A DNA stretch of 64,000 nt from an uncultured Verrucomicrobiota bacterium. GTDB lineage: Bacteria; Verrucomicrobiota; Verrucomicrobiia; Opitutales; Opitutaceae. The position numbers were made by a program, and so were the translations under genes. Within the stretch, counting starts at the first letter, position 1, and every line of letters starts with the position of its first letter. Location of the stretch: contig CAIUGM010000002.1 of the NCBI GenBank assembly GCA_903898675.1, positions 1-64,000 of the forward strand, read 5' to 3'. Shown here piece by piece: positions 1 to 64,000 of the stretch. The notes beneath the pieces are model-generated. The model had not been told where the DNA came from. It worked only from the letters and a program-made list of their open reading frames with translations, and did not search any database.

Positions 1-1
1 C

Positions 2-59
2 TCCATCCCTGGCTCCGGTCAGGCCCGCCAAGCCGGGCCTTCCCTACGCCAGGGATGGA
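2..59. repeat. Long imperfect hairpin (intergenic palindrome)
   Basis: Outer arms of 11 bases (positions 2-12 and 49-59, TCCATCCCTGG and its complement) enclose an inner AGGCCCG/CGGGCCT stem. No T-run follows on the plus strand. It could be a REP-like intergenic repeat or a terminator for a gene left of the window. Confidence 0.5.
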
Positions 60-304
60 CAACCAGCGTCAGTCATAGCAACATCAACCAACCATCCAGA
101 CCGACTCTAAGGGTGGCTCGAAAAGACGGAGCCGATCAGTGCTAAGAGGACTGGAATCGATCTGGAGGAGTGTAGGCATGGGAGGATTGGATAGACGACT
201 TGTGATGCGTAACCGACAAGTGTCGTTTATTAGATAAACGTCAAGTGTTGTTTTTGTAGGCGTTTTTCTTTGCCTCTCATTAATAAACGGTTACCGGTCA
301 AATT
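60..304. other. Non-coding leader upstream of the TetR gene
   Basis: No convincing coding frame is visible. The right half (about 180-300) is AT-richer and holds the operator-like palindrome described separately, so it is the probable promoter region of the TetR gene. Nothing else is recognised. Confidence 0.4.
214..250. promoter_or_regulatory. Candidate operator of the TetR-family gene
   Basis: A perfect palindrome CGTTTAT-TAG-ATAAACG lies at 224-240. It is flanked by direct copies of CAAGTGT at 217-223 and 243-249. It sits about 65 bases before the ATG at 305, the place where an autoregulating TetR repressor usually binds. A related half-site (ATAAACGG) recurs at about 283-290. Binding is inferred only. 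Confidence 0.45.
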
Positions 305-931
305 ATGCCTGTTTCAGACTGTGAAGTGAAAGATCCGCGGATTCGGAGGACCCGGCAATTGCTGCAGGGAGCCTTGCGGACGCTCATGCAGGCGAAGAGT
401 TTTGATGAGATTTCGGTTCAGGATATCGCCGATGCGGCCACGGTAAACCGCGCCACTTTCTACGATCACTACACCGACAAATTCGCCCTGCTTGATGCGT
501 TGGTCGCGGGTGGATTTCACCAGATACTGCACGAACGGAGTGTGAGCTACGATGGCAGCTGTCCGTCGGCGGCGCGGCCGGTCATCCTGGCCGCCTGCGA
601 TTACCTGGCGCTGCATCAGGGCGGTTGCACGGAGGTGGCGCACAAGAGTGCGTTCGAGCCGCTGATCGAGGCGGCCATCACCAACGCGATCCGGCGCGTC
701 CTGCTCCCGGGTCTGTCGCCGGCTGCCGTCACTGCCGGGCCGTCCGCCGAGATGGTCGCGACGACCGCCAGCTGGGCGATCTACGGCGCGGTCAAGGAGT
801 GGTTGAAAACCCCGCAGCGCCCGCCCGCGGAGGAAATCGTTTCGGTCATTCTGCCGCTGATCGTCCCAATCCTGCAGGCGGTGCCGCTGGCGAAATGCCC
901 CGAGGCCGGAGTCGTGCCGGGTGTCGTTTGA
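305..931 (+). CDS. TetR/AcrR-family transcriptional regulator
   Basis: The 208-residue product has an N-terminal TetR DNA-binding domain at about residues 12-60. This includes the helix-turn-helix stretch ISVQDIADAATVNRATFYDH and the usual following YTDK. The C-terminal ligand-binding/dimerisation half (residues 70-200) is not diagnostic. Proteins of this family normally repress their own gene or a neighbour and respond to a small molecule. A palindrome upstream (224-240) is a plausible operator. The next gene downstream (DUF3237 protein) is 395 bases away, so no partner is certain. Length is normal for the family. Confidence 0.85.
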   Translation: MPVSDCEVKDPRIRRTRQLLQGALRTLMQAKSFDEISVQDIADAATVNRATFYDHYTDKFALLDALVAGGFHQILHERSVSYDGSCPSAARPVILAACDYLALHQGGCTEVAHKSAFEPLIEAAITNAIRRVLLPGLSPAAVTAGPSAEMVATTASWAIYGAVKEWLKTPQRPPAEEIVSVILPLIVPILQAVPLAKCPEAGVVPGVV

Positions 932-1326
932 TCGGGCTGCACTCCCCCGGGTGGCGTGGCTCCAGTCCAGGTGGGGCTCGCGAAGGATATAAAGGAACCG
1001 ACTGGCACCTGCACGCGCCTGCCTTTGCTCCCTTCGTAACCGTCGCGAGAAAATGCCGCTGAGTTAACCGCCAGTCTGCACTGATGGACGTTAATGGCTG
1101 GTTTAGAAAATGGATTTGAGGTCTGATTTATTAGCGAATTCGCGGGCTCAAATGATGGGCAGATCGCGGTGGTGCAGGGAAGCACAACAACAGGGCGACA
1201 CGAACCGGCGCGGAGGGTTAGGACATGGCCGGGAGGTGCGGGCGCCGGACACGCGTTCGTTAATCAGCCGCACTTCGGGCGACGGGTTTATTCCTTTCTG
1301 GCAAATCTATTCCCTCCGCAATACCC
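932..1326. other. Intergenic stretch, no gene recognised
   Basis: The 395 bases between the TetR gene and the DUF3237 gene hold only short frames without family resemblance. No tRNA-like fold or strong terminator was seen. Confidence 0.4.
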
Positions 1327-1929
1327 ATGATCCAATCTGCTGGCGGTCGGCCGGACTCGCCGGTCGCCGCGCCTCGCGACCCGGCAATCATTAAAATTTC
1401 ACTTCGCACCGGATGGATCGTTTTGACCACACTCGGTTTGAGCCTATCCGGGTCGGGCACTGAAGCGCCCGCCCAGACATCCACTGCGACTGAAAAGCAA
1501 TCCGCGGTGAGTGTGCCGCCATTGCTGACGGAGTTTGTCTACGAAGCGGTGGTTGCCATCGACGCGCCGATCGACGTGGGCGCGACCCCGCTGGGCCGGC
1601 GCCGATATATTCCAATCACCGGCGGAACCCTTCAAGGGCCCCGGCTGCGCGGCGTCGTCCTGCCCGGCGGGGCCGACTGGCAGACCGACCGTTCCGACGG
1701 CGTGACGGAGGCGGACGCGCTTTACTCGATCCGCACGGACGATGGAACGGTGATCATTGTACGGAATCAGGGGGTCATCGCCGCGGGCGGGGCCTACATG
1801 CGCACTGCGTTGCGTTTCACGGCGCCGAACGGGCCGCACGAGTGGCTGAACCAGTCCCAGTTTGTCAGTTCCATCGCCGGGGGCCCGCGCCCCGGCACGG
1901 TCATTATCCGCGTCTTCCGGGTTTTGTGA
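1327..1929 (+). CDS. DUF3237 domain protein, probably exported
   Basis: The 200-residue product has a hydrophobic stretch at about residues 27-48 (GWIVLTTLGLSLSGSG) followed by APAQ, which resembles a signal peptide read from a somewhat long N-terminus. The true start may therefore be later. Residues 64-199 fit the DUF3237 pattern: LLTEFVYEAVVAI near the start, GRRRYIPITGGTLQGP, GVVLPGGADWQ, a DALYSIRTDDG segment and IRVFRVL at the end. The family folds as a beta barrel and its biochemical role is unknown. It stands alone between the TetR gene and the polysaccharide cluster. Confidence 0.7.
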   Translation: MIQSAGGRPDSPVAAPRDPAIIKISLRTGWIVLTTLGLSLSGSGTEAPAQTSTATEKQSAVSVPPLLTEFVYEAVVAIDAPIDVGATPLGRRRYIPITGGTLQGPRLRGVVLPGGADWQTDRSDGVTEADALYSIRTDDGTVIIVRNQGVIAAGGAYMRTALRFTAPNGPHEWLNQSQFVSSIAGGPRPGTVIIRVFRVL

Positions 1930-2256
1930 TGTTGATCGCAGGTTGCCGCGCCTGGGGCGCGCGCCCGGGAAAAGTGCTCAAACTGCCCCTCGTTGTGACG
2001 GCAGAGGGTCGCCATTGCGGGTCTACTTTACCGTTAGGGAGAAAACTACTCCCAACTCCCCGCCGGGTGTGTTTGAGTAGACCTCTCCCCATCCTGTCTG
2101 GGTCGACTTTGGTCGGCCATGTTCCCTGGCCGTGACCCGAGCCGTTCGATCTACCCCTCTACGATTCCCTTCCAGCGCATTCCTTCACACACATTGTGGT
2201 CGGCGTGATCTGGTAGGACCGCATTTAGGTCCGTTCTTCCATCCCCTCATTCAACG
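1930..2256. other. Intergenic leader of the polysaccharide-degradation cluster
   Basis: These 327 bases contain a small hairpin at about 2036-2053 (GGGAG...CTCCC), some 200 bases before the GH51 start. No coding frame or recognised riboswitch was seen. The promoter of the GH51-esterase cluster should lie here. Confidence 0.4.
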
Positions 2257-4776
2257 ATGAAAATCTTTCACCCCAAAGCGGCGCTTTGCGCCATCACCTG
2301 GACCGGCCTTGCCGTCCTCGCCGGCTGGGCCGCGCCGGCCAAGCTCGAGATCGACCTCAGCCATCCCGGTCCTGCGATTCCCGCCAGTTTTTACGGCCTG
2401 ATGACCGAGGAGATAAACTACAGCTACGATGGCGGCCTGTTCGCCGAACTGATTCGGAACCGCACATTCCAGGATCCGCCTGCCGGCCAGACCGGCCGGT
2501 CCGCGAAGCCGCCGATCGGAGTGGTCCCGCCGCATTGGTCGGTGGTCGGCGCCGCCAGCGCCGCGACGAATCAGTTCGATCCCGTGAATGCCGCGCTGCC
2601 GGTGAATCTCCGGCTCACGCTCTCCGGCGGCACGGGCGGCATCGCCAACAACGGCTACTGGGGCATCCCGGTTAAGCCGGACACCCGGTATACCGCCTCG
2701 TTTTACGCGCGGGGTATCGCCGGCTTCGCCGGGCCGGTCACCGCGGCGCTTGTCACGGCCGACGGCGAGCGCACGGTCGTCAAGGCCGCGACTGCCGCGC
2801 TCACCGGCGCGTGGAAAAAATACACACTCACCTTCACCACGCCCGCTGACGCGCCGGCGACCGCCGCCGCCCGTCTCGTGCTTTCGGCGACCGGCCTGGG
2901 CAGCATCGACTTCAGCTTCGTGTCACTCTTCCCGCCGACCTACCGTGACGTGCCCAACGGCCTGCGGCCCGACATCATGAAGCTGCTGGCGGACATGCAT
3001 CCGGCCTTCATCCGCCTCCCCGGCGGCAATTATGTCGAGGGCAGCCGCTTTGCCGATCGTTTTGCGTGGAAGAAAATGATCGGGCCGGCCGACGAGCGGC
3101 CCGGCCACATGGGCTGCTGGAGTTACCGGAGTAGCGACGGCTTCGGCCTGCCGGAGTATCTGCTCTGGTGCAAGCAGCTCGGTGCCGAGCCGGTGCTCGC
3201 GCTCTTTGCCGGCTACACCCTGAATGGAGACTACGCCGCAGCGGGCAGCGCGGAGCTCGATCTGTACACGAAGGAGGCGCTCGAGGAGATCGAGTATGTC
3301 ATGGGCCCGGCTGACAGCGAGTGGGGCAAGCGCCGCGCGACCGACGGTTTCCCCGAACCGTTCCAGCTGAAGTATGTGGAAATCGGCAACGAGGACTTCT
3401 TCGACCACTCGGGCAGCTACGAAGGCCGTTTTGCCCAGATGGCTAAGGCGATCCGGGAGAAATATCCGCAGCTCAAGATCATCGCCACGACGCCAGTCAC
3501 AGGGACAAAAACCGACCTCGTCGACGACCACATCTATGCCACCGCGGGCACGATGATTCGTGAGGGGACCCGCTACGACCCGGGCTCGGGTCATCCGGAG
3601 GGCCGCAAGGCCGACGGTATCAAGGTGTTCATGGGTGAATGGGCCACGCAGGGTGGCTCACCTACGCCCAACCTGATGTCGGCCCTCGGTGATGCCGTTT
3701 TCGTCATGGGCCTCGAGCGCAATGCCGACGACGTCGTGATGCAATGTTACGCCCCGCTCTTCGCGAATGTGAATGTTGAGGATCAGGCGAAGGGGCACCC
3801 ACGCGGCTGGCAGTGGAACACGAACCTGATCGGGTACGACGCCCTCCACGCCTTCGGTTCTCCGAGTTACCACGTCCTAGCCGTCTTCGGGCAGAACAAG
3901 GGCGACGTCGTTGTACCGGTCAGTCTCGATGTGCCCCAGGTCGCCGTGATCGAGGATCCACATCCGCGCGGCCGGGTGGGCGTGGGTTCGTATGGGACGC
4001 GGGTTGAATATTCCGACTTCGTCGTCACCAGTCCCGATGGCCGCACGCTCTCTTCCGACAACCTGACCAAGGATGCCGGCCAATGGCAGTTCACCCAGGG
4101 GCGCTGGTCTCTCGACGGCGGCGTCCTGCGTCCGCAAGGCAACGGTCCCCAGTCCTGGGCCCTCGCGGGCGATCCGGGCTGGACCAATTACACGGTCACA
4201 CTGCGCGCGCGGAAGCTTGCCGGTGACGAAGGCTTCATCCTCCTCTGGCATGCGGCCGACGGGGACAACTACCGCTGGTGGAATCTCGGCGGTTGGGGCA
4301 ACACGGTTTCCCGTTGTGAGGTGGCCGAAAATGGCGGCCGCGAGCCCTACGGGACGGGCGTACCCTTCTCGGTTGAAACCGGCCGGTGGTACGTGCTGAA
4401 ACTTGAAGTGAACGGCCATTCCGCCCGCGGTTACGTTGACGGCAAACTGGTCATGGCGGAGAACGACGAGCCGCCCCGCCCAGCGGCGACCGCGTTTGCC
4501 TCCGCGTCCTACGTCAACGCCAGCGGCGAATTGATCGTAAAGGTCGTCAACACGGCGGCGGCCCCGCTGGCGGCCGAAATTCATCTCAAGGCTGCGCGCG
4601 AGGTCGGCGCCGGCAAGGCGATCGTCATCGCGGGCGATCCCGCGGCGACCAATTCAGTCGCGCAGCCGGCTAACGTCGCGCCCAGGGAAGAGCCGCTTAC
4701 AAATGCCGCGGCGGTGTTCAGCCGCACCTTTGCGCCTTACTCGGTCACCCTGCTGCGGTTTCCCGCCAAAAAATAA
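2257..4776 (+). CDS. Alpha-L-arabinofuranosidase, GH51-type, secreted
   Basis: The 839-residue product begins with a signal peptide (residues 1-28) and enters the GH51 scaffold at FYGLMTEEINYSYDGG. Residues 100-230 look like an inserted CBM4/9-type jelly roll. The catalytic barrel follows, with IRLPGGNYVEG, an acid/base Glu379 in EIGNEDF and a probable nucleophile Glu461 in MGEWATQG. Residues about 585-735 form a laminin-G/DUF1080-like module (YRWWNLGGWGN) placed within the C-terminal part. The enzyme should release arabinose side chains from arabinan or arabinoxylan outside the cytoplasm. Three esterase genes follow on the same strand, which fits removal of acyl decorations from the same substrate. 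Confidence 0.88.
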   Translation: MKIFHPKAALCAITWTGLAVLAGWAAPAKLEIDLSHPGPAIPASFYGLMTEEINYSYDGGLFAELIRNRTFQDPPAGQTGRSAKPPIGVVPPHWSVVGAASAATNQFDPVNAALPVNLRLTLSGGTGGIANNGYWGIPVKPDTRYTASFYARGIAGFAGPVTAALVTADGERTVVKAATAALTGAWKKYTLTFTTPADAPATAAARLVLSATGLGSIDFSFVSLFPPTYRDVPNGLRPDIMKLLADMHPAFIRLPGGNYVEGSRFADRFAWKKMIGPADERPGHMGCWSYRSSDGFGLPEYLLWCKQLGAEPVLALFAGYTLNGDYAAAGSAELDLYTKEALEEIEYVMGPADSEWGKRRATDGFPEPFQLKYVEIGNEDFFDHSGSYEGRFAQMAKAIREKYPQLKIIATTPVTGTKTDLVDDHIYATAGTMIREGTRYDPGSGHPEGRKADGIKVFMGEWATQGGSPTPNLMSALGDAVFVMGLERNADDVVMQCYAPLFANVNVEDQAKGHPRGWQWNTNLIGYDALHAFGSPSYHVLAVFGQNKGDVVVPVSLDVPQVAVIEDPHPRGRVGVGSYGTRVEYSDFVVTSPDGRTLSSDNLTKDAGQWQFTQGRWSLDGGVLRPQGNGPQSWALAGDPGWTNYTVTLRARKLAGDEGFILLWHAADGDNYRWWNLGGWGNTVSRCEVAENGGREPYGTGVPFSVETGRWYVLKLEVNGHSARGYVDGKLVMAENDEPPRPAATAFASASYVNASGELIVKVVNTAAAPLAAEIHLKAAREVGAGKAIVIAGDPAATNSVAQPANVAPREEPLTNAAAVFSRTFAPYSVTLLRFPAKK

Positions 4777-4803
4777 CCCGCCAACCCCCCTCGCTCCCCC
4801 TCC

Positions 4804-5655
4804 ATGATCACGTCCGCCCGAATGTTTGCTTTGGCCGCCGTGCTGCTGGCGGTTCGCGCCGAAGCCCAGGACAGGAATTTTTATATTTTCCTGTGCCTGG
4901 GGCAGTCGAACATGGAGGGCTTTCCCGGAATTCCGGCCGAGGAAAAAACCTGGGCCGACCCGCGTTTCAAGGTGCTGGCGGCGGTGGATTTCCCCGCGCT
5001 GAATCGAACCCGGGGCAATTGGTACACCGCCGTCCCGCCGCTGTGCCGGCCCGATTCCGGGCTCAGTCCGTCCGACTATTTCGGACGCACGCTGGTCGCA
5101 AAACTCCCGGCGGCAATTTCGATCGGGGTCGTCAACGTCGCGGTCGCCGGCGCCAGGATCGAGGTGTTCAACCCGGCCACGCTCGAATCCTACGCGGCCA
5201 CGGCCCCGTCCTGGATGAAGGGGATCATCGCCGCGTACGGCGGCAGTCCTTACCAGCGTCTGGTCGACCTCGGCCGGCAGGCCAAGCAAGCCGGCGTCAT
5301 CCATGGGATTCTCCTGAATCAGGGCGAATCCAACACCAACGACCCGGAGTGGCCGGCCAAGGTCAAGGCCCTCTATGAAAACCTGCTCAGGGATCTCGAC
5401 CTCAAGGCCGGTGATGTGCCGCTCCTCGTCGGCGAGGTCGTGGCCGCCGACCAGAAGGGCGCCTGTGCGAGCATGAACGACATCATCGCCACGCTGCCGA
5501 AAACCATTCCCAGCGCCCATGTCGTCTCCTCGGCCGGCTGCGCCTGCCGGCCCGACCACCTGCACTTCACGGCGGAAGGCTACCGCGAACTTGGCAAACG
5601 GTACGCCGAGGTGATGCTGCCGTTGCTCGGTCGCGGGCCTTCCGTCGCAAAGTGA
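4804..5655 (+). CDS. SGNH-type (sialate O-acetylesterase-like, CE6-type) carbohydrate esterase
   Basis: The 283-residue product has a short signal peptide (residues 1-20, ending in AEAQ). The SGNH block I follows as LGQSNMEGFPGI, with the Ser nucleophile at about residue 35. Gly and Asn blocks are suggested by NVAVAGARIEVF and LLNQGESNTND, and the block V Asp/His by RPDHLHFTAEGY near residue 260. Families with this layout remove acetyl groups from sialic acid or xylan. The context (GH51 upstream, esterases downstream) favours a plant-polysaccharide role. It starts 27 bases after the GH51 stop, so co-transcription is likely. Confidence 0.82.
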   Translation: MITSARMFALAAVLLAVRAEAQDRNFYIFLCLGQSNMEGFPGIPAEEKTWADPRFKVLAAVDFPALNRTRGNWYTAVPPLCRPDSGLSPSDYFGRTLVAKLPAAISIGVVNVAVAGARIEVFNPATLESYAATAPSWMKGIIAAYGGSPYQRLVDLGRQAKQAGVIHGILLNQGESNTNDPEWPAKVKALYENLLRDLDLKAGDVPLLVGEVVAADQKGACASMNDIIATLPKTIPSAHVVSSAGCACRPDHLHFTAEGYRELGKRYAEVMLPLLGRGPSVAK

Positions 5656-5693
5656 TTTCTCCCCATCGCCAGTTCCTTTCACCCCATATCCCC

Positions 5694-6650
5694 ATGACCC
5701 TACCTGAAAAGTTGATGAACCTGACCAAGACGGCCGCCCTGGCCTCGCTGCTTGCCTGCGCCACGTCCGCCCTCGCGCAAGACGGCACGATCTATCCACT
5801 CGACGCCCCCGCCGAGCCCAACGCCATCGCGCTCGGCACCGGTGGCGTCGCGAACCAGCCCGCGAAGGAGAGCTGGTTCCGCCAGTGGGGCGAGCCCATG
5901 GTACGCAACGTCACTACCGCCACGCTGACGCCGTTCCTGCCCGACCCGGCCAAGGCCAACGGCACTGCGGTCATCGTGGCGCCCGGCGGTGGCTTTCGCT
6001 GGCTCTCGATCAACAACGAGGGCTGGAAAATCGCGAAGGCCCTCAACGATCGCGGCATTGCCGCCTTCGTGCTCAAGTACCGGCTGCAACCGACGCCCGA
6101 TACGCTCGAGGGCCTGAAGCAGTCGATGAACCAGATGTTCGCGCCCCCGGCACCCGCACCCGCGGGTGCCCCGGCGGTCGAAGCCCCGCGTCCGCCGTCA
6201 CCGGACCTGTCCAACCAGCTGCAGGACGCCGAGGCCGCCTACGCCATGATCGTCAGCCGGGCCAGGGAGTGGAACGTCGATCCAAAACGGATCGGCATGG
6301 TCGGCTTCTCGGCCGGCGCCGGCCTGACCATGCATTGCACGCTCCACTCCAAGACCATGAAGTTCGCCTTCATCGCCCCGATCTACGGTGGCATGGGACG
6401 GGTCGACGTGCCGAAGGATGCGCCGCCGCTCTTCGTGGCCATCGCCGCGAATGACTTCCTCTTCCGCGGCGAGTTCGGGTTGATCAGGTCGTGGTTCTTA
6501 GCCGGTCGGCCGGTCGAGTTTCACCTCTACCAGGACGGCGGCCACGGCTTTGGCATGGGCTACCCGGGCCACCCCACGTACTGGTGGTTCGAGCCCTTCA
6601 CCCACTGGCTCGACGTGAACGGTTTTCTCAAGGCCAGGGCAGGGGAGTGA
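5694..6650 (+). CDS. Alpha/beta-hydrolase esterase (acetylxylan/feruloyl esterase-like)
   Basis: A GTG at 5652 overlaps the previous stop, but the ATG at 5694 gives the better start and leads into a signal peptide (MNLTKTAALASLLACATSALA). The fold shows VIVAPGGGF (oxyanion-hole region), the nucleophile elbow GFSAGAG and a C-terminal GGHGFGMG holding the likely catalytic His. A Pro/Ala-rich loop lies mid-protein at about residues 148-168. Homologues of this type deacylate xylan or act as broad esterases, often beside glycoside hydrolases. It is the third gene of the same-strand cluster. Confidence 0.8.
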   Translation: MTLPEKLMNLTKTAALASLLACATSALAQDGTIYPLDAPAEPNAIALGTGGVANQPAKESWFRQWGEPMVRNVTTATLTPFLPDPAKANGTAVIVAPGGGFRWLSINNEGWKIAKALNDRGIAAFVLKYRLQPTPDTLEGLKQSMNQMFAPPAPAPAGAPAVEAPRPPSPDLSNQLQDAEAAYAMIVSRAREWNVDPKRIGMVGFSAGAGLTMHCTLHSKTMKFAFIAPIYGGMGRVDVPKDAPPLFVAIAANDFLFRGEFGLIRSWFLAGRPVEFHLYQDGGHGFGMGYPGHPTYWWFEPFTHWLDVNGFLKARAGE

Positions 6651-6726
6651 AATCCCTGCGGTTCTGGTTTCATTCCATCCCTGCGCCAGCCTGATTTGCT
6701 TTCGCTCCCTTGCTTCTGCCCCGCTT

Positions 6727-8280
6727 ATGAAAACCAAACTGACCGTCTTTCTCGCCCTATTCGCCGTCGGGTTGGGCTATGCGCAATCGCCGGCCCCCGT
6801 CATGACCGAATACGGTCTCGTGCAGGGGGTCGCCGCGCCCGGCCTGAGTGTCTATAAAGGCATCCCGTTCGCCGCGCCGCCGGTCGGCGATCTCCGCTGG
6901 CGTCCGCCGCTGCCCGTCGCAAAATGGACCGGCGTGCGTGCGGCCACGGACTTCGCGCCCGATCCCTTTCAGGGTGACGGCAAGGGGAACGTGAGCGAGG
7001 ACTGCCTTTACCTGAACATCTGGACGCCCGCGAAGTCCGCGGCCGAGAAGGTGCCGGTGCTCGTCTGGATCTACGGCGGCGGGTTCTCGTTTGGCTCCAC
7101 GTCGACGCCGGTCCACAACGGCGAGCACCTGGCGCGGAAGGGTGTCGTGCTCGTCAGCATCAATTACCGCGTCGGCCCGCTGGGCTTTCTCGCGCATCCG
7201 GAATTGAGCGCCGAATCGCCGCACCATGTTTCCGGCAACTACGGCCTCCTGGACCAGATCGCGGGCCTGCGCTGGGTGAAGCGGAACATCGCGGCCTTCG
7301 GCGGCGACCCGGACAAGGTCACGATCTTTGGCGAGTCCGCGGGCGGCATCGCGGTCAGCATGCTGTGCGCCTCGCCCGAGGCCAAGGGACTCTTCCGTGG
7401 CGCCATCTCGCAAAGCGGTGGATCATTCGGCCCGACGCGTCCGACAACCTATCCCGGTGAGAACATGAAGCCGCTCGCCGAAGCCGAGCAGGCCGGCGTG
7501 GCCTTCGCCGCGAAAGCCGGCGCCGCGTCGGTCGCGGACCTCCGCAAGCTCGCCCCGGAAAAGCTCCCGCCGGGCTGGGGCAGCGGCGCGGCGTGGCCGA
7601 TCGTCGATGGCTGGGTGGTTCCCGGCGACCAGCACGAGCTCTACGAAGCGGGAAATTACAACGATGTCGCGGTCCTGATCGGCTACAATTCCGACGAGGG
7701 CCTGAGTTTCCCTTCGGGCAAGACCCCGGCGGAATACGCCGCGAATACGCAGAAGCGCTACGGTCCGTTCGCGGACAAACTCCTGCAGGCCTATCCCGCC
7801 GGGACCGACTCTGTGCCCAGAACCGCGCGCGATCTCTCCCGCGACGCGGCCTTTGGCTGGCAGACGTGGAGTTGGGCCAACCTGCAGGTGCTCACCGGAA
7901 AATCCAAAGTCTTCTATTACCATTTCGACCAGCACCCGCCGCATCCGGCCGGCTCACCCGAGGCCGACCACGGCATGGCGCACGGCATGGACGTGCCCTA
8001 TGTTTTCCAAACCCTCGACCCCAATGATACGAAGCTGACGCCGGGCGATCACGCGATCTCGGACACCGTGTCAACTTACTGGACGAACTTCGCCAAGCGG
8101 GGCGATCCCAACGGGCCGGGGGTCCCGGCGTGGCCGCAGTACACCGGCAAAAACAGCGGCGTGATGTATTTTCATGACGAGGCAACCCCCGGTCCGGTGC
8201 CTGGCGCCGCGGCGCTGGAGGTGCTCGATGCCTATTTTACCTGGCGCCGCACGCCAGAAGGCAAGGCTTGGGCCAAGTGA
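6727..8280 (+). CDS. Type B carboxylesterase, secreted
   Basis: The 517-residue product has a signal peptide (residues 1-19) and the complete type B carboxylesterase signature. This comprises GIPFAAPPVGDLRWRPP near the N-terminus, EDCLYLNIWTP, VWIYGGGFSFGS (oxyanion loop), the nucleophile Ser204 in FGESAGG, an acid in GYNSDEGLSF and the His in AHGMDVPYVF. Length is normal. It ends the hemicellulose cluster, 76 bases after the previous gene. Substrate is not predictable; feruloyl or other aromatic esters are plausible from context. Confidence 0.87.
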   Translation: MKTKLTVFLALFAVGLGYAQSPAPVMTEYGLVQGVAAPGLSVYKGIPFAAPPVGDLRWRPPLPVAKWTGVRAATDFAPDPFQGDGKGNVSEDCLYLNIWTPAKSAAEKVPVLVWIYGGGFSFGSTSTPVHNGEHLARKGVVLVSINYRVGPLGFLAHPELSAESPHHVSGNYGLLDQIAGLRWVKRNIAAFGGDPDKVTIFGESAGGIAVSMLCASPEAKGLFRGAISQSGGSFGPTRPTTYPGENMKPLAEAEQAGVAFAAKAGAASVADLRKLAPEKLPPGWGSGAAWPIVDGWVVPGDQHELYEAGNYNDVAVLIGYNSDEGLSFPSGKTPAEYAANTQKRYGPFADKLLQAYPAGTDSVPRTARDLSRDAAFGWQTWSWANLQVLTGKSKVFYYHFDQHPPHPAGSPEADHGMAHGMDVPYVFQTLDPNDTKLTPGDHAISDTVSTYWTNFAKRGDPNGPGVPAWPQYTGKNSGVMYFHDEATPGPVPGAAALEVLDAYFTWRRTPEGKAWAK

Positions 8281-8450
8281 CCGGATGGCTTTGCCGAAGC
8301 CTCAAGGATACGGCAGCTACCCCGGTGCTCATCCTTCGGCGCAGGAATCTACGGGATCGCGGTGACGAATGCCCTCCTGGATAGCCGTGCCCACCAAGGC
8401 GTAGTTGGCCGCGCGCGAGGCCTTGTCTCCGGATGCTATCGCTCAGGAAG

Positions 8451-8482
8451 CAAAAGACCCGGCCTTTTTGGACCGGGTCTCG
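8451..8482 (-). terminator. Intrinsic terminator, probably the original one of rng
   Basis: Arms AGACCCGG and CCGGGTCT (8455-8480) form a strong stem. On the minus strand it is followed by TTTT, as in a Rho-independent terminator. If the transposon is removed, the rng stop codon lies about 25 bases upstream of this stem on the minus strand, so this was probably the rng terminator. Confidence 0.6.
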
Positions 8483-8505
8483 AAAACAGAATTAACCTCT
8501 CGGAC

Positions 8506-8510
8506 TAAAC
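8506..8510. repeat. Left target-site duplication (TAAAC)
   Basis: TAAAC directly precedes the left terminal inverted repeat and is repeated at 12624-12628 directly after the right one. This is the signature of a transposition event with a 5-base staggered cut. Confidence 0.8.
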
Positions 8511-8536
8511 TGTGAGCGGGTAGAAATCATGAGGAG
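8511..8536 (+). repeat. Left terminal inverted repeat
   Basis: Starts TGTGAGCGGG and ends TCATGAGGAG; identical over 26 bases to the reverse complement of 12598-12623. A degenerate second copy may lie at about 8605-8627 (GCGGGTAGATG). Confidence 0.85.
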
Positions 8537-8682
8537 CGTAAAAAGGACTTTTCAGACGGGAGAGTTTCCGCTGATGCCCGGACGAGGCAGGAGAGTTCAG
8601 GAGTTGCGGGTAGATGACTACAGGACTGACTAAAGGAGAAAAGGGCATCTGGCAGAGCTGGCGTCAACGGGGATCACAGCGG

Positions 8683-9015
8683 TCACGGTTGTCGGTCTCG
8701 TTCGTTCAGGAATCGCTCCACTTCCTTGCGTGTGTATATCTTCGTCCGGAGATATCGCAGAGACTTAAGTAGGCCGCGAGCTTCAAGCCGATATATGCTC
8801 ACCTTAGAAATCCCCAAGGCCATGCTCAGTTCCTTCAGGCTGTAGCTGAGTTTTTCTGGAATCTCTACCGGCACTGGCAGATGGGCGGGCGGCGGCGCTG
8901 GCTCAGCGAGGGGGGGCGGCGTTCGGAGCACGGCGCGGCTTAGCCGTTCTCCGATCATTTCGACTATCCGGCCAGCCAGGATCTCGATGTCGTCGTCGGT
9001 TAGTGTGCGGTTCAT
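8683..9015 (-). CDS. Small helix-turn-helix (excisionase/MerR-like) DNA-binding protein
   Basis: The longer frame starts at 9087, but the ATG at 9015 (MNRTLTDDD) gives a natural start and a 110-residue product. The C-terminal half has the excisionase-type winged HTH: YSLKELSMALGISKVSIYRL then RTKIYTRKEVERFLNE. The N-terminal 40 residues are a predicted helix followed by a Pro-rich linker (PPPLAEPAPPPAH). Proteins like this act as DNA-binding adaptors or directionality factors of mobile elements. It is the gene nearest the left end of the transposon and reads towards that end. It could regulate the element or its transposition. Confidence 0.6.
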   Translation of the reverse strand: MNRTLTDDDIEILAGRIVEMIGERLSRAVLRTPPPLAEPAPPPAHLPVPVEIPEKLSYSLKELSMALGISKVSIYRLEARGLLKSLRYLRTKIYTRKEVERFLNERDRQP

Positions 9016-9337
9016 GGTAAGCAGGCGTGTCGAAGCCGACGGAGTCTTGCAGGACCAATTTTCCGAATCGCTCTTCAAAAGTTCCAACCCGACCGAGGGA
9101 GAATGGCCTACCTGCCGTTGCCGACTGATTGAAGCTAACGCACAAGAAATGGGCTCGCTCGATGAACTGCAGGGCGGTGAGCTGACGCTCTGGGCCGAAG
9201 AAAATGTCGAGCACCTGATTGATCTGCTGGACCATCATCTCCTTCAAGGCCACGAGCGTGGAGGCATCCTGGCTTTCTAGGACACGCCAATCGGCAAGAT
9301 CGGCTTCGATCGCCTTACCGGCCATCGCCCGCGCCAC
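9016..9337 (-). pseudogene. Unassigned open frame, possible gene remnant
   Basis: A minus-strand frame from a GTG at 9337 has a protein-like stretch (LADWRVLESQDASTLVALKE and the following about 50 residues, amphipathic and helix-like). It then runs into the HTH gene in another frame, and its last 40 residues are Arg/Pro-rich shadow sequence. It begins exactly where the DUF2130 remnant goes out of frame, so it may be the other side of a deletion or rearrangement junction. No family is recognised; it may not be expressed. Confidence 0.3.
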
Positions 9338-9606
9338 TGCTGGCGGGCGCGAGCCTCCACCTCTTTCAGGCGGATATTGAGCTTTTTCGTGACCTCGACT
9401 TCGAGGTCCAAAGCCTGCTTGCGGATCAGCTCTTCCTTCGTGCGAAGCTCCTGGAGCTTCGATTCCAGCGACTGCTCGCGTTTGAGCACTTCGGCGGAAA
9501 GTTCCTTGCGGACCCCTTCCCGGACTGAACCGAGAACGGCTCCGCTGAGAGGAAACTCATGCGAGCAGCTCGGACAGGTGACGGTGATGATGTTGTGTGT
9601 GTTCAT
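9277..9606 (-). pseudogene. 5' fragment of a DUF2130-family gene
   Basis: From the ATG at 9606 the frame reads a DUF2130-type N-terminus: a CPSCSHEF zinc-knuckle-like start followed by a charged coiled coil (REQSLESKLQELRTKEELIR and on to about residue 88). The frame then turns into Arg/Pro/Trp-rich sequence (QQWRGRWPVRRSK) and stops after 109 residues. Intact DUF2130 proteins are several hundred residues long, so this is a truncated gene. The break point is near 9340. It shares an AT-rich upstream region (about 9607-9650) that could still carry its promoter. Confidence 0.6.
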
Positions 9607-9850
9607 AAAGTTGCTCTTGGATAATAATTTAAAAGACCTCTTAGTTGCGCCCATACAAGCGGACGCCATGGCGAAGCCGGCTGGCGTCTGCCGGCGGGGC
9701 TTCTCCGCCGGCGCAAACGCCAACTGCCGCGAGTAAATCGAGGCGCTCATTGAGCTCCTGCCTCGTCATCTCTTCACTGACATACCGGCCGAGCATCGGC
9801 CCGATACTGCTCTTGGCACGCGCTTTTCCTCTGCAGATTTAGTTTCCAGA

Positions 9851-11290
9851 ATGTTGACGCTGTGCAATTTTTATCCGGGTCTTGTGCAACAATTCTGTAG
9901 CCGCATGTGGCGGCGAATGATCGAACATCGCGTGGAAGGACCTCCTTTCCAGATAACCGAAGCGGAGTTGGATGAGGTCTATCAGGACCCGGCGTTTCGC
10001 GAAGACATTGTCGGCCGGTTTAAACTTACCCTACAACTCGATCCTCGTTATTGGTTGCTCGCATATATTGTGGCGCATCAGTTCTTGGAGGCGCCTGATG
10101 AGGCGGAGCAGGGGTACACCTCAACCGACCTGAGAAAAATGGCTCAGGACTGGTGGATGGACGGATTCGCACAGGGTTCCTCAGATGAATTCCGCTCGCT
10201 CTTGGATGAGATGTGTCAACTCGGAGTTTTCAGGAGGTCACAGGACCGCTATAGTTTCCGAAACGCAAACTTACTCTTGTTATTAGGTACTCGTGAAGAG
10301 ATAGCGTCGCACTTGGTAGAAGGACCGCGCAAGATTGTTGACTATACGCCTCGGAGTTTCAGGGCCAGGAGGAAGACAGGCAAAGAATCGTCCCTCCGCC
10401 GTACAATGACATTAAGTGATGAATCGAAACTTTGTGCAAAAACAAACGGAGTTACGTTCGTCCTTGGCTCAAGAGCACTCGGCCTCGATTTGGCGGGAGC
10501 GTCTATGGCTGAAGTCGTACCTGTAGGACGGCAACATATCATTCGTTCAACTTCAATTACATCAGAACAATTCGAATTAGAGTTAGCAAAGATCGCTTCA
10601 TCGACACTAGATGGCGAGGACGGATTGCATTTGGTGTGGGTGCCTGCGCAGGTGAAGTGGACTGAAGAGTGGGCATCCAGCGCTCGTAGTTTCTGTCAAA
10701 AACTTCGTTCCCCGATTCGCTATATTCGCGTTGTCTTCGAGGTCTCTCCTGAAGCTCTTTGGGACAAAAACGCTACTTGGATTCGAAAGATAACGACAGA
10801 TGGAAGCGACCTTATCGTGCTAAAGAAATGGTCTGAAGACTTCTTGTTGCCCTTACTGAGTGAGATTGGGATTCCAATGAACGAAGGGGAGGTTGCAAAG
10901 CTTGTCGATGCAACCGGCGGTTGGCCGGAGTTTGTGCAAGAGTTTGCGCGGCAACAAAGCCACGCAGCAAACAAGGACATTGCCTATGCATCTCTACGAG
11001 AACACCCGCCCTTCGAAGGCGACGAAGCGCTGGTTCGCTTTACGGGAAACAGTGAAGCTGCGCGAACTGTCGCTAGCATCATGAAGAAGATGCGCGCGCA
11101 GCAAACCAAGGCCGATGAAGTGTTAGTAGACGGTGATCTACCAGCCTATGCCGAGATCTTGAACATCCCTGATGAAACCATCCGAGATATTTTGGTGGTG
11201 GCTGAGTTGCTTGGGCTAGTCGACATTGTCCAGCCCGGTTCAAGAAAGTGGGACCCCGTCTTCGAACGGCTCGTTCTGCGTGAATCCTGA
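9851..11290 (+). pseudogene. STAND/AAA-type ATPase C-terminal part, 5'-truncated (P-loop missing)
   Basis: The first ATG gives 479 residues, but sensible sequence continues upstream in frame without a start (TALGTRFSSADLVSRMLTL, about 9800-9856; frame open to 9737). Residues 1-30 (LCNFYPGLVQQFC) match the end of a STAND-type NTPase domain. A winged helix follows at about residues 115-160 (LLDEMCQLGVFRRSQDRYSF, then RNANLLLLLG). Residues 185-370 look like a second, P-loop-less ATPase module ending in TGGWPEFVQEFA, and a wHTH-like tail closes the protein. No Walker A or B motif is present. The next gene overlaps its end. Composition is less GC-rich than the neighbourhood. It may be expressed as a shortened protein or be dead. 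Confidence 0.55.
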
Positions 11291-12371
11291 AGAATTCTGG
11301 TCGTTGCCCGGCCCTCGACGGTTTGTTGCCGCCGCGGTTTCGGACGTTCTCGACGGGAAATGTGTCGTCGCGCGAGCCCCTCTCATTTTGCTCGATGATT
11401 TGGCATCCGAAATCAGGAGACATCTTCGCGAACGAGAATACTGGTTTGATACACTCACGCCCTCAACTGAACCACTCCAGGCGTTATCGTTAGCCTTACC
11501 CAAACAAGACGGCCCGCCCGTATTGCGGACAATTATAGACGCTTGCGGACCGACAAGGCGTATCATGCTTGTGACTGTGACCGATGCGAAGATTTGGCCC
11601 GAGTGGGCGTCGCTTTTGCTTAAATTTCACCAACAAATTGTTCGGCTAGATGAGCACACCCGGCCTATATTAGTCATTACCACCAGTTGTTCGGTTCGCA
11701 GCCTATGCGATGAGGTTGCATTGCGTATCCGAGCATGGGATGGCGCTTGGACCGAAACAGATTCTATTGCATTGGCACAGTCGTTCTCTCACGGGCTTTG
11801 GTCAGACTCGTTCGTCGAAAAGGTGGCGGTCCACACCGTCGCGTCACTGGCAATTTGGGATACGCAACTTTGCGCGCGTCTGACGGCCTCAACAAAAGAA
11901 ATGTTTAGTGATCCTCTGAATTTACTTAAGGAAGTAGCGTCTTCGCGCGGTTGGACGGCAAGATCGCAAGAAGATGAGGATATGGGCACTGCGGGATATC
12001 TTGATGGAAGGCGCGTTATGCATTCAGCCCTTCTGGCGGTCCGAGCGGATGATTCGCCACAGGGAAGGCATGCAAGGGCAGAACTCGATCGGCGAACTTG
12101 GAAAGCGCAGGCGGCTGTACTATTGCCTTGGATTGAGGAGCAAAGACTGCGTTTGGTGCGTGATATTGCTCGGTTCCTTCCGATTCGAGACGAGGATCCG
12201 CCTGAGATCAGGGAAATTGGTTCAATTTGGTTTGAGTTACGGCGCACAAATGCACCTGCAAACCAAAAATGGAAAGTGAGCCTGCTGCGGGACGCCCGCA
12301 ATACGCTCGCTCACCGGGACATACTGTCTGAAGCGCAACTGAAGATGCTGGAAACAACCTTCAAGTATTGA
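11280..12371 (+). CDS. Uncharacterised protein with C-terminal HEPN-like motif; partner of the ATPase
   Basis: The longest frame starts at a TTG (11226), but GTG at 11280 (VNPEEFWSLPGP) overlaps the ATPase stop by only 11 bases and is preferred (363 residues). The N-terminal half resembles a NTPase fold that has lost its P-loop (GPRRFVAAAVSDVLDGKCVV, then RIMLVTVTDAK and PILVITTS as core strands). The C-terminal about 110 residues are helical and end with LRDARNTLAH (Arg340...His345), the R-x4-H motif of HEPN ribonucleases. Known HEPN toxins often pair with STAND or nucleotidyltransferase partners in phage defence or abortive infection. Function here is inferred; no exact family is recognised. 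Confidence 0.5.
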   Translation: MNPEEFWSLPGPRRFVAAAVSDVLDGKCVVARAPLILLDDLASEIRRHLREREYWFDTLTPSTEPLQALSLALPKQDGPPVLRTIIDACGPTRRIMLVTVTDAKIWPEWASLLLKFHQQIVRLDEHTRPILVITTSCSVRSLCDEVALRIRAWDGAWTETDSIALAQSFSHGLWSDSFVEKVAVHTVASLAIWDTQLCARLTASTKEMFSDPLNLLKEVASSRGWTARSQEDEDMGTAGYLDGRRVMHSALLAVRADDSPQGRHARAELDRRTWKAQAAVLLPWIEEQRLRLVRDIARFLPIRDEDPPEIREIGSIWFELRRTNAPANQKWKVSLLRDARNTLAHRDILSEAQLKMLETTFKY

Positions 12372-12476
12372 GTCACTCGACCCATTTTGGGTCGAGTATG
12401 CGGAGAGGACATTCTAGCTAGCCGAACTGTTGAACGATAACCGTGTGGTTCGCCACCATCCAAGGGGTGGGGAAAC

Positions 12477-12506
12477 AAAAAGCCGCAGGCGAACCTGCGG
12501 CTTTGA
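12477..12506. terminator. Bidirectional intrinsic terminator hairpin
   Basis: AAAGCCGCAGG (12479-12489), loop CGAA, CCTGCGGCTTT (12494-12504). A-tract and T-tract flank the stem, so it could stop transcription from the HEPN-like gene and readthrough from the other side. It lies inside the transposon, 108 bases after the last cargo gene. Confidence 0.65.
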
Positions 12507-12524
12507 ATTGGGCGATGTATTTAA

Positions 12525-12613
12525 CCTGCGACTCCTCGTGATTTCTACCTGCGACTCCTCGTGATTTCTACCCGAGAGTCCTCGTGATATCTACCCACTC
12601 CTCATGATTTCTA
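12525..12613 (-). repeat. Tandem 20-23-bp repeats at the right transposon end
   Basis: Four head-to-tail units at 12525-12547, 12548-12570, 12571-12593 and 12594-12613 share the core CTCCTCGTGATTTCTA (one with ATAT, the last with CTCATG). Read on the minus strand the core is the inner part of the terminal repeat. They are probably multiple transposase-binding sites. Confidence 0.8.
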
Positions 12614-12623
12614 CCCGCTCACA
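12598..12623 (-). repeat. Right terminal inverted repeat
   Basis: Reverse complement of the left TIR over all 26 bases. It is followed immediately by TAAAC (12624-12628). Confidence 0.85.
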
Positions 12624-12628
12624 TAAAC
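12624..12628. repeat. Right target-site duplication (TAAAC), overlapping the rng stop codon
   Basis: Second copy of the target duplication. Its last base is the final base of the rng TAG stop codon (minus strand, 12628-12630), so the insertion left the coding frame of rng intact. Confidence 0.8.
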
Positions 12629-14376
12629 TAACGATACTCCTCATTCGTCATCGCGTTGATGATTTTGAAGTTTTCGACGTGGTAATTCGGGTCGGCGCGG
12701 AAGGCCAGTTTCACGCCGTAGGTTTTCTCCACGCGGACAAGGAGCTCCGAATCCTCGGAGCGCAGGCGGTCGAGGATCGACGGGTGGACGTGGATGCGGA
12801 GGGCGTATTCCTTGCCGTCCTTGCGGGTCTGCAGGCGGCGGGCGACGGAGGACAGCTTGCGCTGCAGCTCCACCGACATCGTCGTCGCGGACTTCACGAT
12901 GCCGCGGCCGCGGCAGTACGGGCAGGCCGTGTAGATGTTGGCCGAGAGCGACTCCTGCTGGCGCTGGCGGGTCATCTGCATGATGCCGAGCGTCGAGATG
13001 GGCAGGATGTGCGTCTTGGCCTTGTCCTCGGACATCAGCTCGACCATCTTGTCGTAAACCGAGTTGCGATGGCGGCGCTCCTTCATGTCGATGTAGTCCA
13101 TGATCACGAGGCCGCCGATGTTGCGGAGCCGGATCTGGCGCGAGATCTCCACCGCGGCCTCCATGTTCACCTGGAAGATGGTGTTCTTCTCGTCGCCGGA
13201 GCGGGACTTGTGGGAGCCGGTGTTGACGTCGATGGAGATGAGGGCCTCCGTCTCGTCGATCACGATCTCGCCGCCGGACGGCAGCGGGACGCGGCGCTGG
13301 AAGGTCTGCTCGATCTGGCGCTCGATGTTGTAGCGCTCGAAGACCGGGATGGCCTCCTTGTAGTACGCGATCTTGCCGCGGGAGCGGGAGGAAATCTGCG
13401 AGACGAGCTCCTGGGTGCGCTTGAAGTCGGACTCGTTGTCGATGAGCACGCGGTCGATGTCCTCGGTGAGGAAGTCGCGGACGGTGCGCTCGACGATGTC
13501 GGGCTCCTGGTAGAGGCAGGCGGGGGCGCGGTCGTTCTCCATCTTGTGGACGATCTCCTGCCACTTGGTGAGGAGCAGGTGGAGGTCGCGGACGAAGTAG
13601 CGGGGTTTCTTGCCCTCGCCGGCGGTGCGGACGATGATGCCCATGCCCTCGGGGATGGTCAGCTCGTTGATGAGCGTCTTGAGGCGCTTGCGCTCCTGCG
13701 GGTCCTCGATCTTGCGGGAGATGCCGCAGCCGTCGGAAAACGGCGTGAGGATGAGGTAGCGGCCGGGCAGCGAGAGGTTGGTCGTCGTGCGCGGGCCCTT
13801 GGTGCCGATCGGGCCCTTGGTGACCTGGATGACGATGTCGGTGCCGGGCGGGTAGAGGCTCGGGATGTCCTTGACCGTGGGCTGGGCGGGGCGCTGGCCG
13901 CCGGCGTCCTTCTTCTTGTTGACGCGCACGACCTCGACGGAGGAGTCGGTGGCGGCGGGCAAAATGTCCCAGTAGTGGAGGAAGGCGTTCTTGTTGTAGC
14001 CGATGTCGACGAACGCGGCCTTGAGGCCCGGGTCGAGGTTCTTGATGCGGCCCTTGTAGATGCCGCCAACCATGCGGCTGTCGGATTCCCGCTCGATCTC
14101 GAAGCGGTCGAGGGTGCCGTCGACGAGGAGCGCGACGCGCTTCTCGAGGGGCTCGGAGTTGATGACGAGTTCGCGGAAGGAGCCCTTCTCCTTGCGGAAG
14201 ACGCTCAGGATCTTCTGGAGGATGGGCCGGTTGGCGGCGCGTTCCTTGGATTCATTGCGGAGCTGTTCCGCGGTGAGAGGCTCGCTGTGCTTCTGCGGCG
14301 GGGGGTTGGCGAGTTCCTCTTCATAACGTGAGGCGGCGTCCGAGGGGACGCCGGAGTTTGTGGGTTGGTCGTTCAT
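12628..14376 (-). CDS. rng: Ribonuclease G/E
   Basis: The 582-residue product is an RNase E/G-type endoribonuclease for rRNA maturation and mRNA decay. After a charged 60-residue N-terminal extension it shows the S1 RNA-binding region ([31 protein letters not shown]) and [20 protein letters not shown]. The 5' sensor/DNase-like region has DGCGISRKI. Catalytic Asp residues lie in [10 protein letters not shown] and VIMDYIDM. The Zn-link motif is CPYCRGRG near residue 490. No long C-terminal scaffold is present, so it is closer to RNase G in layout. It lies 107 bases downstream of rodA on the same strand. A transposon abuts its stop codon and separates it from its likely terminator. Confidence 0.93.
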
Positions 14377-14483
14377 GGTGGGGGTGATCCCGGGTGGTTG
14401 TAGACACGGGGCATTCGCGAGCAGCGGGCTGTGCGCAGGAGATTCCGGCAGAGCGGTCCATATCGGGTGGGAGGAGACTCATG

Positions 14484-15713
14484 TTAGAAGTCCCTCCGGT
14501 AGCGATAGACGCTTTGAACCAGTCCTTGCAGCAAGCAGCAGCTGAGCACGAAGGTGCCGCCGTAGCTGATGAAGGGAAGCGGTATGCCTGTAACCGGCAC
14601 AAGACCGACGGTCATGGCGATGTTCACGAAAACGTGCACGGCCATAAGCACCGTGACGCCCAGCGCTAATAGTGCGCCGAAACGGTCGCGGGCGAGCCCG
14701 GCGATCCGTATTCCGTTCCACAACACCACGCCAAACAGTCCAATGACGGTGATGCTTCCCAAAAATCCTTTTTCCTCCGCGATCACGGAGAAAATGAAGT
14801 CGTTGTGCGCGATGGCGCGCGGCAGGTAGCCCAGCTTGGCCTGCGTCCCCTCGGTCCAACCCTTGCCCGTGAAGCCGCCGGAGCCGACGGAGATGAGCGA
14901 CTGGCGCTGGTTCCAGCCGATGCCCATGGGATCGATCTTGTCCGGGGCGACGAAGGCCAGGACGCGGTTGCGCTGGTAATCGTGCAAAATGGGCAGGAAA
15001 GAATGTGACTCGTAGGCCCCGCGGTCGCTGGTCGGCGACAGGTGGTTGGCCTCCAGGAAGCTCGCGTAGCGCCACGTATCGAGGGCAATGACACCGACCC
15101 CGAGGGCGAACACGCCAACCGCCACGCCAAAAAAGCGCGTGGAGAGGTTGGAAACGTAGAGCATGGCGAAGACCATCGGGGCGATGACCAGGGCGGTTCC
15201 GAGGTCGGGTTCTGCGATTATCAACAGCATGGGGATACCTGCCGCAAGAGCCAATTTTACAAGTGTCTGGAGCGAGTCGCGCACGGTGCCGATCTTGGCT
15301 CCCGTCAGGGTCGCGGCGGTCATGACCAGCACGGCCAGCTTGGCGCTCTCGGACGGTTGGAACGAGACCGCCCCGAAATCCAGCCAGCGTCGGGCGCCCA
15401 TGCGAGTGCTCCCGAGGCCCGGGATCAGCACCAGGACAAGGAGCACCATGCTCGCCAGGTACACCCAATGCGACCAGCGCAGCCACAGTCGGTAGTCCAG
15501 GAGTGAAACCGCCAGGTAGATGCCCATCCCGCCGGCGATCCAGACCAGTTGCTGCTGCCACTGGCCGCGACCGGTCGCCATCTGGGCGCTATAGATGAAA
15601 AACACCCCGAAGGTCATCAGCATCAGCAGGCAGATCGGGGTGATCCGGTCGAAGCGTTCACGCGTCGTGACCTTGAACAAGCTGCGGATGTCGAGGGCTT
15701 GGGTGAACTTCAC
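14484..15713 (-). CDS. rodA: Rod-shape-determining peptidoglycan polymerase RodA (SEDS family)
   Basis: The 409-residue product has the multi-TM SEDS layout and typical segments: QLVWIAGGMGIYLAVSLLDY, GSTRMGARRWLDFGAVSFQP-S (the GARRWI/QPSE-type motif), EPDLGTALVIAP, GKGWTEGTQAKLGYLP and, at the C-terminus, GIPLPFISYGGTF. RodA polymerises glycan strands with a class B PBP during cell elongation. rng lies downstream in the same direction. The gene upstream on this strand is the O-antigen ligase-like gene, only 18 bases away, so all three may be co-transcribed. Confidence 0.93.
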   Translation of the reverse strand: MKFTQALDIRSLFKVTTRERFDRITPICLLMLMTFGVFFIYSAQMATGRGQWQQQLVWIAGGMGIYLAVSLLDYRLWLRWSHWVYLASMVLLVLVLIPGLGSTRMGARRWLDFGAVSFQPSESAKLAVLVMTAATLTGAKIGTVRDSLQTLVKLALAAGIPMLLIIAEPDLGTALVIAPMVFAMLYVSNLSTRFFGVAVGVFALGVGVIALDTWRYASFLEANHLSPTSDRGAYESHSFLPILHDYQRNRVLAFVAPDKIDPMGIGWNQRQSLISVGSGGFTGKGWTEGTQAKLGYLPRAIAHNDFIFSVIAEEKGFLGSITVIGLFGVVLWNGIRIAGLARDRFGALLALGVTVLMAVHVFVNIAMTVGLVPVTGIPLPFISYGGTFVLSCCLLQGLVQSVYRYRRDF

Positions 15714-15731
15714 GGAAGGAGAGACCCGCCA

Positions 15732-17210
15732 CTAAACACCCGGGAGCTCCGCTGGCAACGGCGCAATCGCCTCCCGCGTGGCCGCATGGTGCGCCAACCC
15801 CAGCATGATCCAGAACGGGATGGCAGCCATTGGGCCTTCTAGAACCACACCGAGGCAAGCGCTAATCATTACGACCCATACGGCGGCCTGCAGGGTCATG
15901 GCCATGTGTCTGCTGGGTTCACGGCGGGTCTCCCTGGCGGTCCGCGCAGTGATACGCCCCTGCACCCAATATATGGCAAGCAAAACTACGACCCCGGCCA
16001 AACCCATTCGACCGAGCGTGGTCACAAAGACATTGTGCGGGCTACGGGCTGAGAAATCTGCATCCGACGTTGGGTAATATTCGATCAGAAAGCCGTGAGC
16101 CAGGTCCGCGCCAAAACCCAAGCCCAATACCGGCGAGGTTGAAAGCGTCTCCTGGGCAACATTTCTCCACCAGACGATACGGAAGCGGTTATTGTCACCC
16201 TTGTTACTGCTATCTTCGTTTTGATAGTTTCGTGTGCCGCTATAGTCGGCGATGGAAGCAATTGCTTCATATAACGCATACGCTCTTGTCTGAGTGAAAT
16301 CCTTCTTCTGCAGCAGCGAATAAATAGTTACGGCGAGCAACCCCGCTACACAGACAGTGATGAGCACCGTAGCCGGTCGCCAACGGCCCGAACAGCCAAG
16401 CCATGCAATCGCGACAATTAGCCCGAGTAGTGGCGCACGTGAAAGCAGGCTCAGACCCAGCACTAGGGAAGACACCGCTGCCAGCCAGCGCCACCAAGAT
16501 TTTTGCCACCCGGAGTCATCATGGGGTAGTAAAATGATGTAACCAGTGAAGAGAAACGTAGCGAGTAGGTCGCCTTTGTAGAAAATTAGCGGAATTCCAT
16601 CGACTAAGAAATGGCCGAGAAAAAAATCAGCAAAGAGGACAGCCAGCAGTCCTGTGACTGGTAACACTGCGAAGGTCACTAACAAGGCATTATATAGGAG
16701 GCGACGGGAGGGAGCATGGCGGGCAAGAGCCTGGGCTGCGAAAAAATAGAGCAGGTAGTAAACCAGGGCGAAGTCGCGCAGGGCGAGGAAGCCGTAGGTC
16801 CGGAAATCCCACGCCAGGCGGCCGCTCCCGAGGACCAGCCAGAGCAGCAGGAGGGCATTGAGCCAGTCCCGCCGGATGGGCAGGGTCCGGTGCAGCGCCC
16901 CGCGCAGGACCACGAGGGTGATCACGATGCCGAGGCCCAGTTCGCTGAAGAACAACGGCAGCCCCGACACCGGCGACATCTGGGCAAACCCCCGGTTGCC
17001 GATCACATAGCCGAAGATGAGAAATGAAAGCAGCCAGGCCTCCGCCAGCGGCCCGCGCGTCCAGGAAAGAATCGCCCAGAGGCAAATGCCCGCCGAGAGT
17101 GACGCGATGAAGTGCTCCTCCTGTGCGAGGGCGATGCCCACCCAGACGGCGATGGCCGAGCCGAGGAAGCCGACAAGCAGGGTGCGCAGGCGGGGACTCA
17201 TTTTGTCCAA
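15732..17210 (-). CDS. O-antigen ligase/polymerase-like membrane protein (Wzy/WaaL type)
   Basis: The 492-residue product has about ten to twelve hydrophobic segments and the large periplasmic loop typical of the O-antigen ligase family. The loop includes FRIVWWRNVAQETLSTSPVL then GLGFGADLAHG and the conserved SPHNVFVTTLGRMGL, which carries the catalytic-type His. Such proteins polymerise or ligate undecaprenyl-linked polysaccharide on the outer face of the inner membrane. The middle of the gene (about 16070-16700) is visibly less GC-rich than its two ends. It heads the polysaccharide region and is divergent from the GT2 gene at 17300. Confidence 0.78.
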   Translation of the reverse strand: MDKMSPRLRTLLVGFLGSAIAVWVGIALAQEEHFIASLSAGICLWAILSWTRGPLAEAWLLSFLIFGYVIGNRGFAQMSPVSGLPLFFSELGLGIVITLVVLRGALHRTLPIRRDWLNALLLLWLVLGSGRLAWDFRTYGFLALRDFALVYYLLYFFAAQALARHAPSRRLLYNALLVTFAVLPVTGLLAVLFADFFLGHFLVDGIPLIFYKGDLLATFLFTGYIILLPHDDSGWQKSWWRWLAAVSSLVLGLSLLSRAPLLGLIVAIAWLGCSGRWRPATVLITVCVAGLLAVTIYSLLQKKDFTQTRAYALYEAIASIADYSGTRNYQNEDSSNKGDNNRFRIVWWRNVAQETLSTSPVLGLGFGADLAHGFLIEYYPTSDADFSARSPHNVFVTTLGRMGLAGVVVLLAIYWVQGRITARTARETRREPSRHMAMTLQAAVWVVMISACLGVVLEGPMAAIPFWIMLGLAHHAATREAIAPLPAELPGV

Positions 17211-17299
17211 AGCAGAGCGTCGGCACCGGCCCGGCGCAACTCCGGAGCGGCCCGACCCCGGCCTTGCCAGCGAACGGGGCGGAACTACAAGGTGTGCGC

Positions 17300-18250
17300 A
17301 TGCCCGCCGTCTCCGTGATCATGGTCTTCCATCGCGACACGCCCTTCCTGCGGCCGGCGATCGCGAGCATCCTCGGGCAGTCCTTCCGCGACTTTGAACT
17401 TCTGCTGGTGGACAACGGCACGGGCCTGACGGTCGCGGCGCTGGGACCGCTGGGCGGCGATCCACGGATCCGCTGGGTCCGGCTGGCCCGCAACGAGGGG
17501 ATCGCGGGCGGCCACAACGCCGGGGTCGCGGCCGCGCAGGGGGAATTCATCGCGCTGCTCGATTACGATGACCTGGCGCTGCCGCAGCGACTGGAGAAGC
17601 AGGTCGCCGCCCTGCGCGCCGATCCCGGGCTGGGCCTCGTCTCGGCCCTGGCCGACCGCATTGATGCCGGCGGAAAAATCACCGGAAAGGTTTTCTGCAT
17701 CCCCGATCCCGCCGGGCACCGGGCCTATGCCCAGTATGCGGCGCCGGTCGTCACGCCCGCCGCCACCGGCCGGCGCGAGTTGTTCGTGGCCACGCCCTAC
17801 CGGCCCGAATTTCCCTACGCAGCCGACCTGGATTTCCAGTCGCGGGCGACGGAGCAGTGGCGCTTCGCGGTCCTGCCGGAGGTGCTGCTGCATTACCGCT
17901 GGTATGCCGATCAGACGACGCAGCAAAAACTGGCCGAGATTGAAAAAAGCCGATGCACCATCAGCTTGCTTACTGCCCGCCGACGCGCTGGTCGGCCGGA
18001 AGGATTGGAGGCGATTCAAAGACTACAAGTCGGGATGTCGCCTGCCGAATACAACCGCCGGGTTGCCCGAGTCTGTCTCGCAGAAAATTTTTGCGAGCTT
18101 GCAGCCTTTCGGGCCCGTTCCTCCCTGACCCTTGATCGATCAATCGCGTCAGTATGGGTGGCTGCGCGGTTAGTCCTGCAGGCATGGTGGCAGGCGGCTG
18201 CATCAGAGCGAGGCCGCGTCGCGCGGATGTTTTTCAAGGGTCATTTGTGA
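17300..18250 (+). CDS. Family 2 glycosyltransferase
   Basis: The longer frame opens at 17123 inside the divergent neighbour. The ATG at 17300 (MPAVSVIMVFHRDTPF) is the natural GT2 start and gives 316 residues. GT-A signatures are the NEGIAGGHNAGVAAAQGEFI nucleotide-binding segment and the metal-binding LLDYDDLALPQRLEKQV. A second acidic site is in PYAADLDFQSRA. The enzyme should transfer a sugar from an NDP donor during exopolysaccharide or O-antigen assembly in the cytoplasm. Its end overlaps the convergent flippase gene by 17 bases. Confidence 0.85.
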   Translation: MPAVSVIMVFHRDTPFLRPAIASILGQSFRDFELLLVDNGTGLTVAALGPLGGDPRIRWVRLARNEGIAGGHNAGVAAAQGEFIALLDYDDLALPQRLEKQVAALRADPGLGLVSALADRIDAGGKITGKVFCIPDPAGHRAYAQYAAPVVTPAATGRRELFVATPYRPEFPYAADLDFQSRATEQWRFAVLPEVLLHYRWYADQTTQQKLAEIEKSRCTISLLTARRRAGRPEGLEAIQRLQVGMSPAEYNRRVARVCLAENFCELAAFRARSSLTLDRSIASVWVAARLVLQAWWQAAASERGRVARMFFKGHL

Positions 18251-19532
18251 GCACGTGATCTGTCGCAGGCTTAAAAAAATAATAGCGCGATAGTGAGCGC
18301 GTCACTAGCCAGGGGATCAGAGGGCTGATGGTTAACCAGCGTGCCAGCCAGACGAGACCGCCGCTGGCGGAGAACAGACAGCCCGCGGCCAGGATCGCGG
18401 CGGTGGTCAGATCCACTGGTCCGCAGGCACGTTCCCTCCGTCCAGCTAGCAGCATGGTATGATAAAATCCCCCCAGACTCAGCGCTAGGCCGAAGCATCC
18501 GGCAGGGAAGAACCAGCCGATAGAGTCTCGATAAACCGGGCTGATGAGGGGCCCGACCAGCCACGGGGCTAGGAAATTCAGTGCGATCAATCCCGCGAGC
18601 CCTGCCGCCGTATAGAATAAAGCGATTTGATCAAAACGACGGGCCAGAACCGGACGGGATCCAGAGGAACCATCGCCCAGCGCGAAAAGGCCTGGCTGCA
18701 AATACTGCATTAGCACACCTGCCAGCATTGACGTCATAATCATGACGGCGCCGCCTGCTAGTGTGAAGTAACCGGCTTCCTTTTCCCCGAAAAAAAATGC
18801 CACGAGCCAACGGTTGATGCCGAGGAGCATCAAGTTCGCGACGGCCAAGGCCATGAACAACGGTCCCTCATAGACCTGCCGGGCGGTGGGCGTGATTATC
18901 GGGCTGACCGGCTGCATTGAAAAACTGGCACGCAGCGCCCATGCTCCGACTAGGGCTGCGAGTAGTGCGTGCGCACTGAAACCGACCCAGAGGGCGGCGC
19001 TGATGCCACCGGTCGCGGCGTAGAGCAACGGAGGCGCAAAGGAGCGTGTGAGTGAGGCGGTAGCCCCCACGAAGCAATCCCGCCAATGCGCTCGTTCGGC
19101 CTGCAGCGCAACCTGGGTAAAAGCGGTCAGCGTCAGTAGCGCGGCTGACACGAATAACACTAGCCACACAATAAACCGGTCGACAAAGCTTAACCCAGTC
19201 ATGGCTGCTGCCGCCCCGCCGGTGAGCAGTGCGAGCCAGGGGAGCCGGCGTAGCCCCACGGCCATAACTTCGTGTCGCAATCCAGCCCGGTCTGGGGAAG
19301 CCGCCCAGTGCCGGGCGACATATTTAAGAAGGCCGACATAGAGCAGCCACATGCCCAAGGGGGTGAAAGTAAGGAACAGGCCGTAAAGGCCTAGCATGGC
19401 CGGTGGCACCAAATGCGAATTCAACCTGACGCTCGCAATGCCGCACGCGAGACCTATGGCTTGGGCCAGAATGATGGGGATGAGACGGAGATGGGAACTG
19501 GCAGGTACAGGCGACATGCGGGACGGGCACAT
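18234..19532 (-). CDS. Polysaccharide flippase (Wzx/MATE-like membrane protein)
   Basis: The open frame extends far upstream (to 20225) across the divergent glycosyltransferase, but that part is antisense. ATGs at 19532 or 19517 give 432 or 427 residues beginning just before the first hydrophobic segment (LRLIPIILAQAIGLACGIAS). About twelve TM segments follow in a polysaccharide-transporter pattern, without diagnostic soluble motifs. Such proteins move undecaprenyl-linked repeat units across the inner membrane. Location among glycosyltransferases and a Wzy-like gene supports the call. Codon composition is somewhat less GC-rich than in housekeeping genes nearby. Confidence 0.7.
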   Translation of the reverse strand: MCPSRMSPVPASSHLRLIPIILAQAIGLACGIASVRLNSHLVPPAMLGLYGLFLTFTPLGMWLLYVGLLKYVARHWAASPDRAGLRHEVMAVGLRRLPWLALLTGGAAAAMTGLSFVDRFIVWLVLFVSAALLTLTAFTQVALQAERAHWRDCFVGATASLTRSFAPPLLYAATGGISAALWVGFSAHALLAALVGAWALRASFSMQPVSPIITPTARQVYEGPLFMALAVANLMLLGINRWLVAFFFGEKEAGYFTLAGGAVMIMTSMLAGVLMQYLQPGLFALGDGSSGSRPVLARRFDQIALFYTAAGLAGLIALNFLAPWLVGPLISPVYRDSIGWFFPAGCFGLALSLGGFYHTMLLAGRRERACGPVDLTTAAILAAGCLFSASGGLVWLARWLTISPLIPWLVTRSLSRYYFFKPATDHVLTNDP

Positions 19533-19616
19533 CGAGGGTTGGAGCAACAACGGGTAGGCTGCAAGCCGCGCGTCTATTCCCGGCTCGCGTGAGTTTTCGA
19601 GCTTTCCCGCACCGGC

Positions 19617-20729
19617 ATGTTGCGCTTTCGTCGCGGAATGTTGCCGTCGCCAGAAGTCCTGCAGTATACCGGGGGTGACAATGACCGGGGCGGGGTGATT
19701 TCTGTGGTGCGCAATCTGGCTTCGACGGGTCACTTTCGATGCGTGCTGGGGGTCAATCCTGGCTGCGTTCAGCATCGGGAGCCGGCGCTTGAAGTTTTGG
19801 AGCTGCCGCGGATCGCCGGAGAAGAAATCAGCCCGCTGACCTTCTGGCGCGCTCGTGTGGTGGCACTGGTCGTTCAGACATGGTTGCAGGCGGGTTCGAA
19901 CCGCGTGTACCACGGTCACTCGCGCGCTGGTCTGCTCGTGGGACTCTGGTTGCACTGGCTTGGCGAACGGCGCGCGGTGGTGAGTGTGCATTGCTACGGC
20001 AGGCACCGCTGGTTCTACCGCTGGGCGGCGGACCGGTTGGGGAGCCGTTTGTATTGGTTGAGTCCTGCAATGAAAAAATACTACTCGGCAGGCGATCCCA
20101 ACTGGACACATTGCATGCCGGAATGTGTGCCTCCTGTCGTTTCGGCCGGGTTGAGCCGCACCCGGGTGAGTGATTTGATCCGGCTGGGCGGAATCGGGGC
20201 ACTGGTGCGCTGGAAAAACTGGCAACTCGTGCTCGACGCCCTCGCGTTGCTACCAGCGGAAATCCGTCAGCGTTTTCGTTTTCGGCACATTGGGACTGAC
20301 GATGGCTCGGCCGACTCTCTCGCTTTGGCTACTGAACTCCGCACTCGGTCGGAAACCGCGGGCCTGCGCGGCATAGTGGAGTGGCATGGGCAGCAGGCTT
20401 CACCGGAGTTTTTTTTGAGTGAGACTGACTGTCTGGTGGTGGCTTCAAACAACGAACCATTTTCCGTTGCAATGCTTGAAGCGTTACGGGCTGGAGTGCC
20501 GGTATTGGCTGCTGACTCTGGTGGGGCGCAGGATATTGTGCGGCCCGGTAGCAACGGCTGGCTTTTCCGCACCGGTGACGCGGCAGGCCTTGCCCGTCAG
20601 CTTGAGTTGCTAGTGAATAGTGATGCGCTGGATTCGTTGAGGGTTGGGCAGACGGACTTGCGACAGTTCGATGCGACAATCGTGGCGGAGCGTTGGGCTA
20701 AAATCTATTTTGATCTGGGCGCAGTATGA
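19617..20729 (+). CDS. Family 4 glycosyltransferase
   Basis: The 370-residue product (alternative ATG at 19638) has the GT-B layout. The N-terminal half has NDRGGVISVVRNLA and VYHGHSRAG. The C-terminal donor-binding half has GALVRWKNWQLVLDALALLP and the E-x7-E region EPFSVAMLEALRAGVPVLAA, followed by DSGGAQDIVRPGSNGWLF. It should add a hexose-type sugar during exopolysaccharide assembly. It is divergent from the flippase gene and overlaps the next GT4 gene by four bases (ATGA), so the two are translationally coupled. Confidence 0.83.
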   Translation: MLRFRRGMLPSPEVLQYTGGDNDRGGVISVVRNLASTGHFRCVLGVNPGCVQHREPALEVLELPRIAGEEISPLTFWRARVVALVVQTWLQAGSNRVYHGHSRAGLLVGLWLHWLGERRAVVSVHCYGRHRWFYRWAADRLGSRLYWLSPAMKKYYSAGDPNWTHCMPECVPPVVSAGLSRTRVSDLIRLGGIGALVRWKNWQLVLDALALLPAEIRQRFRFRHIGTDDGSADSLALATELRTRSETAGLRGIVEWHGQQASPEFFLSETDCLVVASNNEPFSVAMLEALRAGVPVLAADSGGAQDIVRPGSNGWLFRTGDAAGLARQLELLVNSDALDSLRVGQTDLRQFDATIVAERWAKIYFDLGAV

Positions 20730-21898
20730 GTGAACCGGTTCTTAAATTACTGCATGTCGCGCCGTGGGCGCGCACCATTGGCGGAATCGAAGCTGTGCTG
20801 GCACGGCATGCCGAAGTTGACGCAATTCTCGGCTTTGATTCTCACCAAGTGTCATTGTTCGACAAGGCTCCGTCTCTGCCTGAAGAGCCTTACTCGCCTC
20901 AGGCCTTCTCGTGGAGAACCACTCCTCGACAGATGCGCATGGCCATGGCCCGGACGTGTGCGAACCACGCCGGCAGCGTGGTAGTCTGGCAAGGTGCTTG
21001 GGGTTTACCTTGGTTCGCTGATAATGATGGATCGCGTCGCAGGATAATTTATCTGCACGATAATTTTGCACGTTACGCTCCCTTGTTGCCTCATCTAACT
21101 GGTCTAGTGGATGGCGTGTTTTGCTGTAGTAAAGCAACTGCCCAACAGGTTCTTCTGCAAATGCCGGGTATGACATCCGACCGAGTGGCGGTCCCGCCAC
21201 TACCGATATTTCCTCCAGCAGAATTGGACTTTCGACGACCAGAAAAGCGGGAGTGGATCGTGGGTTATGTTGGTCGGGTTGAACGTACACATAAACGATT
21301 GGATCGGTTGATACCCTTCATGAGCGAAATTAACCGACTTGGGATAAACTGTCGTGTGGAGGTGATGGGCGGAGGTTCGCTACTGCCTTGGCTTATGCGT
21401 CGCCTTGGGGCTAATCCCTCAGTGCGATTTCTGGGTGTACAGAAGGGAGCCAATTATTGGCGGGTTCTCCAGTCTTGGGATGCAGTGGTGTCATTCAGTG
21501 ACCACGAAGGCGGCCCAATTGCCCTGTTGGAAGCAATGTCGGCTGGTGCAATTCCCATTTATCCGACAATGATGGGCAGTCTTGGCGACGACTATACTCC
21601 GCAGGTTGATCCTCGCGGCTATTACGCTGCTGGTGACCCGCGGGCCGCGGCTCGGGCATTGCAATCCTTGAGTTCCTCACCACCGCAAGAAGTCGCTGAG
21701 ATGCATCAGCGTGCCCACACGCTGGCGTGGCGACACGCCGTCGGGGATTACGAGCGGGTATTTTCCGACTTTGTCCACCGAGTAGCGAAGCTGCCGCGTA
21801 TTTCCCGTGCGCCGCGCGGTGCACGACAGGCACGTTTAACCGATTGGCTGCCGCTTGGCTTGATAACGCGCTTGTTGCCTGGGGCGCTACTGCGCTGA
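20726..21898 (+). CDS. Family 4 glycosyltransferase
   Basis: The 390-residue product has GT-B features: GGIEAVLARHAEVD near the N-terminus, VGYVGRVERTHKRLDRLIPF and the E-x7-E-like region DHEGGPIALLEAMSAGAIPI. The acceptor is unknown. It is coupled to the preceding GT4 through an ATGA overlap. Its stop lies 11 bases from the stop of the convergent GT9 gene, leaving no room for a conventional terminator between them. Confidence 0.82.
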   Translation: MSEPVLKLLHVAPWARTIGGIEAVLARHAEVDAILGFDSHQVSLFDKAPSLPEEPYSPQAFSWRTTPRQMRMAMARTCANHAGSVVVWQGAWGLPWFADNDGSRRRIIYLHDNFARYAPLLPHLTGLVDGVFCCSKATAQQVLLQMPGMTSDRVAVPPLPIFPPAELDFRRPEKREWIVGYVGRVERTHKRLDRLIPFMSEINRLGINCRVEVMGGGSLLPWLMRRLGANPSVRFLGVQKGANYWRVLQSWDAVVSFSDHEGGPIALLEAMSAGAIPIYPTMMGSLGDDYTPQVDPRGYYAAGDPRAAARALQSLSSSPPQEVAEMHQRAHTLAWRHAVGDYERVFSDFVHRVAKLPRISRAPRGARQARLTDWLPLGLITRLLPGALLR

Positions 21899-21909
21899 TT
21901 GGATTGCAC

Positions 21910-22839
21910 TCAGGCGAGCCAGCGCGAGAGGCGGGTCCAGACCGCCCCGGTCGTGATGCTGGTGATGCAATGCGGCTCCGCGAAATGACAGTAATCACTG
22001 CACGGCTTGAACGGGCAGGGCGTGCCCTCGATCCACGCGGCCTGCGGATGCAGCGGATGAAAATGCTCCGGCGGATGGGAACCGATGATGGTGAAGGTCG
22101 GTACGCCGAGGAGGGCGGCGACGTGGCCGGGGCCGGAATCGTTGCCAATGAAGCGGTCGGCGGTGGCGAGGGTGGCGATCAGCTCGTCGAGCTGGCCCGC
22201 CCGCTCATCCAGCAGCGTGACTTGCCAGCCGGCGGTGCGCAGGTGCGCCGCGATTTCCTCGAAGCGTTCGCGCGGCCACCGGCGGGTCGGCTGGGCGGCG
22301 CCCGTATGGATGACGATCTGCCGGCCGGTGCGCGGTGCGGGTGCGGGTGCGGGCAAGGCCCAGCCCAGGGCGGCGGCCGCCGTCTGCCAATAGGCGAACC
22401 GATGCGGGGCCGCCGGCCGGGCCAGGGCGAGGTTGAGCAGCGCGCGGGAGCCGGCGCGGGGAAACCCGACGCGGAGTTTCCCGCCTGCCGCCGCCATCAA
22501 GGCGTGGTCGCGCGGATCCGGGCGGGCCGAGACCGCGGCGGCGAAACGGCGGCGGCGCAGGCCGCCGAGGAGCGCGGAAAGTTCGAGCCAGGGCCAGCGG
22601 TGCAGCCGGTACTTGCCGCGGAAGGCGGTCCACGGCGCGGTGAACGGGATCAGTTCAACCTCCGGACAGAAACGCTGGAGCAGCGGCGCGGCCGCCGGCT
22701 TGGCCACCAGCGTGACGCGGACGTGACGGGCGGCCAGGACGAGAAACGGAATCGCCAAAGCAACGTCGCCGAGGCCCCAGAGTTCCAGAACCAGCAGCCG
22801 GGGCCGGTGGTCGGGCGGGGGTGGCGAGAAACTTTGCAT
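21910..22839 (-). CDS. Family 9 glycosyltransferase (heptosyltransferase/ADP-heptose-type)
   Basis: The ATG at 22839 ([13 protein letters not shown]) is chosen over the longer frame from 22929, which would overlap the divergent exosortase start. The 309-residue product shows [20 protein letters not shown] at the N-terminus, a GT9 hallmark. Later come [20 protein letters not shown] and [20 protein letters not shown], the nucleotide-sugar site. The last part has [10 protein letters not shown] and a Cys-containing tail. It should transfer a heptose or related sugar to LPS core or polysaccharide. Its start is only 29 bases from that of the exosortase gene on the other strand. Confidence 0.85.
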
Positions 22840-22868
22840 GGGACGGTTATCTTGTTTTTGTGGCGGAC

Positions 22869-24623
22869 ATGGCAAGCCCCGTGGCCAGTCCGACGCGTCC
22901 GGTTCTTCCGCATTACGCGGTGGTCGCATTGTGTGCGCTGGCGGGGCTGGCGGTGTTCCAGTTTTGGGGCAACCCGTCCCGTGGCTATATCGGGAGCGAT
23001 TCGCTGTTTTATTGGTGGGGCTTCCAGTGGCTGGATCCCCGTTCCGAGAGCGAGCACGGGTGGCTGATCCTCGGGCTGAGTGGGTGGTTGTTCTGGAAGA
23101 ACCTTGGAGCGGGGAGCAGGGGGAAGGGAGAAAGGAGCCGGAATTCGATCAAGCCCGTGGTTGCGATGGTTGTCGGGCTGGGGGTGCATCTATTGGGTTA
23201 CACGATGCAGCAGGGCCGGCTTTCGATTGTCGGGTTGCTTTTGTTTGTCTGGGGACTCCTCGCGCTGGCGGGGGGGCGGAAGTGGGGGCGGGCGGCGGCG
23301 TTTCCGCTGGCGTTCATGGTCTTCGCCATCCCGCTCAATGTGCTCGATACGGTCGGATTTTATCTGCGGCTGTCGGTGATCGACGTGGCCTACCATCTCG
23401 CCCGCTTCGTCCATATCGATGTCATCCGCAACGGGACGCAGCTGCTGTCGCCCGACGGCCGCTACCAGTACGACGTGGCCGCGGCGTGCTCGGGCATGCG
23501 TTCGTTGATGGCGCTCGCCGCCCTCTCGCTGCTGCTCGGGTACCTGAATTTCCGGTCGTGGTGGACGCGCGCCTTCGTCGGCCTGCTGTGTTTCCCCTAT
23601 GCCTTTGTCGGCAATGTCGTACGGATATTCTCCATCATTGTGGCGGCGGCGTGGCGCGGCCAGGCCGCGGGCGAGGCCACCCATGACATCATGGGTTTCG
23701 GGGTGTTTGTCATCGTGCTCGGGCTGGTGCAGCTGACGGTCTGGTGGCTGCAGAGCAGGAAGATTGGCGAGGGAAGACCGGCGGTGGCATCGACCGTCGC
23801 GCCAGAAGCGGGAAGTGGGGTCGGCGGGCCGACGGTTAGTAACGTAATACGTTACAAAGGGGCTTGGGTGGCATTGCTGGTGGGGCTGGCGGCTGGTTTG
23901 GTCATGCTCGCGGCGCACCGGGTGGATTCCATCCAGCTAAGTCCGCGCGTCGGGATCAGGCTGGCGGCGGACGGGATCAATCCCGTCGCACTGCCGGATT
24001 ACCTCGGCACTGCGTGGGAGGGCCAGCCGGCGGACATCACGCCGATCGAGCGGGAGGTGCTACCGCCGGACACCGGATTCTCGCGCAAGAATTATGTCTC
24101 GCTACACAACCTCAACGACCGGGTTTACCTTTCGATCGTGCTGAGCGGGCGCGACCGCACGTCCATCCACCGGCCGGAGATCTGCCTGGTCGGCCAGGGC
24201 TGGACGATTCGCGACCGCACCGCGCATGCGTTTGCGTGGCCCGCCGCCGCCAAGCCTTCCGCCGTCGCTGAAGCTAAGGCGGACAAGACAGCGGGACTAT
24301 TCACCAAGCCCTATGCTGCGATCCCGGCGACGGTGCTGCATATTGACCATGAGTTCACCACCAAGCAGGGGCAGAAGGTGAAGGTGCCGGCGCTGTTCGC
24401 CTACTGGTTTGTCGGGGCCGACCGGGTGGTGGCGACGCATTGGGAGCGTATCCTCTACACGTCGCTGGACCGGTTGCGCCACCTGCAGGCGCACCGCTGG
24501 GCCTATGTGGTCGTGCAGACCACGGCGCTGGATGGCGACGCGGCGGCGTTGAACCGCATCCAATCGATCCTGGACGGCACGCTGCCCCTGTTCCAGGAGC
24601 CGCCGGCCGCAGGCGGCAGATAA
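22869..24623 (+). CDS. Exosortase fused to EpsI domain
   Basis: The ATG at 22869 ([11 protein letters not shown]) avoids overlap with the GT9 gene; 584 residues. About eight TM segments form the exosortase. The proposed catalytic residues are Cys207 in AACSGMRS, Arg252 in GNVVRIFS and His272 in THDIMGF. From about residue 365 an EpsI (DUF3485-type) periplasmic domain follows: [33 protein letters not shown] and a C-terminal part ending in the VVQTTALDG region. Exosortases process PEP-CTERM-type proteins and are linked to exopolysaccharide production. No PEP-CTERM-type substrate was recognised in this window. Confidence 0.87.
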
Positions 24624-24675
24624 TGCGCGTTGCGGTGTTGCCAAGCGGCCGGGCCGGGCTACGTTGGGACCCTTG

Positions 24676-26259
24676 ATGATGACCGTCATCGCAGTCGCCA
24701 AGCTTCCCGTCCCGCCCGCCGCCGCGGAGCCGTACCTGCTTGCCCTGATCGGTGCCGGCGTCGTGGGCATCGTGGCGGGCTTTTTCGCGGTCTGGTTCAT
24801 CATGCGCCAGTCGCGCCGGCTGTCCGAGCAGAGCGCCAAGTCCCACCTGGAGCTCGCCAAGCGCGAGGCCGCCGTCGCCTCGCAGGAACTGATCAGCCAC
24901 GCCGAGGAGGAGATCCGCAACCGCGAGGCGGAACTCAACCGCGACCTCGACCGCCGCAAGATCGAGATCGAGATGATGCTCCGCGAAATCCGCTCCCACG
25001 AGGAGTCGCTCGCCCTGCTCGACTACCAGCTGGAGCAGCGCCAGGAGCGCCTCGCCCGCGAGGCCAACGCGATCACGGCCGCCCGCGACGCGATGCGCGA
25101 CCTTTCCAAGAGCCTGCGCAAGCGCCTCGAGGGCGTGGCCTCGCTCGACGGCGAGGAGATCCGCAAGCAGCTCCGCGACGAGGTGATCTTCGAGTGCCAG
25201 GAAGAACTGCGCGCCCTGCGCAAGGAACTGCTGGAACGGTCCGAGCAGGACGTCGTGCAGGAGGGCAAGCGCATCCTCGTCGCGACCATGCAGCGGCTCG
25301 CGAGCAAGCCGAACAACGACCTGACCGCCACCATCGTCCAGCTGCCGAGCGAGGAGATGAAGGGCCGCATCATCGGCCGCGAGGGGCGCAACATCAAATC
25401 GTTCGAGGCCGCCACCGGCACCACGCTGCTGATCGACGAGTCGCCGCAGATGGTGCTGATCTCGTCGTTCGACCCGGTGCGCCGCGAGGTCGCCAAGCTG
25501 GCGCTCGAGAGCCTGGTCAAGGACGGCCGCATCCACCCGGCGAGCATCGAGGAATTCGTCAACCGCGCCCGGCAGGAAATGGACCTGCACGTCGCCCAGA
25601 TCGGCGAGGAGGCCGTGGACCAGCTGAAGATTTCCGGCCTGCATCCCGAGATCATCAAGCTGCTCGGCCGGCTCCGCTTCCGCTTTTCCTACACGCAGAA
25701 CGTGCTCGATCACTCCGTCGAGGTCGCGACGCTCTGCTCGATGCTCGCGTCGGAGCTCGGCCTCGAGCCCAACGTCGCGAAGCGCGCGGGCCTGCTCCAC
25801 GACATCGGCAAGTCCATCGAGGGCGAGTACGAGGGGAGCCACGCGCTGATCGGCGCCGACTTCATCCGCCGGTACGGCGAGACCACCATCGTCGTCAACG
25901 CCGTCGCCGCCCACCACGCCGAGGTGAAGCCCGAGACGATCTACGCCGGGCTCGTGATTCTCGCCGACGCCATCTCGGCGTCGCGGCCGGGCGCGCGGGC
26001 CGAGTCCATGACCTCCTACATCGAGCGGCTCGGCCGGCTCGAGAAACTCGCGATGACCATGCCGGGCGTCCAGCAGGCCTTCGCCATCCAGGCGGGCCGC
26101 GAGGTGCGCGTCGTGGTCCAGCCGAGTGTCGTCACGGACGAGCAGGCGCACGCCCTGGCCAAGACGCTCCGCCTGAAGATCGAGCAGGAGCTCGATTATC
26201 CCAGCACGATCAAGATCACCGTGATCCGCGAGCAGCGGTACACCGAAACGGCGACCTAG
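24676..26259 (+). CDS. rny: Ribonuclease Y
   Basis: ATG at 24676 (or 24679) starts a 527-residue protein; the TTG at 24664 is an unlikely alternative. One N-terminal TM helix (LIGAGVVGIVAGFFAVWFI) is followed by a long charged coiled coil (about residues 40-200). Then come a KH domain (GRIIGREGRNIKSFEAATG) and an HD phosphohydrolase domain (AGLLHDIGKSIEGEYEGSHA, with later HHAEVKPE). This is the complete RNase Y architecture: a membrane-anchored endoribonuclease that initiates mRNA decay. It coexists here with RNase G/E. It begins 52 bases after the exosortase gene. Confidence 0.95.
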   Translation: MMTVIAVAKLPVPPAAAEPYLLALIGAGVVGIVAGFFAVWFIMRQSRRLSEQSAKSHLELAKREAAVASQELISHAEEEIRNREAELNRDLDRRKIEIEMMLREIRSHEESLALLDYQLEQRQERLAREANAITAARDAMRDLSKSLRKRLEGVASLDGEEIRKQLRDEVIFECQEELRALRKELLERSEQDVVQEGKRILVATMQRLASKPNNDLTATIVQLPSEEMKGRIIGREGRNIKSFEAATGTTLLIDESPQMVLISSFDPVRREVAKLALESLVKDGRIHPASIEEFVNRARQEMDLHVAQIGEEAVDQLKISGLHPEIIKLLGRLRFRFSYTQNVLDHSVEVATLCSMLASELGLEPNVAKRAGLLHDIGKSIEGEYEGSHALIGADFIRRYGETTIVVNAVAAHHAEVKPETIYAGLVILADAISASRPGARAESMTSYIERLGRLEKLAMTMPGVQQAFAIQAGREVRVVVQPSVVTDEQAHALAKTLRLKIEQELDYPSTIKITVIREQRYTETAT

Positions 26260-26261
26260 TA

Positions 26262-26345
26262 AGGTTTAAGGGATAAGCTTTAGGGTGTAAGCCGTCAGGC
26301 CGGGCACCTTCTGACTTAAACCTTAAACCTGACGCTCTTAAAGCT
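26262..26345. repeat. AT-rich inverted repeat between rny and queF
   Basis: AAGGTTTAAG on the left is matched by CTTAAACCTT on the right, with additional ATAAGCTTTA and TTAAAGCTT copies. A related string (TAAGCTTTAAGGTTTAAGCC) sits between gyrB and gyrA at about 34734-34753, so this is a small dispersed repeat. It may also act as a terminator of rny. Confidence 0.55.
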
Positions 26346-26353
26346 TCACTCCC

Positions 26354-26710
26354 ATGGCTGACAAAAAGATCCTCGAAACCTTTCCCAATCCCGCGCCCAA
26401 GCGCGACTTTCTGATCGAGCACACGCACCACGAGTTCACCTCGCTGTGTCCGATGACCGGTCACCCGGACTTTGCCGACATCACGGTGAGCTATGTGCCG
26501 GACAAGACCTGCGTCGAGCTGAAGTCGCTCAAGCTCTACTTCCACGCCTACCGCAACGAGGGCATTTTCTTCGAGGCGGCGACGAACAAGATCTGCGACG
26601 ACCTTGGGGCCATCCTCAAGCCGCGCCGCCTCACCATCATCGCCGACTGGAAGGCGCGCGGCGGTTTCTCCTCGGTCGTCACGGCTGAGTGGAAGAAGCT
26701 GAAGAAGTGA
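26354..26710 (+). CDS. queF: NADPH-dependent 7-cyano-7-deazaguanine reductase QueF
   Basis: The 118-residue product is the short (unimodular) QueF type, which reduces preQ0 to preQ1 in queuosine biosynthesis. Cys32 in SLCPMTGHPDF is the covalent nucleophile and Asp39 the acid, matching Cys55/Asp62 of the Bacillus enzyme. KSLKLYFHAYRNEGIFFEAA holds the QueF NADPH signature and the substrate Glu. The position of Bacillus His96 is Phe (FFE instead of FHE), a variation I recall in other short QueFs. No other queuosine genes are in the window. Confidence 0.93.
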   Translation: MADKKILETFPNPAPKRDFLIEHTHHEFTSLCPMTGHPDFADITVSYVPDKTCVELKSLKLYFHAYRNEGIFFEAATNKICDDLGAILKPRRLTIIADWKARGGFSSVVTAEWKKLKK

Positions 26711-26716
26711 CCAGAA

Positions 26717-26881
26717 GTTGGCCCACGGAACGCACGGAAGCGGACCCAGATCTTTACCCGCTTATGCACATTAATAGGACACTAATTGAATACAGACAAA
26801 CCGAGGCCCATAGTTTCCTGATAAGTGATCCAATAGTGTGGATTAGTGGTTAACTTTTTTTCTGTGTGTTCCGTGTCTTTC
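26717..26881. repeat. Inverted-repeat pair around the queF-exonuclease spacer
   Basis: CACGGAACGCACGGAA (about 26721-26736) is nearly complementary to TTCTGTGTGTTCCGTG (about 26860-26875). The enclosed 120 bases are AT-richer than the surroundings and hold no frame. The right arm overlaps the possible starts of the exonuclease gene. It looks like a small palindromic repeat element. Confidence 0.4.
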
Positions 26882-27553
26882 CTGGACCAATCTTGGACCG
26901 AGACCTCGATTCATTTCATCGACTTCGAGGGCAACGCCGTCTCGGGCATCATTGAGTTTGGGGTGGTGACTTTGCGCGGGAGCGAAATTACCGCCACGCG
27001 CACCCGGTTATGCGCCGCGGTGGGGAAGGTTCGGCCGGAGGAGACTGCGGTGCACGGGCTGGACGCGCCGACGCTGGCCGGGGCCGCGCCCTTCAAGGAT
27101 GAATGGGACTATTTTGCCGACCTGCGGGCGACGGGGCCGCTCGCGGCGCATTTCGCGCAGGCGGAGAACCACCTGTTGAAGTCGGCCTGGGCCTACCCGC
27201 GCAATGCGCCGGACTTTGCGCGGCCGGGCAGGACCGCGACCGAGTGGGGGCCTTGGATCGATACCGGGCGGCTCTATCCGCAGTTTTTCCCGGGGCCGGC
27301 CGGCGCCAAACTCGCGGACCTGGTGCGCGAAGCCGGCCTGCAGGTCGCGCTCGATGATCAGGCGGAGCGGCATTGCCCGGCGGGCCGGCGGCAATACCAC
27401 GCGGCACTCTACGATGCACTGGCGGGTGCGCTTTTGCTGCGGGCGCTGTTGCAGAGACCGGAGTTGGCGGCGGCGACGATTCCGTGGCTGCTGCAGATGA
27501 GCACGCTCGATGGGGACAAGCGCGACGCGCTGCAGCAGGGCGATCTATTCTGA
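26846..27553 (+). CDS. DnaQ-like (DEDDh) 3'-5' exonuclease
   Basis: The start is uncertain: GTG codons at 26846, 26864 and 26873 are possible, and the protein is up to 235 residues. Exo I is FIDFEGNAVSGIIEFG with Asp/Glu metal ligands. Exo II is suggested by LAAHFAQAENHLLK, and Exo III by QYHAALYDALA with His and Asp at the proper spacing. These are the DEDDh metal and catalytic residues. The family degrades DNA or RNA from 3' ends, as proofreading subunits or stand-alone nucleases. No polymerase gene adjoins it. It is convergent with the WecG-type gene. Confidence 0.7.
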   Translation: MVNFFSVCSVSFLDQSWTETSIHFIDFEGNAVSGIIEFGVVTLRGSEITATRTRLCAAVGKVRPEETAVHGLDAPTLAGAAPFKDEWDYFADLRATGPLAAHFAQAENHLLKSAWAYPRNAPDFARPGRTATEWGPWIDTGRLYPQFFPGPAGAKLADLVREAGLQVALDDQAERHCPAGRRQYHAALYDALAGALLLRALLQRPELAAATIPWLLQMSTLDGDKRDALQQGDLF

Positions 27554-27676
27554 CCGGGACAATCGCGGAAGCGCTCGCCGTTGCCCGCCTCTGCGGGCCC
27601 GGTGTTTGTCCACGGTTCTCGCTTCGCGAAACCGAGGCAAAGAAGTGCGGAAGCACGGACCGGACGATTCCGTGTT

Positions 27677-28522
27677 TCAGCTCTTTCGCGTTTCCGCGAT
27701 TTCCATGGGGTATTCTTTCAGCCCGGTCAGCTGGGCCAGGGTGCGCAGCACGAACAAGGGGTTTTGGACGAGGTAGCGCCGCCAGAGTCTCCGCGGCTCG
27801 GTGCCGAGACGGTGGAGCCACTCCAGCCCGGCGCGCTGCATCCAGCGCGGTGCCTGCGGCACGCGACCGGAGTGGAAATCAAACGCGGCCCCGACACCGA
27901 TCAGCAGCCCGGCGTCCAGCGCCGGCCAGGCTGCCGCCATGAATTTTTCCTGCGTGGGTGAACTCAGGCCGACCCACACGATGTCCGGCTGGACGGCGGC
28001 GACGTCGGCCTGCAGGCGTCCGAACTCCTCGGCGGTCAGCGCCCGGAACGGCGGTGTCCAGGTCCCGACGACCGCCAGTCCGGGAAAGCGCGCGGTCAGT
28101 TGCGCCTTGAGCCGGTCCGCGACGCCGGGGGCTCCGCCGTAGAAAAAATGCTTCAGGTTCGTGGCCCGGCCCGCGGCGCAGACCGCGAGCATCAGGTCCG
28201 GGCCGTAGACGCGGGTGATCCGGTCGAACCCGTGGTGGCGGCCGAGCCAGACGAGCGGCATGCCGTCGGGATTGGTCAGCCAGGACTGGTTCAGGGCGGT
28301 GCGAAACGCCGGGTCGCTCCGCGCGGCGTTCACCCCGTAAGCCGTGGCGTGACAGATGTAGCCGAGGCGTTTTTGTCCCCGGGCCCCGAGCACCAGGTCG
28401 CGCGCCTCGTCCAGTGACAGTCCCGAGACACCGGTGCCGAGGACGTTGAAGCGAGCGGGCCCGCTCGACGGACTTCCGCCTTCGCCAAGGCTACGGCGGA
28501 CAGGCAGGTCGGGTGGATGCAC
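27677..28522 (-). CDS. WecG/TagA/CpsF-family glycosyltransferase (GT26)
   Basis: The frame reaches 28672, inside the MFS gene. GTG at 28522 is the most plausible start (281 residues), because no ATG, GTG or TTG lies between it and the conserved core at FNVLGTGVSGLSLDEA. Family motifs are TNPDGMPLVWLGR, RVYGPDLMLAV, FFYGGAPGVADRLKAQL and PDIVWVGLSSPTQEKFM, then GVGAAFDFHSGRVPQAPRWM. Such enzymes transfer N-acetylmannosaminuronate or similar sugars to a lipid-linked intermediate. The N-terminal 25 residues are encoded by a palindromic repeat-like sequence (about 28470-28500). It follows the MFS gene by 43 bases. Confidence 0.82.
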   Translation of the reverse strand: MHPPDLPVRRSLGEGGSPSSGPARFNVLGTGVSGLSLDEARDLVLGARGQKRLGYICHATAYGVNAARSDPAFRTALNQSWLTNPDGMPLVWLGRHHGFDRITRVYGPDLMLAVCAAGRATNLKHFFYGGAPGVADRLKAQLTARFPGLAVVGTWTPPFRALTAEEFGRLQADVAAVQPDIVWVGLSSPTQEKFMAAAWPALDAGLLIGVGAAFDFHSGRVPQAPRWMQRAGLEWLHRLGTEPRRLWRRYLVQNPLFVLRTLAQLTGLKEYPMEIAETRKS

Positions 28523-28565
28523 GGGGGAGATGTTGCCGGCAAATCCGCGGCCGCGCAATGCGCGA

Positions 28566-29789
28566 TCACGCGGAAGCGCCGGCTTCCCGCACCGCTCCGC
28601 GCGTGGCCAGCGTGCCGGCGAAGGCGAGCAGCAGGACCACGAGCAGCAAGGCGAAGCCCAGGGCGGCGCCATGATGGGCGACGATCAGCGTGCAGCCAAA
28701 CGTCAACACGGTGCGCAACAGGCGGTCGGCGGCATTGAAGAACATGCCGACGCGGCCCATGACCACGTTGGGCACGCGGTGCAGGACCAGGGCGTTGCGC
28801 GCGACGCGGGAGCCGGCGTTGCCGAGGCCGAAGAGCAGCAGCGCGGCGTAGTAGGCGGCCTCGGTGTGCCAGCCGACCAGCATGACCAGGCTCACCACGC
28901 CGATGGTCAGGGTGAACACAATCGTCCGGTCCGCGCCGTGCACGGAAGCCAGGCGCGGAATAAACAGGCCGGCCAGCAGGGCCCCGATCGAGAAGACGAT
29001 TTCCCCGTAACCGAAAACCCGGGCGGAGGCGTGCAGCGTGCCGGTCACGTAAACGGGGAAGAGGTAGTTGCTGACCATCACGAGCACGAAGGGCACGAGC
29101 GTGCAGGCGAAAAACACCGAGAGGCGCGGGTGGGCGCGGAGCCAGCGCCAGCCTTCCGACATCGCCTGCCAGGCGCTGGGGACGGGCTTGGTGGCATCCG
29201 GTTCCAGATGCGTCGCCACGTAGGGAATGCTGGACTGGATGACGAAGCTGAACAGGTAGGTCGAGGCGTCGGCGAGGAGGATGGTGGCGAGCGGCACGCG
29301 GTCGATCAGCAGGCCGGCGAGTCCGCCCGCGAGCATGGAGGCGGTCTGGCCCTGGATTTCCATCAGGCCGGTCAGCGACTGGTAGTGGGCGCGGTCGATG
29401 ATCTGCTGCAGGAAGGCGTACTTGGCGGGATAGTGCAGCGTGAAGTAGAGCATGCCGCAGAAATACGTGACCATGAGCTGCCAGGTCCCGACGTGGCCGC
29501 TGAACAGGGCCCCCAGGCCCATGACGAGGGTGGCAGTGAAGCCGAACAGCTCGCCGATCAGGAGCATCGTCTTGCGCGAGTACCGGTCGATCCAGGTGCC
29601 GTAGTACGGCATGAAGAGAAACAGCGCGAGCGTGGTGCCGAGGGTGATGTAGCCGTACAGCTGGTCGCCGTCCGGGCGGTGCACCAGCAGCCACGGCACG
29701 GCGATGATGGTGACGCCCGAGCCGATGGAGCCGGTGATGTTGGCCAGCAGCAAACGCTGCACGCGCGTGTCCTTGAGCAGGGCCTTCAC
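28566..29789 (-). CDS. Major facilitator superfamily transporter
   Basis: The 407-residue product has about twelve TM segments. It has MFS-typical loops, such as PYYGTWIDRYSRKTMLLIGE between helices 2 and 3, where the R-K-rich motif A is expected, and a partial repeat of this pattern in the second half (FGLGNAGSRVARNALVLH). Members close to this form are multidrug or macrolide effluxers, but no substrate can be assigned. It probably shares a transcript with the WecG-type gene downstream. A strong hairpin (29807-29858) lies just upstream. Confidence 0.8.
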   Translation of the reverse strand: MKALLKDTRVQRLLLANITGSIGSGVTIIAVPWLLVHRPDGDQLYGYITLGTTLALFLFMPYYGTWIDRYSRKTMLLIGELFGFTATLVMGLGALFSGHVGTWQLMVTYFCGMLYFTLHYPAKYAFLQQIIDRAHYQSLTGLMEIQGQTASMLAGGLAGLLIDRVPLATILLADASTYLFSFVIQSSIPYVATHLEPDATKPVPSAWQAMSEGWRWLRAHPRLSVFFACTLVPFVLVMVSNYLFPVYVTGTLHASARVFGYGEIVFSIGALLAGLFIPRLASVHGADRTIVFTLTIGVVSLVMLVGWHTEAAYYAALLLFGLGNAGSRVARNALVLHRVPNVVMGRVGMFFNAADRLLRTVLTFGCTLIVAHHGAALGFALLLVVLLLAFAGTLATRGAVREAGASA

Positions 29790-29806
29790 GCGTCGTCTGC
29801 CTTGAA

Positions 29807-29858
29807 TGTAGCAGCGGTGGTGACACTGCTGGCCAGTCGTGTCACCACGGCTGCTACA
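29807..29858. repeat. Long REP-like palindrome between M28 peptidase and MFS genes
   Basis: TGTAGCAGC (29807-29815) pairs with GCTGCTACA (29850-29858), and the inner GTGGTGACAC pairs with GTGTCACCAC, giving a stem of about 20 pairs with one G-G mismatch. No T-run follows. It may stabilise the M28 mRNA 3' end or be a mobile palindromic repeat. Confidence 0.6.
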
Positions 29859-29891
29859 CAGGGAGGCGTGGTAAGTTCCGAGCCGCCCTGA

Positions 29892-31283
29892 TTACAGCCC
29901 ATGTTGATCCACCAGGTACACCAATGCCGCCATGGTGGCGGCGCCGATTTCCAGCTCGCGCTTGTTCACCTTGTCGAGCGAGTCGATCGCGGTGTGGTGG
30001 TAGTCGAAGTAGCGCTGGGAGTCGGGGAGGATTTCGCCGACGGTGAAGCCCTTGGCCATGAGCGGGCTCACGTCCGCGCCGCCGCTGCCGTTCTCAAACC
30101 GCGTGATGCCGTACGGCTCGAGGAGCGGGAGCCAGCGGGCGGCGCGGGTGTGGGCCGTGCCCCGGGTGTTGCCGAGCTGGATGCCGTGGGGCTGGAAGCC
30201 GCCGCCGTCGGACTCGAGGGCCAGGAGATGCTCCTCGTGCTTTTCGCCGGCGATGCGGGCGTACTCGACGGCGCCGTTGAGGCTGTTCTCCTCGCTGGTG
30301 AACAGGACGCAGCGGACCGTGTGGCGCGGCTGGTAACCGGCCGCCTTCAGCAGGCGCAACACCTTGATCGACTGGACCACGCCGGCGCCGTCGTCGTGGG
30401 CGCCGGGGGCGATGTCCCAGGAGTCCAGATGTCCGCCGATGAGGATGATCTGCTCGGGGTGCTCGCTGCCCTTGATTTCGCCGATGACATTGGCGGACGG
30501 GGCGTCGTCGAACCATTGCGAATGAATCTGCATGGCCAGTTCCGTCGCGGGATCGGCCTTGAGGGCGGCGCTGAGCCGGGCGGCGGCGATGGTGCTGAGC
30601 GCGGCGGCGGGGATGCGCGGCGCGCCGGGCGGGTAGCCCGTGTTACCCGTGTGGGGCACGTCATCGAGGGACAGGGTGAGGGAACGCACGACGGCGCCGA
30701 CCGCCCCGTATTTGGCGGCTTCGCCCGGGCCGCGGTTGCGCTGGTCGCCGGCCTCGCCGTAGGCGTGGAAGGTGGAAAGGTACACGGGGTTCATCGGCCG
30801 GTTGAAGAAGACGATCTTCCCCTTGACGTCGGTCGTCTTGAGTTCGTCGAGCGAGTGCAGCTCGACGACCGGGGCGTGCAATCCGCCGGCCGGCGTGGGC
30901 ACCGAGCCGCCGAGGGCGACCGCGGTGAGATTGACGGCCGCGCTCCCGGCGGCGTGTGGCAGCAGCTGCACGCTTTCCGCCGCGCCGCGCTCCCAGTGCG
31001 GCACCATCACCGGCTGGACTTCAAGCCGGTCGACCCCGGTCTGCTCCAGGGTGGCCTTGGCCCAGAGGATGGCGCCCTCGAGATGCTTGGAACCGCTGAG
31101 CCGGCCGGGAAACTGCGTGGTGAGTTCGCGGAGGTGTTCATACGCCGGGCTCGTGGTGAGGGCGGCGGTGTAGATGCCCTGCAGCATCTTCCCGTCAGCC
31201 GAGGTGTCCTCGGTGGCGGCCAGGAGGGTGAGGCAGGCAGTCGCGCTGAGCGCGACGAGAGTGGCGTGGATCGACGGGCGCAT
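29892..31283 (-). CDS. M28-family metallopeptidase, exported
   Basis: The ATG at 31283 (MRPSIHATLVALSATACLTL) gives a signal peptide and 463 residues; the longer frame from 31370 is unlikely. A PA-type insert lies at about residues 110-220. The zinc-binding M28 core shows GGHLDSWDIAPGAHDDGAGV (His and bridging Asp), FTSEENSLNGAVEYA (catalytic and metal Glu), then LESDGGG, and a late His in FDYHHTAIDSL. These secreted aminopeptidases release N-terminal amino acids. The gene is followed by a strong hairpin and the MFS gene. Confidence 0.88.
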   Translation of the reverse strand: MRPSIHATLVALSATACLTLLAATEDTSADGKMLQGIYTAALTTSPAYEHLRELTTQFPGRLSGSKHLEGAILWAKATLEQTGVDRLEVQPVMVPHWERGAAESVQLLPHAAGSAAVNLTAVALGGSVPTPAGGLHAPVVELHSLDELKTTDVKGKIVFFNRPMNPVYLSTFHAYGEAGDQRNRGPGEAAKYGAVGAVVRSLTLSLDDVPHTGNTGYPPGAPRIPAAALSTIAAARLSAALKADPATELAMQIHSQWFDDAPSANVIGEIKGSEHPEQIILIGGHLDSWDIAPGAHDDGAGVVQSIKVLRLLKAAGYQPRHTVRCVLFTSEENSLNGAVEYARIAGEKHEEHLLALESDGGGFQPHGIQLGNTRGTAHTRAARWLPLLEPYGITRFENGSGGADVSPLMAKGFTVGEILPDSQRYFDYHHTAIDSLDKVNKRELEIGAATMAALVYLVDQHGL

Positions 31284-31565
31284 GGGGAGCAGCGTTGCCG
31301 GGTGCAGTGGACTGGCAAGCGGGGACTTCCGGCCGGCCGGTGCAGCGTGAAGGGAAAGCTGGGGGCACACCCCGCCTTCGTCCCGCCGGGCGGGACTACG
31401 GCGCGGCGAGCCCGCCGGGTGCAGTCAATGCGGGGAATGGTTTCCGGGGCAGGCGCGCAGGCCCTTGGCGGGCCGTAGGCTGGGCGATGGCCGATGCTGC
31501 GCCCTTCCTGCACGGCATCACGTTCGAGGCGCAGGCGGGTCTGCGCCCCTGCCGGATCGCCGCGC
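31284..31565. other. Spacer with palindromic repeats between ptsN-like and M28 genes
   Basis: No gene seen. It holds a perfect 17-base palindrome at 31380-31396 (GTCCCGCC-G-GGCGGGAC) and a GGCGCAG/CTGCGCC hairpin at 31528-31547. The string CTGCGCCCCTGCCG (31541-31554) recurs in the hairpin at 61930-61943, so these are members of a dispersed palindromic repeat family. Confidence 0.5.
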
Positions 31566-32048
31566 TTACTTCGTTTCCGGTCCGAGGACCTTGTCCTCGA
31601 GGGCCTTGACGGTGGCGATGAACGCCTCGGGGGACGGCGCGGCGAGCAGGGCCTCGCGCTGCGGGGCTTCCTTGATCAGACGGCAGAGCGAACCGACCAG
31701 CATCAGGTAATCGCCGGGGTTAGACTTGGGCGTGCCCAGGACAAACATCAGGCGCACGTTTTGGTTGCTGTTCTCGAAAAGCACGCCGCCGTCGCTGCGG
31801 CCGACGGCGATCACGATCTTCTTCACGTGCTCGGTGCGCGCATGGGGCAGCGCGATCTCATTGCCGAGGCAGGTGGTGTCGAGCCGCTCCCGGGCCAGCA
31901 GCTCGTTGTAGAACCCGGGGAAATTCGCCACGTCGGGATGGGTCTCCAGCAGCCGCGCGACCTCGTTGATCGCACTTGTGCGGTTGGCGCTCTGCAGGTG
32001 GAGCGAGATGCGGTCGGGCGAGAGAAGACTGGAGAGACGGGCGGACAT
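31566..32048 (-). CDS. PTS EIIA-like protein (PtsN/EIIA-Ntr or fructose type)
   Basis: The 160-residue product is a single PTS_EIIA_2 domain. The phosphorylatable His lies in NEIALPHARTEHVK at about residue 69. ISLHLQSANRTSAINEVARL at the N-terminus and VRLMFVLGTPKSNPGDYLML are further family marks. Stand-alone proteins of this type are usually regulatory phosphocarriers of the nitrogen PTS rather than sugar transporters. No EI, HPr or EIIBC gene adjoins it. It lies downstream of gyrA beyond a terminator. Confidence 0.82.
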   Translation of the reverse strand: MSARLSSLLSPDRISLHLQSANRTSAINEVARLLETHPDVANFPGFYNELLARERLDTTCLGNEIALPHARTEHVKKIVIAVGRSDGGVLFENSNQNVRLMFVLGTPKSNPGDYLMLVGSLCRLIKEAPQREALLAAPSPEAFIATVKALEDKVLGPETK

Positions 32049-32117
32049 GCGCGGGCGTTACTGAAAAGAGATTCAGCCCCCGCCCCTTGGCAAGGCCGGA
32101 GTGGTAAATTTCCGTTC

Positions 32118-32150
32118 AGAAAAAAGGCGCACTGCAATGAGTGCGCCTTG
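32118..32150 (-). terminator. Rho-independent terminator of the gyrB-gyrA unit
   Basis: AAGGCGCACT (32124-32133), loop GCAATG, AGTGCGCCTT (32140-32149). Read on the minus strand the stem is followed by a run of six Ts. A second hairpin (GGTCGCTTG/CAAGCGACC, 32163-32184) lies between it and the gyrA stop. Confidence 0.8.
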
Positions 32151-32211
32151 GATTATCGGCAGGGTCGCTTGCCCACAAGCGACCGGGCCGGTGAGGGCAA
32201 CGGCCCCTACC

Positions 32212-34719
<2,508 letters not shown>

Positions 34720-34770
34720 GGAAAGGGAAGGTGTAAGCTTTAAGGTTTAAGCCGTAAGCGAAGCGGCAGC

Positions 34771-37284
<2,514 letters not shown>

Positions 37285-37564
37285 TTAGTAGGGAAAAGTT
37301 GACCAAAAACATCTGCGAAACCCCGTCGTTCGACAACGCTTATTTGAGTAAAAACCAGGGTATTTTCATCGTAAAAAACGATATTTTAAATATCTGCTGA
37401 TCAATGGTTAACAATAGGAAAAAATCGGCGGTTTTTTTGGTCACCAAACCCCGCACTTTTCTGACTGATTTCAAGGGGCTAAACGCGGCCGATTTTCGCC
37501 CGGTTTTTGATCATTCGACAGTTTCGTTTGACCGCACCCGACTGCGCCGCACAGTGACCGTTAC
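37285..37564. promoter_or_regulatory. Divergent promoter region of gyrB and the zinc-ribbon gene
   Basis: An AT-rich 280-base spacer, unlike the GC-rich flanks. It contains a perfect palindrome GATATTT-T-AAATATC (37380-37394) directly beside ATCGT-AAAAA-ACGAT (37368-37382). These are candidate operator or supercoiling-sensitive promoter elements. Exact -35/-10 boxes cannot be fixed by eye. No DnaA-box cluster was seen. Confidence 0.45.
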
Positions 37565-38272
37565 ATGGCCGCATTCAGTCTGGAAAAACTGCTGGTGTTA
37601 CAGGATCGCGACAGCAAACGACTGGCTTTCGAGCAGCAGCTCAAAGGGGTCCCGCGGGAAATCGCCGCCGTGGAGGCCAAGATCGCCGCCGAGAAGGCCG
37701 CAATTGAAACCGCCAAGGCCGAGTGGCACGGACTGGAGTCGAAAAAAAAGCTGCTCGAGATCGAGATCAAGAGCGCCGAGGAGAAAGTCGGCAAATACAA
37801 GACGCAGCAAAGCCAGGTGAAGAAAAACGACGAGTACCAGGCCTTGACCCATGAAATTGAGACGACCGAGACGACCATCGGCACCATGGAGGAGCAGGAG
37901 ATTGGCGTGATGCTTTTGATCGACGAGGCGAAAAAGCGTTTTGCGGCCGCCGAGGGCGAGTTGAGGCAGAACATCAAGGGCCACGAGGCCCGGATCCAGA
38001 CTCTCCGCGAGCGCGAGAAGCACCTCCAGGGCGATGTGAAGGCCGCCCAAGAGGCCGTTGAGGCGGTCCGGCCCGAGGTCGCCGAGCCCCAATTGCGTCT
38101 TTACGACCGCCTGGCCATCAAACCGGGCCATCCGGTATGTGTCACGGTGAACGGCGACCGCTGCGGCGGCTGCCACCTGAAGGTGCCGACCCACATCGTG
38201 GTGCAGGCCCGGAACGGGACGGAAATTGCGACTTGCGACCAGTGTGGCCGGATCGTCTACTGGCAGTCTTAG
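37565..38272 (+). CDS. Coiled-coil protein with C4 zinc ribbon (CdsZ-like)
   Basis: The 235-residue product has a long coiled coil (about residues 10-165, rich in K/E/A, e.g. VEAKIAAEKAAIETAKAEWH). A C-terminal zinc ribbon follows: CGGCHLKVP, then about 20 residues, then CDQCGRIVYW (two C-x2-C pairs). This is the C4-type zinc-ribbon family found across bacteria and studied as CdsZ in Chlamydia; its general role is unsettled, with nucleic-acid binding or secretion chaperoning proposed. Its stop codon (38270-38272) lies inside the first helix of the RNase P RNA that follows. Confidence 0.85.
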   Translation: MAAFSLEKLLVLQDRDSKRLAFEQQLKGVPREIAAVEAKIAAEKAAIETAKAEWHGLESKKKLLEIEIKSAEEKVGKYKTQQSQVKKNDEYQALTHEIETTETTIGTMEEQEIGVMLLIDEAKKRFAAAEGELRQNIKGHEARIQTLREREKHLQGDVKAAQEAVEAVRPEVAEPQLRLYDRLAIKPGHPVCVTVNGDRCGGCHLKVPTHIVVQARNGTEIATCDQCGRIVYWQS

Positions 38273-38723
38273 TTTTGGGGCCAGGTCTTCGCTCCGAAGT
38301 TCTTTGATCCCAAGGCGCGGGTAACGCCGCGCCCGCTAAAGACAGTTCGGAGAGGAAAGTCCGGACACCACAGGGCAGGATTCCCCGCGAAAGAGGGGGC
38401 ACGGCGCTTCAAGGCGGCGTGACGGACAGTGTCACAGAGAATATACCGCCTCCCGGGCAACCGGGCGGTAAGGGTGAAAAGGTGGGGTAAGAGCCCACCG
38501 CGCCGAAGGCAACGACGGCGGCAGGAAAAACCCAATCCGGTGCAAGACTAAATAGGGGACTCGGCGGCCCGTCGGACAGTCCCGGGTTAGTCGCATCCCG
38601 TTGTGCCAAGCGCAAGTGCGGCAACAAGGGGACCGGCCGTCGCAAGGCGGCCGGAGAGAAATGAAGACCACGCGGCGGTTTACCGCCGTGGACAGAATTC
38701 GGCTTATCGGCCCCAAAACTAAG
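38268..38723 (+). ncRNA. rnpB: RNase P RNA (bacterial type A)
   Basis: The universal elements are present. The 5' P4 strand and its surroundings are GAGGAAAGTCCGGAC at 38352-38366, then CACAGGGCAG. The mid-part GGTAAGGGTGAAA...GGTGGGGTAAGAGCCC lies around 38470, and the 3' P4 strand ACAGAATTCGGCTTAT at 38692-38707. The ends form an unusually long P1 helix: CTTAGTTTTGGGGCC (38268-38282) is fully complementary to GGCCCCAAAACTAAG (38709-38723). It is the catalytic RNA that trims the 5' ends of tRNA precursors. No separate promoter is obvious, so it may be processed from a transcript shared with the zinc-ribbon gene. Confidence 0.95.
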
Positions 38724-38734
38724 CATCTTTGACC

Positions 38735-38766
38735 AACGCGCAGCTCCAGCCGGGGCTGCGCGTTTT
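38735..38766 (+). terminator. Rho-independent terminator of rnpB
   Basis: AACGCGCAGC (38735-38744), ten-base loop, GCTGCGCGTT (38755-38764) running into TTTT. It begins 11 bases after the rnpB 3' end. Confidence 0.75.
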
Positions 38767-38809
38767 GCTGGGCGGTTCCCGCCGGCCGGCGGGGCCGACC
38801 AATTCTCCC

Positions 38810-38839
38810 TTGACTCACCGCCCCGGCTCTGAGTTTTAG
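38810..38839 (+). promoter_or_regulatory. Possible promoter of rpsT
   Basis: TTGACT at 38810-38815 resembles a -35 box, and TTTTAG at 38834-38839 could be a weak -10 box with 18-base spacing. Transcription would then start about 18 bases before the rpsT ATG. Weak evidence. Confidence 0.3.
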
Positions 38840-38863
38840 CCCCTTCCAACCTATTTAAGACCC

Positions 38864-39130
38864 ATGGCCAACACCAAGTCAGCGATCAAAGCCGCCCGCA
38901 AAGCCATCCGCAACTCTGCGCGCAACCAGACCACCAAGACCCGCCTGAAGACTCTCGGCAAGGCCGTCGCCAAGGCCGCCACCGGCACCGATGCCGAGGT
39001 CACCCGCGCCGCGGCCATCGCCTACAGCTCGGCCCTCGACCGCGCCGTCAAGAGCAACGTGATCCACCGCAACGCGGCCTCGAACCACAAGTCGCAGTAC
39101 GCGAAATACATCTTCGCCCCGAAGAAGTAA
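38864..39130 (+). CDS. rpsT: 30S ribosomal protein S20
   Basis: The 88-residue, Lys/Arg/Ala-rich product begins MANTKSAIKAARKAIRNSAR and ends with NAASNHKSQYAKYIFAPKK, the classic bS20 pattern of helices that bind 16S rRNA. Length is normal. It is monocistronic, between the rnpB terminator and its own terminator. Confidence 0.96.
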   Translation: MANTKSAIKAARKAIRNSARNQTTKTRLKTLGKAVAKAATGTDAEVTRAAAIAYSSALDRAVKSNVIHRNAASNHKSQYAKYIFAPKK

Positions 39131-39153
39131 GCGGATCACGGCAACCCTATCCA

Positions 39154-39185
39154 CCCCGCGTGCCTTGCCGGCGGCGGGGTTTTTT
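39154..39185 (+). terminator. Rho-independent terminator of rpsT
   Basis: CCCCGC (39154-39159) pairs with GCGGGG (39174-39179), followed by TTTTTT. It lies 24 bases after the rpsT stop. Confidence 0.75.
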
Positions 39186-39227
39186 ATTGGCCGGCCTGAA
39201 ACGGGAAAGGTTGAGTTTGGGCAGGTG

Positions 39228-42128
39228 ATGGGCGTTCATGCCGCGACCGTGGAACCCAAGTGCGAACTCCATCTCGCCCGCGACTGGGATGCCGCCTGGC
39301 GCGAAATCGTGCGCCCCTGGCTGGCGTCGCCACCCGCGCTGCGCCGGGACTATGTGGTCGTGCCGACGCGAGGTCAGGCCCACGCGCTTAAACTCCGCTG
39401 CGTGCGCGAAGGCGTGCCGTTGCTGGGCATCGAGTTCCTGACCCCCGGCCTGGCCCGGCAGAAGTGGGCGGCACTGACTCCGCCGGCCAGACCGGCGCTC
39501 GGCCGCGAGCTGCTGCGGCTCAACCTCTGCGCCCTGATCGAGGAACGGCTGGCTCCGCTGACGCCGGAGGTGCCCGCGTGGGGTTTATGGAAAAGCCTGC
39601 AGAGTGATCCGGAGGGGGCACTGGAGGCGTTCGATGAGCTGATCCAAGCGGGGTTTTCGGCCCGGGATTTCCCCCTCGCGGCACTGCGCGAGATTTTTGG
39701 CGAACTGGAGCACCGCGTGGCAAAATCGGGCTATGATTTTGTCGCCCGCCAGAACATCGCGGCCGCGCTGCGGGAGCATCCGCCGGAACCGCGGCCGGCC
39801 GGCCGGTTGCTGCTCCACGGCTTCACGGTGGAACACTGGAAGGAATTTTTCTCCCTGGCGGCGCTCGCCCGGCAGGCGGCCGATGTCACCGTGCTCCTGC
39901 CCGAGCCGGAGTTCGGGCGGAAGGACGGCGATGAGCGCTGGATCGAGGCGTGGGAAAAAATGCTCGGCGCGCAGGCCGTGCCCCTGGACGCGCCCGAGCC
40001 GGCGCAGTCCGGCGCCCCCGTCGCGCAATTGTGGACCGGCGAAGGCGGCGATGCCGCCCGCGCCACGCTGCTGATCGGGCAGACGCGCGCGGACGAAATG
40101 CAGCTGGTGGCCGCCGAACTTGCGGAGCGGCTGGCGGCCGGGGCGGAGAACATCGCGGTGGTTTTCCCGCGGGCCGATGCCGCGCACCTGCGGCTCGCGC
40201 GGCTGCTGAGCGAGCGCGGCCTGCCGTTCAACGACCTGCTGGCCACGGCCGGCCCGGCGGCGGTGGATGGGCAGCTGCAGCGGGCGCTGCTCGCCTTTTA
40301 CGAACGCGGGGCCCGGCTGGAGGAATTGCTCGCGCTCTGGCCGCTGCTGCACGCGCTGAGTTTCACGACCCTCGCGCCGGGGGAGGCGCGCGACGTGGGG
40401 GAACGCGCTTTCGACGCGCGCCAGACGCATTCATTGGCCGCCCTGCTGCCGGATCTGGCCGCGCGCGACCGGCCGGAGTGGCGGGAGGTTGCGCGCGTGG
40501 CCGCGCTGCTGCTGCCGGCGTGGCCGGACCAGCTGGCCTTGGGCGATGCGCTCGGACGTTTTGCGGCGGTGGGTGCGCATTTCCATTTGCCGGGAGCCGA
40601 GGCGTGGCCGGCGCTCGCCGCTTACGCGCAGCAGGACCGGCGCGAACTGCCCGCGAAGATCGTGTTCGCGGCGCTGGCGTCATTCCTGCCGGAAAAAAGC
40701 CCGGCGGTGGGTGTGCCGGGGCGCGGGCGGTTTGCGCCGATCACGCTCACCACCTGGCGGCGCGCCTCGGCGCTGGCCTGGTCGGACATCATCTTCGCCG
40801 AGAGCAACGCCGGCGTCTGGCCCGCGCGGGTTGACTCGGGCTGCTGGCTGACGGACGAGCAGCGCGAGGAGTTGAACCGGCGGAGCCGTTTCAGCGTCGG
40901 GCTGTTCACCAGCGACAGCCGGGCGTGGGTGGAAAAACAGGGCTATGCCGACCTCGCGCGCAACACCGCCGGTCGCGTGGTTTTCTCTGCGGCGCTTTTC
41001 GACGAGGAGGAGCCGGAACTGAAGCTGGCGCCCAACGCGTGGGTTGAGCGAGTCATGCTGGCGGGCAAAGCCGGGGAGGCGGCAAGGGGAGTGGAGGAAC
41101 AGTTTTCCGGTTTGGCCCGGGAAGTGGCCGTGCCGTTGGCGCCGGCGGAAACGGAGACGGCGCCCTGGTTTGAAATCTGGCGTCGTCGTCGCGATCCGCT
41201 GGCGGTGTTTGACGATTATTTTCTCTGCGGTGATCCGGCGGTTACCCGGCCGACGGAACTGGCGGCGCGGCTGATCGAGCGCGCGGTGCAGGACCCGGCG
41301 GAATTGTGGTTTGAGGGCGTGCTGCGATTGCAGCGGGTCGGTTGGTCGCCGTTGGTGCGGGCGCGGAAGAAGTCCCTCGGCTCGCTGGTGCACCGGGTGC
41401 TGGCGACCGCATTGCGCGGGCGGCCGGTGGAGGGTGCGTTCACGGAGCTGCCCGCGCCGGAGCAGGCAAAGGCCAGGCTGGCGGCCGGGCTCGGTGAATT
41501 GCGCGGGCAGTGGCCGGCGGACCGCTATTGGGATTCGTTTCACGCCGAGCTCGGTGAGATGGCCGCGGTGCTGCTGGATAAAGTCTACCGCTTGCCGGCC
41601 GGCGGCTTTGTCGCGGTCGAAGCCAAGCTTCCGCCCGGCACGGTCATCTCGCTCGGCGCGGAGGGCGGCCCGGTGAAAATCGTGGGGCGGCTGGATCTCG
41701 CCCGCAGCGACCGGCCCGGGTGGGCGGGGGCGGAAGTCGATATCGTGGACTTCAAAACGGGCGCCGATGCGCGGCTGTCGGCCCGCGCGATGGCGCGCGG
41801 AGCTTCGCTGCAGCTCGGGGTTTACCTCGCGGCGGCGAATGCGCTCGGGGTGGCCGGCGGGCGGGTGTGGATGCTGAAGCCCGACGGAGCCAAGGCGGCC
41901 AGCATCGGGATGAGCGAGCTGCCGGAGGCGCTCACGGCGCTCGGCTTGCTCGGCCGGCAGCTCGCCAGCGGGCGTTACGGCGCGTTGACCGCGGACCGGA
42001 CGGATTTCTCGCATGGCTACGAGTGGCCGCTGGCCTGCACGCCGATCCGGCAGGCGGTGTTGCAGAAGAAATTTGCGGCGACGTTTGGCGGCGCAACGGA
42101 CGAAACAGCGGAGACCGCCGATGAATGA
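39228..42128 (+). CDS. AddB-like PD-(D/E)XK nuclease protein (recombination/repair)
   Basis: ATG at 39228 (MGVHAATVEPKCEL) is preferred to 39165, which lies inside the rpsT terminator. The 966-residue product has an inactivated-helicase-like body (YVVVPTRGQAHALKLRCV; ADVTVLLPEPEFGR; SDIIFAESNAGVWP) and a C-terminal RecB-type nuclease (SLGSLVHRVLATALRG; KIVGRLDLARSD; VDIVDFKTGADARL; LQLGVYLAAANALG). This is the AddB arrangement. The iron-sulfur cluster cysteines that flank the nuclease in Bacillus AddB are not visible. Its stop overlaps the start of the AddA-like gene by eight bases, so the two are coupled. Confidence 0.78.
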   Translation: MGVHAATVEPKCELHLARDWDAAWREIVRPWLASPPALRRDYVVVPTRGQAHALKLRCVREGVPLLGIEFLTPGLARQKWAALTPPARPALGRELLRLNLCALIEERLAPLTPEVPAWGLWKSLQSDPEGALEAFDELIQAGFSARDFPLAALREIFGELEHRVAKSGYDFVARQNIAAALREHPPEPRPAGRLLLHGFTVEHWKEFFSLAALARQAADVTVLLPEPEFGRKDGDERWIEAWEKMLGAQAVPLDAPEPAQSGAPVAQLWTGEGGDAARATLLIGQTRADEMQLVAAELAERLAAGAENIAVVFPRADAAHLRLARLLSERGLPFNDLLATAGPAAVDGQLQRALLAFYERGARLEELLALWPLLHALSFTTLAPGEARDVGERAFDARQTHSLAALLPDLAARDRPEWREVARVAALLLPAWPDQLALGDALGRFAAVGAHFHLPGAEAWPALAAYAQQDRRELPAKIVFAALASFLPEKSPAVGVPGRGRFAPITLTTWRRASALAWSDIIFAESNAGVWPARVDSGCWLTDEQREELNRRSRFSVGLFTSDSRAWVEKQGYADLARNTAGRVVFSAALFDEEEPELKLAPNAWVERVMLAGKAGEAARGVEEQFSGLAREVAVPLAPAETETAPWFEIWRRRRDPLAVFDDYFLCGDPAVTRPTELAARLIERAVQDPAELWFEGVLRLQRVGWSPLVRARKKSLGSLVHRVLATALRGRPVEGAFTELPAPEQAKARLAAGLGELRGQWPADRYWDSFHAELGEMAAVLLDKVYRLPAGGFVAVEAKLPPGTVISLGAEGGPVKIVGRLDLARSDRPGWAGAEVDIVDFKTGADARLSARAMARGASLQLGVYLAAANALGVAGGRVWMLKPDGAKAASIGMSELPEALTALGLLGRQLASGRYGALTADRTDFSHGYEWPLACTPIRQAVLQKKFAATFGGATDETAETADE

Positions 42129-45100
42129 GGAGCTGAGTGACCAGCGCGCGCGCAGCCGTTTCCGCGACGAGTGGGTGCGGAATTTTGCCGTGAGCGCGAA
42201 TGCCGGTTCCGGGAAAACGACCGCGATTTCCGAGCGGCTCGCGGCCCTGGCGCTGGCGGAAGGCGGAGCGCAGTTACTGAAAAAGACGGCGGTCGTCACC
42301 TTCACGAAAAAGGCGGCGGCGCAGATCGGCCATCGCGCGCGCGCGGTGCTGATGCGGCGGCTGGCGGCGGCGGGCCGGAGCGATCTCGCGCCGCTCGATC
42401 ACCTGGAGCGCGCCTTTTTCGGGACGATCCACAGTTTCTGTCTGCTCCTGGCGCAGCGTTACGGGCAGGCACTGGGCCTGAACCTCAACCCGGCCGTCAT
42501 CGAGGGCGCCGACATGGAGGAAGCGTTGTGGGAGGAATTTCTTGAGCAGGATCCGATGGAGTTTGCGGCCTTGCCCGCGGCGCAGGTGGACGCGTTTCTG
42601 CGGCATACGCCACTCGACTCGGTCTTCGAGCTCGCGCGCCAGCTTGATCGCGCCACGGCGGAACGGTTGCGGCAAACGCCGGTCAGTGCGCAGCCGCCGG
42701 AACCATCCAAGGCGGCGCTGGCGGCGATCAGGTCGGCCCAAACCAAGGGCCGGGCCGTGGAGGTGTTGAAACAGAACCAGAACCAGGCTGAGCTGTGGCT
42801 GAAGCGTTTCCGCACGGAACGGGGTTATCTGCCGATTCCAAAACCGCAGGGGACGGCGGCTGACATCGAGGCATTGTTTGCGGGTTATTTTGCGCCCGTG
42901 AAGACGTGGCTGGCGGAGGCCGGGGCGGCGCTGGCGGGCGAGTTGGCGCTCAGGTATCGCGCCTGGCGATTTGACCGCGGCGTCCAGACTTATGCTGACC
43001 AGGTGGAAGCGGCGCTCGCGGTGTTGCACGACCCGCCGACGCTCGAGCGGATTCGCGCGGAAGGCTGGCGGATCGTGCTCGATGAGGCGCAGGACACCGA
43101 CCCGCAGCAATTCGCTGTCCTGGTGGAAATCGCACGGCCGCCGGGCGCGCCGCTCGGGACGTGGCCCACCGGTGGTGGACCCGGGCCGCGCGCGGGGCAT
43201 TTCTGCCTGGTGGGCGACGGGCAGCAATCGATCTACAGTTCGCGCGCGGACGTGCGCAATTTCCAGAAACACCTGGCGGCCTTCGCCCGCGAAGACGGCG
43301 GGGAGCAGCTAAAGTTTGGTGTGACCTTCCGTGCGCCGCACGCGGCGATCGCGCTGCTGAACGAAACGCTTCCGCCGGCTTTCGGGCCGGGCCGGGGGCA
43401 CAATTGCGGATTGCCGCCTTCCCCGGGGGCGCCGGTACCCCGCCTGCAGGTTGATTATGAGCCATTGGTCGCGGGTCCGCGCAACGAACCGGGGGCGGTC
43501 GCGGTGCTGCCGGTGCAACCCGCGGCGCCCAAGACCAAGGTGGAGGCCCGGCTGGCCGGCGAGGTGAGGCAGATCGCAGCCTGGCTGCGGGCGCACGGAC
43601 CGGCGGGAGTGGGCGCGCGGCATTGGGGCGAGGTGTGCGTGCTTGCGCCCCGCAACGAATGGCTGGTCACGGCCCGCAAGGAGCTCGAGGCCGCCGGGCT
43701 GAAGACCGCGCTGCAGATGCGGAAAAACCGCAACGGGGACAACCCCGCCTACGCCTGGGTCACGGGTCTGTTGGCCGCCGTTTGCGCCCCGGAGAACACC
43801 TTTGAGTGGGTTGGCGTGCTGCGGGAGGTTTTTGCCGTGAGCGACGCGCAGATCGCAGCCGAGTTGGGGGTGGACCGCCGGTTCAATTGGGATGAGCCCG
43901 ACCGCCACGCAGAACCGTTGCGCACCGCACTGACAGTGCTGAAGCCTTTCGTGGAACGGGTGGAAGCGGAGGGCGAGCCGCTGGAGCGGTTTGCTGACGA
44001 CCTGGTGCGGGCGGCCAAGCTGACGGAAAAGGCGCGCCGGGTGGACCCAAGCGGCGCGTTGAACGGTGAGCTTGAGCGGCTCCTGGCGCAGGCGGCGGAA
44101 CTCGGTTTGGAGGGCGCAAGCCCGCGGGTCTGGCTGGGTGGGTTGCTCGCGGGTTTGGCCAGCGGCCGGCCGGCGGGCAAACCCAGCAACCATGCAATCA
44201 ACCTGCTCACCTCGTATTCCGCGAAGGGCTTGGAGTGGCCGGTGGTGATTCCAGTCGGGCTTTGGCGCGAAATCGGGAAGCGGGAGGAAATCGGCCTGCG
44301 CCTATTGTCGGATGAAGCGGGGACGGCGAAAGTCTTTTTCGACAGTGCCAGCCTGCCGGAAGCAGCCAGGGAATCGCGCGAGCGCGAGCGGCGCCGGGAA
44401 CTGGTCCGGCTGCTTTATGTAACCCTGACGCGGGCGCGCCGGGTGCTGGTCCTGCCAGCGGGTGAGCCAGCAGCCGAGGGGAGTTTTCTTGATTTGTGGG
44501 GTGCGGATCTGAGCGGGATACCCGGGATAGCGCAGGTAAAATTTGAAATACCACCGGAAAGCCAGGAGGCGGCGGAAGGGCCCGTGGTGGTTGTGCCGGT
44601 GCCGCCGGCGTCTCGGGTGGATTTTCCGCAACGCCTGCTTCCCCACCAACTGGCGCACCAACCCGATGTGGTGCGTACCGTCAGGCATGAATCTGAACTG
44701 GACGAGCCGGCGCCGGCCGGGCGGGAGGATCCGATCGACTATGGGGTGTGGTGGCATGAAACCATGGAGTTCATGCCCTGGAGCGGATCTGAGCGGGAAC
44801 GAGAGACCTGCTTGGAAAAGGCCTTGGTGGTTGCCGGCCAAAAAGGGTTTGCCGAGCGTGCGACACGTGAGTTCGCGTTACTGCGGCGCGGGGACTTGTG
44901 GCCGGAGTTGGCTTCCGGGCGCTGGAGCATTTTCGCCGAATTAAGTGTGGTTGCCCCTCTTGGCGCCCGCGGCTGGGTTGACGGGGTAATTGATTTGGTG
45001 GCGCAGGACGCAGTAGCCGGCGAACTGCTGGTGATCGATTGGAAGACCAACCGCCGCCGGCAAGGCGAATCCGATGCCGGTCTACTGGAGCGACTGCTGG

Positions 45101-45216
45101 TCGAATATAGGGCTCAATTGGAGGCTTATGGTGCCTGTTTGGCGCAGTTCTATCCGCAGCAACGGGTTCGGCTGGGTCTATATGCAAGCGGGGCCGGGCA
45201 GTGGCGGTGCCTTTGA
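42121..45216 (+). CDS. AddA-like UvrD/Rep-family helicase-nuclease
   Basis: ATG at 42121 overlaps the AddB-like stop; 1,031 residues. Superfamily 1A helicase motifs are present: [16 protein letters not shown] (Walker A), [18 protein letters not shown] (Ia), [14 protein letters not shown] (Walker B), [15 protein letters not shown] (III), [15 protein letters not shown] (V) and [13 protein letters not shown] (VI). A C-terminal RecB-type nuclease has [29 protein letters not shown] and [10 protein letters not shown], all needed ligands present. With its partner it should resect double-strand breaks for RecA-dependent repair and degrade foreign linear DNA. Confidence 0.85.
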
Positions 45217-45299
45217 AAGAGGCCGACGTCCGAGGGAAAATGCTTTACAGCTTTATAGGGAAACCGCACGTTTTGCCGCTAAACCTTTCATCCACACCT

Positions 45300-45401
45300 A
45301 TGGGCAACCTGAAAAAGAAACGACGTCTGAAGATGTCGAAACACAAACGCCGCAAGCGCCTCAAAGCGAATCGTCACAAGAAGCGTACTTGGCAGAAGTA
45401 G
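45300..45401 (+). CDS. 33-residue bS22/AURKAIP1-COX24-like ribosomal protein
   Basis: A longer frame starts at 45201, but the ATG at 45300 begins the conserved block [20 protein letters not shown], followed by [13 protein letters not shown]. It aligns by eye with mycobacterial bS22 and the C-terminus of mitochondrial mS38 (AURKAIP1/COX24 domain: M-G-x-x-K-K-R-R-x-K-M-x-K-H/K-K). In known cases the peptide binds helix 44 near the decoding site of the small ribosomal subunit. It is very basic. It lies 83 bases after the AddA-like gene and before a strong terminator. Confidence 0.8.
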
Positions 45402-45433
45402 TCCGCCGATAAATTTCGCGGAAATTTTTGATT

Positions 45434-45465
45434 AACCCGCCACCCTTTGGTGGCGGGTTTTTTTG
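45434..45465 (+). terminator. Strong Rho-independent terminator
   Basis: AACCCGCCACC (45434-45444), loop CTTT, GGTGGCGGGTT (45449-45459) followed by a run of Ts. It ends the unit of the bS22-like gene. Confidence 0.85.
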
Positions 45466-45554
45466 TCGTACTTGGGTGCCGTTGTGCATGATGTAAAACA
45501 TTAGGGAAACTGCTACGTACTGATGGAGTAGTAATGGTTCTCGTCTTGTCAGAC

Positions 45555-45571
45555 ATAGGGGAACCCCCTAT
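45555..45571. promoter_or_regulatory. Palindrome upstream of the pilus/secretin operon
   Basis: ATAGGGG-AAC-CCCCTAT, 7-base arms with a 3-base spacer, about 110 bases before the first gene of the operon in an otherwise empty 216-base leader. It could be an operator. No regulator is known. Confidence 0.35.
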
Positions 45572-45681
45572 CCAAACTGTCCCGCAAACGATTTTTACTT
45601 GGACTTTTGCATGGTTTTAGCTGGGACCTGCCGGTCGCAGATTAATCATCGAACCCCAAGTTACCACACACTTAGCTCAGC

Positions 45682-46725
45682 ATGTTTTTCGCGACCAAAT
45701 CGAAAGGTTTTTGTGTCGAGATCGGCGAACACACCACGCTGTTGGCTCGGCTTGCCCAAGCCGAGGCTTCCGTTGTCGTGGAAGAACTCAAGGAGTTGTC
45801 CTCCAGCGATCCGGCGGCGCTTTCCGAGTGGGTAAGGACCACGGAAGGAAAGGGTGCCACGGGTTACGCACATGCCACTTGCGGGGTCTATCCGGTCAAG
45901 CGATTGGTTCGCCGCCAGACTTTGGACCTGAAGCGTGTTAAGGACCCCGCGTACTTCAACGAAATCTACACCCAGCAATTTCGGATCGAACCCGATAAGT
46001 ACACCATCAAGGCGCTTAACTTCAACGATGGCACGGACTACGATCCGGCCGCCAAGGTGGCGCAGAAAGAGGTTCTGTTTTGTGGCGTAGCCGGCGACGA
46101 GGTGATCGCGACCCAGGATAAATTGCTGGAGCACGGCATTTATCCCGAGCGGCTTGAACTTGGTACGCTCGCCACCCTCGGTGGCATGATAAACTACCTC
46201 AAATTCAAGGAAAGCCGGTCGCCCCTGCTGATTCTGGAGATGGGCGATGAGGTCACGCAAAGTTTCATTATCAGTGCCGACGGAGTCGATATTTCACGCC
46301 CAATTCAGAGTGGCGTGGCGGCGATGATTCCCGTTGTACAGAAAGAACTTGGCCTGAAGGACGAGGAGTCTGCGCGGAAGCTCTTTTACTCGAATACCTT
46401 CGATTTCACCAGCATGGGCGGGGCACTCGTGAAGAAACTGCTGAAGGACTTGCAGTCCTCCATCGGCTTTTATGAGGTCCAGACCGGACAGTCCATCGGC
46501 AACGTGTTGTGCACGCAATTGCCGGCCAACCTTGGCTGGCTCGGCAACACCATTGCCGGATCTTTGGGGGTTTCGCAGTTGAAAATTGATATGATGCCGT
46601 GGCTTGAGTCACTTAACATCAGGCTTGCCGACGGTGCCGCCCCGAATCCGCCGGACGAGCGTTGGGTCGGACTATTCTCCTTAATTGCCTCTTTCGAAAA
46701 TGCTGTCCCTGACAAAAAAAAGTGA
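45682..46725 (+). CDS. PilM-like (actin-fold) pilus assembly protein
   Basis: The 347-residue product lacks a signal peptide or TM segment. It shows the actin/FtsA-like ATPase pattern of PilM and the cytoplasmic part of GspL: GFCVEIGEHTTLLARLAQAE at the start, LLILEMGDEVTQSFIISADG (phosphate-2-like) and IGFYEVQTGQS near the end. It is the first gene of a five-gene unit whose other members resemble PilN, PilO, PilP and a secretin. The order matches type IV pilus and type II secretion loci. Akkermansia Amuc_1101 is annotated as a similar FtsA-like protein in an equivalent cluster; that correspondence is inferred. Confidence 0.72.
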   Translation: MFFATKSKGFCVEIGEHTTLLARLAQAEASVVVEELKELSSSDPAALSEWVRTTEGKGATGYAHATCGVYPVKRLVRRQTLDLKRVKDPAYFNEIYTQQFRIEPDKYTIKALNFNDGTDYDPAAKVAQKEVLFCGVAGDEVIATQDKLLEHGIYPERLELGTLATLGGMINYLKFKESRSPLLILEMGDEVTQSFIISADGVDISRPIQSGVAAMIPVVQKELGLKDEESARKLFYSNTFDFTSMGGALVKKLLKDLQSSIGFYEVQTGQSIGNVLCTQLPANLGWLGNTIAGSLGVSQLKIDMMPWLESLNIRLADGAAPNPPDERWVGLFSLIASFENAVPDKKK

Positions 46726-47326
46726 GACGCAGCCGGTTGCCGCGCAACTCTGGCACACGAACTTCCGCAACTTTGAACGGTTGCCGGATACGAAGGTCGT
46801 GCGCACGAATTTCTTCATCATCACGGTGGCGGTTGCGGTTACGCTCGGTCTCCTGCTTTGGCTCGGGTATCGCGAATACCACATCTTCAGTCTCGCTGAA
46901 CAGATCGCTCAGGCCCAAAAAGTAATCGACGGTAATGCGAAGCAGAACAAAGAGGCGCTGCGACTTTCCAAGGTCTTCTCGGATGAGCAGAGAAAATTCA
47001 ACGAGTCGCAGGCTTTTGTCAGCACGCCGATCACGCCCCTCGAGTTCCTCGTGCTCCTCGCGCGTACTTTGCCCAAGGAAGTCTCGGTCGAGTCCCTCGA
47101 TGTCCGGATGGCGACAGCCGGCGGGCCAACCTTCGTGCTCAAGGGCCTGATGGCCGGCACACCGGACCAGGCGAGCGGCTTGGCTTCCAGTTACGTCGAC
47201 ATGCTGCTGCACGATTCAAATTGGAACAAGATCTTCGACCAGATCACGCTGACGAGCCTGACCCGTGATGCCCGCAGCGGCTTCCTTTCGTTCGAGATAA
47301 ACTTCAAGGTAAAGGGGAGAAAATAA
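46700..47326 (+). CDS. PilN-like bitopic inner-membrane protein
   Basis: ATG at 46700 (MLSLTKKSETQPVA) is preferred to the TTG at 46685; 208 residues, overlapping the PilM-like end by 26 bases. A cytoplasmic N-terminus is followed by one TM helix (FFIITVAVAVTLGLLLWLGY), a coiled coil (about residues 65-110) and a compact alpha/beta domain (LLARTLPKEVSVESLDV; then FLSFEINFKVKG). This is the PilN/GspL-C layout, which binds PilM through the N-terminus and PilO through the periplasmic part. Sequence identity to known PilN is low, so the call rests on topology and position. Confidence 0.65.
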   Translation: MLSLTKKSETQPVAAQLWHTNFRNFERLPDTKVVRTNFFIITVAVAVTLGLLLWLGYREYHIFSLAEQIAQAQKVIDGNAKQNKEALRLSKVFSDEQRKFNESQAFVSTPITPLEFLVLLARTLPKEVSVESLDVRMATAGGPTFVLKGLMAGTPDQASGLASSYVDMLLHDSNWNKIFDQITLTSLTRDARSGFLSFEINFKVKGRK

Positions 47327-47327
47327 G

Positions 47328-47864
47328 ATGAATGCCGCCAGCATTATCGCGATCGTCAAGAAACAGCCCGTTGGCTTTATCTGCGGGGCTCTCTCCTTGG
47401 TTTGTGCCGTCCTGCTTTACCTCAGAAGCGACAAGATCGAGGAATATCAGGCCGAGTACGATACCAAGTCGGCGGAAGCGGCCAAGATATTGACCAATGT
47501 CCGTAACGCCAAGGATCTGCCCGAGCAGGTTGCTGAAATCCAGGTGTTGGCCAAGGAACTGGACAGCCGGTTGGTGCGTGCGGGACAGCTGGCCATCAAC
47601 CTGCAGTATTTTTATAAACTTGAAGCCGAAAATGAAGTGAAGCTGGTCGATATTCGGCAGAATAATCCATCCGGCCCGAAGGGGTCGTTTGTCTACGTCC
47701 CTTACAACCTGGGGGTGCAGGGTAACTTCAAGCAGCTGATGGCTTTTCTGGCGCACCTTGAAAACGGCCGGCATTTCTGCCGCTTCAGTTCCGCCACATT
47801 TACCAAAACCGGCGGCGAGGCGATGACCCTGACCCTCGTGATCGAACTTCTTGGCACCTCATGA
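47328..47864 (+). CDS. PilO-like bitopic inner-membrane protein
   Basis: The 178-residue product begins two bases after the PilN-like stop with a GGGGAGA Shine-Dalgarno-like string upstream. One TM helix (PVGFICGALSLVCAVLLYL) precedes a coiled coil and a ferredoxin-like periplasmic domain (YNLGVQGNFKQLMAFLAHLE, the PilO-type strand-helix pattern, and MTLTLVIELLGTS). PilO partners PilN to align the inner-membrane platform with the secretin. Akkermansia Amuc_1100 was reported to resemble this fold; whether this gene or its neighbour is its counterpart is not settled here. Confidence 0.68.
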   Translation: MNAASIIAIVKKQPVGFICGALSLVCAVLLYLRSDKIEEYQAEYDTKSAEAAKILTNVRNAKDLPEQVAEIQVLAKELDSRLVRAGQLAINLQYFYKLEAENEVKLVDIRQNNPSGPKGSFVYVPYNLGVQGNFKQLMAFLAHLENGRHFCRFSSATFTKTGGEAMTLTLVIELLGTS

Positions 47865-48379
47865 AAACCGAGCGCCATCTTATTTTGAATTTCACGCGCC
47901 TGCTCTTCGTGTGCAGCCTTGCGCTCAGCCGATTGGGTGCAGCTGAGGTCAGTGATATCATGACCCCGCCAAATCGGCAGGAAGCGGTTGATCAGGCCAA
48001 AAAGTTACTGGCACAGCGCGAAGCGGCGGCCATCGCCGTCGATCCGTTTCATCCCGAGGCTTTCGCCGACGTGGCGGCCGCCACCGGCCATGTTCCCGGC
48101 TCGGCGGCGGCGACCGGACCTGAGACACCTGCGGCCCGGCAAGGTCCGCGCAATGGGCGTGAACTGCTGGAGGCGATCGCTGGTGGCCTCAAACCCAGCG
48201 GAAATTTTGTTATCAACGGCCAGCAGACTCTGCTGTTCGGTCAAAAGAGGGTCAAAGCCGGCGGTCTTCTGACAATAACCTTTGAAGGAAATGAATATAC
48301 TTTAGAAGTCACTGCGATCCAACGCACGAATTTTACCCTCCGGTTGAACCGAGAGGAATTTACCAGGCCGATCAAATAA
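47861..48379 (+). CDS. Pilus-operon periplasmic protein (PilP-like position)
   Basis: The 172-residue product overlaps the PilO-like stop by four bases (ATGA). It has an N-terminal hydrophobic signal (FTRLLFVCSLALSRLGAAEV), a Pro/Ala-rich middle and a C-terminal small beta domain (NFVINGQQTLLFGQKRVKAG; YTLEVTAIQRTNFTLRLN). The last part looks like the homology-region/PilP-type beta sandwich that contacts the secretin. No lipobox Cys follows the signal. Function is inferred from location between the PilO-like and secretin genes. Confidence 0.55.
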   Translation: MKTERHLILNFTRLLFVCSLALSRLGAAEVSDIMTPPNRQEAVDQAKKLLAQREAAAIAVDPFHPEAFADVAAATGHVPGSAAATGPETPAARQGPRNGRELLEAIAGGLKPSGNFVINGQQTLLFGQKRVKAGGLLTITFEGNEYTLEVTAIQRTNFTLRLNREEFTRPIK

Positions 48380-48389
48380 GGAACGAACT

Positions 48390-50363
48390 ATGAGCACACG
48401 CACCCTCCTCACCGCGCTCTTTGCCACGGCACTGACCATGCCGATACTGGCGCAAGCAGCTGACACCCCAACAACTGACCAGCAGCCTCCCGGCAGCGTG
48501 CCATCGGCGGCTCCAGTTGCCCCCGCCACGCCGCCTGTGGCAACCCTCCCCGCCACGGCTACGCCGGCCGTCACCCCTGACCAGCCTGTGCCCGCGGCCA
48601 CCCCCGCGGTGACAGTCGGGGGCTCGACCCCCACGGCGCCAGCAGTGACCCGGGACAAGGATACGCTCTCGGTCGATTTCCCCGACGAGGACATCAAGAC
48701 CATTCTGCGCAACGTGGCCGACCTTTTCGAACTCAACCTCGTGGTGCCGGATACCTTGACCGGCAAGACGTCCATCAAGCTGCGCGACGTCTCCTGGCGG
48801 CAGATTTTTCATGTGGTGCTTTCGCCCGTCGGCTACACCTACATTGAGGAAGGTAATATCATCAAGATCGTCAGCAACGAGCTGCTGCAACAGGAACCAG
48901 GCGCCACCGAGGTGTTCATCCTTAACAACGCCAAGGCAGCGGATATCAAGCCTACGATTGATGGGCTCGTTGATTCAGCCACCGGCGGCAAGATCGTGAT
49001 CGATGCCCGAAGCAATTCCCTCGTCATCACGGAGCGCCCGTCGCGCATGAGCCGGATTCGCAGCATTATTGACCAGCTGGACAAGGCTACGGACCAAGTG
49101 ATGATCGAGTCGAAGTTTGTTGAAGTGACCGACCGCGACATTCGCAATATCGGTGTCAACTGGGCGTCCCTGCAGGGCATGCAGTTTGGGGTCGGTGGCA
49201 TCAAGCAAACTTGGAACCACGGTGGCGGGCAGAGCTCGGGCGATAGCAATACCCTGACCTCTAACACCCAGAACGGATCGACCGGCACCACGAGTAACGG
49301 CACCACGACCACTAATGCCAACGGTACGACTGGCACCACGACCAGCGGCAACACCGGTGGCACCACCACCACCAACACCGGTGGTATCACCACCACCAGC
49401 ACGCAGAGCAACACCGGTTCGCAATTGGCCACCAATATCATCACCGGTCTGCCGCAGACTGTGCCGGTGGCATCGAACGGCGTGACCACCACCTCGGCCT
49501 CGCCTACCTCCCAGACCAACACCACGAGCGGTACGACCAACAATTCGACCAGTGGGACCAGCAGCACCACGAATACTTCCGTTACGGATGCGATCACGAA
49601 CGGCCTGACGAACACCGTCAGCAGTGCACTGCAATCCCTCACCGGCATCGTCAACAATCACGATACATCACGTCTCGCGACGGCAGTCTTTTCCGCCTCG
49701 GATTTTAACGTCATTGTTTCTGCGCTGAAAACGCAGAACAACACCAAGATCGTCTCGAATCCGACGATTGTGACCCTGAACAACACGGAAGGCCTGATCA
49801 AGATTGGCCAGGAATTCCCCGTGCCGAGCTACACGTACAACAGTGAGCGCGGATCGTTTGAGGTCTCGGGCTTCACGTACAAGCCCATTGGCATCATCCT
49901 GAAAGTCACTCCGCAGGTAAACGCGCGCGGCATCATCAAGCTCGCCCTGGAGCCCGAGGTCAGCCAGCAGAACGGCTCGACGTCGTTCGGCGGCGCCGGC
50001 GGCGCATCCATTCCGATTATCGCCACCCGTAGCGCCAAGACGCAGGTTTCGCTCAAGGATGGCTACACGATGGGCATCGGTGGCCTGATCACCGCCTCGC
50101 AGGACCATGGCGGCACCCAGGTGCCCGTCCTGGGCAGCATTCCCCTGCTCGGTCGCCTGTTCTCGTCCAAGAATGTGAACGATACGGCGACGAATCTGCT
50201 GATCTTTATCACGGCAAAGACGGTCAGTGCGGATGGCGCCTCCCCCGAAGAAGTGTTTGATCCTCGCGCCGTGCAGGCGGCCGGCATGACCCGGGAAGAC
50301 CTGCCCGGGGTTCGCGCGGCCAAGGGCACGGACCTTTATGCTCAGCCGGCCAAGAAGAAGTAA
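48390..50363 (+). CDS. Secretin (GspD/PilQ-family outer-membrane channel)
   Basis: The 657-residue product starts with a signal peptide (residues 1-26) and an AGGAA Shine-Dalgarno six bases before the ATG. A Pro/Ala/Thr linker precedes the N-domains: SVDFPDEDIKTILRNVADLF with ELNLVVPDTLTGKTSIKL, and a second with VFILNNAKAADIKPTIDGLV. The beta-barrel secretin core shows VSNPTIVTLNNTEGLIKIGQ, GIILKVTPQVN and VPVLGSIPLLGRLFSSKN. Residues about 275-405 are a Thr/Asn/Gly/Ser-rich low-complexity insert. It forms the outer-membrane pore of the pilus-like apparatus encoded upstream. No pilotin or motor ATPase gene is in the window. Confidence 0.92.
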   Translation: MSTRTLLTALFATALTMPILAQAADTPTTDQQPPGSVPSAAPVAPATPPVATLPATATPAVTPDQPVPAATPAVTVGGSTPTAPAVTRDKDTLSVDFPDEDIKTILRNVADLFELNLVVPDTLTGKTSIKLRDVSWRQIFHVVLSPVGYTYIEEGNIIKIVSNELLQQEPGATEVFILNNAKAADIKPTIDGLVDSATGGKIVIDARSNSLVITERPSRMSRIRSIIDQLDKATDQVMIESKFVEVTDRDIRNIGVNWASLQGMQFGVGGIKQTWNHGGGQSSGDSNTLTSNTQNGSTGTTSNGTTTTNANGTTGTTTSGNTGGTTTTNTGGITTTSTQSNTGSQLATNIITGLPQTVPVASNGVTTTSASPTSQTNTTSGTTNNSTSGTSSTTNTSVTDAITNGLTNTVSSALQSLTGIVNNHDTSRLATAVFSASDFNVIVSALKTQNNTKIVSNPTIVTLNNTEGLIKIGQEFPVPSYTYNSERGSFEVSGFTYKPIGIILKVTPQVNARGIIKLALEPEVSQQNGSTSFGGAGGASIPIIATRSAKTQVSLKDGYTMGIGGLITASQDHGGTQVPVLGSIPLLGRLFSSKNVNDTATNLLIFITAKTVSADGASPEEVFDPRAVQAAGMTREDLPGVRAAKGTDLYAQPAKKK

Positions 50364-50386
50364 GCTTGGCTGAACATTTGTTTCCA

Positions 50387-50417
50387 GGCCGGCGGATTTA
50401 TTCCGCCGGCCTTTTTT
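50387..50417 (+). terminator. Rho-independent terminator of the pilus/secretin operon
   Basis: GGCCGGCGG (50387-50395), loop ATTTATT, CCGCCGGCC (50403-50411), then TTTTTT. Confidence 0.85.
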
Positions 50418-50505
50418 ATGCGAAGTCCGGGGGCGGGCCTACGGTGCCCCGGATCAAAAAGTATTTGTTAGCCATTTTGACCAACGCGCCTAGGTTTCCC
50501 GACTG

Positions 50506-51546
50506 ATGGCCGGCCTCGCGAATCCCCCCATTGTTTCCAAACAGCCGCACGACTTCGGTGAGCTCTTCCACCGGGTTAAGCCGCAAATGGCGGCGCTTGA
50601 TGTTTTCATGCGGAGCCAGGTGGAGTGCTTTGAGCCCGAGATCCGGGAGATGGCGGCTTACTGTCTCGACACAACCGGCAAGCGGCTGCGTCCGACCATG
50701 GTGTTTATTAGCGGCTGGCAGGGCGACGGGGTGGTGTCGGGCGACCTGGTCCGTGCCGCGGGGGTCGTGGAAATGGTGCATCTCGCCACACTGGTGCATG
50801 ACGACATCATGGATCAGGCTGAGATCCGGCGCAATCGCCGCACGGCGGCGCGCGAGTTTGGGCCCGACGCGGCCGTGCTGCTGGGCGATGCGCTTTTTTC
50901 CCAGGCTTTGCATGTCGCGGCCCAGTTTCCCACTACGGAAGTCTGCCGGCTGGTTGCGGAATCCACCCGCAAGGTTTGCTCCGGTGAAATCATGCAGACC
51001 CTGCGTCGACGCGACAGTAACATCTCACTCGCGGAGTACCGCCGCATGATCGATCTCAAGACGGCGGAGCTTTTCCGGGTCTCATGTTTCCTGGGCGCCC
51101 GGCTTTCGGGGCACGCGGCAGGGTTTGCCGCAGCCGCCGACAGTTTCGGCCAGCGCCTGGGTATCGCGTATCAGATTTATGACGACTTGGTGGACTTTGT
51201 CGGGGAAGAAGAACGCATTGGGAAAACACTCGGGACTGATCTGGCCACGGGTAAACTTACGCTGCCTCTGATGCTGCTGCTGGAGCAGGTTTCCGCGGAT
51301 GAGCGCGCCGATATCGTCGCGGCGGTGCGTGGCGGACAACCACTGGGCTTGGCGGCGAGCAAGCGACGCATGGCCGAACTGGGTATCGCCGCCGGGGTGG
51401 TGCGGGCGATTGACGAGGAGCTGGCTGCGGCCAACCAGGCGCTCGAGCCCTATGGCAGCCTGCCGCCCGTGCCGCTCATGCTCCAGTTAGGCACCATGCT
51501 TAAAATGCAGGTTGCGGCACTGCCGGCGGGTGTGGCCGCCGGATAA
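50506..51546 (+). CDS. Polyprenyl diphosphate synthase (long-chain, IspB type)
   Basis: The 346-residue product has the trans-prenyltransferase signatures: GKRLRPTMVFISGWQGD, the first Asp-rich motif in LVHDDIMDQAEIRRNRRTA (DDxxD) and the second in AYQIYDDLVDFVGEEERIGK. ADSFGQRLGIAYQ and GTDLATGKLTLPLMLLLE complete the pattern. It should elongate farnesyl or geranylgeranyl diphosphate to the side chain of menaquinone or ubiquinone, or another long isoprenoid. Length is normal. A terminator separates it from the secretin operon. Confidence 0.9.
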   Translation: MAGLANPPIVSKQPHDFGELFHRVKPQMAALDVFMRSQVECFEPEIREMAAYCLDTTGKRLRPTMVFISGWQGDGVVSGDLVRAAGVVEMVHLATLVHDDIMDQAEIRRNRRTAAREFGPDAAVLLGDALFSQALHVAAQFPTTEVCRLVAESTRKVCSGEIMQTLRRRDSNISLAEYRRMIDLKTAELFRVSCFLGARLSGHAAGFAAAADSFGQRLGIAYQIYDDLVDFVGEEERIGKTLGTDLATGKLTLPLMLLLEQVSADERADIVAAVRGGQPLGLAASKRRMAELGIAAGVVRAIDEELAAANQALEPYGSLPPVPLMLQLGTMLKMQVAALPAGVAAG

Positions 51547-51594
51547 TTTTCGTTTGCTAGGCTCAAACCTTACTGCAACCTGTCACTTTGTCCG

Positions 51595-52227
51595 ATGAAT
51601 CTGTCCAAGGTGTTTACCAAGGCCATCATCACCTCTCCCGAGCGGCAGCAGGAGGCGGATGTCGACTTATCTATCGTCAAGAAGGTGCAGGCTGGGGACG
51701 TCGCGGCCTTTGATCAACTCATCCGAAAGTACCGGGAAAGAGTCTTTGGGGTTGTTTACAACCTGACATCGAATCGTGAGGACGCCTCTGACCTGACCCA
51801 GGATGCCTTCATCAAGGCGTTTCAGTCGATTAACCGGTTTCAGGGGCATTGTTCGTTTTTCACCTGGCTCTACAAGATAGCGGTTAACACAACCCTAAGT
51901 CATCTCCGCAAGAATCGTTTGCGCAGTTTCTTTAGCTTGGAAAAGCTTCATGAGGATGGGACGAATGCCCAAATTCTTGAGCAATTGACGGATAAGAGGG
52001 GCGCTGATCGCGATACCTACCTGAAAGAGCTTCAGGAAAAATTGAACGAAGCACTGCAAAAATTGTCTATCCCACACCGAACAGTGATCACTCTTTTTGA
52101 AATAGACGGTCTTAGCCATTCCGAGATTGCCGAAGTCATGGGCTGCTCTGAAGGCACTGTTCGTTCCCGCCTCCACTACGCCAAGCAGTTCCTGCAGGGT
52201 GAAATGGGCAAGTATCTCAGTTCATAA
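51595..52227 (+). CDS. RNA polymerase ECF sigma factor (RpoE-like)
   Basis: The 210-residue product has sigma region 2 (FDQLIRKYRERVFGVVYNLT; DLTQDAFIKAFQSINRFQG; FFTWLYKIAVNTTLSHLRKN) and region 4 (LQKLSIPHRTVITLFEIDGL; HSEIAEVMGCSEGTVRSRLH). A 30-residue N-terminal extension precedes region 2. It should direct transcription in response to an envelope or other stress signal. The next gene starts eight bases after its stop and encodes a membrane protein, the classical sigma/anti-sigma arrangement. Confidence 0.92.
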   Translation: MNLSKVFTKAIITSPERQQEADVDLSIVKKVQAGDVAAFDQLIRKYRERVFGVVYNLTSNREDASDLTQDAFIKAFQSINRFQGHCSFFTWLYKIAVNTTLSHLRKNRLRSFFSLEKLHEDGTNAQILEQLTDKRGADRDTYLKELQEKLNEALQKLSIPHRTVITLFEIDGLSHSEIAEVMGCSEGTVRSRLHYAKQFLQGEMGKYLSS

Positions 52228-52234
52228 CCGCCCT

Positions 52235-53035
52235 ATGCCCAATTCCGATCATCGCACCAAGGTAACCATTGAGGATCTGCTGCACCTCAAGCGCTCTGAG
52301 CGTCCCGATGCTGAATTTTGGTCCAATTTCGACCGGGAGTTGCGCCAGAAACAATTGTCCGCGCTCCTCGAAAAGCGCCCTTGGTGGCAGAGCATGCCGC
52401 AACTCCTGGCGCGGCGGGCTTACCTGCCGATTGGCGCCACGGCGGTCCTGGCCTTCACCTTGGTCTCGGTTAAATATTATTCCCCCCTGCAGGTTGTCCA
52501 GGTGGACGGACCTGCATCGGCCTCGACGCTCAATCGGTCGGGCGGCCCGGCTGCCCGTCAGGCTGTCTCGCCTGTCAGTTCACCGCTGGTCAATCGCGAG
52601 GACCTGCCGGCTCCGACCCTTGATGGTCGCGCCGCGTTGGTGGTCCGGAATGAGCCGGCGGCATCTGTGGGTTTGACCCCGGTGGCTTCGTCCCCAGTCG
52701 ACTCTCCGTCCGCCCGTTCCATCGCGGCAAACTTGGCGCACTTGGAGCAGTCCGAGCCCGAGCTGGTCAACGCCGTGCTGGGTAATCGCCTGAGTGCGCC
52801 GCCACGTGCCGTAGCGGCCGCCGGCCCGACCACGGAACTTGCCTCGCTTTCGGCCAATAGTTCCAAGCGCAGCCGCTTGCTGGCCCACTACAATGACCGG
52901 CAGTCGGCCAATCCCGAGCCTACGGCGACGGATGCCGTGCGTGAGCGCATTGCCCGGCGCCTGGCCGATACGGACTACACCGAGCGTTTCAGCCGCATCG
53001 GGCTCAAGGGCGATCAGGTCTCGCTCAAGTTCTAG
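52235..53035 (+). CDS. Single-pass membrane protein, probable anti-sigma partner
   Basis: ATG at 52235 (MPNSDHRTKVTIEDLL) gives 266 residues. A short cytoplasmic N-terminus of about 60 residues (LLHLKRSERPDAEFWSNFDR) precedes one TM helix (RAYLPIGATAVLAFTLVSVK). A long, Ala/Pro/Ser-rich periplasmic tail of low complexity follows, ending in a more ordered segment (RIARRLADTDYTERFSRIGL). No zinc-binding anti-sigma HxxxCxxC motif is present. The anti-sigma role rests on topology and its position right after the ECF sigma gene. Confidence 0.5.
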   Translation: MPNSDHRTKVTIEDLLHLKRSERPDAEFWSNFDRELRQKQLSALLEKRPWWQSMPQLLARRAYLPIGATAVLAFTLVSVKYYSPLQVVQVDGPASASTLNRSGGPAARQAVSPVSSPLVNREDLPAPTLDGRAALVVRNEPAASVGLTPVASSPVDSPSARSIAANLAHLEQSEPELVNAVLGNRLSAPPRAVAAAGPTTELASLSANSSKRSRLLAHYNDRQSANPEPTATDAVRERIARRLADTDYTERFSRIGLKGDQVSLKF

Positions 53036-53059
53036 TCTTACCGCCCGTGCGAAAATCAG

Positions 53060-53085
53060 CCCCGCCACAACCGGCGGGGTTTTTT
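53060..53085 (+). terminator. Rho-independent terminator of the sigma-factor unit
   Basis: CCCCGCC (53060-53066), loop ACAACC, GGCGGGG (53073-53079), then TTTTTT. It separates this unit from the convergent fumarase gene. Confidence 0.8.
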
Positions 53086-53105
53086 GTTGCCGGCGTCATT
53101 CCACC

Positions 53106-54746
53106 TCACTTCTCCGGCACGCAGATCCCGCACATGTTGACGAAGAAATCCGTGCCCTTGTCGTCGATCAGGATAAAGGCCGGGAAATCCTTCACCTCGA
53201 TTTTCCACACCGCCTCCATGCCGAGCTCCGGGTAGTCCAGGACCTCGACCTTGGTGATATTGTCCTGGGCGAGGATGGCGGCCGGTCCGCCGATGCTGCC
53301 AAGATAAAATCCCCCGTGTTTCTTGCAGGCATCGGTCACGGCTTTGCCCCGGTTGCCCTTGGCGAGCATGATCATCGACCCACCGTGTGATTGGAAAAGA
53401 TCCACATAGCTGTCCATTCGCCCGGCGGTGGTCGGGCCGAAGGAACCCGAAGCGTAACCGGTCGGGGTCTTGGCTGGTCCCGCATAATACACCGGATGCT
53501 GTTTGAGGTAGTCGGGCAGGCCCTGACCCGCATCCAGCCGCTCCTTCAGCTTGGCGTGGGCGCTGTCGCGGGCGACGATCATCGTGCCGGTCAGCGAAAC
53601 CCGCGTGGTAACCGGGTATTTTGAGAGCTCGGCGAGGATGTCCTTCATGGGCCGGTTCAGGTCGATCCGGACGAAATTCTCATCCTTGAATGCGCGCATT
53701 TCCGGGGGGATGAAGCGGCCGGGATTGGGTTCCATCTTCTCCAGGAAAATTCCGTCCCTGGTGATCTTCGCCTTGATGTTACGGTCGGCACTGCACGATA
53801 CGCCCATGCCGACGGGGCAGCTGGCCCCGTGCCGGGGCAGGCGGATCACCCGCACGTCGAGCGCGAAATACTTCCCGCCGAACTGGGCGCCCACGCCGCT
53901 TTGCTGGGCGAGCTTCAGGACGCTGGCCTCGAGCTCGAGGTCGCGGAAGGCCCGGCCGTGCTCGTTGCCACTGGTCGGCAGGTGGTCGAGGTATTTCGTG
54001 GTGCCGAGCTTCAGGGTCTTCATGCACATCTCCGCGCTCGTTCCGCCGATGACAAACACCAGGTGGTAGGGCGGGCACGCCGAGGTGCCGAGCAACGGCA
54101 TCTTCTCGGTGAAGAATTTCTCCAGGCTTTTCGGGTTGAGCAGCGCCTTCGTCTCCTGGAAAAGGAAAAGCTTGTTGGCCGATCCGCCGCCCTTGGCGAC
54201 AAACAGAAAATCATAGCTCGCGCCCTCGGTCGCGAGCAGATCGATCTGCGCCGGCAGGTTGGTGCCGGTGTTGACCTCCTGGTACATCGTCAGCGGTGCC
54301 ACCTGCGAGTAGCGGAGATTCTCCCTCGTGTAACACTCATAGACGCCTTTCGCCAGCTGTTCGGCGTCGTTGCCGCCGGTCCAGACCTGCTGGCCCTTCT
54401 TGGCGAAAACCCCCGAGGTGCCGGTGTCCTGGCACATGGGCAAAATGCCGCGGGCCGCGATCTCGGCGTTCTTCAGCAGGGTGAGGGCGACGTAGCGGTC
54501 ATTGGCCGAGGCCGCCGGATCCGTCAAAATGCCCGCGACCTGCGCCAGGTGCTTCGGGCGCAGGAAGAAATTCGTGTCATGAAACGCCTCGCGGGCGAGG
54601 TAGGTCAGGGCCTCGGGCGCAACTTTCAGGATCTCCCGGCCTTCGAACTGCGCGGTGGACACGCCGTCCTTTGAAAGCAGGCGGTATTCGGTGTCATCAG
54701 CACCGAGGGACAGGGGATCTTGGTAGACAAAAGGCGGGGTCGACAT
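53106..54746 (-). CDS. Class I (iron-sulfur) fumarate hydratase
   Basis: The 546-residue product matches FumA/FumB-type fumarase, which interconverts fumarate and malate in the TCA cycle with a [4Fe-4S] cluster. Candidate cluster cysteines are in [10 protein letters not shown] (about residue 103), [13 protein letters not shown] and [16 protein letters not shown]. The C-terminal beta domain begins about residue 365 ([20 protein letters not shown]), with [20 protein letters not shown] and [10 protein letters not shown]-type ending ([12 protein letters not shown]). N- and C-terminal halves are fused, as in bacteria, rather than split. It lies downstream of kdsD on the same strand, 103 bases apart. 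Confidence 0.92.
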
Positions 54747-54849
54747 GGGGTTTTATTGTATGTCTGACCAGTACGCGGAAAGCAACGCGGCTGCAACTGC
54801 CGGCTCCACCTATTACTCCTTGCCGCGGGACTATAACCCCGGCTTTCGC

Positions 54850-55842
54850 CTACAGGATCTTCAGCTTCGGCAGATCCTGCACGTCGATGTACCCGACGGG
54901 CTTGCCCGCGGCGTCCAGTGCCATGAGGTCCGAGATCTTGTATTGCTGGAAAACCTTCAACGCCTCCACGGCCAGGACCTCGACCGGGATGCTCCGCGGA
55001 TTGCGGGTCATGAAGCGCGCGACCGACTGTTGCAGGAAATCGGCCTCGCCACTCAACGCGCTGCGCCGGAAATCGCCGTCGGTGAAAATACCGGTCATCA
55101 GTCCCCGGGCATCCACCAGGGCCACCGCCCCGGCCTTGGCCTTGGTCATGGCGAAGATCGCCTCCTGCACCGTTGTGCCGGCCTCGGCGAGCACCGGGCA
55201 GGCGTCGCCGGTGCGCATGATGTCTTTGACGCGCAACAGCAGGGTCATGCCCAGGGTGCCGGCGGGGTGATACCGGGCAAAATCCTCCCGCGTGAGGCCG
55301 CGGCTCTCGAGCAACACCATCGCGAGCGCATCGCCGAGCGCCAGGGCCGCGGTCGTGCTCGCCGTGGGTGCGAGCGCCAGGGGGCACGCTTCGCGCGGGG
55401 CGGAATAGACCAGCCGGTAATTGGCACCACGCGCCAGCTCGCTGCCCGGTGCGCCAGTGAGGGCCACGGTTTTCAGCGCAAACTTTTCAAACAAGGGCAG
55501 CAGTCGCAGCATTTCCGCGGTGGAACCGCTGTTGCTCAGCAGAATGGCGAGGTCGCCCGCCGCGCAGAGTCCCAGGTCGCCGTGCAGGGCCTGGGTGGGA
55601 TCGAGGAAGCATGAGGGCACGCCGATGCTGTTGAGGGTGCCGGTGAGCTTTTCCGCGATATGCGCGTTCTTGCCGACTCCGGAGAAAATGACCTTGTGGC
55701 CGGTCTGGACCGCGGTTTCCACCGCGCGAACCACCGCGACAAAATCCCCGTTCAGGATCCCGGCCGTGGCGTCCAGCGCCTCCCGCTCGATGGTGAGACA
55801 GTTGCGGGCTTGGGCGAGGATGGTCTTGTCGTCGAGCGGCAT
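54850..55842 (-). CDS. kdsD: Arabinose-5-phosphate isomerase (KpsF/GutQ family)
   Basis: The 330-residue product has a SIS domain (VIFSGVGKNAHIAEKLTGTL; DLAILLSNSGSTAEMLRLLP; ALTGAPGSELARGANY) with ALTASTTAALALGDALAMVL-like residues closing it. Two CBS repeats follow (VKDIMRTGDACPVLAEAGTT; VARFMTRNPRSIPVEVLAVE). The enzyme converts ribulose-5-phosphate to arabinose-5-phosphate, the first step of KDO synthesis for lipopolysaccharide. That fits an outer-membrane organism. It is divergent from the LysM lipoprotein gene, 72 bases away. Confidence 0.92.
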   Translation of the reverse strand: MPLDDKTILAQARNCLTIEREALDATAGILNGDFVAVVRAVETAVQTGHKVIFSGVGKNAHIAEKLTGTLNSIGVPSCFLDPTQALHGDLGLCAAGDLAILLSNSGSTAEMLRLLPLFEKFALKTVALTGAPGSELARGANYRLVYSAPREACPLALAPTASTTAALALGDALAMVLLESRGLTREDFARYHPAGTLGMTLLLRVKDIMRTGDACPVLAEAGTTVQEAIFAMTKAKAGAVALVDARGLMTGIFTDGDFRRSALSGEADFLQQSVARFMTRNPRSIPVEVLAVEALKVFQQYKISDLMALDAAGKPVGYIDVQDLPKLKIL

Positions 55843-55914
55843 CTAAAACTTGTATTGGGGGAACGCTGGCGCAAACCTACCGGTCGTTTATCTCCGTTCA
55901 ATTCATTTCCGTCC

Positions 55915-56805
55915 GTGCCGCGCTTCGTGAACTCCTGTTTCCGCCTGCTGCTCCCCCTGCTGGGTGGGCTGGCCTTCTGGCTGGCCGGCTGTTCGGACAA
56001 TGACCGGCTTTCCTACGCCACCGAGCAGGACGAGCCCAATTACCGCGAGGGTGAGTCGCTGCTCAAGACCGGCCGGAAGCAGGAGGCGCTGACCGCTTTT
56101 CTCAAGGTCATCACCAAGCGCGGCGACGACGCGCCGGAATCGCACCTCGAGGTCGGATTGCTTTACCTGCAGCACATCAACGACCCGCTCTCCGCCATCT
56201 ATCACTTCCGCAAGTACCTCGCCCTGCGCCCCAACAGTCCGCAGGCGCCGCTCGTCCGCCAGCGCATCGATGCCGCCACGCGCGAGTTCGCGCGCACCCT
56301 GCCTGCACAACCGATGGAAAACCAGCTGCAACGGGTCGATCTCGTCGCCGCCTTGGACCGGTTGAAGCAGGAAAACGATTCACTCAAGCAACAGCTGGCC
56401 GATGCGAAGGCCGGCCGGAACAATCCCGGCCCGACTTCTGACGACGCGGATTCGACGGCCCCGTCTTCCGCTCCCGCCGGGCTGAATTTTTCGGTCGATA
56501 CCATTCCGACCGTGCGGACGCGTCCGGTCGCGGGCTCCGCGGCCCGCCCGGCGGCCAGTATCCCGGCACCCGCACCCACGCGCCCGGCGGTAGCGGCCAC
56601 AACGCCGCAGCCGACACAGACGGCCGCACCGGCCCGGGCTGGCGCCGGGCGGAAATATGTCGTCAAACCCGGCGACACGCTCTCCAAGATCGCCCAGCAG
56701 GTGTACAGCAACCGCGGCAAATGGCATGATATCTACGCGGCCAATCGCACCGTGATGAAGAGCGAGACCGACCTGAAGGTCGGCATGGAGTTGAAGATCC
56801 CGTGA
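55915..56805 (+). CDS. LysM-domain lipoprotein with TPR-like region
   Basis: No ATG fits. GTG at 55915 (VPRFVNSCFRLLLP) is chosen because it leads into a lipoprotein signal ending in the lipobox LAGC (Cys at residue 26); 296 residues. Residues 45-105 look TPR-like (EGESLLKTGRKQEALTAFLK; SHLEVGLLYLQHINDPLSAI). A short coiled coil (about 145-160) and a Pro/Ala-rich linker follow. The C-terminal LysM domain (KYVVKPGDTLSKIAQQVYSN, then RGKWHDIYAANRTVM) should bind peptidoglycan. It is probably an outer-membrane- or periplasm-anchored cell-wall protein. Confidence 0.8.
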   Translation: MPRFVNSCFRLLLPLLGGLAFWLAGCSDNDRLSYATEQDEPNYREGESLLKTGRKQEALTAFLKVITKRGDDAPESHLEVGLLYLQHINDPLSAIYHFRKYLALRPNSPQAPLVRQRIDAATREFARTLPAQPMENQLQRVDLVAALDRLKQENDSLKQQLADAKAGRNNPGPTSDDADSTAPSSAPAGLNFSVDTIPTVRTRPVAGSAARPAASIPAPAPTRPAVAATTPQPTQTAAPARAGAGRKYVVKPGDTLSKIAQQVYSNRGKWHDIYAANRTVMKSETDLKVGMELKIP

Positions 56806-56813
56806 GGCGCCGC

Positions 56814-58769
56814 TCAGGGCGTGACGTCCGTGCGGAACGGTGATGCCGGCAAGCCGGCGGTGTTGAAGAGATTGCCGGCCGCCACATTGGCCCAACCGTA
56901 ACGGACCGCGGCCGGCCGGGCGACTTCAGGGGAGGTCACCACGACGGTGGGACCTTTGATTTCCGCGCTCGCGGGATGGAATACGCCATCCATGCCGGCA
57001 AGGGTGAAGCCGGTAAGCGGCCCGTCCTTGGCGACCAGGCCGTCGCCGATATGCGTGAACTTCATGACCGCGCGATTTTCCTCGATCAGCAACGAAGCGA
57101 AAACCGGCCCGGAGTATTCGATGGACTCACCGTAGGCGAGGGCCCGGGCGGCGAGGGCGAGCCGGGCGCCGACCGGTTGCTTGTGCGGCGGATGGATATC
57201 CTGGGCGTCGCCGCAATCGATCGTCACGACCATGGCGGTGTTTTTGGTGGCCTGGAGTGCGAGCAGCTGGGCTTCCCTGATCTCCGGCGGCTGGTCCTTG
57301 AAGGGGGCGATCTGGACGTAGAGGAACGGGAATTCACCCTGGCCCCAGGCCTTCCGCCAGTCGGCGATGAGGGCCGGCAGGAGCGTGCGGTACTGGTGGG
57401 AGCGGTCGGCGTTGGCTTCGCCCTGGTAGAAAACGGCCCCGCGGATCGCATAGGGCACGAGGGGTGCGATCATGGCGTTGTAGAGCACGGTGGGCGCGGA
57501 GACGCTACTGGTGACATCCACGGGCGGTCCGTGCAGGGGATCCAAGGCCGCGGCAAAGCGGCAAAGCCACGGCCCCGCCAGTGAGACCGGGGTTTCGCTG
57601 CCGCCGGCGGGGGCGATCTCGAACGGAAGATGACGATCCCAGATGCCACCACCGCCGCCGGTATCAAGCACGCGCACGGCGATGACGTTGCCTTGCGGCT
57701 TCAGCAGCGCCGCGGACACGCGGTAGACCCGCGGTGTATTGTAACCTGAGGTGGCTCCGACCTCGGTGCCGTTGAGCCAGGTCGTGTCGACATCGTCGAT
57801 GGCACTCAGCCGCAGTTCGATGTCGCGGCCGTTCCAGCCCGGCGGCAGGTCGAAGGTCTTGCGAAACCACACGACGCCGTCGAATCCCGGGTGGCCGGCG
57901 TCTTCCCAGAGGGTCGGCAGGTTCATGGTCTCCCAGGCGGTTGCATCCAGTGAGGACGCGTTCCACGGGCTGCTCCCGCTGCCCGGGTCGTTGTCCTGGT
58001 ACCACCGGGCCAGGCGGCTGAGGTAATCCTGCTTGGCCTTGACCGCATCGGCCGCCACCCGGCCCATCTGGTCGATGGTCTCGTTGAATTCCGGAAACGC
58101 ACCCAGCCCCGCGCGGCTGGTCCAGGCTTCCGCCGGCGTGCCGCCGATGGAGGAGTGGATGATGCCGACCGGCACGTGCAGCGCCTGCTGCAGATCACGG
58201 GCGAAAAAATAGCCAACGGCCGTGAAGTCGCCGGCCGTCGCCGGAGAGCAGACGGTCCACGATCCCCCGGTGGCGATTGGTTGCGGCGTGAACGCCGCGC
58301 GCTGCGGGACGTAGAACTCACGGATGAGTGGGTGATCGGCGGCTGCCACCTCCTGCTCCCATTGAAAGATGGGTTGCTGGGGCGGACGGGGTCCGAGCTG
58401 GCGCTCCATGTTGGACTGGCCGCCGCAGACCCAGACTTCACCGACCAGGACGTCGTTAAATTTGATCGGCTGGGCTGTCGCGCTGCCCCGAATGGTCAGC
58501 GACCGGCCTTTGGCGGAAACGCGCAGCGCGGCCAGGTCAAGCCGCCAGAGGCCGTCGGCCCCGGCCTTGGTGGATTTTTTCTGACCGGCAAATTCGACGG
58601 TCACGGTCTCGCCCGCATCAGCCGAGCCCCACACCGGCACTGGCCGGCCATGCTGCAGGACCATGTGGTCGCCAAGCGGACTCGCGGGGTGAACGGCGGC
58701 CTGGAGCGTGAGCGCGAGGAAGGTCAGGCCGACGGCCGTAAGCCGGAAACAGAAGGAGGGTATTTTCAT
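56814..58769 (-). CDS. Sialate O-acetylesterase-like secreted esterase
   Basis: ATG at 58769 (MKIPSFCFRLTAVGL) gives a signal peptide and 651 residues. The SGNH esterase core has VLVGEVWVCGGQSNMERQLG with the nucleophile Ser, VGIIHSSIGGTPAEAWTSRA and a late VTIDCGDAQDIHPPHKQPVG with the catalytic Asp/His. A GH2-type sugar-binding jelly roll is inserted at about residues 290-400 (VVWFRKTFDLPPGWNGRDIE; TTWLNGTEVGATSGYNTPRV). This is the domain order of bacterial sialate 9-O-acetylesterases, which remove acetyl groups from sialic acids or other glycans. Its stop lies nine bases from that of the convergent LysM gene. Confidence 0.87.
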   Translation of the reverse strand: MKIPSFCFRLTAVGLTFLALTLQAAVHPASPLGDHMVLQHGRPVPVWGSADAGETVTVEFAGQKKSTKAGADGLWRLDLAALRVSAKGRSLTIRGSATAQPIKFNDVLVGEVWVCGGQSNMERQLGPRPPQQPIFQWEQEVAAADHPLIREFYVPQRAAFTPQPIATGGSWTVCSPATAGDFTAVGYFFARDLQQALHVPVGIIHSSIGGTPAEAWTSRAGLGAFPEFNETIDQMGRVAADAVKAKQDYLSRLARWYQDNDPGSGSSPWNASSLDATAWETMNLPTLWEDAGHPGFDGVVWFRKTFDLPPGWNGRDIELRLSAIDDVDTTWLNGTEVGATSGYNTPRVYRVSAALLKPQGNVIAVRVLDTGGGGGIWDRHLPFEIAPAGGSETPVSLAGPWLCRFAAALDPLHGPPVDVTSSVSAPTVLYNAMIAPLVPYAIRGAVFYQGEANADRSHQYRTLLPALIADWRKAWGQGEFPFLYVQIAPFKDQPPEIREAQLLALQATKNTAMVVTIDCGDAQDIHPPHKQPVGARLALAARALAYGESIEYSGPVFASLLIEENRAVMKFTHIGDGLVAKDGPLTGFTLAGMDGVFHPASAEIKGPTVVVTSPEVARPAAVRYGWANVAAGNLFNTAGLPASPFRTDVTP

Positions 58770-58945
58770 GCGGGTAACAACAGGATGGGGAATTGACGGG
58801 ATCGGGCCGGGGGCAAGGGCAGGCGAGGGGTACGCGCCGACCGGGAATATTATGAAGCCACACCGGCGCGGTTTGCCAAGCCTGATGAGGGCCAAGCCCG
58901 CCGTGGCTTGACCAGTCGGAGACAGGCGCGTTTTGTTTTGGCTTC

Positions 58946-60100
58946 ATGCCGACGACCTCGCGCCGGACCAGCCGCTTTACGGAATCGCTCATCCGCGAAA
59001 TGACGCGCGTGGCCCTGCGCCATGACGCCATCAACCTCTCGCAGGGATTCCCCGACCACAATCCCCCGCGCGAACTGCTCGAGGCGGCCAAGGCGGAGAT
59101 GGATGGGGACAACCACCAATATGCCATCACCTGGGGCGCAGCGCCGCTGCGCGAGGCACTGGCGGAAAAAATCAGCCGCGACACGGGGCTGCCCTGCGAC
59201 CCGGCGCAGAACCTCATCGTCACCTGCGGTGCGACCGAGGCGATGATGGTGGCGGTAATGACGGTGTGCGATCCGGGCGACAAGATCGGGATGTTCTCCC
59301 CGTTCTACGAGAATTACAGCGCCGATGCGATCCTCACCGGCTGCCAGCCGGTGCACGTGAGCCTGCAGCCGCCGGACTACACCTTTGATCCGGCCGAACT
59401 GCGCCGGGTCTTCGCGGATGGCCTCAAGGCATTTATTCTGTGCAACCCGTCCAACCCCTGCGGCAAGGTCTTCACGCGGCCGGAACTGCTCCAGATCGCC
59501 GCCTTGGCGGAGGAGTTTGATGTCTGGGTCATCACCGATGAGGTCTACGAGCACATCGTGTTCGCGCCGCACCGGCATGTGTATTTTTCCGCGCTGCCCG
59601 GCATGGCGGCGCGCACGATCATGTGCAGCTCGCTGTCGAAGACCTTTGCCATCACGGGCTGGCGGCTCGGCTATGTGTTTGCGGCACCGGCCGTGGTCAA
59701 CCAGGCGCGCAAGGTGCATGACTTCCTCACCGTCGGTGCCGCCGCTCCGCTGCAGCACGCCGTGGTTGCCGGGTTGAAACTGCCGGCAACCTACTATGAG
59801 AAACTAGCGCGTGACTACACCGACCGGCGCGACCTCCTGCTGGGTTACCTCGACCGGACCGGGCTGGGCTACACCCGGCCACAGGGCGCGTACTTTGTGA
59901 TGCTGGACATCTCACCGTTCGGTTACGCCAACGATGTCGAGTTCGCCCACTGGATGACGCGCGAGATCGGCGTCGCGCCGGTGCCGGGCTCGGTGTTTTT
60001 CGCCGTGCCGGAGCACAGGTACGTCCGGCTGAATTTCGCCAAGAAACACGAGACCCTGCACGCGGCCGGCGAGCGCTTGCTGAAACTGAAGCGCGGCTAG
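58946..60100 (+). CDS. Class I/II aminotransferase (PLP-dependent)
   Basis: The 384-residue product is a fold-type I aminotransferase. INLSQGFPDHNPPRELLEAA is the substrate loop seen in the methionine/kynurenine aminotransferase subgroup (YbdL/KAT-like). PLP contacts are seen in VTCGATEAMMVAVMTVCDPG, LCNPSNPCGKVFTRPEL, ITDEVYEHIVF and the Lys in SSLSKTFAITGWRLGY. A C-terminal RLNFAKKHETL carries the carboxylate-binding Arg. The exact amino acid substrate cannot be read. It is convergent with sufS, nine bases apart. Confidence 0.88.
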   Translation: MPTTSRRTSRFTESLIREMTRVALRHDAINLSQGFPDHNPPRELLEAAKAEMDGDNHQYAITWGAAPLREALAEKISRDTGLPCDPAQNLIVTCGATEAMMVAVMTVCDPGDKIGMFSPFYENYSADAILTGCQPVHVSLQPPDYTFDPAELRRVFADGLKAFILCNPSNPCGKVFTRPELLQIAALAEEFDVWVITDEVYEHIVFAPHRHVYFSALPGMAARTIMCSSLSKTFAITGWRLGYVFAAPAVVNQARKVHDFLTVGAAAPLQHAVVAGLKLPATYYEKLARDYTDRRDLLLGYLDRTGLGYTRPQGAYFVMLDISPFGYANDVEFAHWMTREIGVAPVPGSVFFAVPEHRYVRLNFAKKHETLHAAGERLLKLKRG

Positions 60101-60109
60101 GCGCGGGCT

Positions 60110-61354
60110 TCAGCCCGCGAAGAACTTCTGGATCTTCTGCAGCGTCTGCACGAGGCGCTCGATCTCTTCCTCGGTGTTATAAAGGTAGAAGCTCGCGCGG
60201 GAGGTGGACGACAGGCCGAGCTTGCGCATCAGGGGCTGGTTGCAGTGGTGGCCGCCGCGCAGGGCGACGCCTTCCTGGTCGGCCATCGTGACCACGTCGT
60301 GGGCGTGCACGCCGGGCAGATCGAAGCTGATGACGCCGCTGCGGTGATGGGCCGGCCCGAGCATCCGGATGCCGGGAATCTCGGCGGCCAGCCGGGCGTA
60401 GGCGTGGGCGGCGAGTTTCTCGTCGTGCTGCGCGATCGCCTCGCGGCCGAGGTCGTCGAGGTAGTCCATGGCGCGGGCGAGCGCGATGACGTCCGCAATG
60501 TTGGGCGTGCCGGCCTCGAACTTCTGCGGGGCGGGCGCCCACTTGCTCTCAAAGTACTCCACGTTGGAGATCATGCTGCCGCCTCCGCGGTAGGGCGGCA
60601 TGGCGTCGAGCAGCGCCTTGCGGCCGTAAAGGATGCCGACGCCGGTCGGGCCGCACATCTTGTGGCCGGACAGGGCGAGAAAATCGCAACCCATCGCGCG
60701 AACATCGAGCGGCATGTGGCCGGCGCTTTGCGCCGCGTCGACCACGGTGAGCGCGCCGACCCTGCGGGCTGCGGCGCAAAGTTCGGCAGCCGGATTGATG
60801 ACGCCGAGCGTGTTGGAGACGTGCGTGAACGCGAAAATCTTCACGTCCGGCGTGAGCACCTTGGCCAGCTGCGCGAGGTCGAGCGCGCCGCTGTCGCCGG
60901 CGACGACGGGGAGGTAGCGCAGCTTGGCGCCGGTGCGGCGGGCGAGGAGCTGCCAGGGCACCAGGTTGGAGTGGTGCTCCATTTCGGTGAGCAAAATGAC
61001 ATCGCCGGCCTTCAGGTTCTCGTCACCCCATGCATTGGCGACAAGGTTGATGCTGTCGGTCGTGCCGGCGGTAAACACGATCTCGCCCGGCTCGGCGGCG
61101 TGCAGGAATTTCGCGCTGCGCTCGCGGGCCGCCTCGTAGGCAAACGTCGCGCGCATCGACAGCGTGTGGATGCCGCGGTGCACGTTGGCGTTGTCGTGCT
61201 CGTAGTAGTGGGTGAGCGCGTCGATGACGCACTGCGGCTTCTGTGACGTGGCGGCGTTGTCGAGGTAGACGAGCGGCCGGCCGTTGACCTGCTGGTCAAG
61301 GATCGGGAAATCGGCGCGGATGTTCTGCCAGGCTTTGTTCATCGCTGTGATCAA
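60110..61354 (-). CDS. sufS: Cysteine desulfurase SufS
   Basis: The 414-residue product is a group II cysteine desulfurase. It has RPLVYLDNAATSQKPQCVID at the start, TDSINLVANAWGD, the PLP Lys in ALSGHKMCGPTGVGILYGRK, and the active-site Cys in ALRGGHHCNQPLMRKLG (usual RxGHHCAQP). It removes sulfur from cysteine for iron-sulfur cluster assembly. It overlaps sufU by four bases (ATGA), so the pair is co-translated and SufU is the likely sulfur acceptor. Confidence 0.95.
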   Translation of the reverse strand: MITAMNKAWQNIRADFPILDQQVNGRPLVYLDNAATSQKPQCVIDALTHYYEHDNANVHRGIHTLSMRATFAYEAARERSAKFLHAAEPGEIVFTAGTTDSINLVANAWGDENLKAGDVILLTEMEHHSNLVPWQLLARRTGAKLRYLPVVAGDSGALDLAQLAKVLTPDVKIFAFTHVSNTLGVINPAAELCAAARRVGALTVVDAAQSAGHMPLDVRAMGCDFLALSGHKMCGPTGVGILYGRKALLDAMPPYRGGGSMISNVEYFESKWAPAPQKFEAGTPNIADVIALARAMDYLDDLGREAIAQHDEKLAAHAYARLAAEIPGIRMLGPAHHRSGVISFDLPGVHAHDVVTMADQEGVALRGGHHCNQPLMRKLGLSSTSRASFYLYNTEEEIERLVQTLQKIQKFFAG

Positions 61355-61806
61355 TCCCCGGGCAGCTCGGTCGTGGCGGGCTTCTCGTCGCCCTTGGCGG
61401 CGTTAAGGGCGGCGTGCCAGCCGAGGGTGGCGCACTTGATGCGGGCGGGGAACTGGTAGACGCCGGCGAGGGCGGCGAGGTCGGACATGTTGTCGTCCTC
61501 GACCTTGCCGGTGGTCACCATCTTGTGGAGGTCGGCGTAGATCGCCTCGGCCTCGGGGATGGTCTTGCCCTTCAGGTTGACGGTCATAAGCGAGGCGCTC
61601 GCCTTCGAGATCGCGCAGCCGCTGCCTTGGAAGCTGACGTCGGCAATGCGATCGCCCTCGAGCTTCACATAGACCGTGATCTGGTCGCCGCACATCGGAT
61701 TGTTGCCGCTGCCGACGCGGTTGGCGGTGGGCAACACCGAGTAATTCCGCGGGCGGCGGTTGTGGTCGAGGATGACGGACTGGTAGAGGTCGGTGAGATC
61801 TTGCAT
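61351..61806 (-). CDS. sufU: SufU-type iron-sulfur assembly protein
   Basis: The 151-residue product begins LTDLYQSVILDHNRRPRNYS and has the three conserved Cys positions: NPMCGDQITVYV, FQGSGCAISKASASL and ARIKCATLGWHAAL. The insertion before the last Cys (GVYQFPARIK) is the SufU rather than IscU type, and an Asp next to the first Cys site fits the zinc ligand. It accepts persulfide sulfur from SufS for cluster building. The rest of a SUF system (SufBCD) is not in the window. Confidence 0.92.
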   Translation of the reverse strand: MQDLTDLYQSVILDHNRRPRNYSVLPTANRVGSGNNPMCGDQITVYVKLEGDRIADVSFQGSGCAISKASASLMTVNLKGKTIPEAEAIYADLHKMVTTGKVEDDNMSDLAALAGVYQFPARIKCATLGWHAALNAAKGDEKPATTELPGD

Positions 61807-61915
61807 CGCCGGAAACGTGAAGGGCAGAGGCTACGCCGGGACGTGCATTTGGCAAACAGAGTTTCACGCCTGGGAGCAGGGCCGCGAACCCCCATTCGGT
61901 CTCATCGGTTGGGGT

Positions 61916-61938
61916 GGGGCGCAGTCTTGCTGCGCCCC
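61916..61938. repeat. REP-like hairpin between sufU and the NADH dehydrogenase gene
   Basis: GGGGCGCAG (61916-61924), loop TCTTG, CTGCGCCCC (61930-61938). The right arm plus flank (CTGCGCCCCTGCCG) also occurs at 31541-31554, within another hairpin. No T-run follows. Confidence 0.6.
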
Positions 61939-61944
61939 TGCCGA

Positions 61945-64000
61945 CTACGTTGTGGCAGTTGGGGCCGCGACCGGCGCCGAGGGCGGGCCGACCACCTGCA
62001 TGATGCGGGCGATCATCTTGCGGGCGCGGATGACCCCGGCGATGCGGCGGCCAGTCACGTCCTCTACGACGGGCAGCCACTTATGCCCGTGCTCGCGAAA
62101 CGTGGCGGCGGCGATCAGGGCGGTGTCATTCACCGTGATGATCGCCGGGTCCGCGATCATGAATTCGCTCAAGGGTGTTTCAGGTGCGATGCCACTGGCT
62201 TGCGCCCGGAGCAGATCCGTGAGCGTCACGAGTCCGTCCAGTCGTTGCCCGTCCGCCGAAACCAGAAAGAAGGGCGACTCGTTGTTCGCAAACAGACGGG
62301 TGACCTCGAGCAGGCTGGCGGCGGGCTTCAGCCGCGGGTCGGGCGCCGGCTCGATAAACTCGGCCAGCTTGAATTCCAGCAGGGCGGCGCGCACGCGCGG
62401 GCGCTCCTGCCACGTGTTGGGGGTGCGCCGCGCGATGGCTGCCATGAGCGCGGCGCGGAGCGGGGCAAGGGTCTTGGAGATGGAGGTGAAGACATTCCGG
62501 CCCATCACGATCACCTCCACCGTCGTGCGCGCCCGGACCGAGGCGCTGCGGGGCCGGTTGTCGATCAGGGCTTGTTCGCCGAAGAAACTGCCGGCGTTGA
62601 GCACGGCGATGATTTCACCGTCCGGGTGCTCCGGCGTGGGCCGGCACACTTCCACCTCACCCTGCTCGATCACATAGAAATTGGACGGGGATTCCCCCTG
62701 GCGGATGATGTAGTCGCCCGGCTCGTAGTGCGCGTGGGTCACGCGGTCGGTGACATCGGTCTTGATGAAGCTCAGGTCGCGCGGGAAAATCAGCAGCCAC
62801 GCCCAGTCGAACCCGACCTGGATGCGGCGCGACCAGTCCGGCAGCTTGAAGAGGTACACCCCGCGCCAGGTGAACCACGCCCAGAAGCCCGAGAGCTTGA
62901 AGCCGAACATCTCGGCGACGGCGCTGTGCCCGCCGATGGAGCAGAGCTGGCCGAGCACCCGGAAGGAGAACGGCCGGGTCGGCTCGCCCGCGAGGGTGCG
63001 GATAATGTTGGCGGCGCACTGCCGGCCCTGGCGCTCAGCAAACTGGCCGGTGGGAGGGGAGGGCAGGCCGTCGACGGCATTGATGATCGAGGCGCAATCC
63101 CCGATGGCCCACGCGTTGGCCTGGCCGCGGAGGCGCATGTCGGGCTCGGTCAGGATCCGGCCCTTCTCCTTCGGGGTGTCGAGCCGCTCGATCACCGGCG
63201 CGGTCGTGCTGCCGATGGTGCAGACGATGGTGCCGCCGTGGACAAACTCGTCCTTCAGCCCCACGCCTTCGCCGGTGGCGAGCTGCACGCGGGCATTGAG
63301 CTTGATGGTGACCCCGGCCTTTTCCATCTTCCCGCGGGCGAACTCGCGCAGGGGCGGACTGATTTCCGGGAGCAACTGGTCGCGCGAGTGGATCAGCGTG
63401 ACGCTGATGTCCTCCTCGCGGACGTTGCTGTAGAAACGCCGGCTGCTGCGGACGAGATCATTGATTTCGCCGGCGGTCTCGACCCCGCTGTAGCCGCCGC
63501 CGACCACGATGAAGGAGAGAAACCAGCGCCGGCGCTCCGGGTCGTCGCAGACCTCGGCCTTCTCCATCTGCGAGATGACATGCATGCGGAGGACCGCGGC
63601 GTCGCCGACCGTCTTCAGGGGGAAGGCGTGGTCCGCCATGCCGGGCACGACGTTGAGGTTCGAGATGTTGCCGCAGCCGATGACGATCTGGTCGTAGGGC
63701 AGCTGGCGCGGGAGGCCGTCATAGCCCTCGTACTCGAGCGTGCTGGTGACGAGGTTGATGTTTCGCACCTCCTCGGTGCGGCACATGACGTCGGGCAGCA
63801 ACTGGCGGAGGGGCACGACGACATCCAGCAAGTTGAGCGAGGAGCCGACGGCGTCCGCCAGAAGCGGACTGAAGACCAGGTGGTTTTCCTTGTTGAAGAG
63901 AATCAGTTCCGCGTCGCGGTCGCGCAGCGAGGCGCGCAAGGTCCGGGCGCACATCACGCCGCCAAAACCGCCGCCGACAATGACAATCCGTTTCTTGGCC
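61945..64000 (-). CDS. Type II NADH dehydrogenase-like FAD protein fused to cNMP-binding and CBS domains (5' end beyond window)
   Basis: The reading frame is open to the window edge. An internal ATG at 63957 is not the real start, because the Rossmann motif (IVIVGGGFGGV) is read upstream of it to 64000. The N-terminal about 400 residues are an NDH-2-like flavoprotein: FVVVGGGYSGVETAGEIND-type second dinucleotide site, RLRGQANAWAIGDCASI and a C-terminal WFTWRGVYLFKLP membrane-anchoring region. A cyclic-nucleotide-binding domain follows (YEPGDYIIRQGESPSNFYVI; FFGEQALIDNRPRSASVRAR). Two CBS motifs close it (DGLVTLTDLLRA; RRIAGVIRARKMIARIM). It should oxidise NADH without pumping protons, with ligand-controlled activity inferred from the added domains. 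Confidence 0.85.
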   Translation of the reverse strand, partial: AKKRIVIVGGGFGGVMCARTLRASLRDRDAELILFNKENHLVFSPLLADAVGSSLNLLDVVVPLRQLLPDVMCRTEEVRNINLVTSTLEYEGYDGLPRQLPYDQIVIGCGNISNLNVVPGMADHAFPLKTVGDAAVLRMHVISQMEKAEVCDDPERRRWFLSFIVVGGGYSGVETAGEINDLVRSSRRFYSNVREEDISVTLIHSRDQLLPEISPPLREFARGKMEKAGVTIKLNARVQLATGEGVGLKDEFVHGGTIVCTIGSTTAPVIERLDTPKEKGRILTEPDMRLRGQANAWAIGDCASIINAVDGLPSPPTGQFAERQGRQCAANIIRTLAGEPTRPFSFRVLGQLCSIGGHSAVAEMFGFKLSGFWAWFTWRGVYLFKLPDWSRRIQVGFDWAWLLIFPRDLSFIKTDVTDRVTHAHYEPGDYIIRQGESPSNFYVIEQGEVEVCRPTPEHPDGEIIAVLNAGSFFGEQALIDNRPRSASVRARTTVEVIVMGRNVFTSISKTLAPLRAALMAAIARRTPNTWQERPRVRAALLEFKLAEFIEPAPDPRLKPAASLLEVTRLFANNESPFFLVSADGQRLDGLVTLTDLLRAQASGIAPETPLSEFMIADPAIITVNDTALIAAATFREHGHKWLPVVEDVTGRRIAGVIRARKMIARIMQVVGPPSAPVAAPTATT

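Follow-up and report, generated by a model that had tools for sequence, protein, structure and literature searches.

The window, by which we mean the whole 64,000-nucleotide stretch of DNA analysed, carries an element of 4,113 bp with cargo genes between two repeat-bearing ends, inserted beside the host RNase E/G gene (Table 1). An inverted-repeat search recovered two identical, perfect terminal inverted repeats (TIRs) of 26 bp, against a longest exact inverted repeat of 16 bp in 200 mononucleotide shuffles of the region, and the 5-bp sequence TAAAC (GTTTA on the opposite strand) is present on both sides of the element.

At the right end, TRF reported a 23-bp unit in 4.1 copies (12524-12615) and a repeat search found four copies (12533-12615) with spacings of 23, 23 and 20, each with the 17-bp core GGTAGAWATCAYGAGGA on the minus strand; the right TIR includes the outermost of the four, and the same core is found on the plus strand at the left end. 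This confirmed the four tandem core-bearing units that the initial annotation had placed at the right end, and the one clear and perhaps one degenerate copy it had described at the left end were recovered as an exact unit and a degenerate unit, CGGGTAGATGACTACAGGAC, whose score was equalled by 3 of 778 same-size control windows (64 kb, both strands). Taken by itself the degenerate unit is only suggestive, and it gains weight because the element of genome G595, which belongs to the same repeat class, has a similar site at a near-equal distance from its left end (degenerate pair GGGTAGATGACTACAGG in the window and GGGTAAGTGACTCCGGG in G595, at positions 98 and 90). Hairpin-like sequences such as the one just inside the window's array were also seen after the arrays of G017, G012 and G005, as judged by sequence alone and unfolded.

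Table 1. Positions of the element, its repeat units, its flanks and its cargo in the window
Feature	Positions	Strand	Basis
element, Tn7-type ends	8511..12623	.	perfect TIRs and 5-bp duplication
left TIR, same sequence as right	8511..8536	+	inverted-repeat search
right TIR, TGTGAGCGGGTAGAAATCATGAGGAG	12598..12623	-	inverted-repeat search; adjoins rne stop codon
left-end unit 1, +9 from end	8519..8535	+	core match
left-end unit 2, degenerate, about +97	8607..8626	+	control-window score; similar site in G595
right-end unit 1, +9 from end, predicted TnsB site	12599..12615	-	core match
right-end unit 2, +29	12579..12595	-	core match
right-end unit 3, +52	12556..12572	-	core match
right-end unit 4, +75	12533..12549	-	core match
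terminator-like hairpin, GCCGCAGG/CCTGCGGC then U-run, just inside array	12479..12504	-	-19.5 kcal/mol, z -5.58
target duplication TAAAC, left	8506..8510	.	sequence
target duplication TAAAC, right	12624..12628	.	sequence; shares last base of rne stop codon
host RNase E/G gene (rne/rng), 3' end = insertion site	12628..14376	-	RNase_E_G PF10150 1.2e-99; TIGR00757 4.1e-140
probable remnant of older array-ended element: one GTTAATTCTGTTT unit and hairpin	8454..8505	-	motif at 8484; hairpin -20 kcal/mol
134-aa helix-turn-helix protein, possibly regulator	8683..9087	-	HTH_17 6.5e-5, 23.5 bits (curated cut-off 27); PADLOC mad1 4.5e-7
two overlapping ORFs, probably gene fragments	8903..9750 (8903-9337, 9277-9750)	-	no Pfam match
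479 aa, similar to C-terminal part of ~1,900-2,300-aa ATP-binding proteins	9851..11290	+	tblastn to plasmids
381-aa partner	11226..12371	+	homologue after ATPase gene in Salinibacter and Thiodictyon plasmids

The cargo of the element is probably partly decayed. The two overlapping ORFs gave nothing above cut-off in NCBIfam, and the one at 9277-9750, perhaps a coiled coil, had weak PADLOC LmuB matches (best 3.3e-4). The ORF at 9851-11290 is probably 5'-truncated and corresponds to about the last quarter of a large AAA protein: its relatives are 2,289, 2,038 and 1,927 aa long, AAA_22 was found in both of the two scanned, and a search of 387 genomes of the phylum found this ATPase in the host only. 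Intact pairs of the ATPase and its partner are present on Salinibacter and Thiodictyon plasmids, and the pair recurs on several plasmids; the Salinibacter pair had no match in PADLOC. The pair, of which the window has a truncated relative (9851-12371), may be a defence system not yet described.

Neither the TIR, with up to 3 mismatches allowed, nor the exact core was found elsewhere in the host genome, and among 142 genomes (relatives and host) the exact core pattern occurred only in the host. The 20-base end pattern had no match in the wider genome contig collection, and blastn of plasmids and phages with the array returned none. Twelve stretches of viral contigs each held a single close match without an array, which we ascribe to chance. 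No protein of the element matched the Tn7-type and IS21 queries, so that no transposition genes were recognised in it.

Insertion at rne and recurrence in relatives

The array adjoins the rne/rng stop codon, and the right duplication overlaps the last base of that codon. In the left flank, the window has a GTTAATTCTGTTT unit with a hairpin, and a similar arrangement is seen beside rne in L029, L118 and L147; in L029 (genome G001), this unit and this type of hairpin stand close after rne with no element between, as in an empty site. In L121, L128, L143 and L147, moreover, GTTAATTCTGTTT forms an array behind rne, so that the left flank is probably what is left of an older element; a left end matching the remnant was not found in window positions 1-8480.

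Two sets of relatives were read for arrays after rne, a genus set of 16 usable loci plus the window (17 in all; L031 was left out, its contig ending too early) and a family set of 60 further loci, selected on rank and on the room left on the contig; 200 genomes had been searched for this set, of which 177 gave a match. Read by eye, arrays come directly after the rne stop codon in four of the 17 genus loci (the window, G005, G012 and G017) and in 14 of the 60 family loci (L119, L121, L122, L128, L136, L137, L141, L143, L144, L147, L148, L152, L156, L170), the other 46 having none. An automatic close-repeat test was positive in 23 of 78 rne flanks (window and G049 included, the latter chosen for its TnsD) compared with 27 of 952 control windows taken within those loci; six of these 23 positives are low-complexity by eye (L120, L131, L151, L165, L173, G014), and the real arrays of L136 and L144 fell under its threshold. 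In the 19 array-bearing loci, G049 included, a terminal TG was read 1-5 nt past the rne stop codon.

The arrays of the relatives mostly consist of other repeat sequences in a similar register. The repeat class of the window, GGTARAAATCAYGAGGA, has related arrays at rne in G085 and G595, and the other classes at this site are GTTAATTCTGTTT, TGACAYKAATTCCGTG, GACATTAATG..GTCG (G017 and G012, with the related GACATTAATSCTGTTG in G005) and GATAATAATGTCGTG (G049). Both ends were located in six elements of 2-7 kb, those of the window (4,113 bp), G595 (3,115 bp), G012 (6,692 bp), G556 (2,977 bp), G068 (4,212 bp) and G526 (2,066 bp). Their right-end units start at 9/29/52/75 in the window, 9/29/51 in G595, 9/29/51/73/95 in G012, 8/28/48/70 in G068, 8/28/70 in G556 (one between them unscored) and 12/31/52 in G526. 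The terminal left-end unit scored above threshold in five of the six, the exception being G595, and a second, weaker left-end unit did so in G556, G068 and G526 and was visible in G012. Exact 5-bp duplications flank three of the six (window, G012, G556) and a 6-bp one flanks G595, none being seen in G068 and G526. Between 15 and 24 of 24 bp are identical in the TIRs.

The cargo differs from element to element. The transposase-less 6.7-kb element of G012 (L083; duplication AGCGA) carries a Gabija-like pair homologous to GajA (3.1e-149) and GajB (5.7e-61), and the others carry a hybrid histidine kinase (G556), an Ig-like repeat protein (G595), a beta-propeller protein (G068) and a HAD hydrolase with a sugar transporter (G526). 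At L184 (G526), a second array of another repeat class begins about 8 nt beyond the first element's left end and is followed by a GH10 gene; judging from this locus, elements seem to line up one behind another next to rne.

Tn7-type genes at rne and the search for them in the host

Two of the relatives have Tn7-type transposition genes at rne. In G017, a Lacunisphaera sp. MAG of the same genus (JAQSDJ010000063.1), the rne-side array is followed by defence-like cargo (Eco57I-type methylase, PLD-helicase, LexA-like) and then by tnsA-tnsB-tnsC-tnsD and a second TnsD/TniQ gene. The supporting matches were PF08722 for tnsA (1.1e-4, under cut-off), the Tn7 TnsB of PDB 7pik for TnsB (L082:10-2283; 1e-29), TniB for tnsC (4.4e-12) and PF15978 for tnsD (7.8e-38), and the far end was not found as far as the contig end. 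Homologues of all five genes are present at rne in G049 (Opitutaceae bacterium VE3 MAG, JACSRI010000106.1), a genome found via its TnsD beside rne (D1 31% over 453 aa, D2 26% over 609 aa relative to G017). The tns genes of G049 read towards rne, opposite to those of G017. No far end was found for the G049 element, so that its array is called the right end by position only. Residues D340/D345, D427 and E461 are invariant in four aligned TnsBs and are a possible DDE triad.

The TnsB of G017 had no match in Pfam at E values up to 0.1, and a TnsB profile was therefore used in place of the rve and Mu-transpos_C models; surveys based on either model could miss such a TnsB, although it is a clear relative. 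The profile matched 9 of 189 genomes, the host, G012 and G005 not being among them; G059, which has an array at rne, is among the nine, with its TnsB on another contig. The TnsD model PF15978 matched 11 of 189 genomes, again without the host. In the host genome neither rve nor Mu-transpos_C gave a match, the latter matching no control genome and 9 of 142 relatives. Since tnsB and tnsD were not found in the host, as judged from a 40-contig assembly that is 99.95% complete, the window element is probably no longer mobile by itself there.

The other 17 of the 19 array-bearing rne loci had no match to the five Tns proteins within the stretch read, which was about 10-20 kb mostly and shorter for G005 and G045. 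No tns genes were present in the stretch read of the window-class relatives G085 and G595, and none were found with the window's own repeat class. A TnsC search of the wider genome contig collection returned only G017 and G049, and the Tns/Tni loci off rne (G003, G016, G043, G059, G084, G020 and others) contained no window-class motif within 2 mismatches. Another Tn7-type tnsABCD locus off rne is present in the same genus at L216 (G003) and L217 (G016); its ends and attachment site were not found.

Which transposase family moved the element

The initial annotation had taken the asymmetric multi-site ends to point to an IS21-type or a Tn7-type mobilising family. The layout of the array alone does not decide the family, because 5 of 30 IS21 loci of the phylum (L055, L056, L060, L064, L068) have similar tandem units, about 4-5 of 22-24 bp, near an istA match. 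Movement by an IS21-type IstAB, with the array as an IS21 multi-site end, could further draw on L072 (G022, a genome of the same family). The IS21 end at 1117-1180 of this locus starts TGTAAGCAGG, not unlike TGTGAGCGGG, and its second unit matches the 17-bp window core with 3 mismatches, by chance or perhaps through distant kinship of the sites. No other match at up to 3 mismatches was seen among the 30 IS21 loci, and none at up to 2. No IS21 gene was found in the element, and the istA transposase model had no match in the host genome. When the longest ORFs of eight IS21 loci (at most two each, not all of which need be istA/istB) were searched against the window and 31 loci of relatives, no match was found. 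In G022, further, rne is not followed by an array (L167), and IS21 leaves the recurrence after the rne stop codon unexplained. We therefore consider an IS21-type origin unlikely, and of the two families first proposed it is the Tn7-type that the insertion site upholds: relatives have arrays of comparable register at this site, and two of their genomes have tnsA-B-C-D-D there.

A transposase of the TniA class, Tn5053/Tn402- or Mu-like, is a very improbable mover of the element. Loci of this class are present in the family (G043, G020), and the ends of Tn5090/Tn5053 are repeat arrays according to PMC8649781. But the TniA, TniB and TniQ queries of G043 found nothing at rne sites (the only match of that search being G059 TnsC to G017 TnsC), its end sequences look different, and the machinery found at rne is tnsA-B-C-D-D. 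No tniA was found in the element, and in the host there was no match to rve, to Mu-transpos_C or to the TnsB profile, which also catches the TniA of G043 and G020. That the repeats belong to rne itself, as a 3' UTR of tandem repeats or part of a terminator, and are not transposon ends, is scarcely credible: the arrays do stand directly after the stop codon with hairpins next, but a perfect TIR lies 4 kb away, 5-bp duplications flank three elements whose cargo differs, and no array was read by eye at 46 of the 60 rne loci. For the window, the TIR and the duplication refute this reading.

The preferred, Tn7-type assignment can be compared with known systems. Like Tn7, whose attTn7 lies downstream of glmS, the window element has asymmetric multi-site ends, with four sites close together at the end towards the att gene and spaced sites opposite, a 5-bp duplication and an insertion beside a conserved gene (features of Tn7 as given in PMC11406308); unlike Tn7, it lies directly after the RNase E/G stop codon, has another repeat sequence and no recognised tns genes. 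The same paper lists glmS, tRNA, parE, guaC, yciA, ffs and rsmJ as att genes, comM is a further one in PMC10293859, whose main text has no occurrence of "ribonuclease" or "RNase", and PMC8649781 describes arrays as a unifying feature. No report of an rne attachment site for Tn7-like elements was found in the literature searched, which took in few subscription papers and no preprints.

Of the traits that define Tn7-like elements, the window element shows a 5-bp duplication, arrays of sites of about 20 bp at both ends (the second left site degenerate), close together at the att-facing end, and a fixed site beside a conserved gene, in common with two tns-bearing elements of other repeat classes. 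Because no tnsB match was found in the element or the host, we name these Tn7-type ends, and the window element is short of being a Tn7-like transposon. The rne-associated elements of G017 and G049 share its insertion site and array placement and differ in having tnsABC with two TnsD/TniQ and other repeat motifs, the tns orientation being reversed in G049. MITEs and other non-autonomous bacterial elements also lack a transposase and are presumably moved in trans. The rne elements differ from them in that they are 2-7 kb long, with complete cargo genes and multi-site ends, and recur at a single site of the chromosome.

Proposed mechanism and a possible docking site at rne

We consider it likely that the window holds a non-autonomous Tn7-type element with the array as its right end, one that would be served by TnsABC in trans and targeted by TnsD/TniQ to the 3' end of rne. 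The four close 20-23-bp right-end units and the one or two spaced left-end units would be binding sites of a TnsB-type transposase. A Tn7-type TnsABC supplied in trans would pair both ends, with TnsC as the link, and a TnsD/TniQ selector bound to the rne 3' end would steer the element to the position immediately past the stop codon, with the array end towards rne and a 5-bp duplication left behind. The hairpin just inside the array could end the rne transcript, which would restore termination after insertion.

More tentatively, the 3' end of rne in Opitutaceae may be a dedicated docking site for cassette-like, transposase-free Tn7-type elements. Such elements, with at least five repeat motifs in a similar register, would bring single genes or operons to one place on the chromosome, stack beside one another (as in G526, and in the window beside its remnant), bring their own terminator that spares rne, and depend on rare tns-bearing helpers. 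Among the array-bearing loci, 17 of 19 lack tns genes in the stretch read versus two that have them, one of these (G049) having been chosen for its TnsD, and the two-ended elements carry defence, signalling, transport and other genes. A large survey of Tn7-like elements, which included five Verrucomicrobia host species, was built on a tnsB-based pipeline (PMC8649781), and a search of that kind would miss members without a transposase. Arrays at the ends and a fixed site allow such elements to be detected without a transposase gene. A new att gene read by paired TnsD/TniQ, if confirmed, would be useful for site-specific insertion, and, if the docking-site reading is true, these elements would be a Tn7-based counterpart of integron cassettes.
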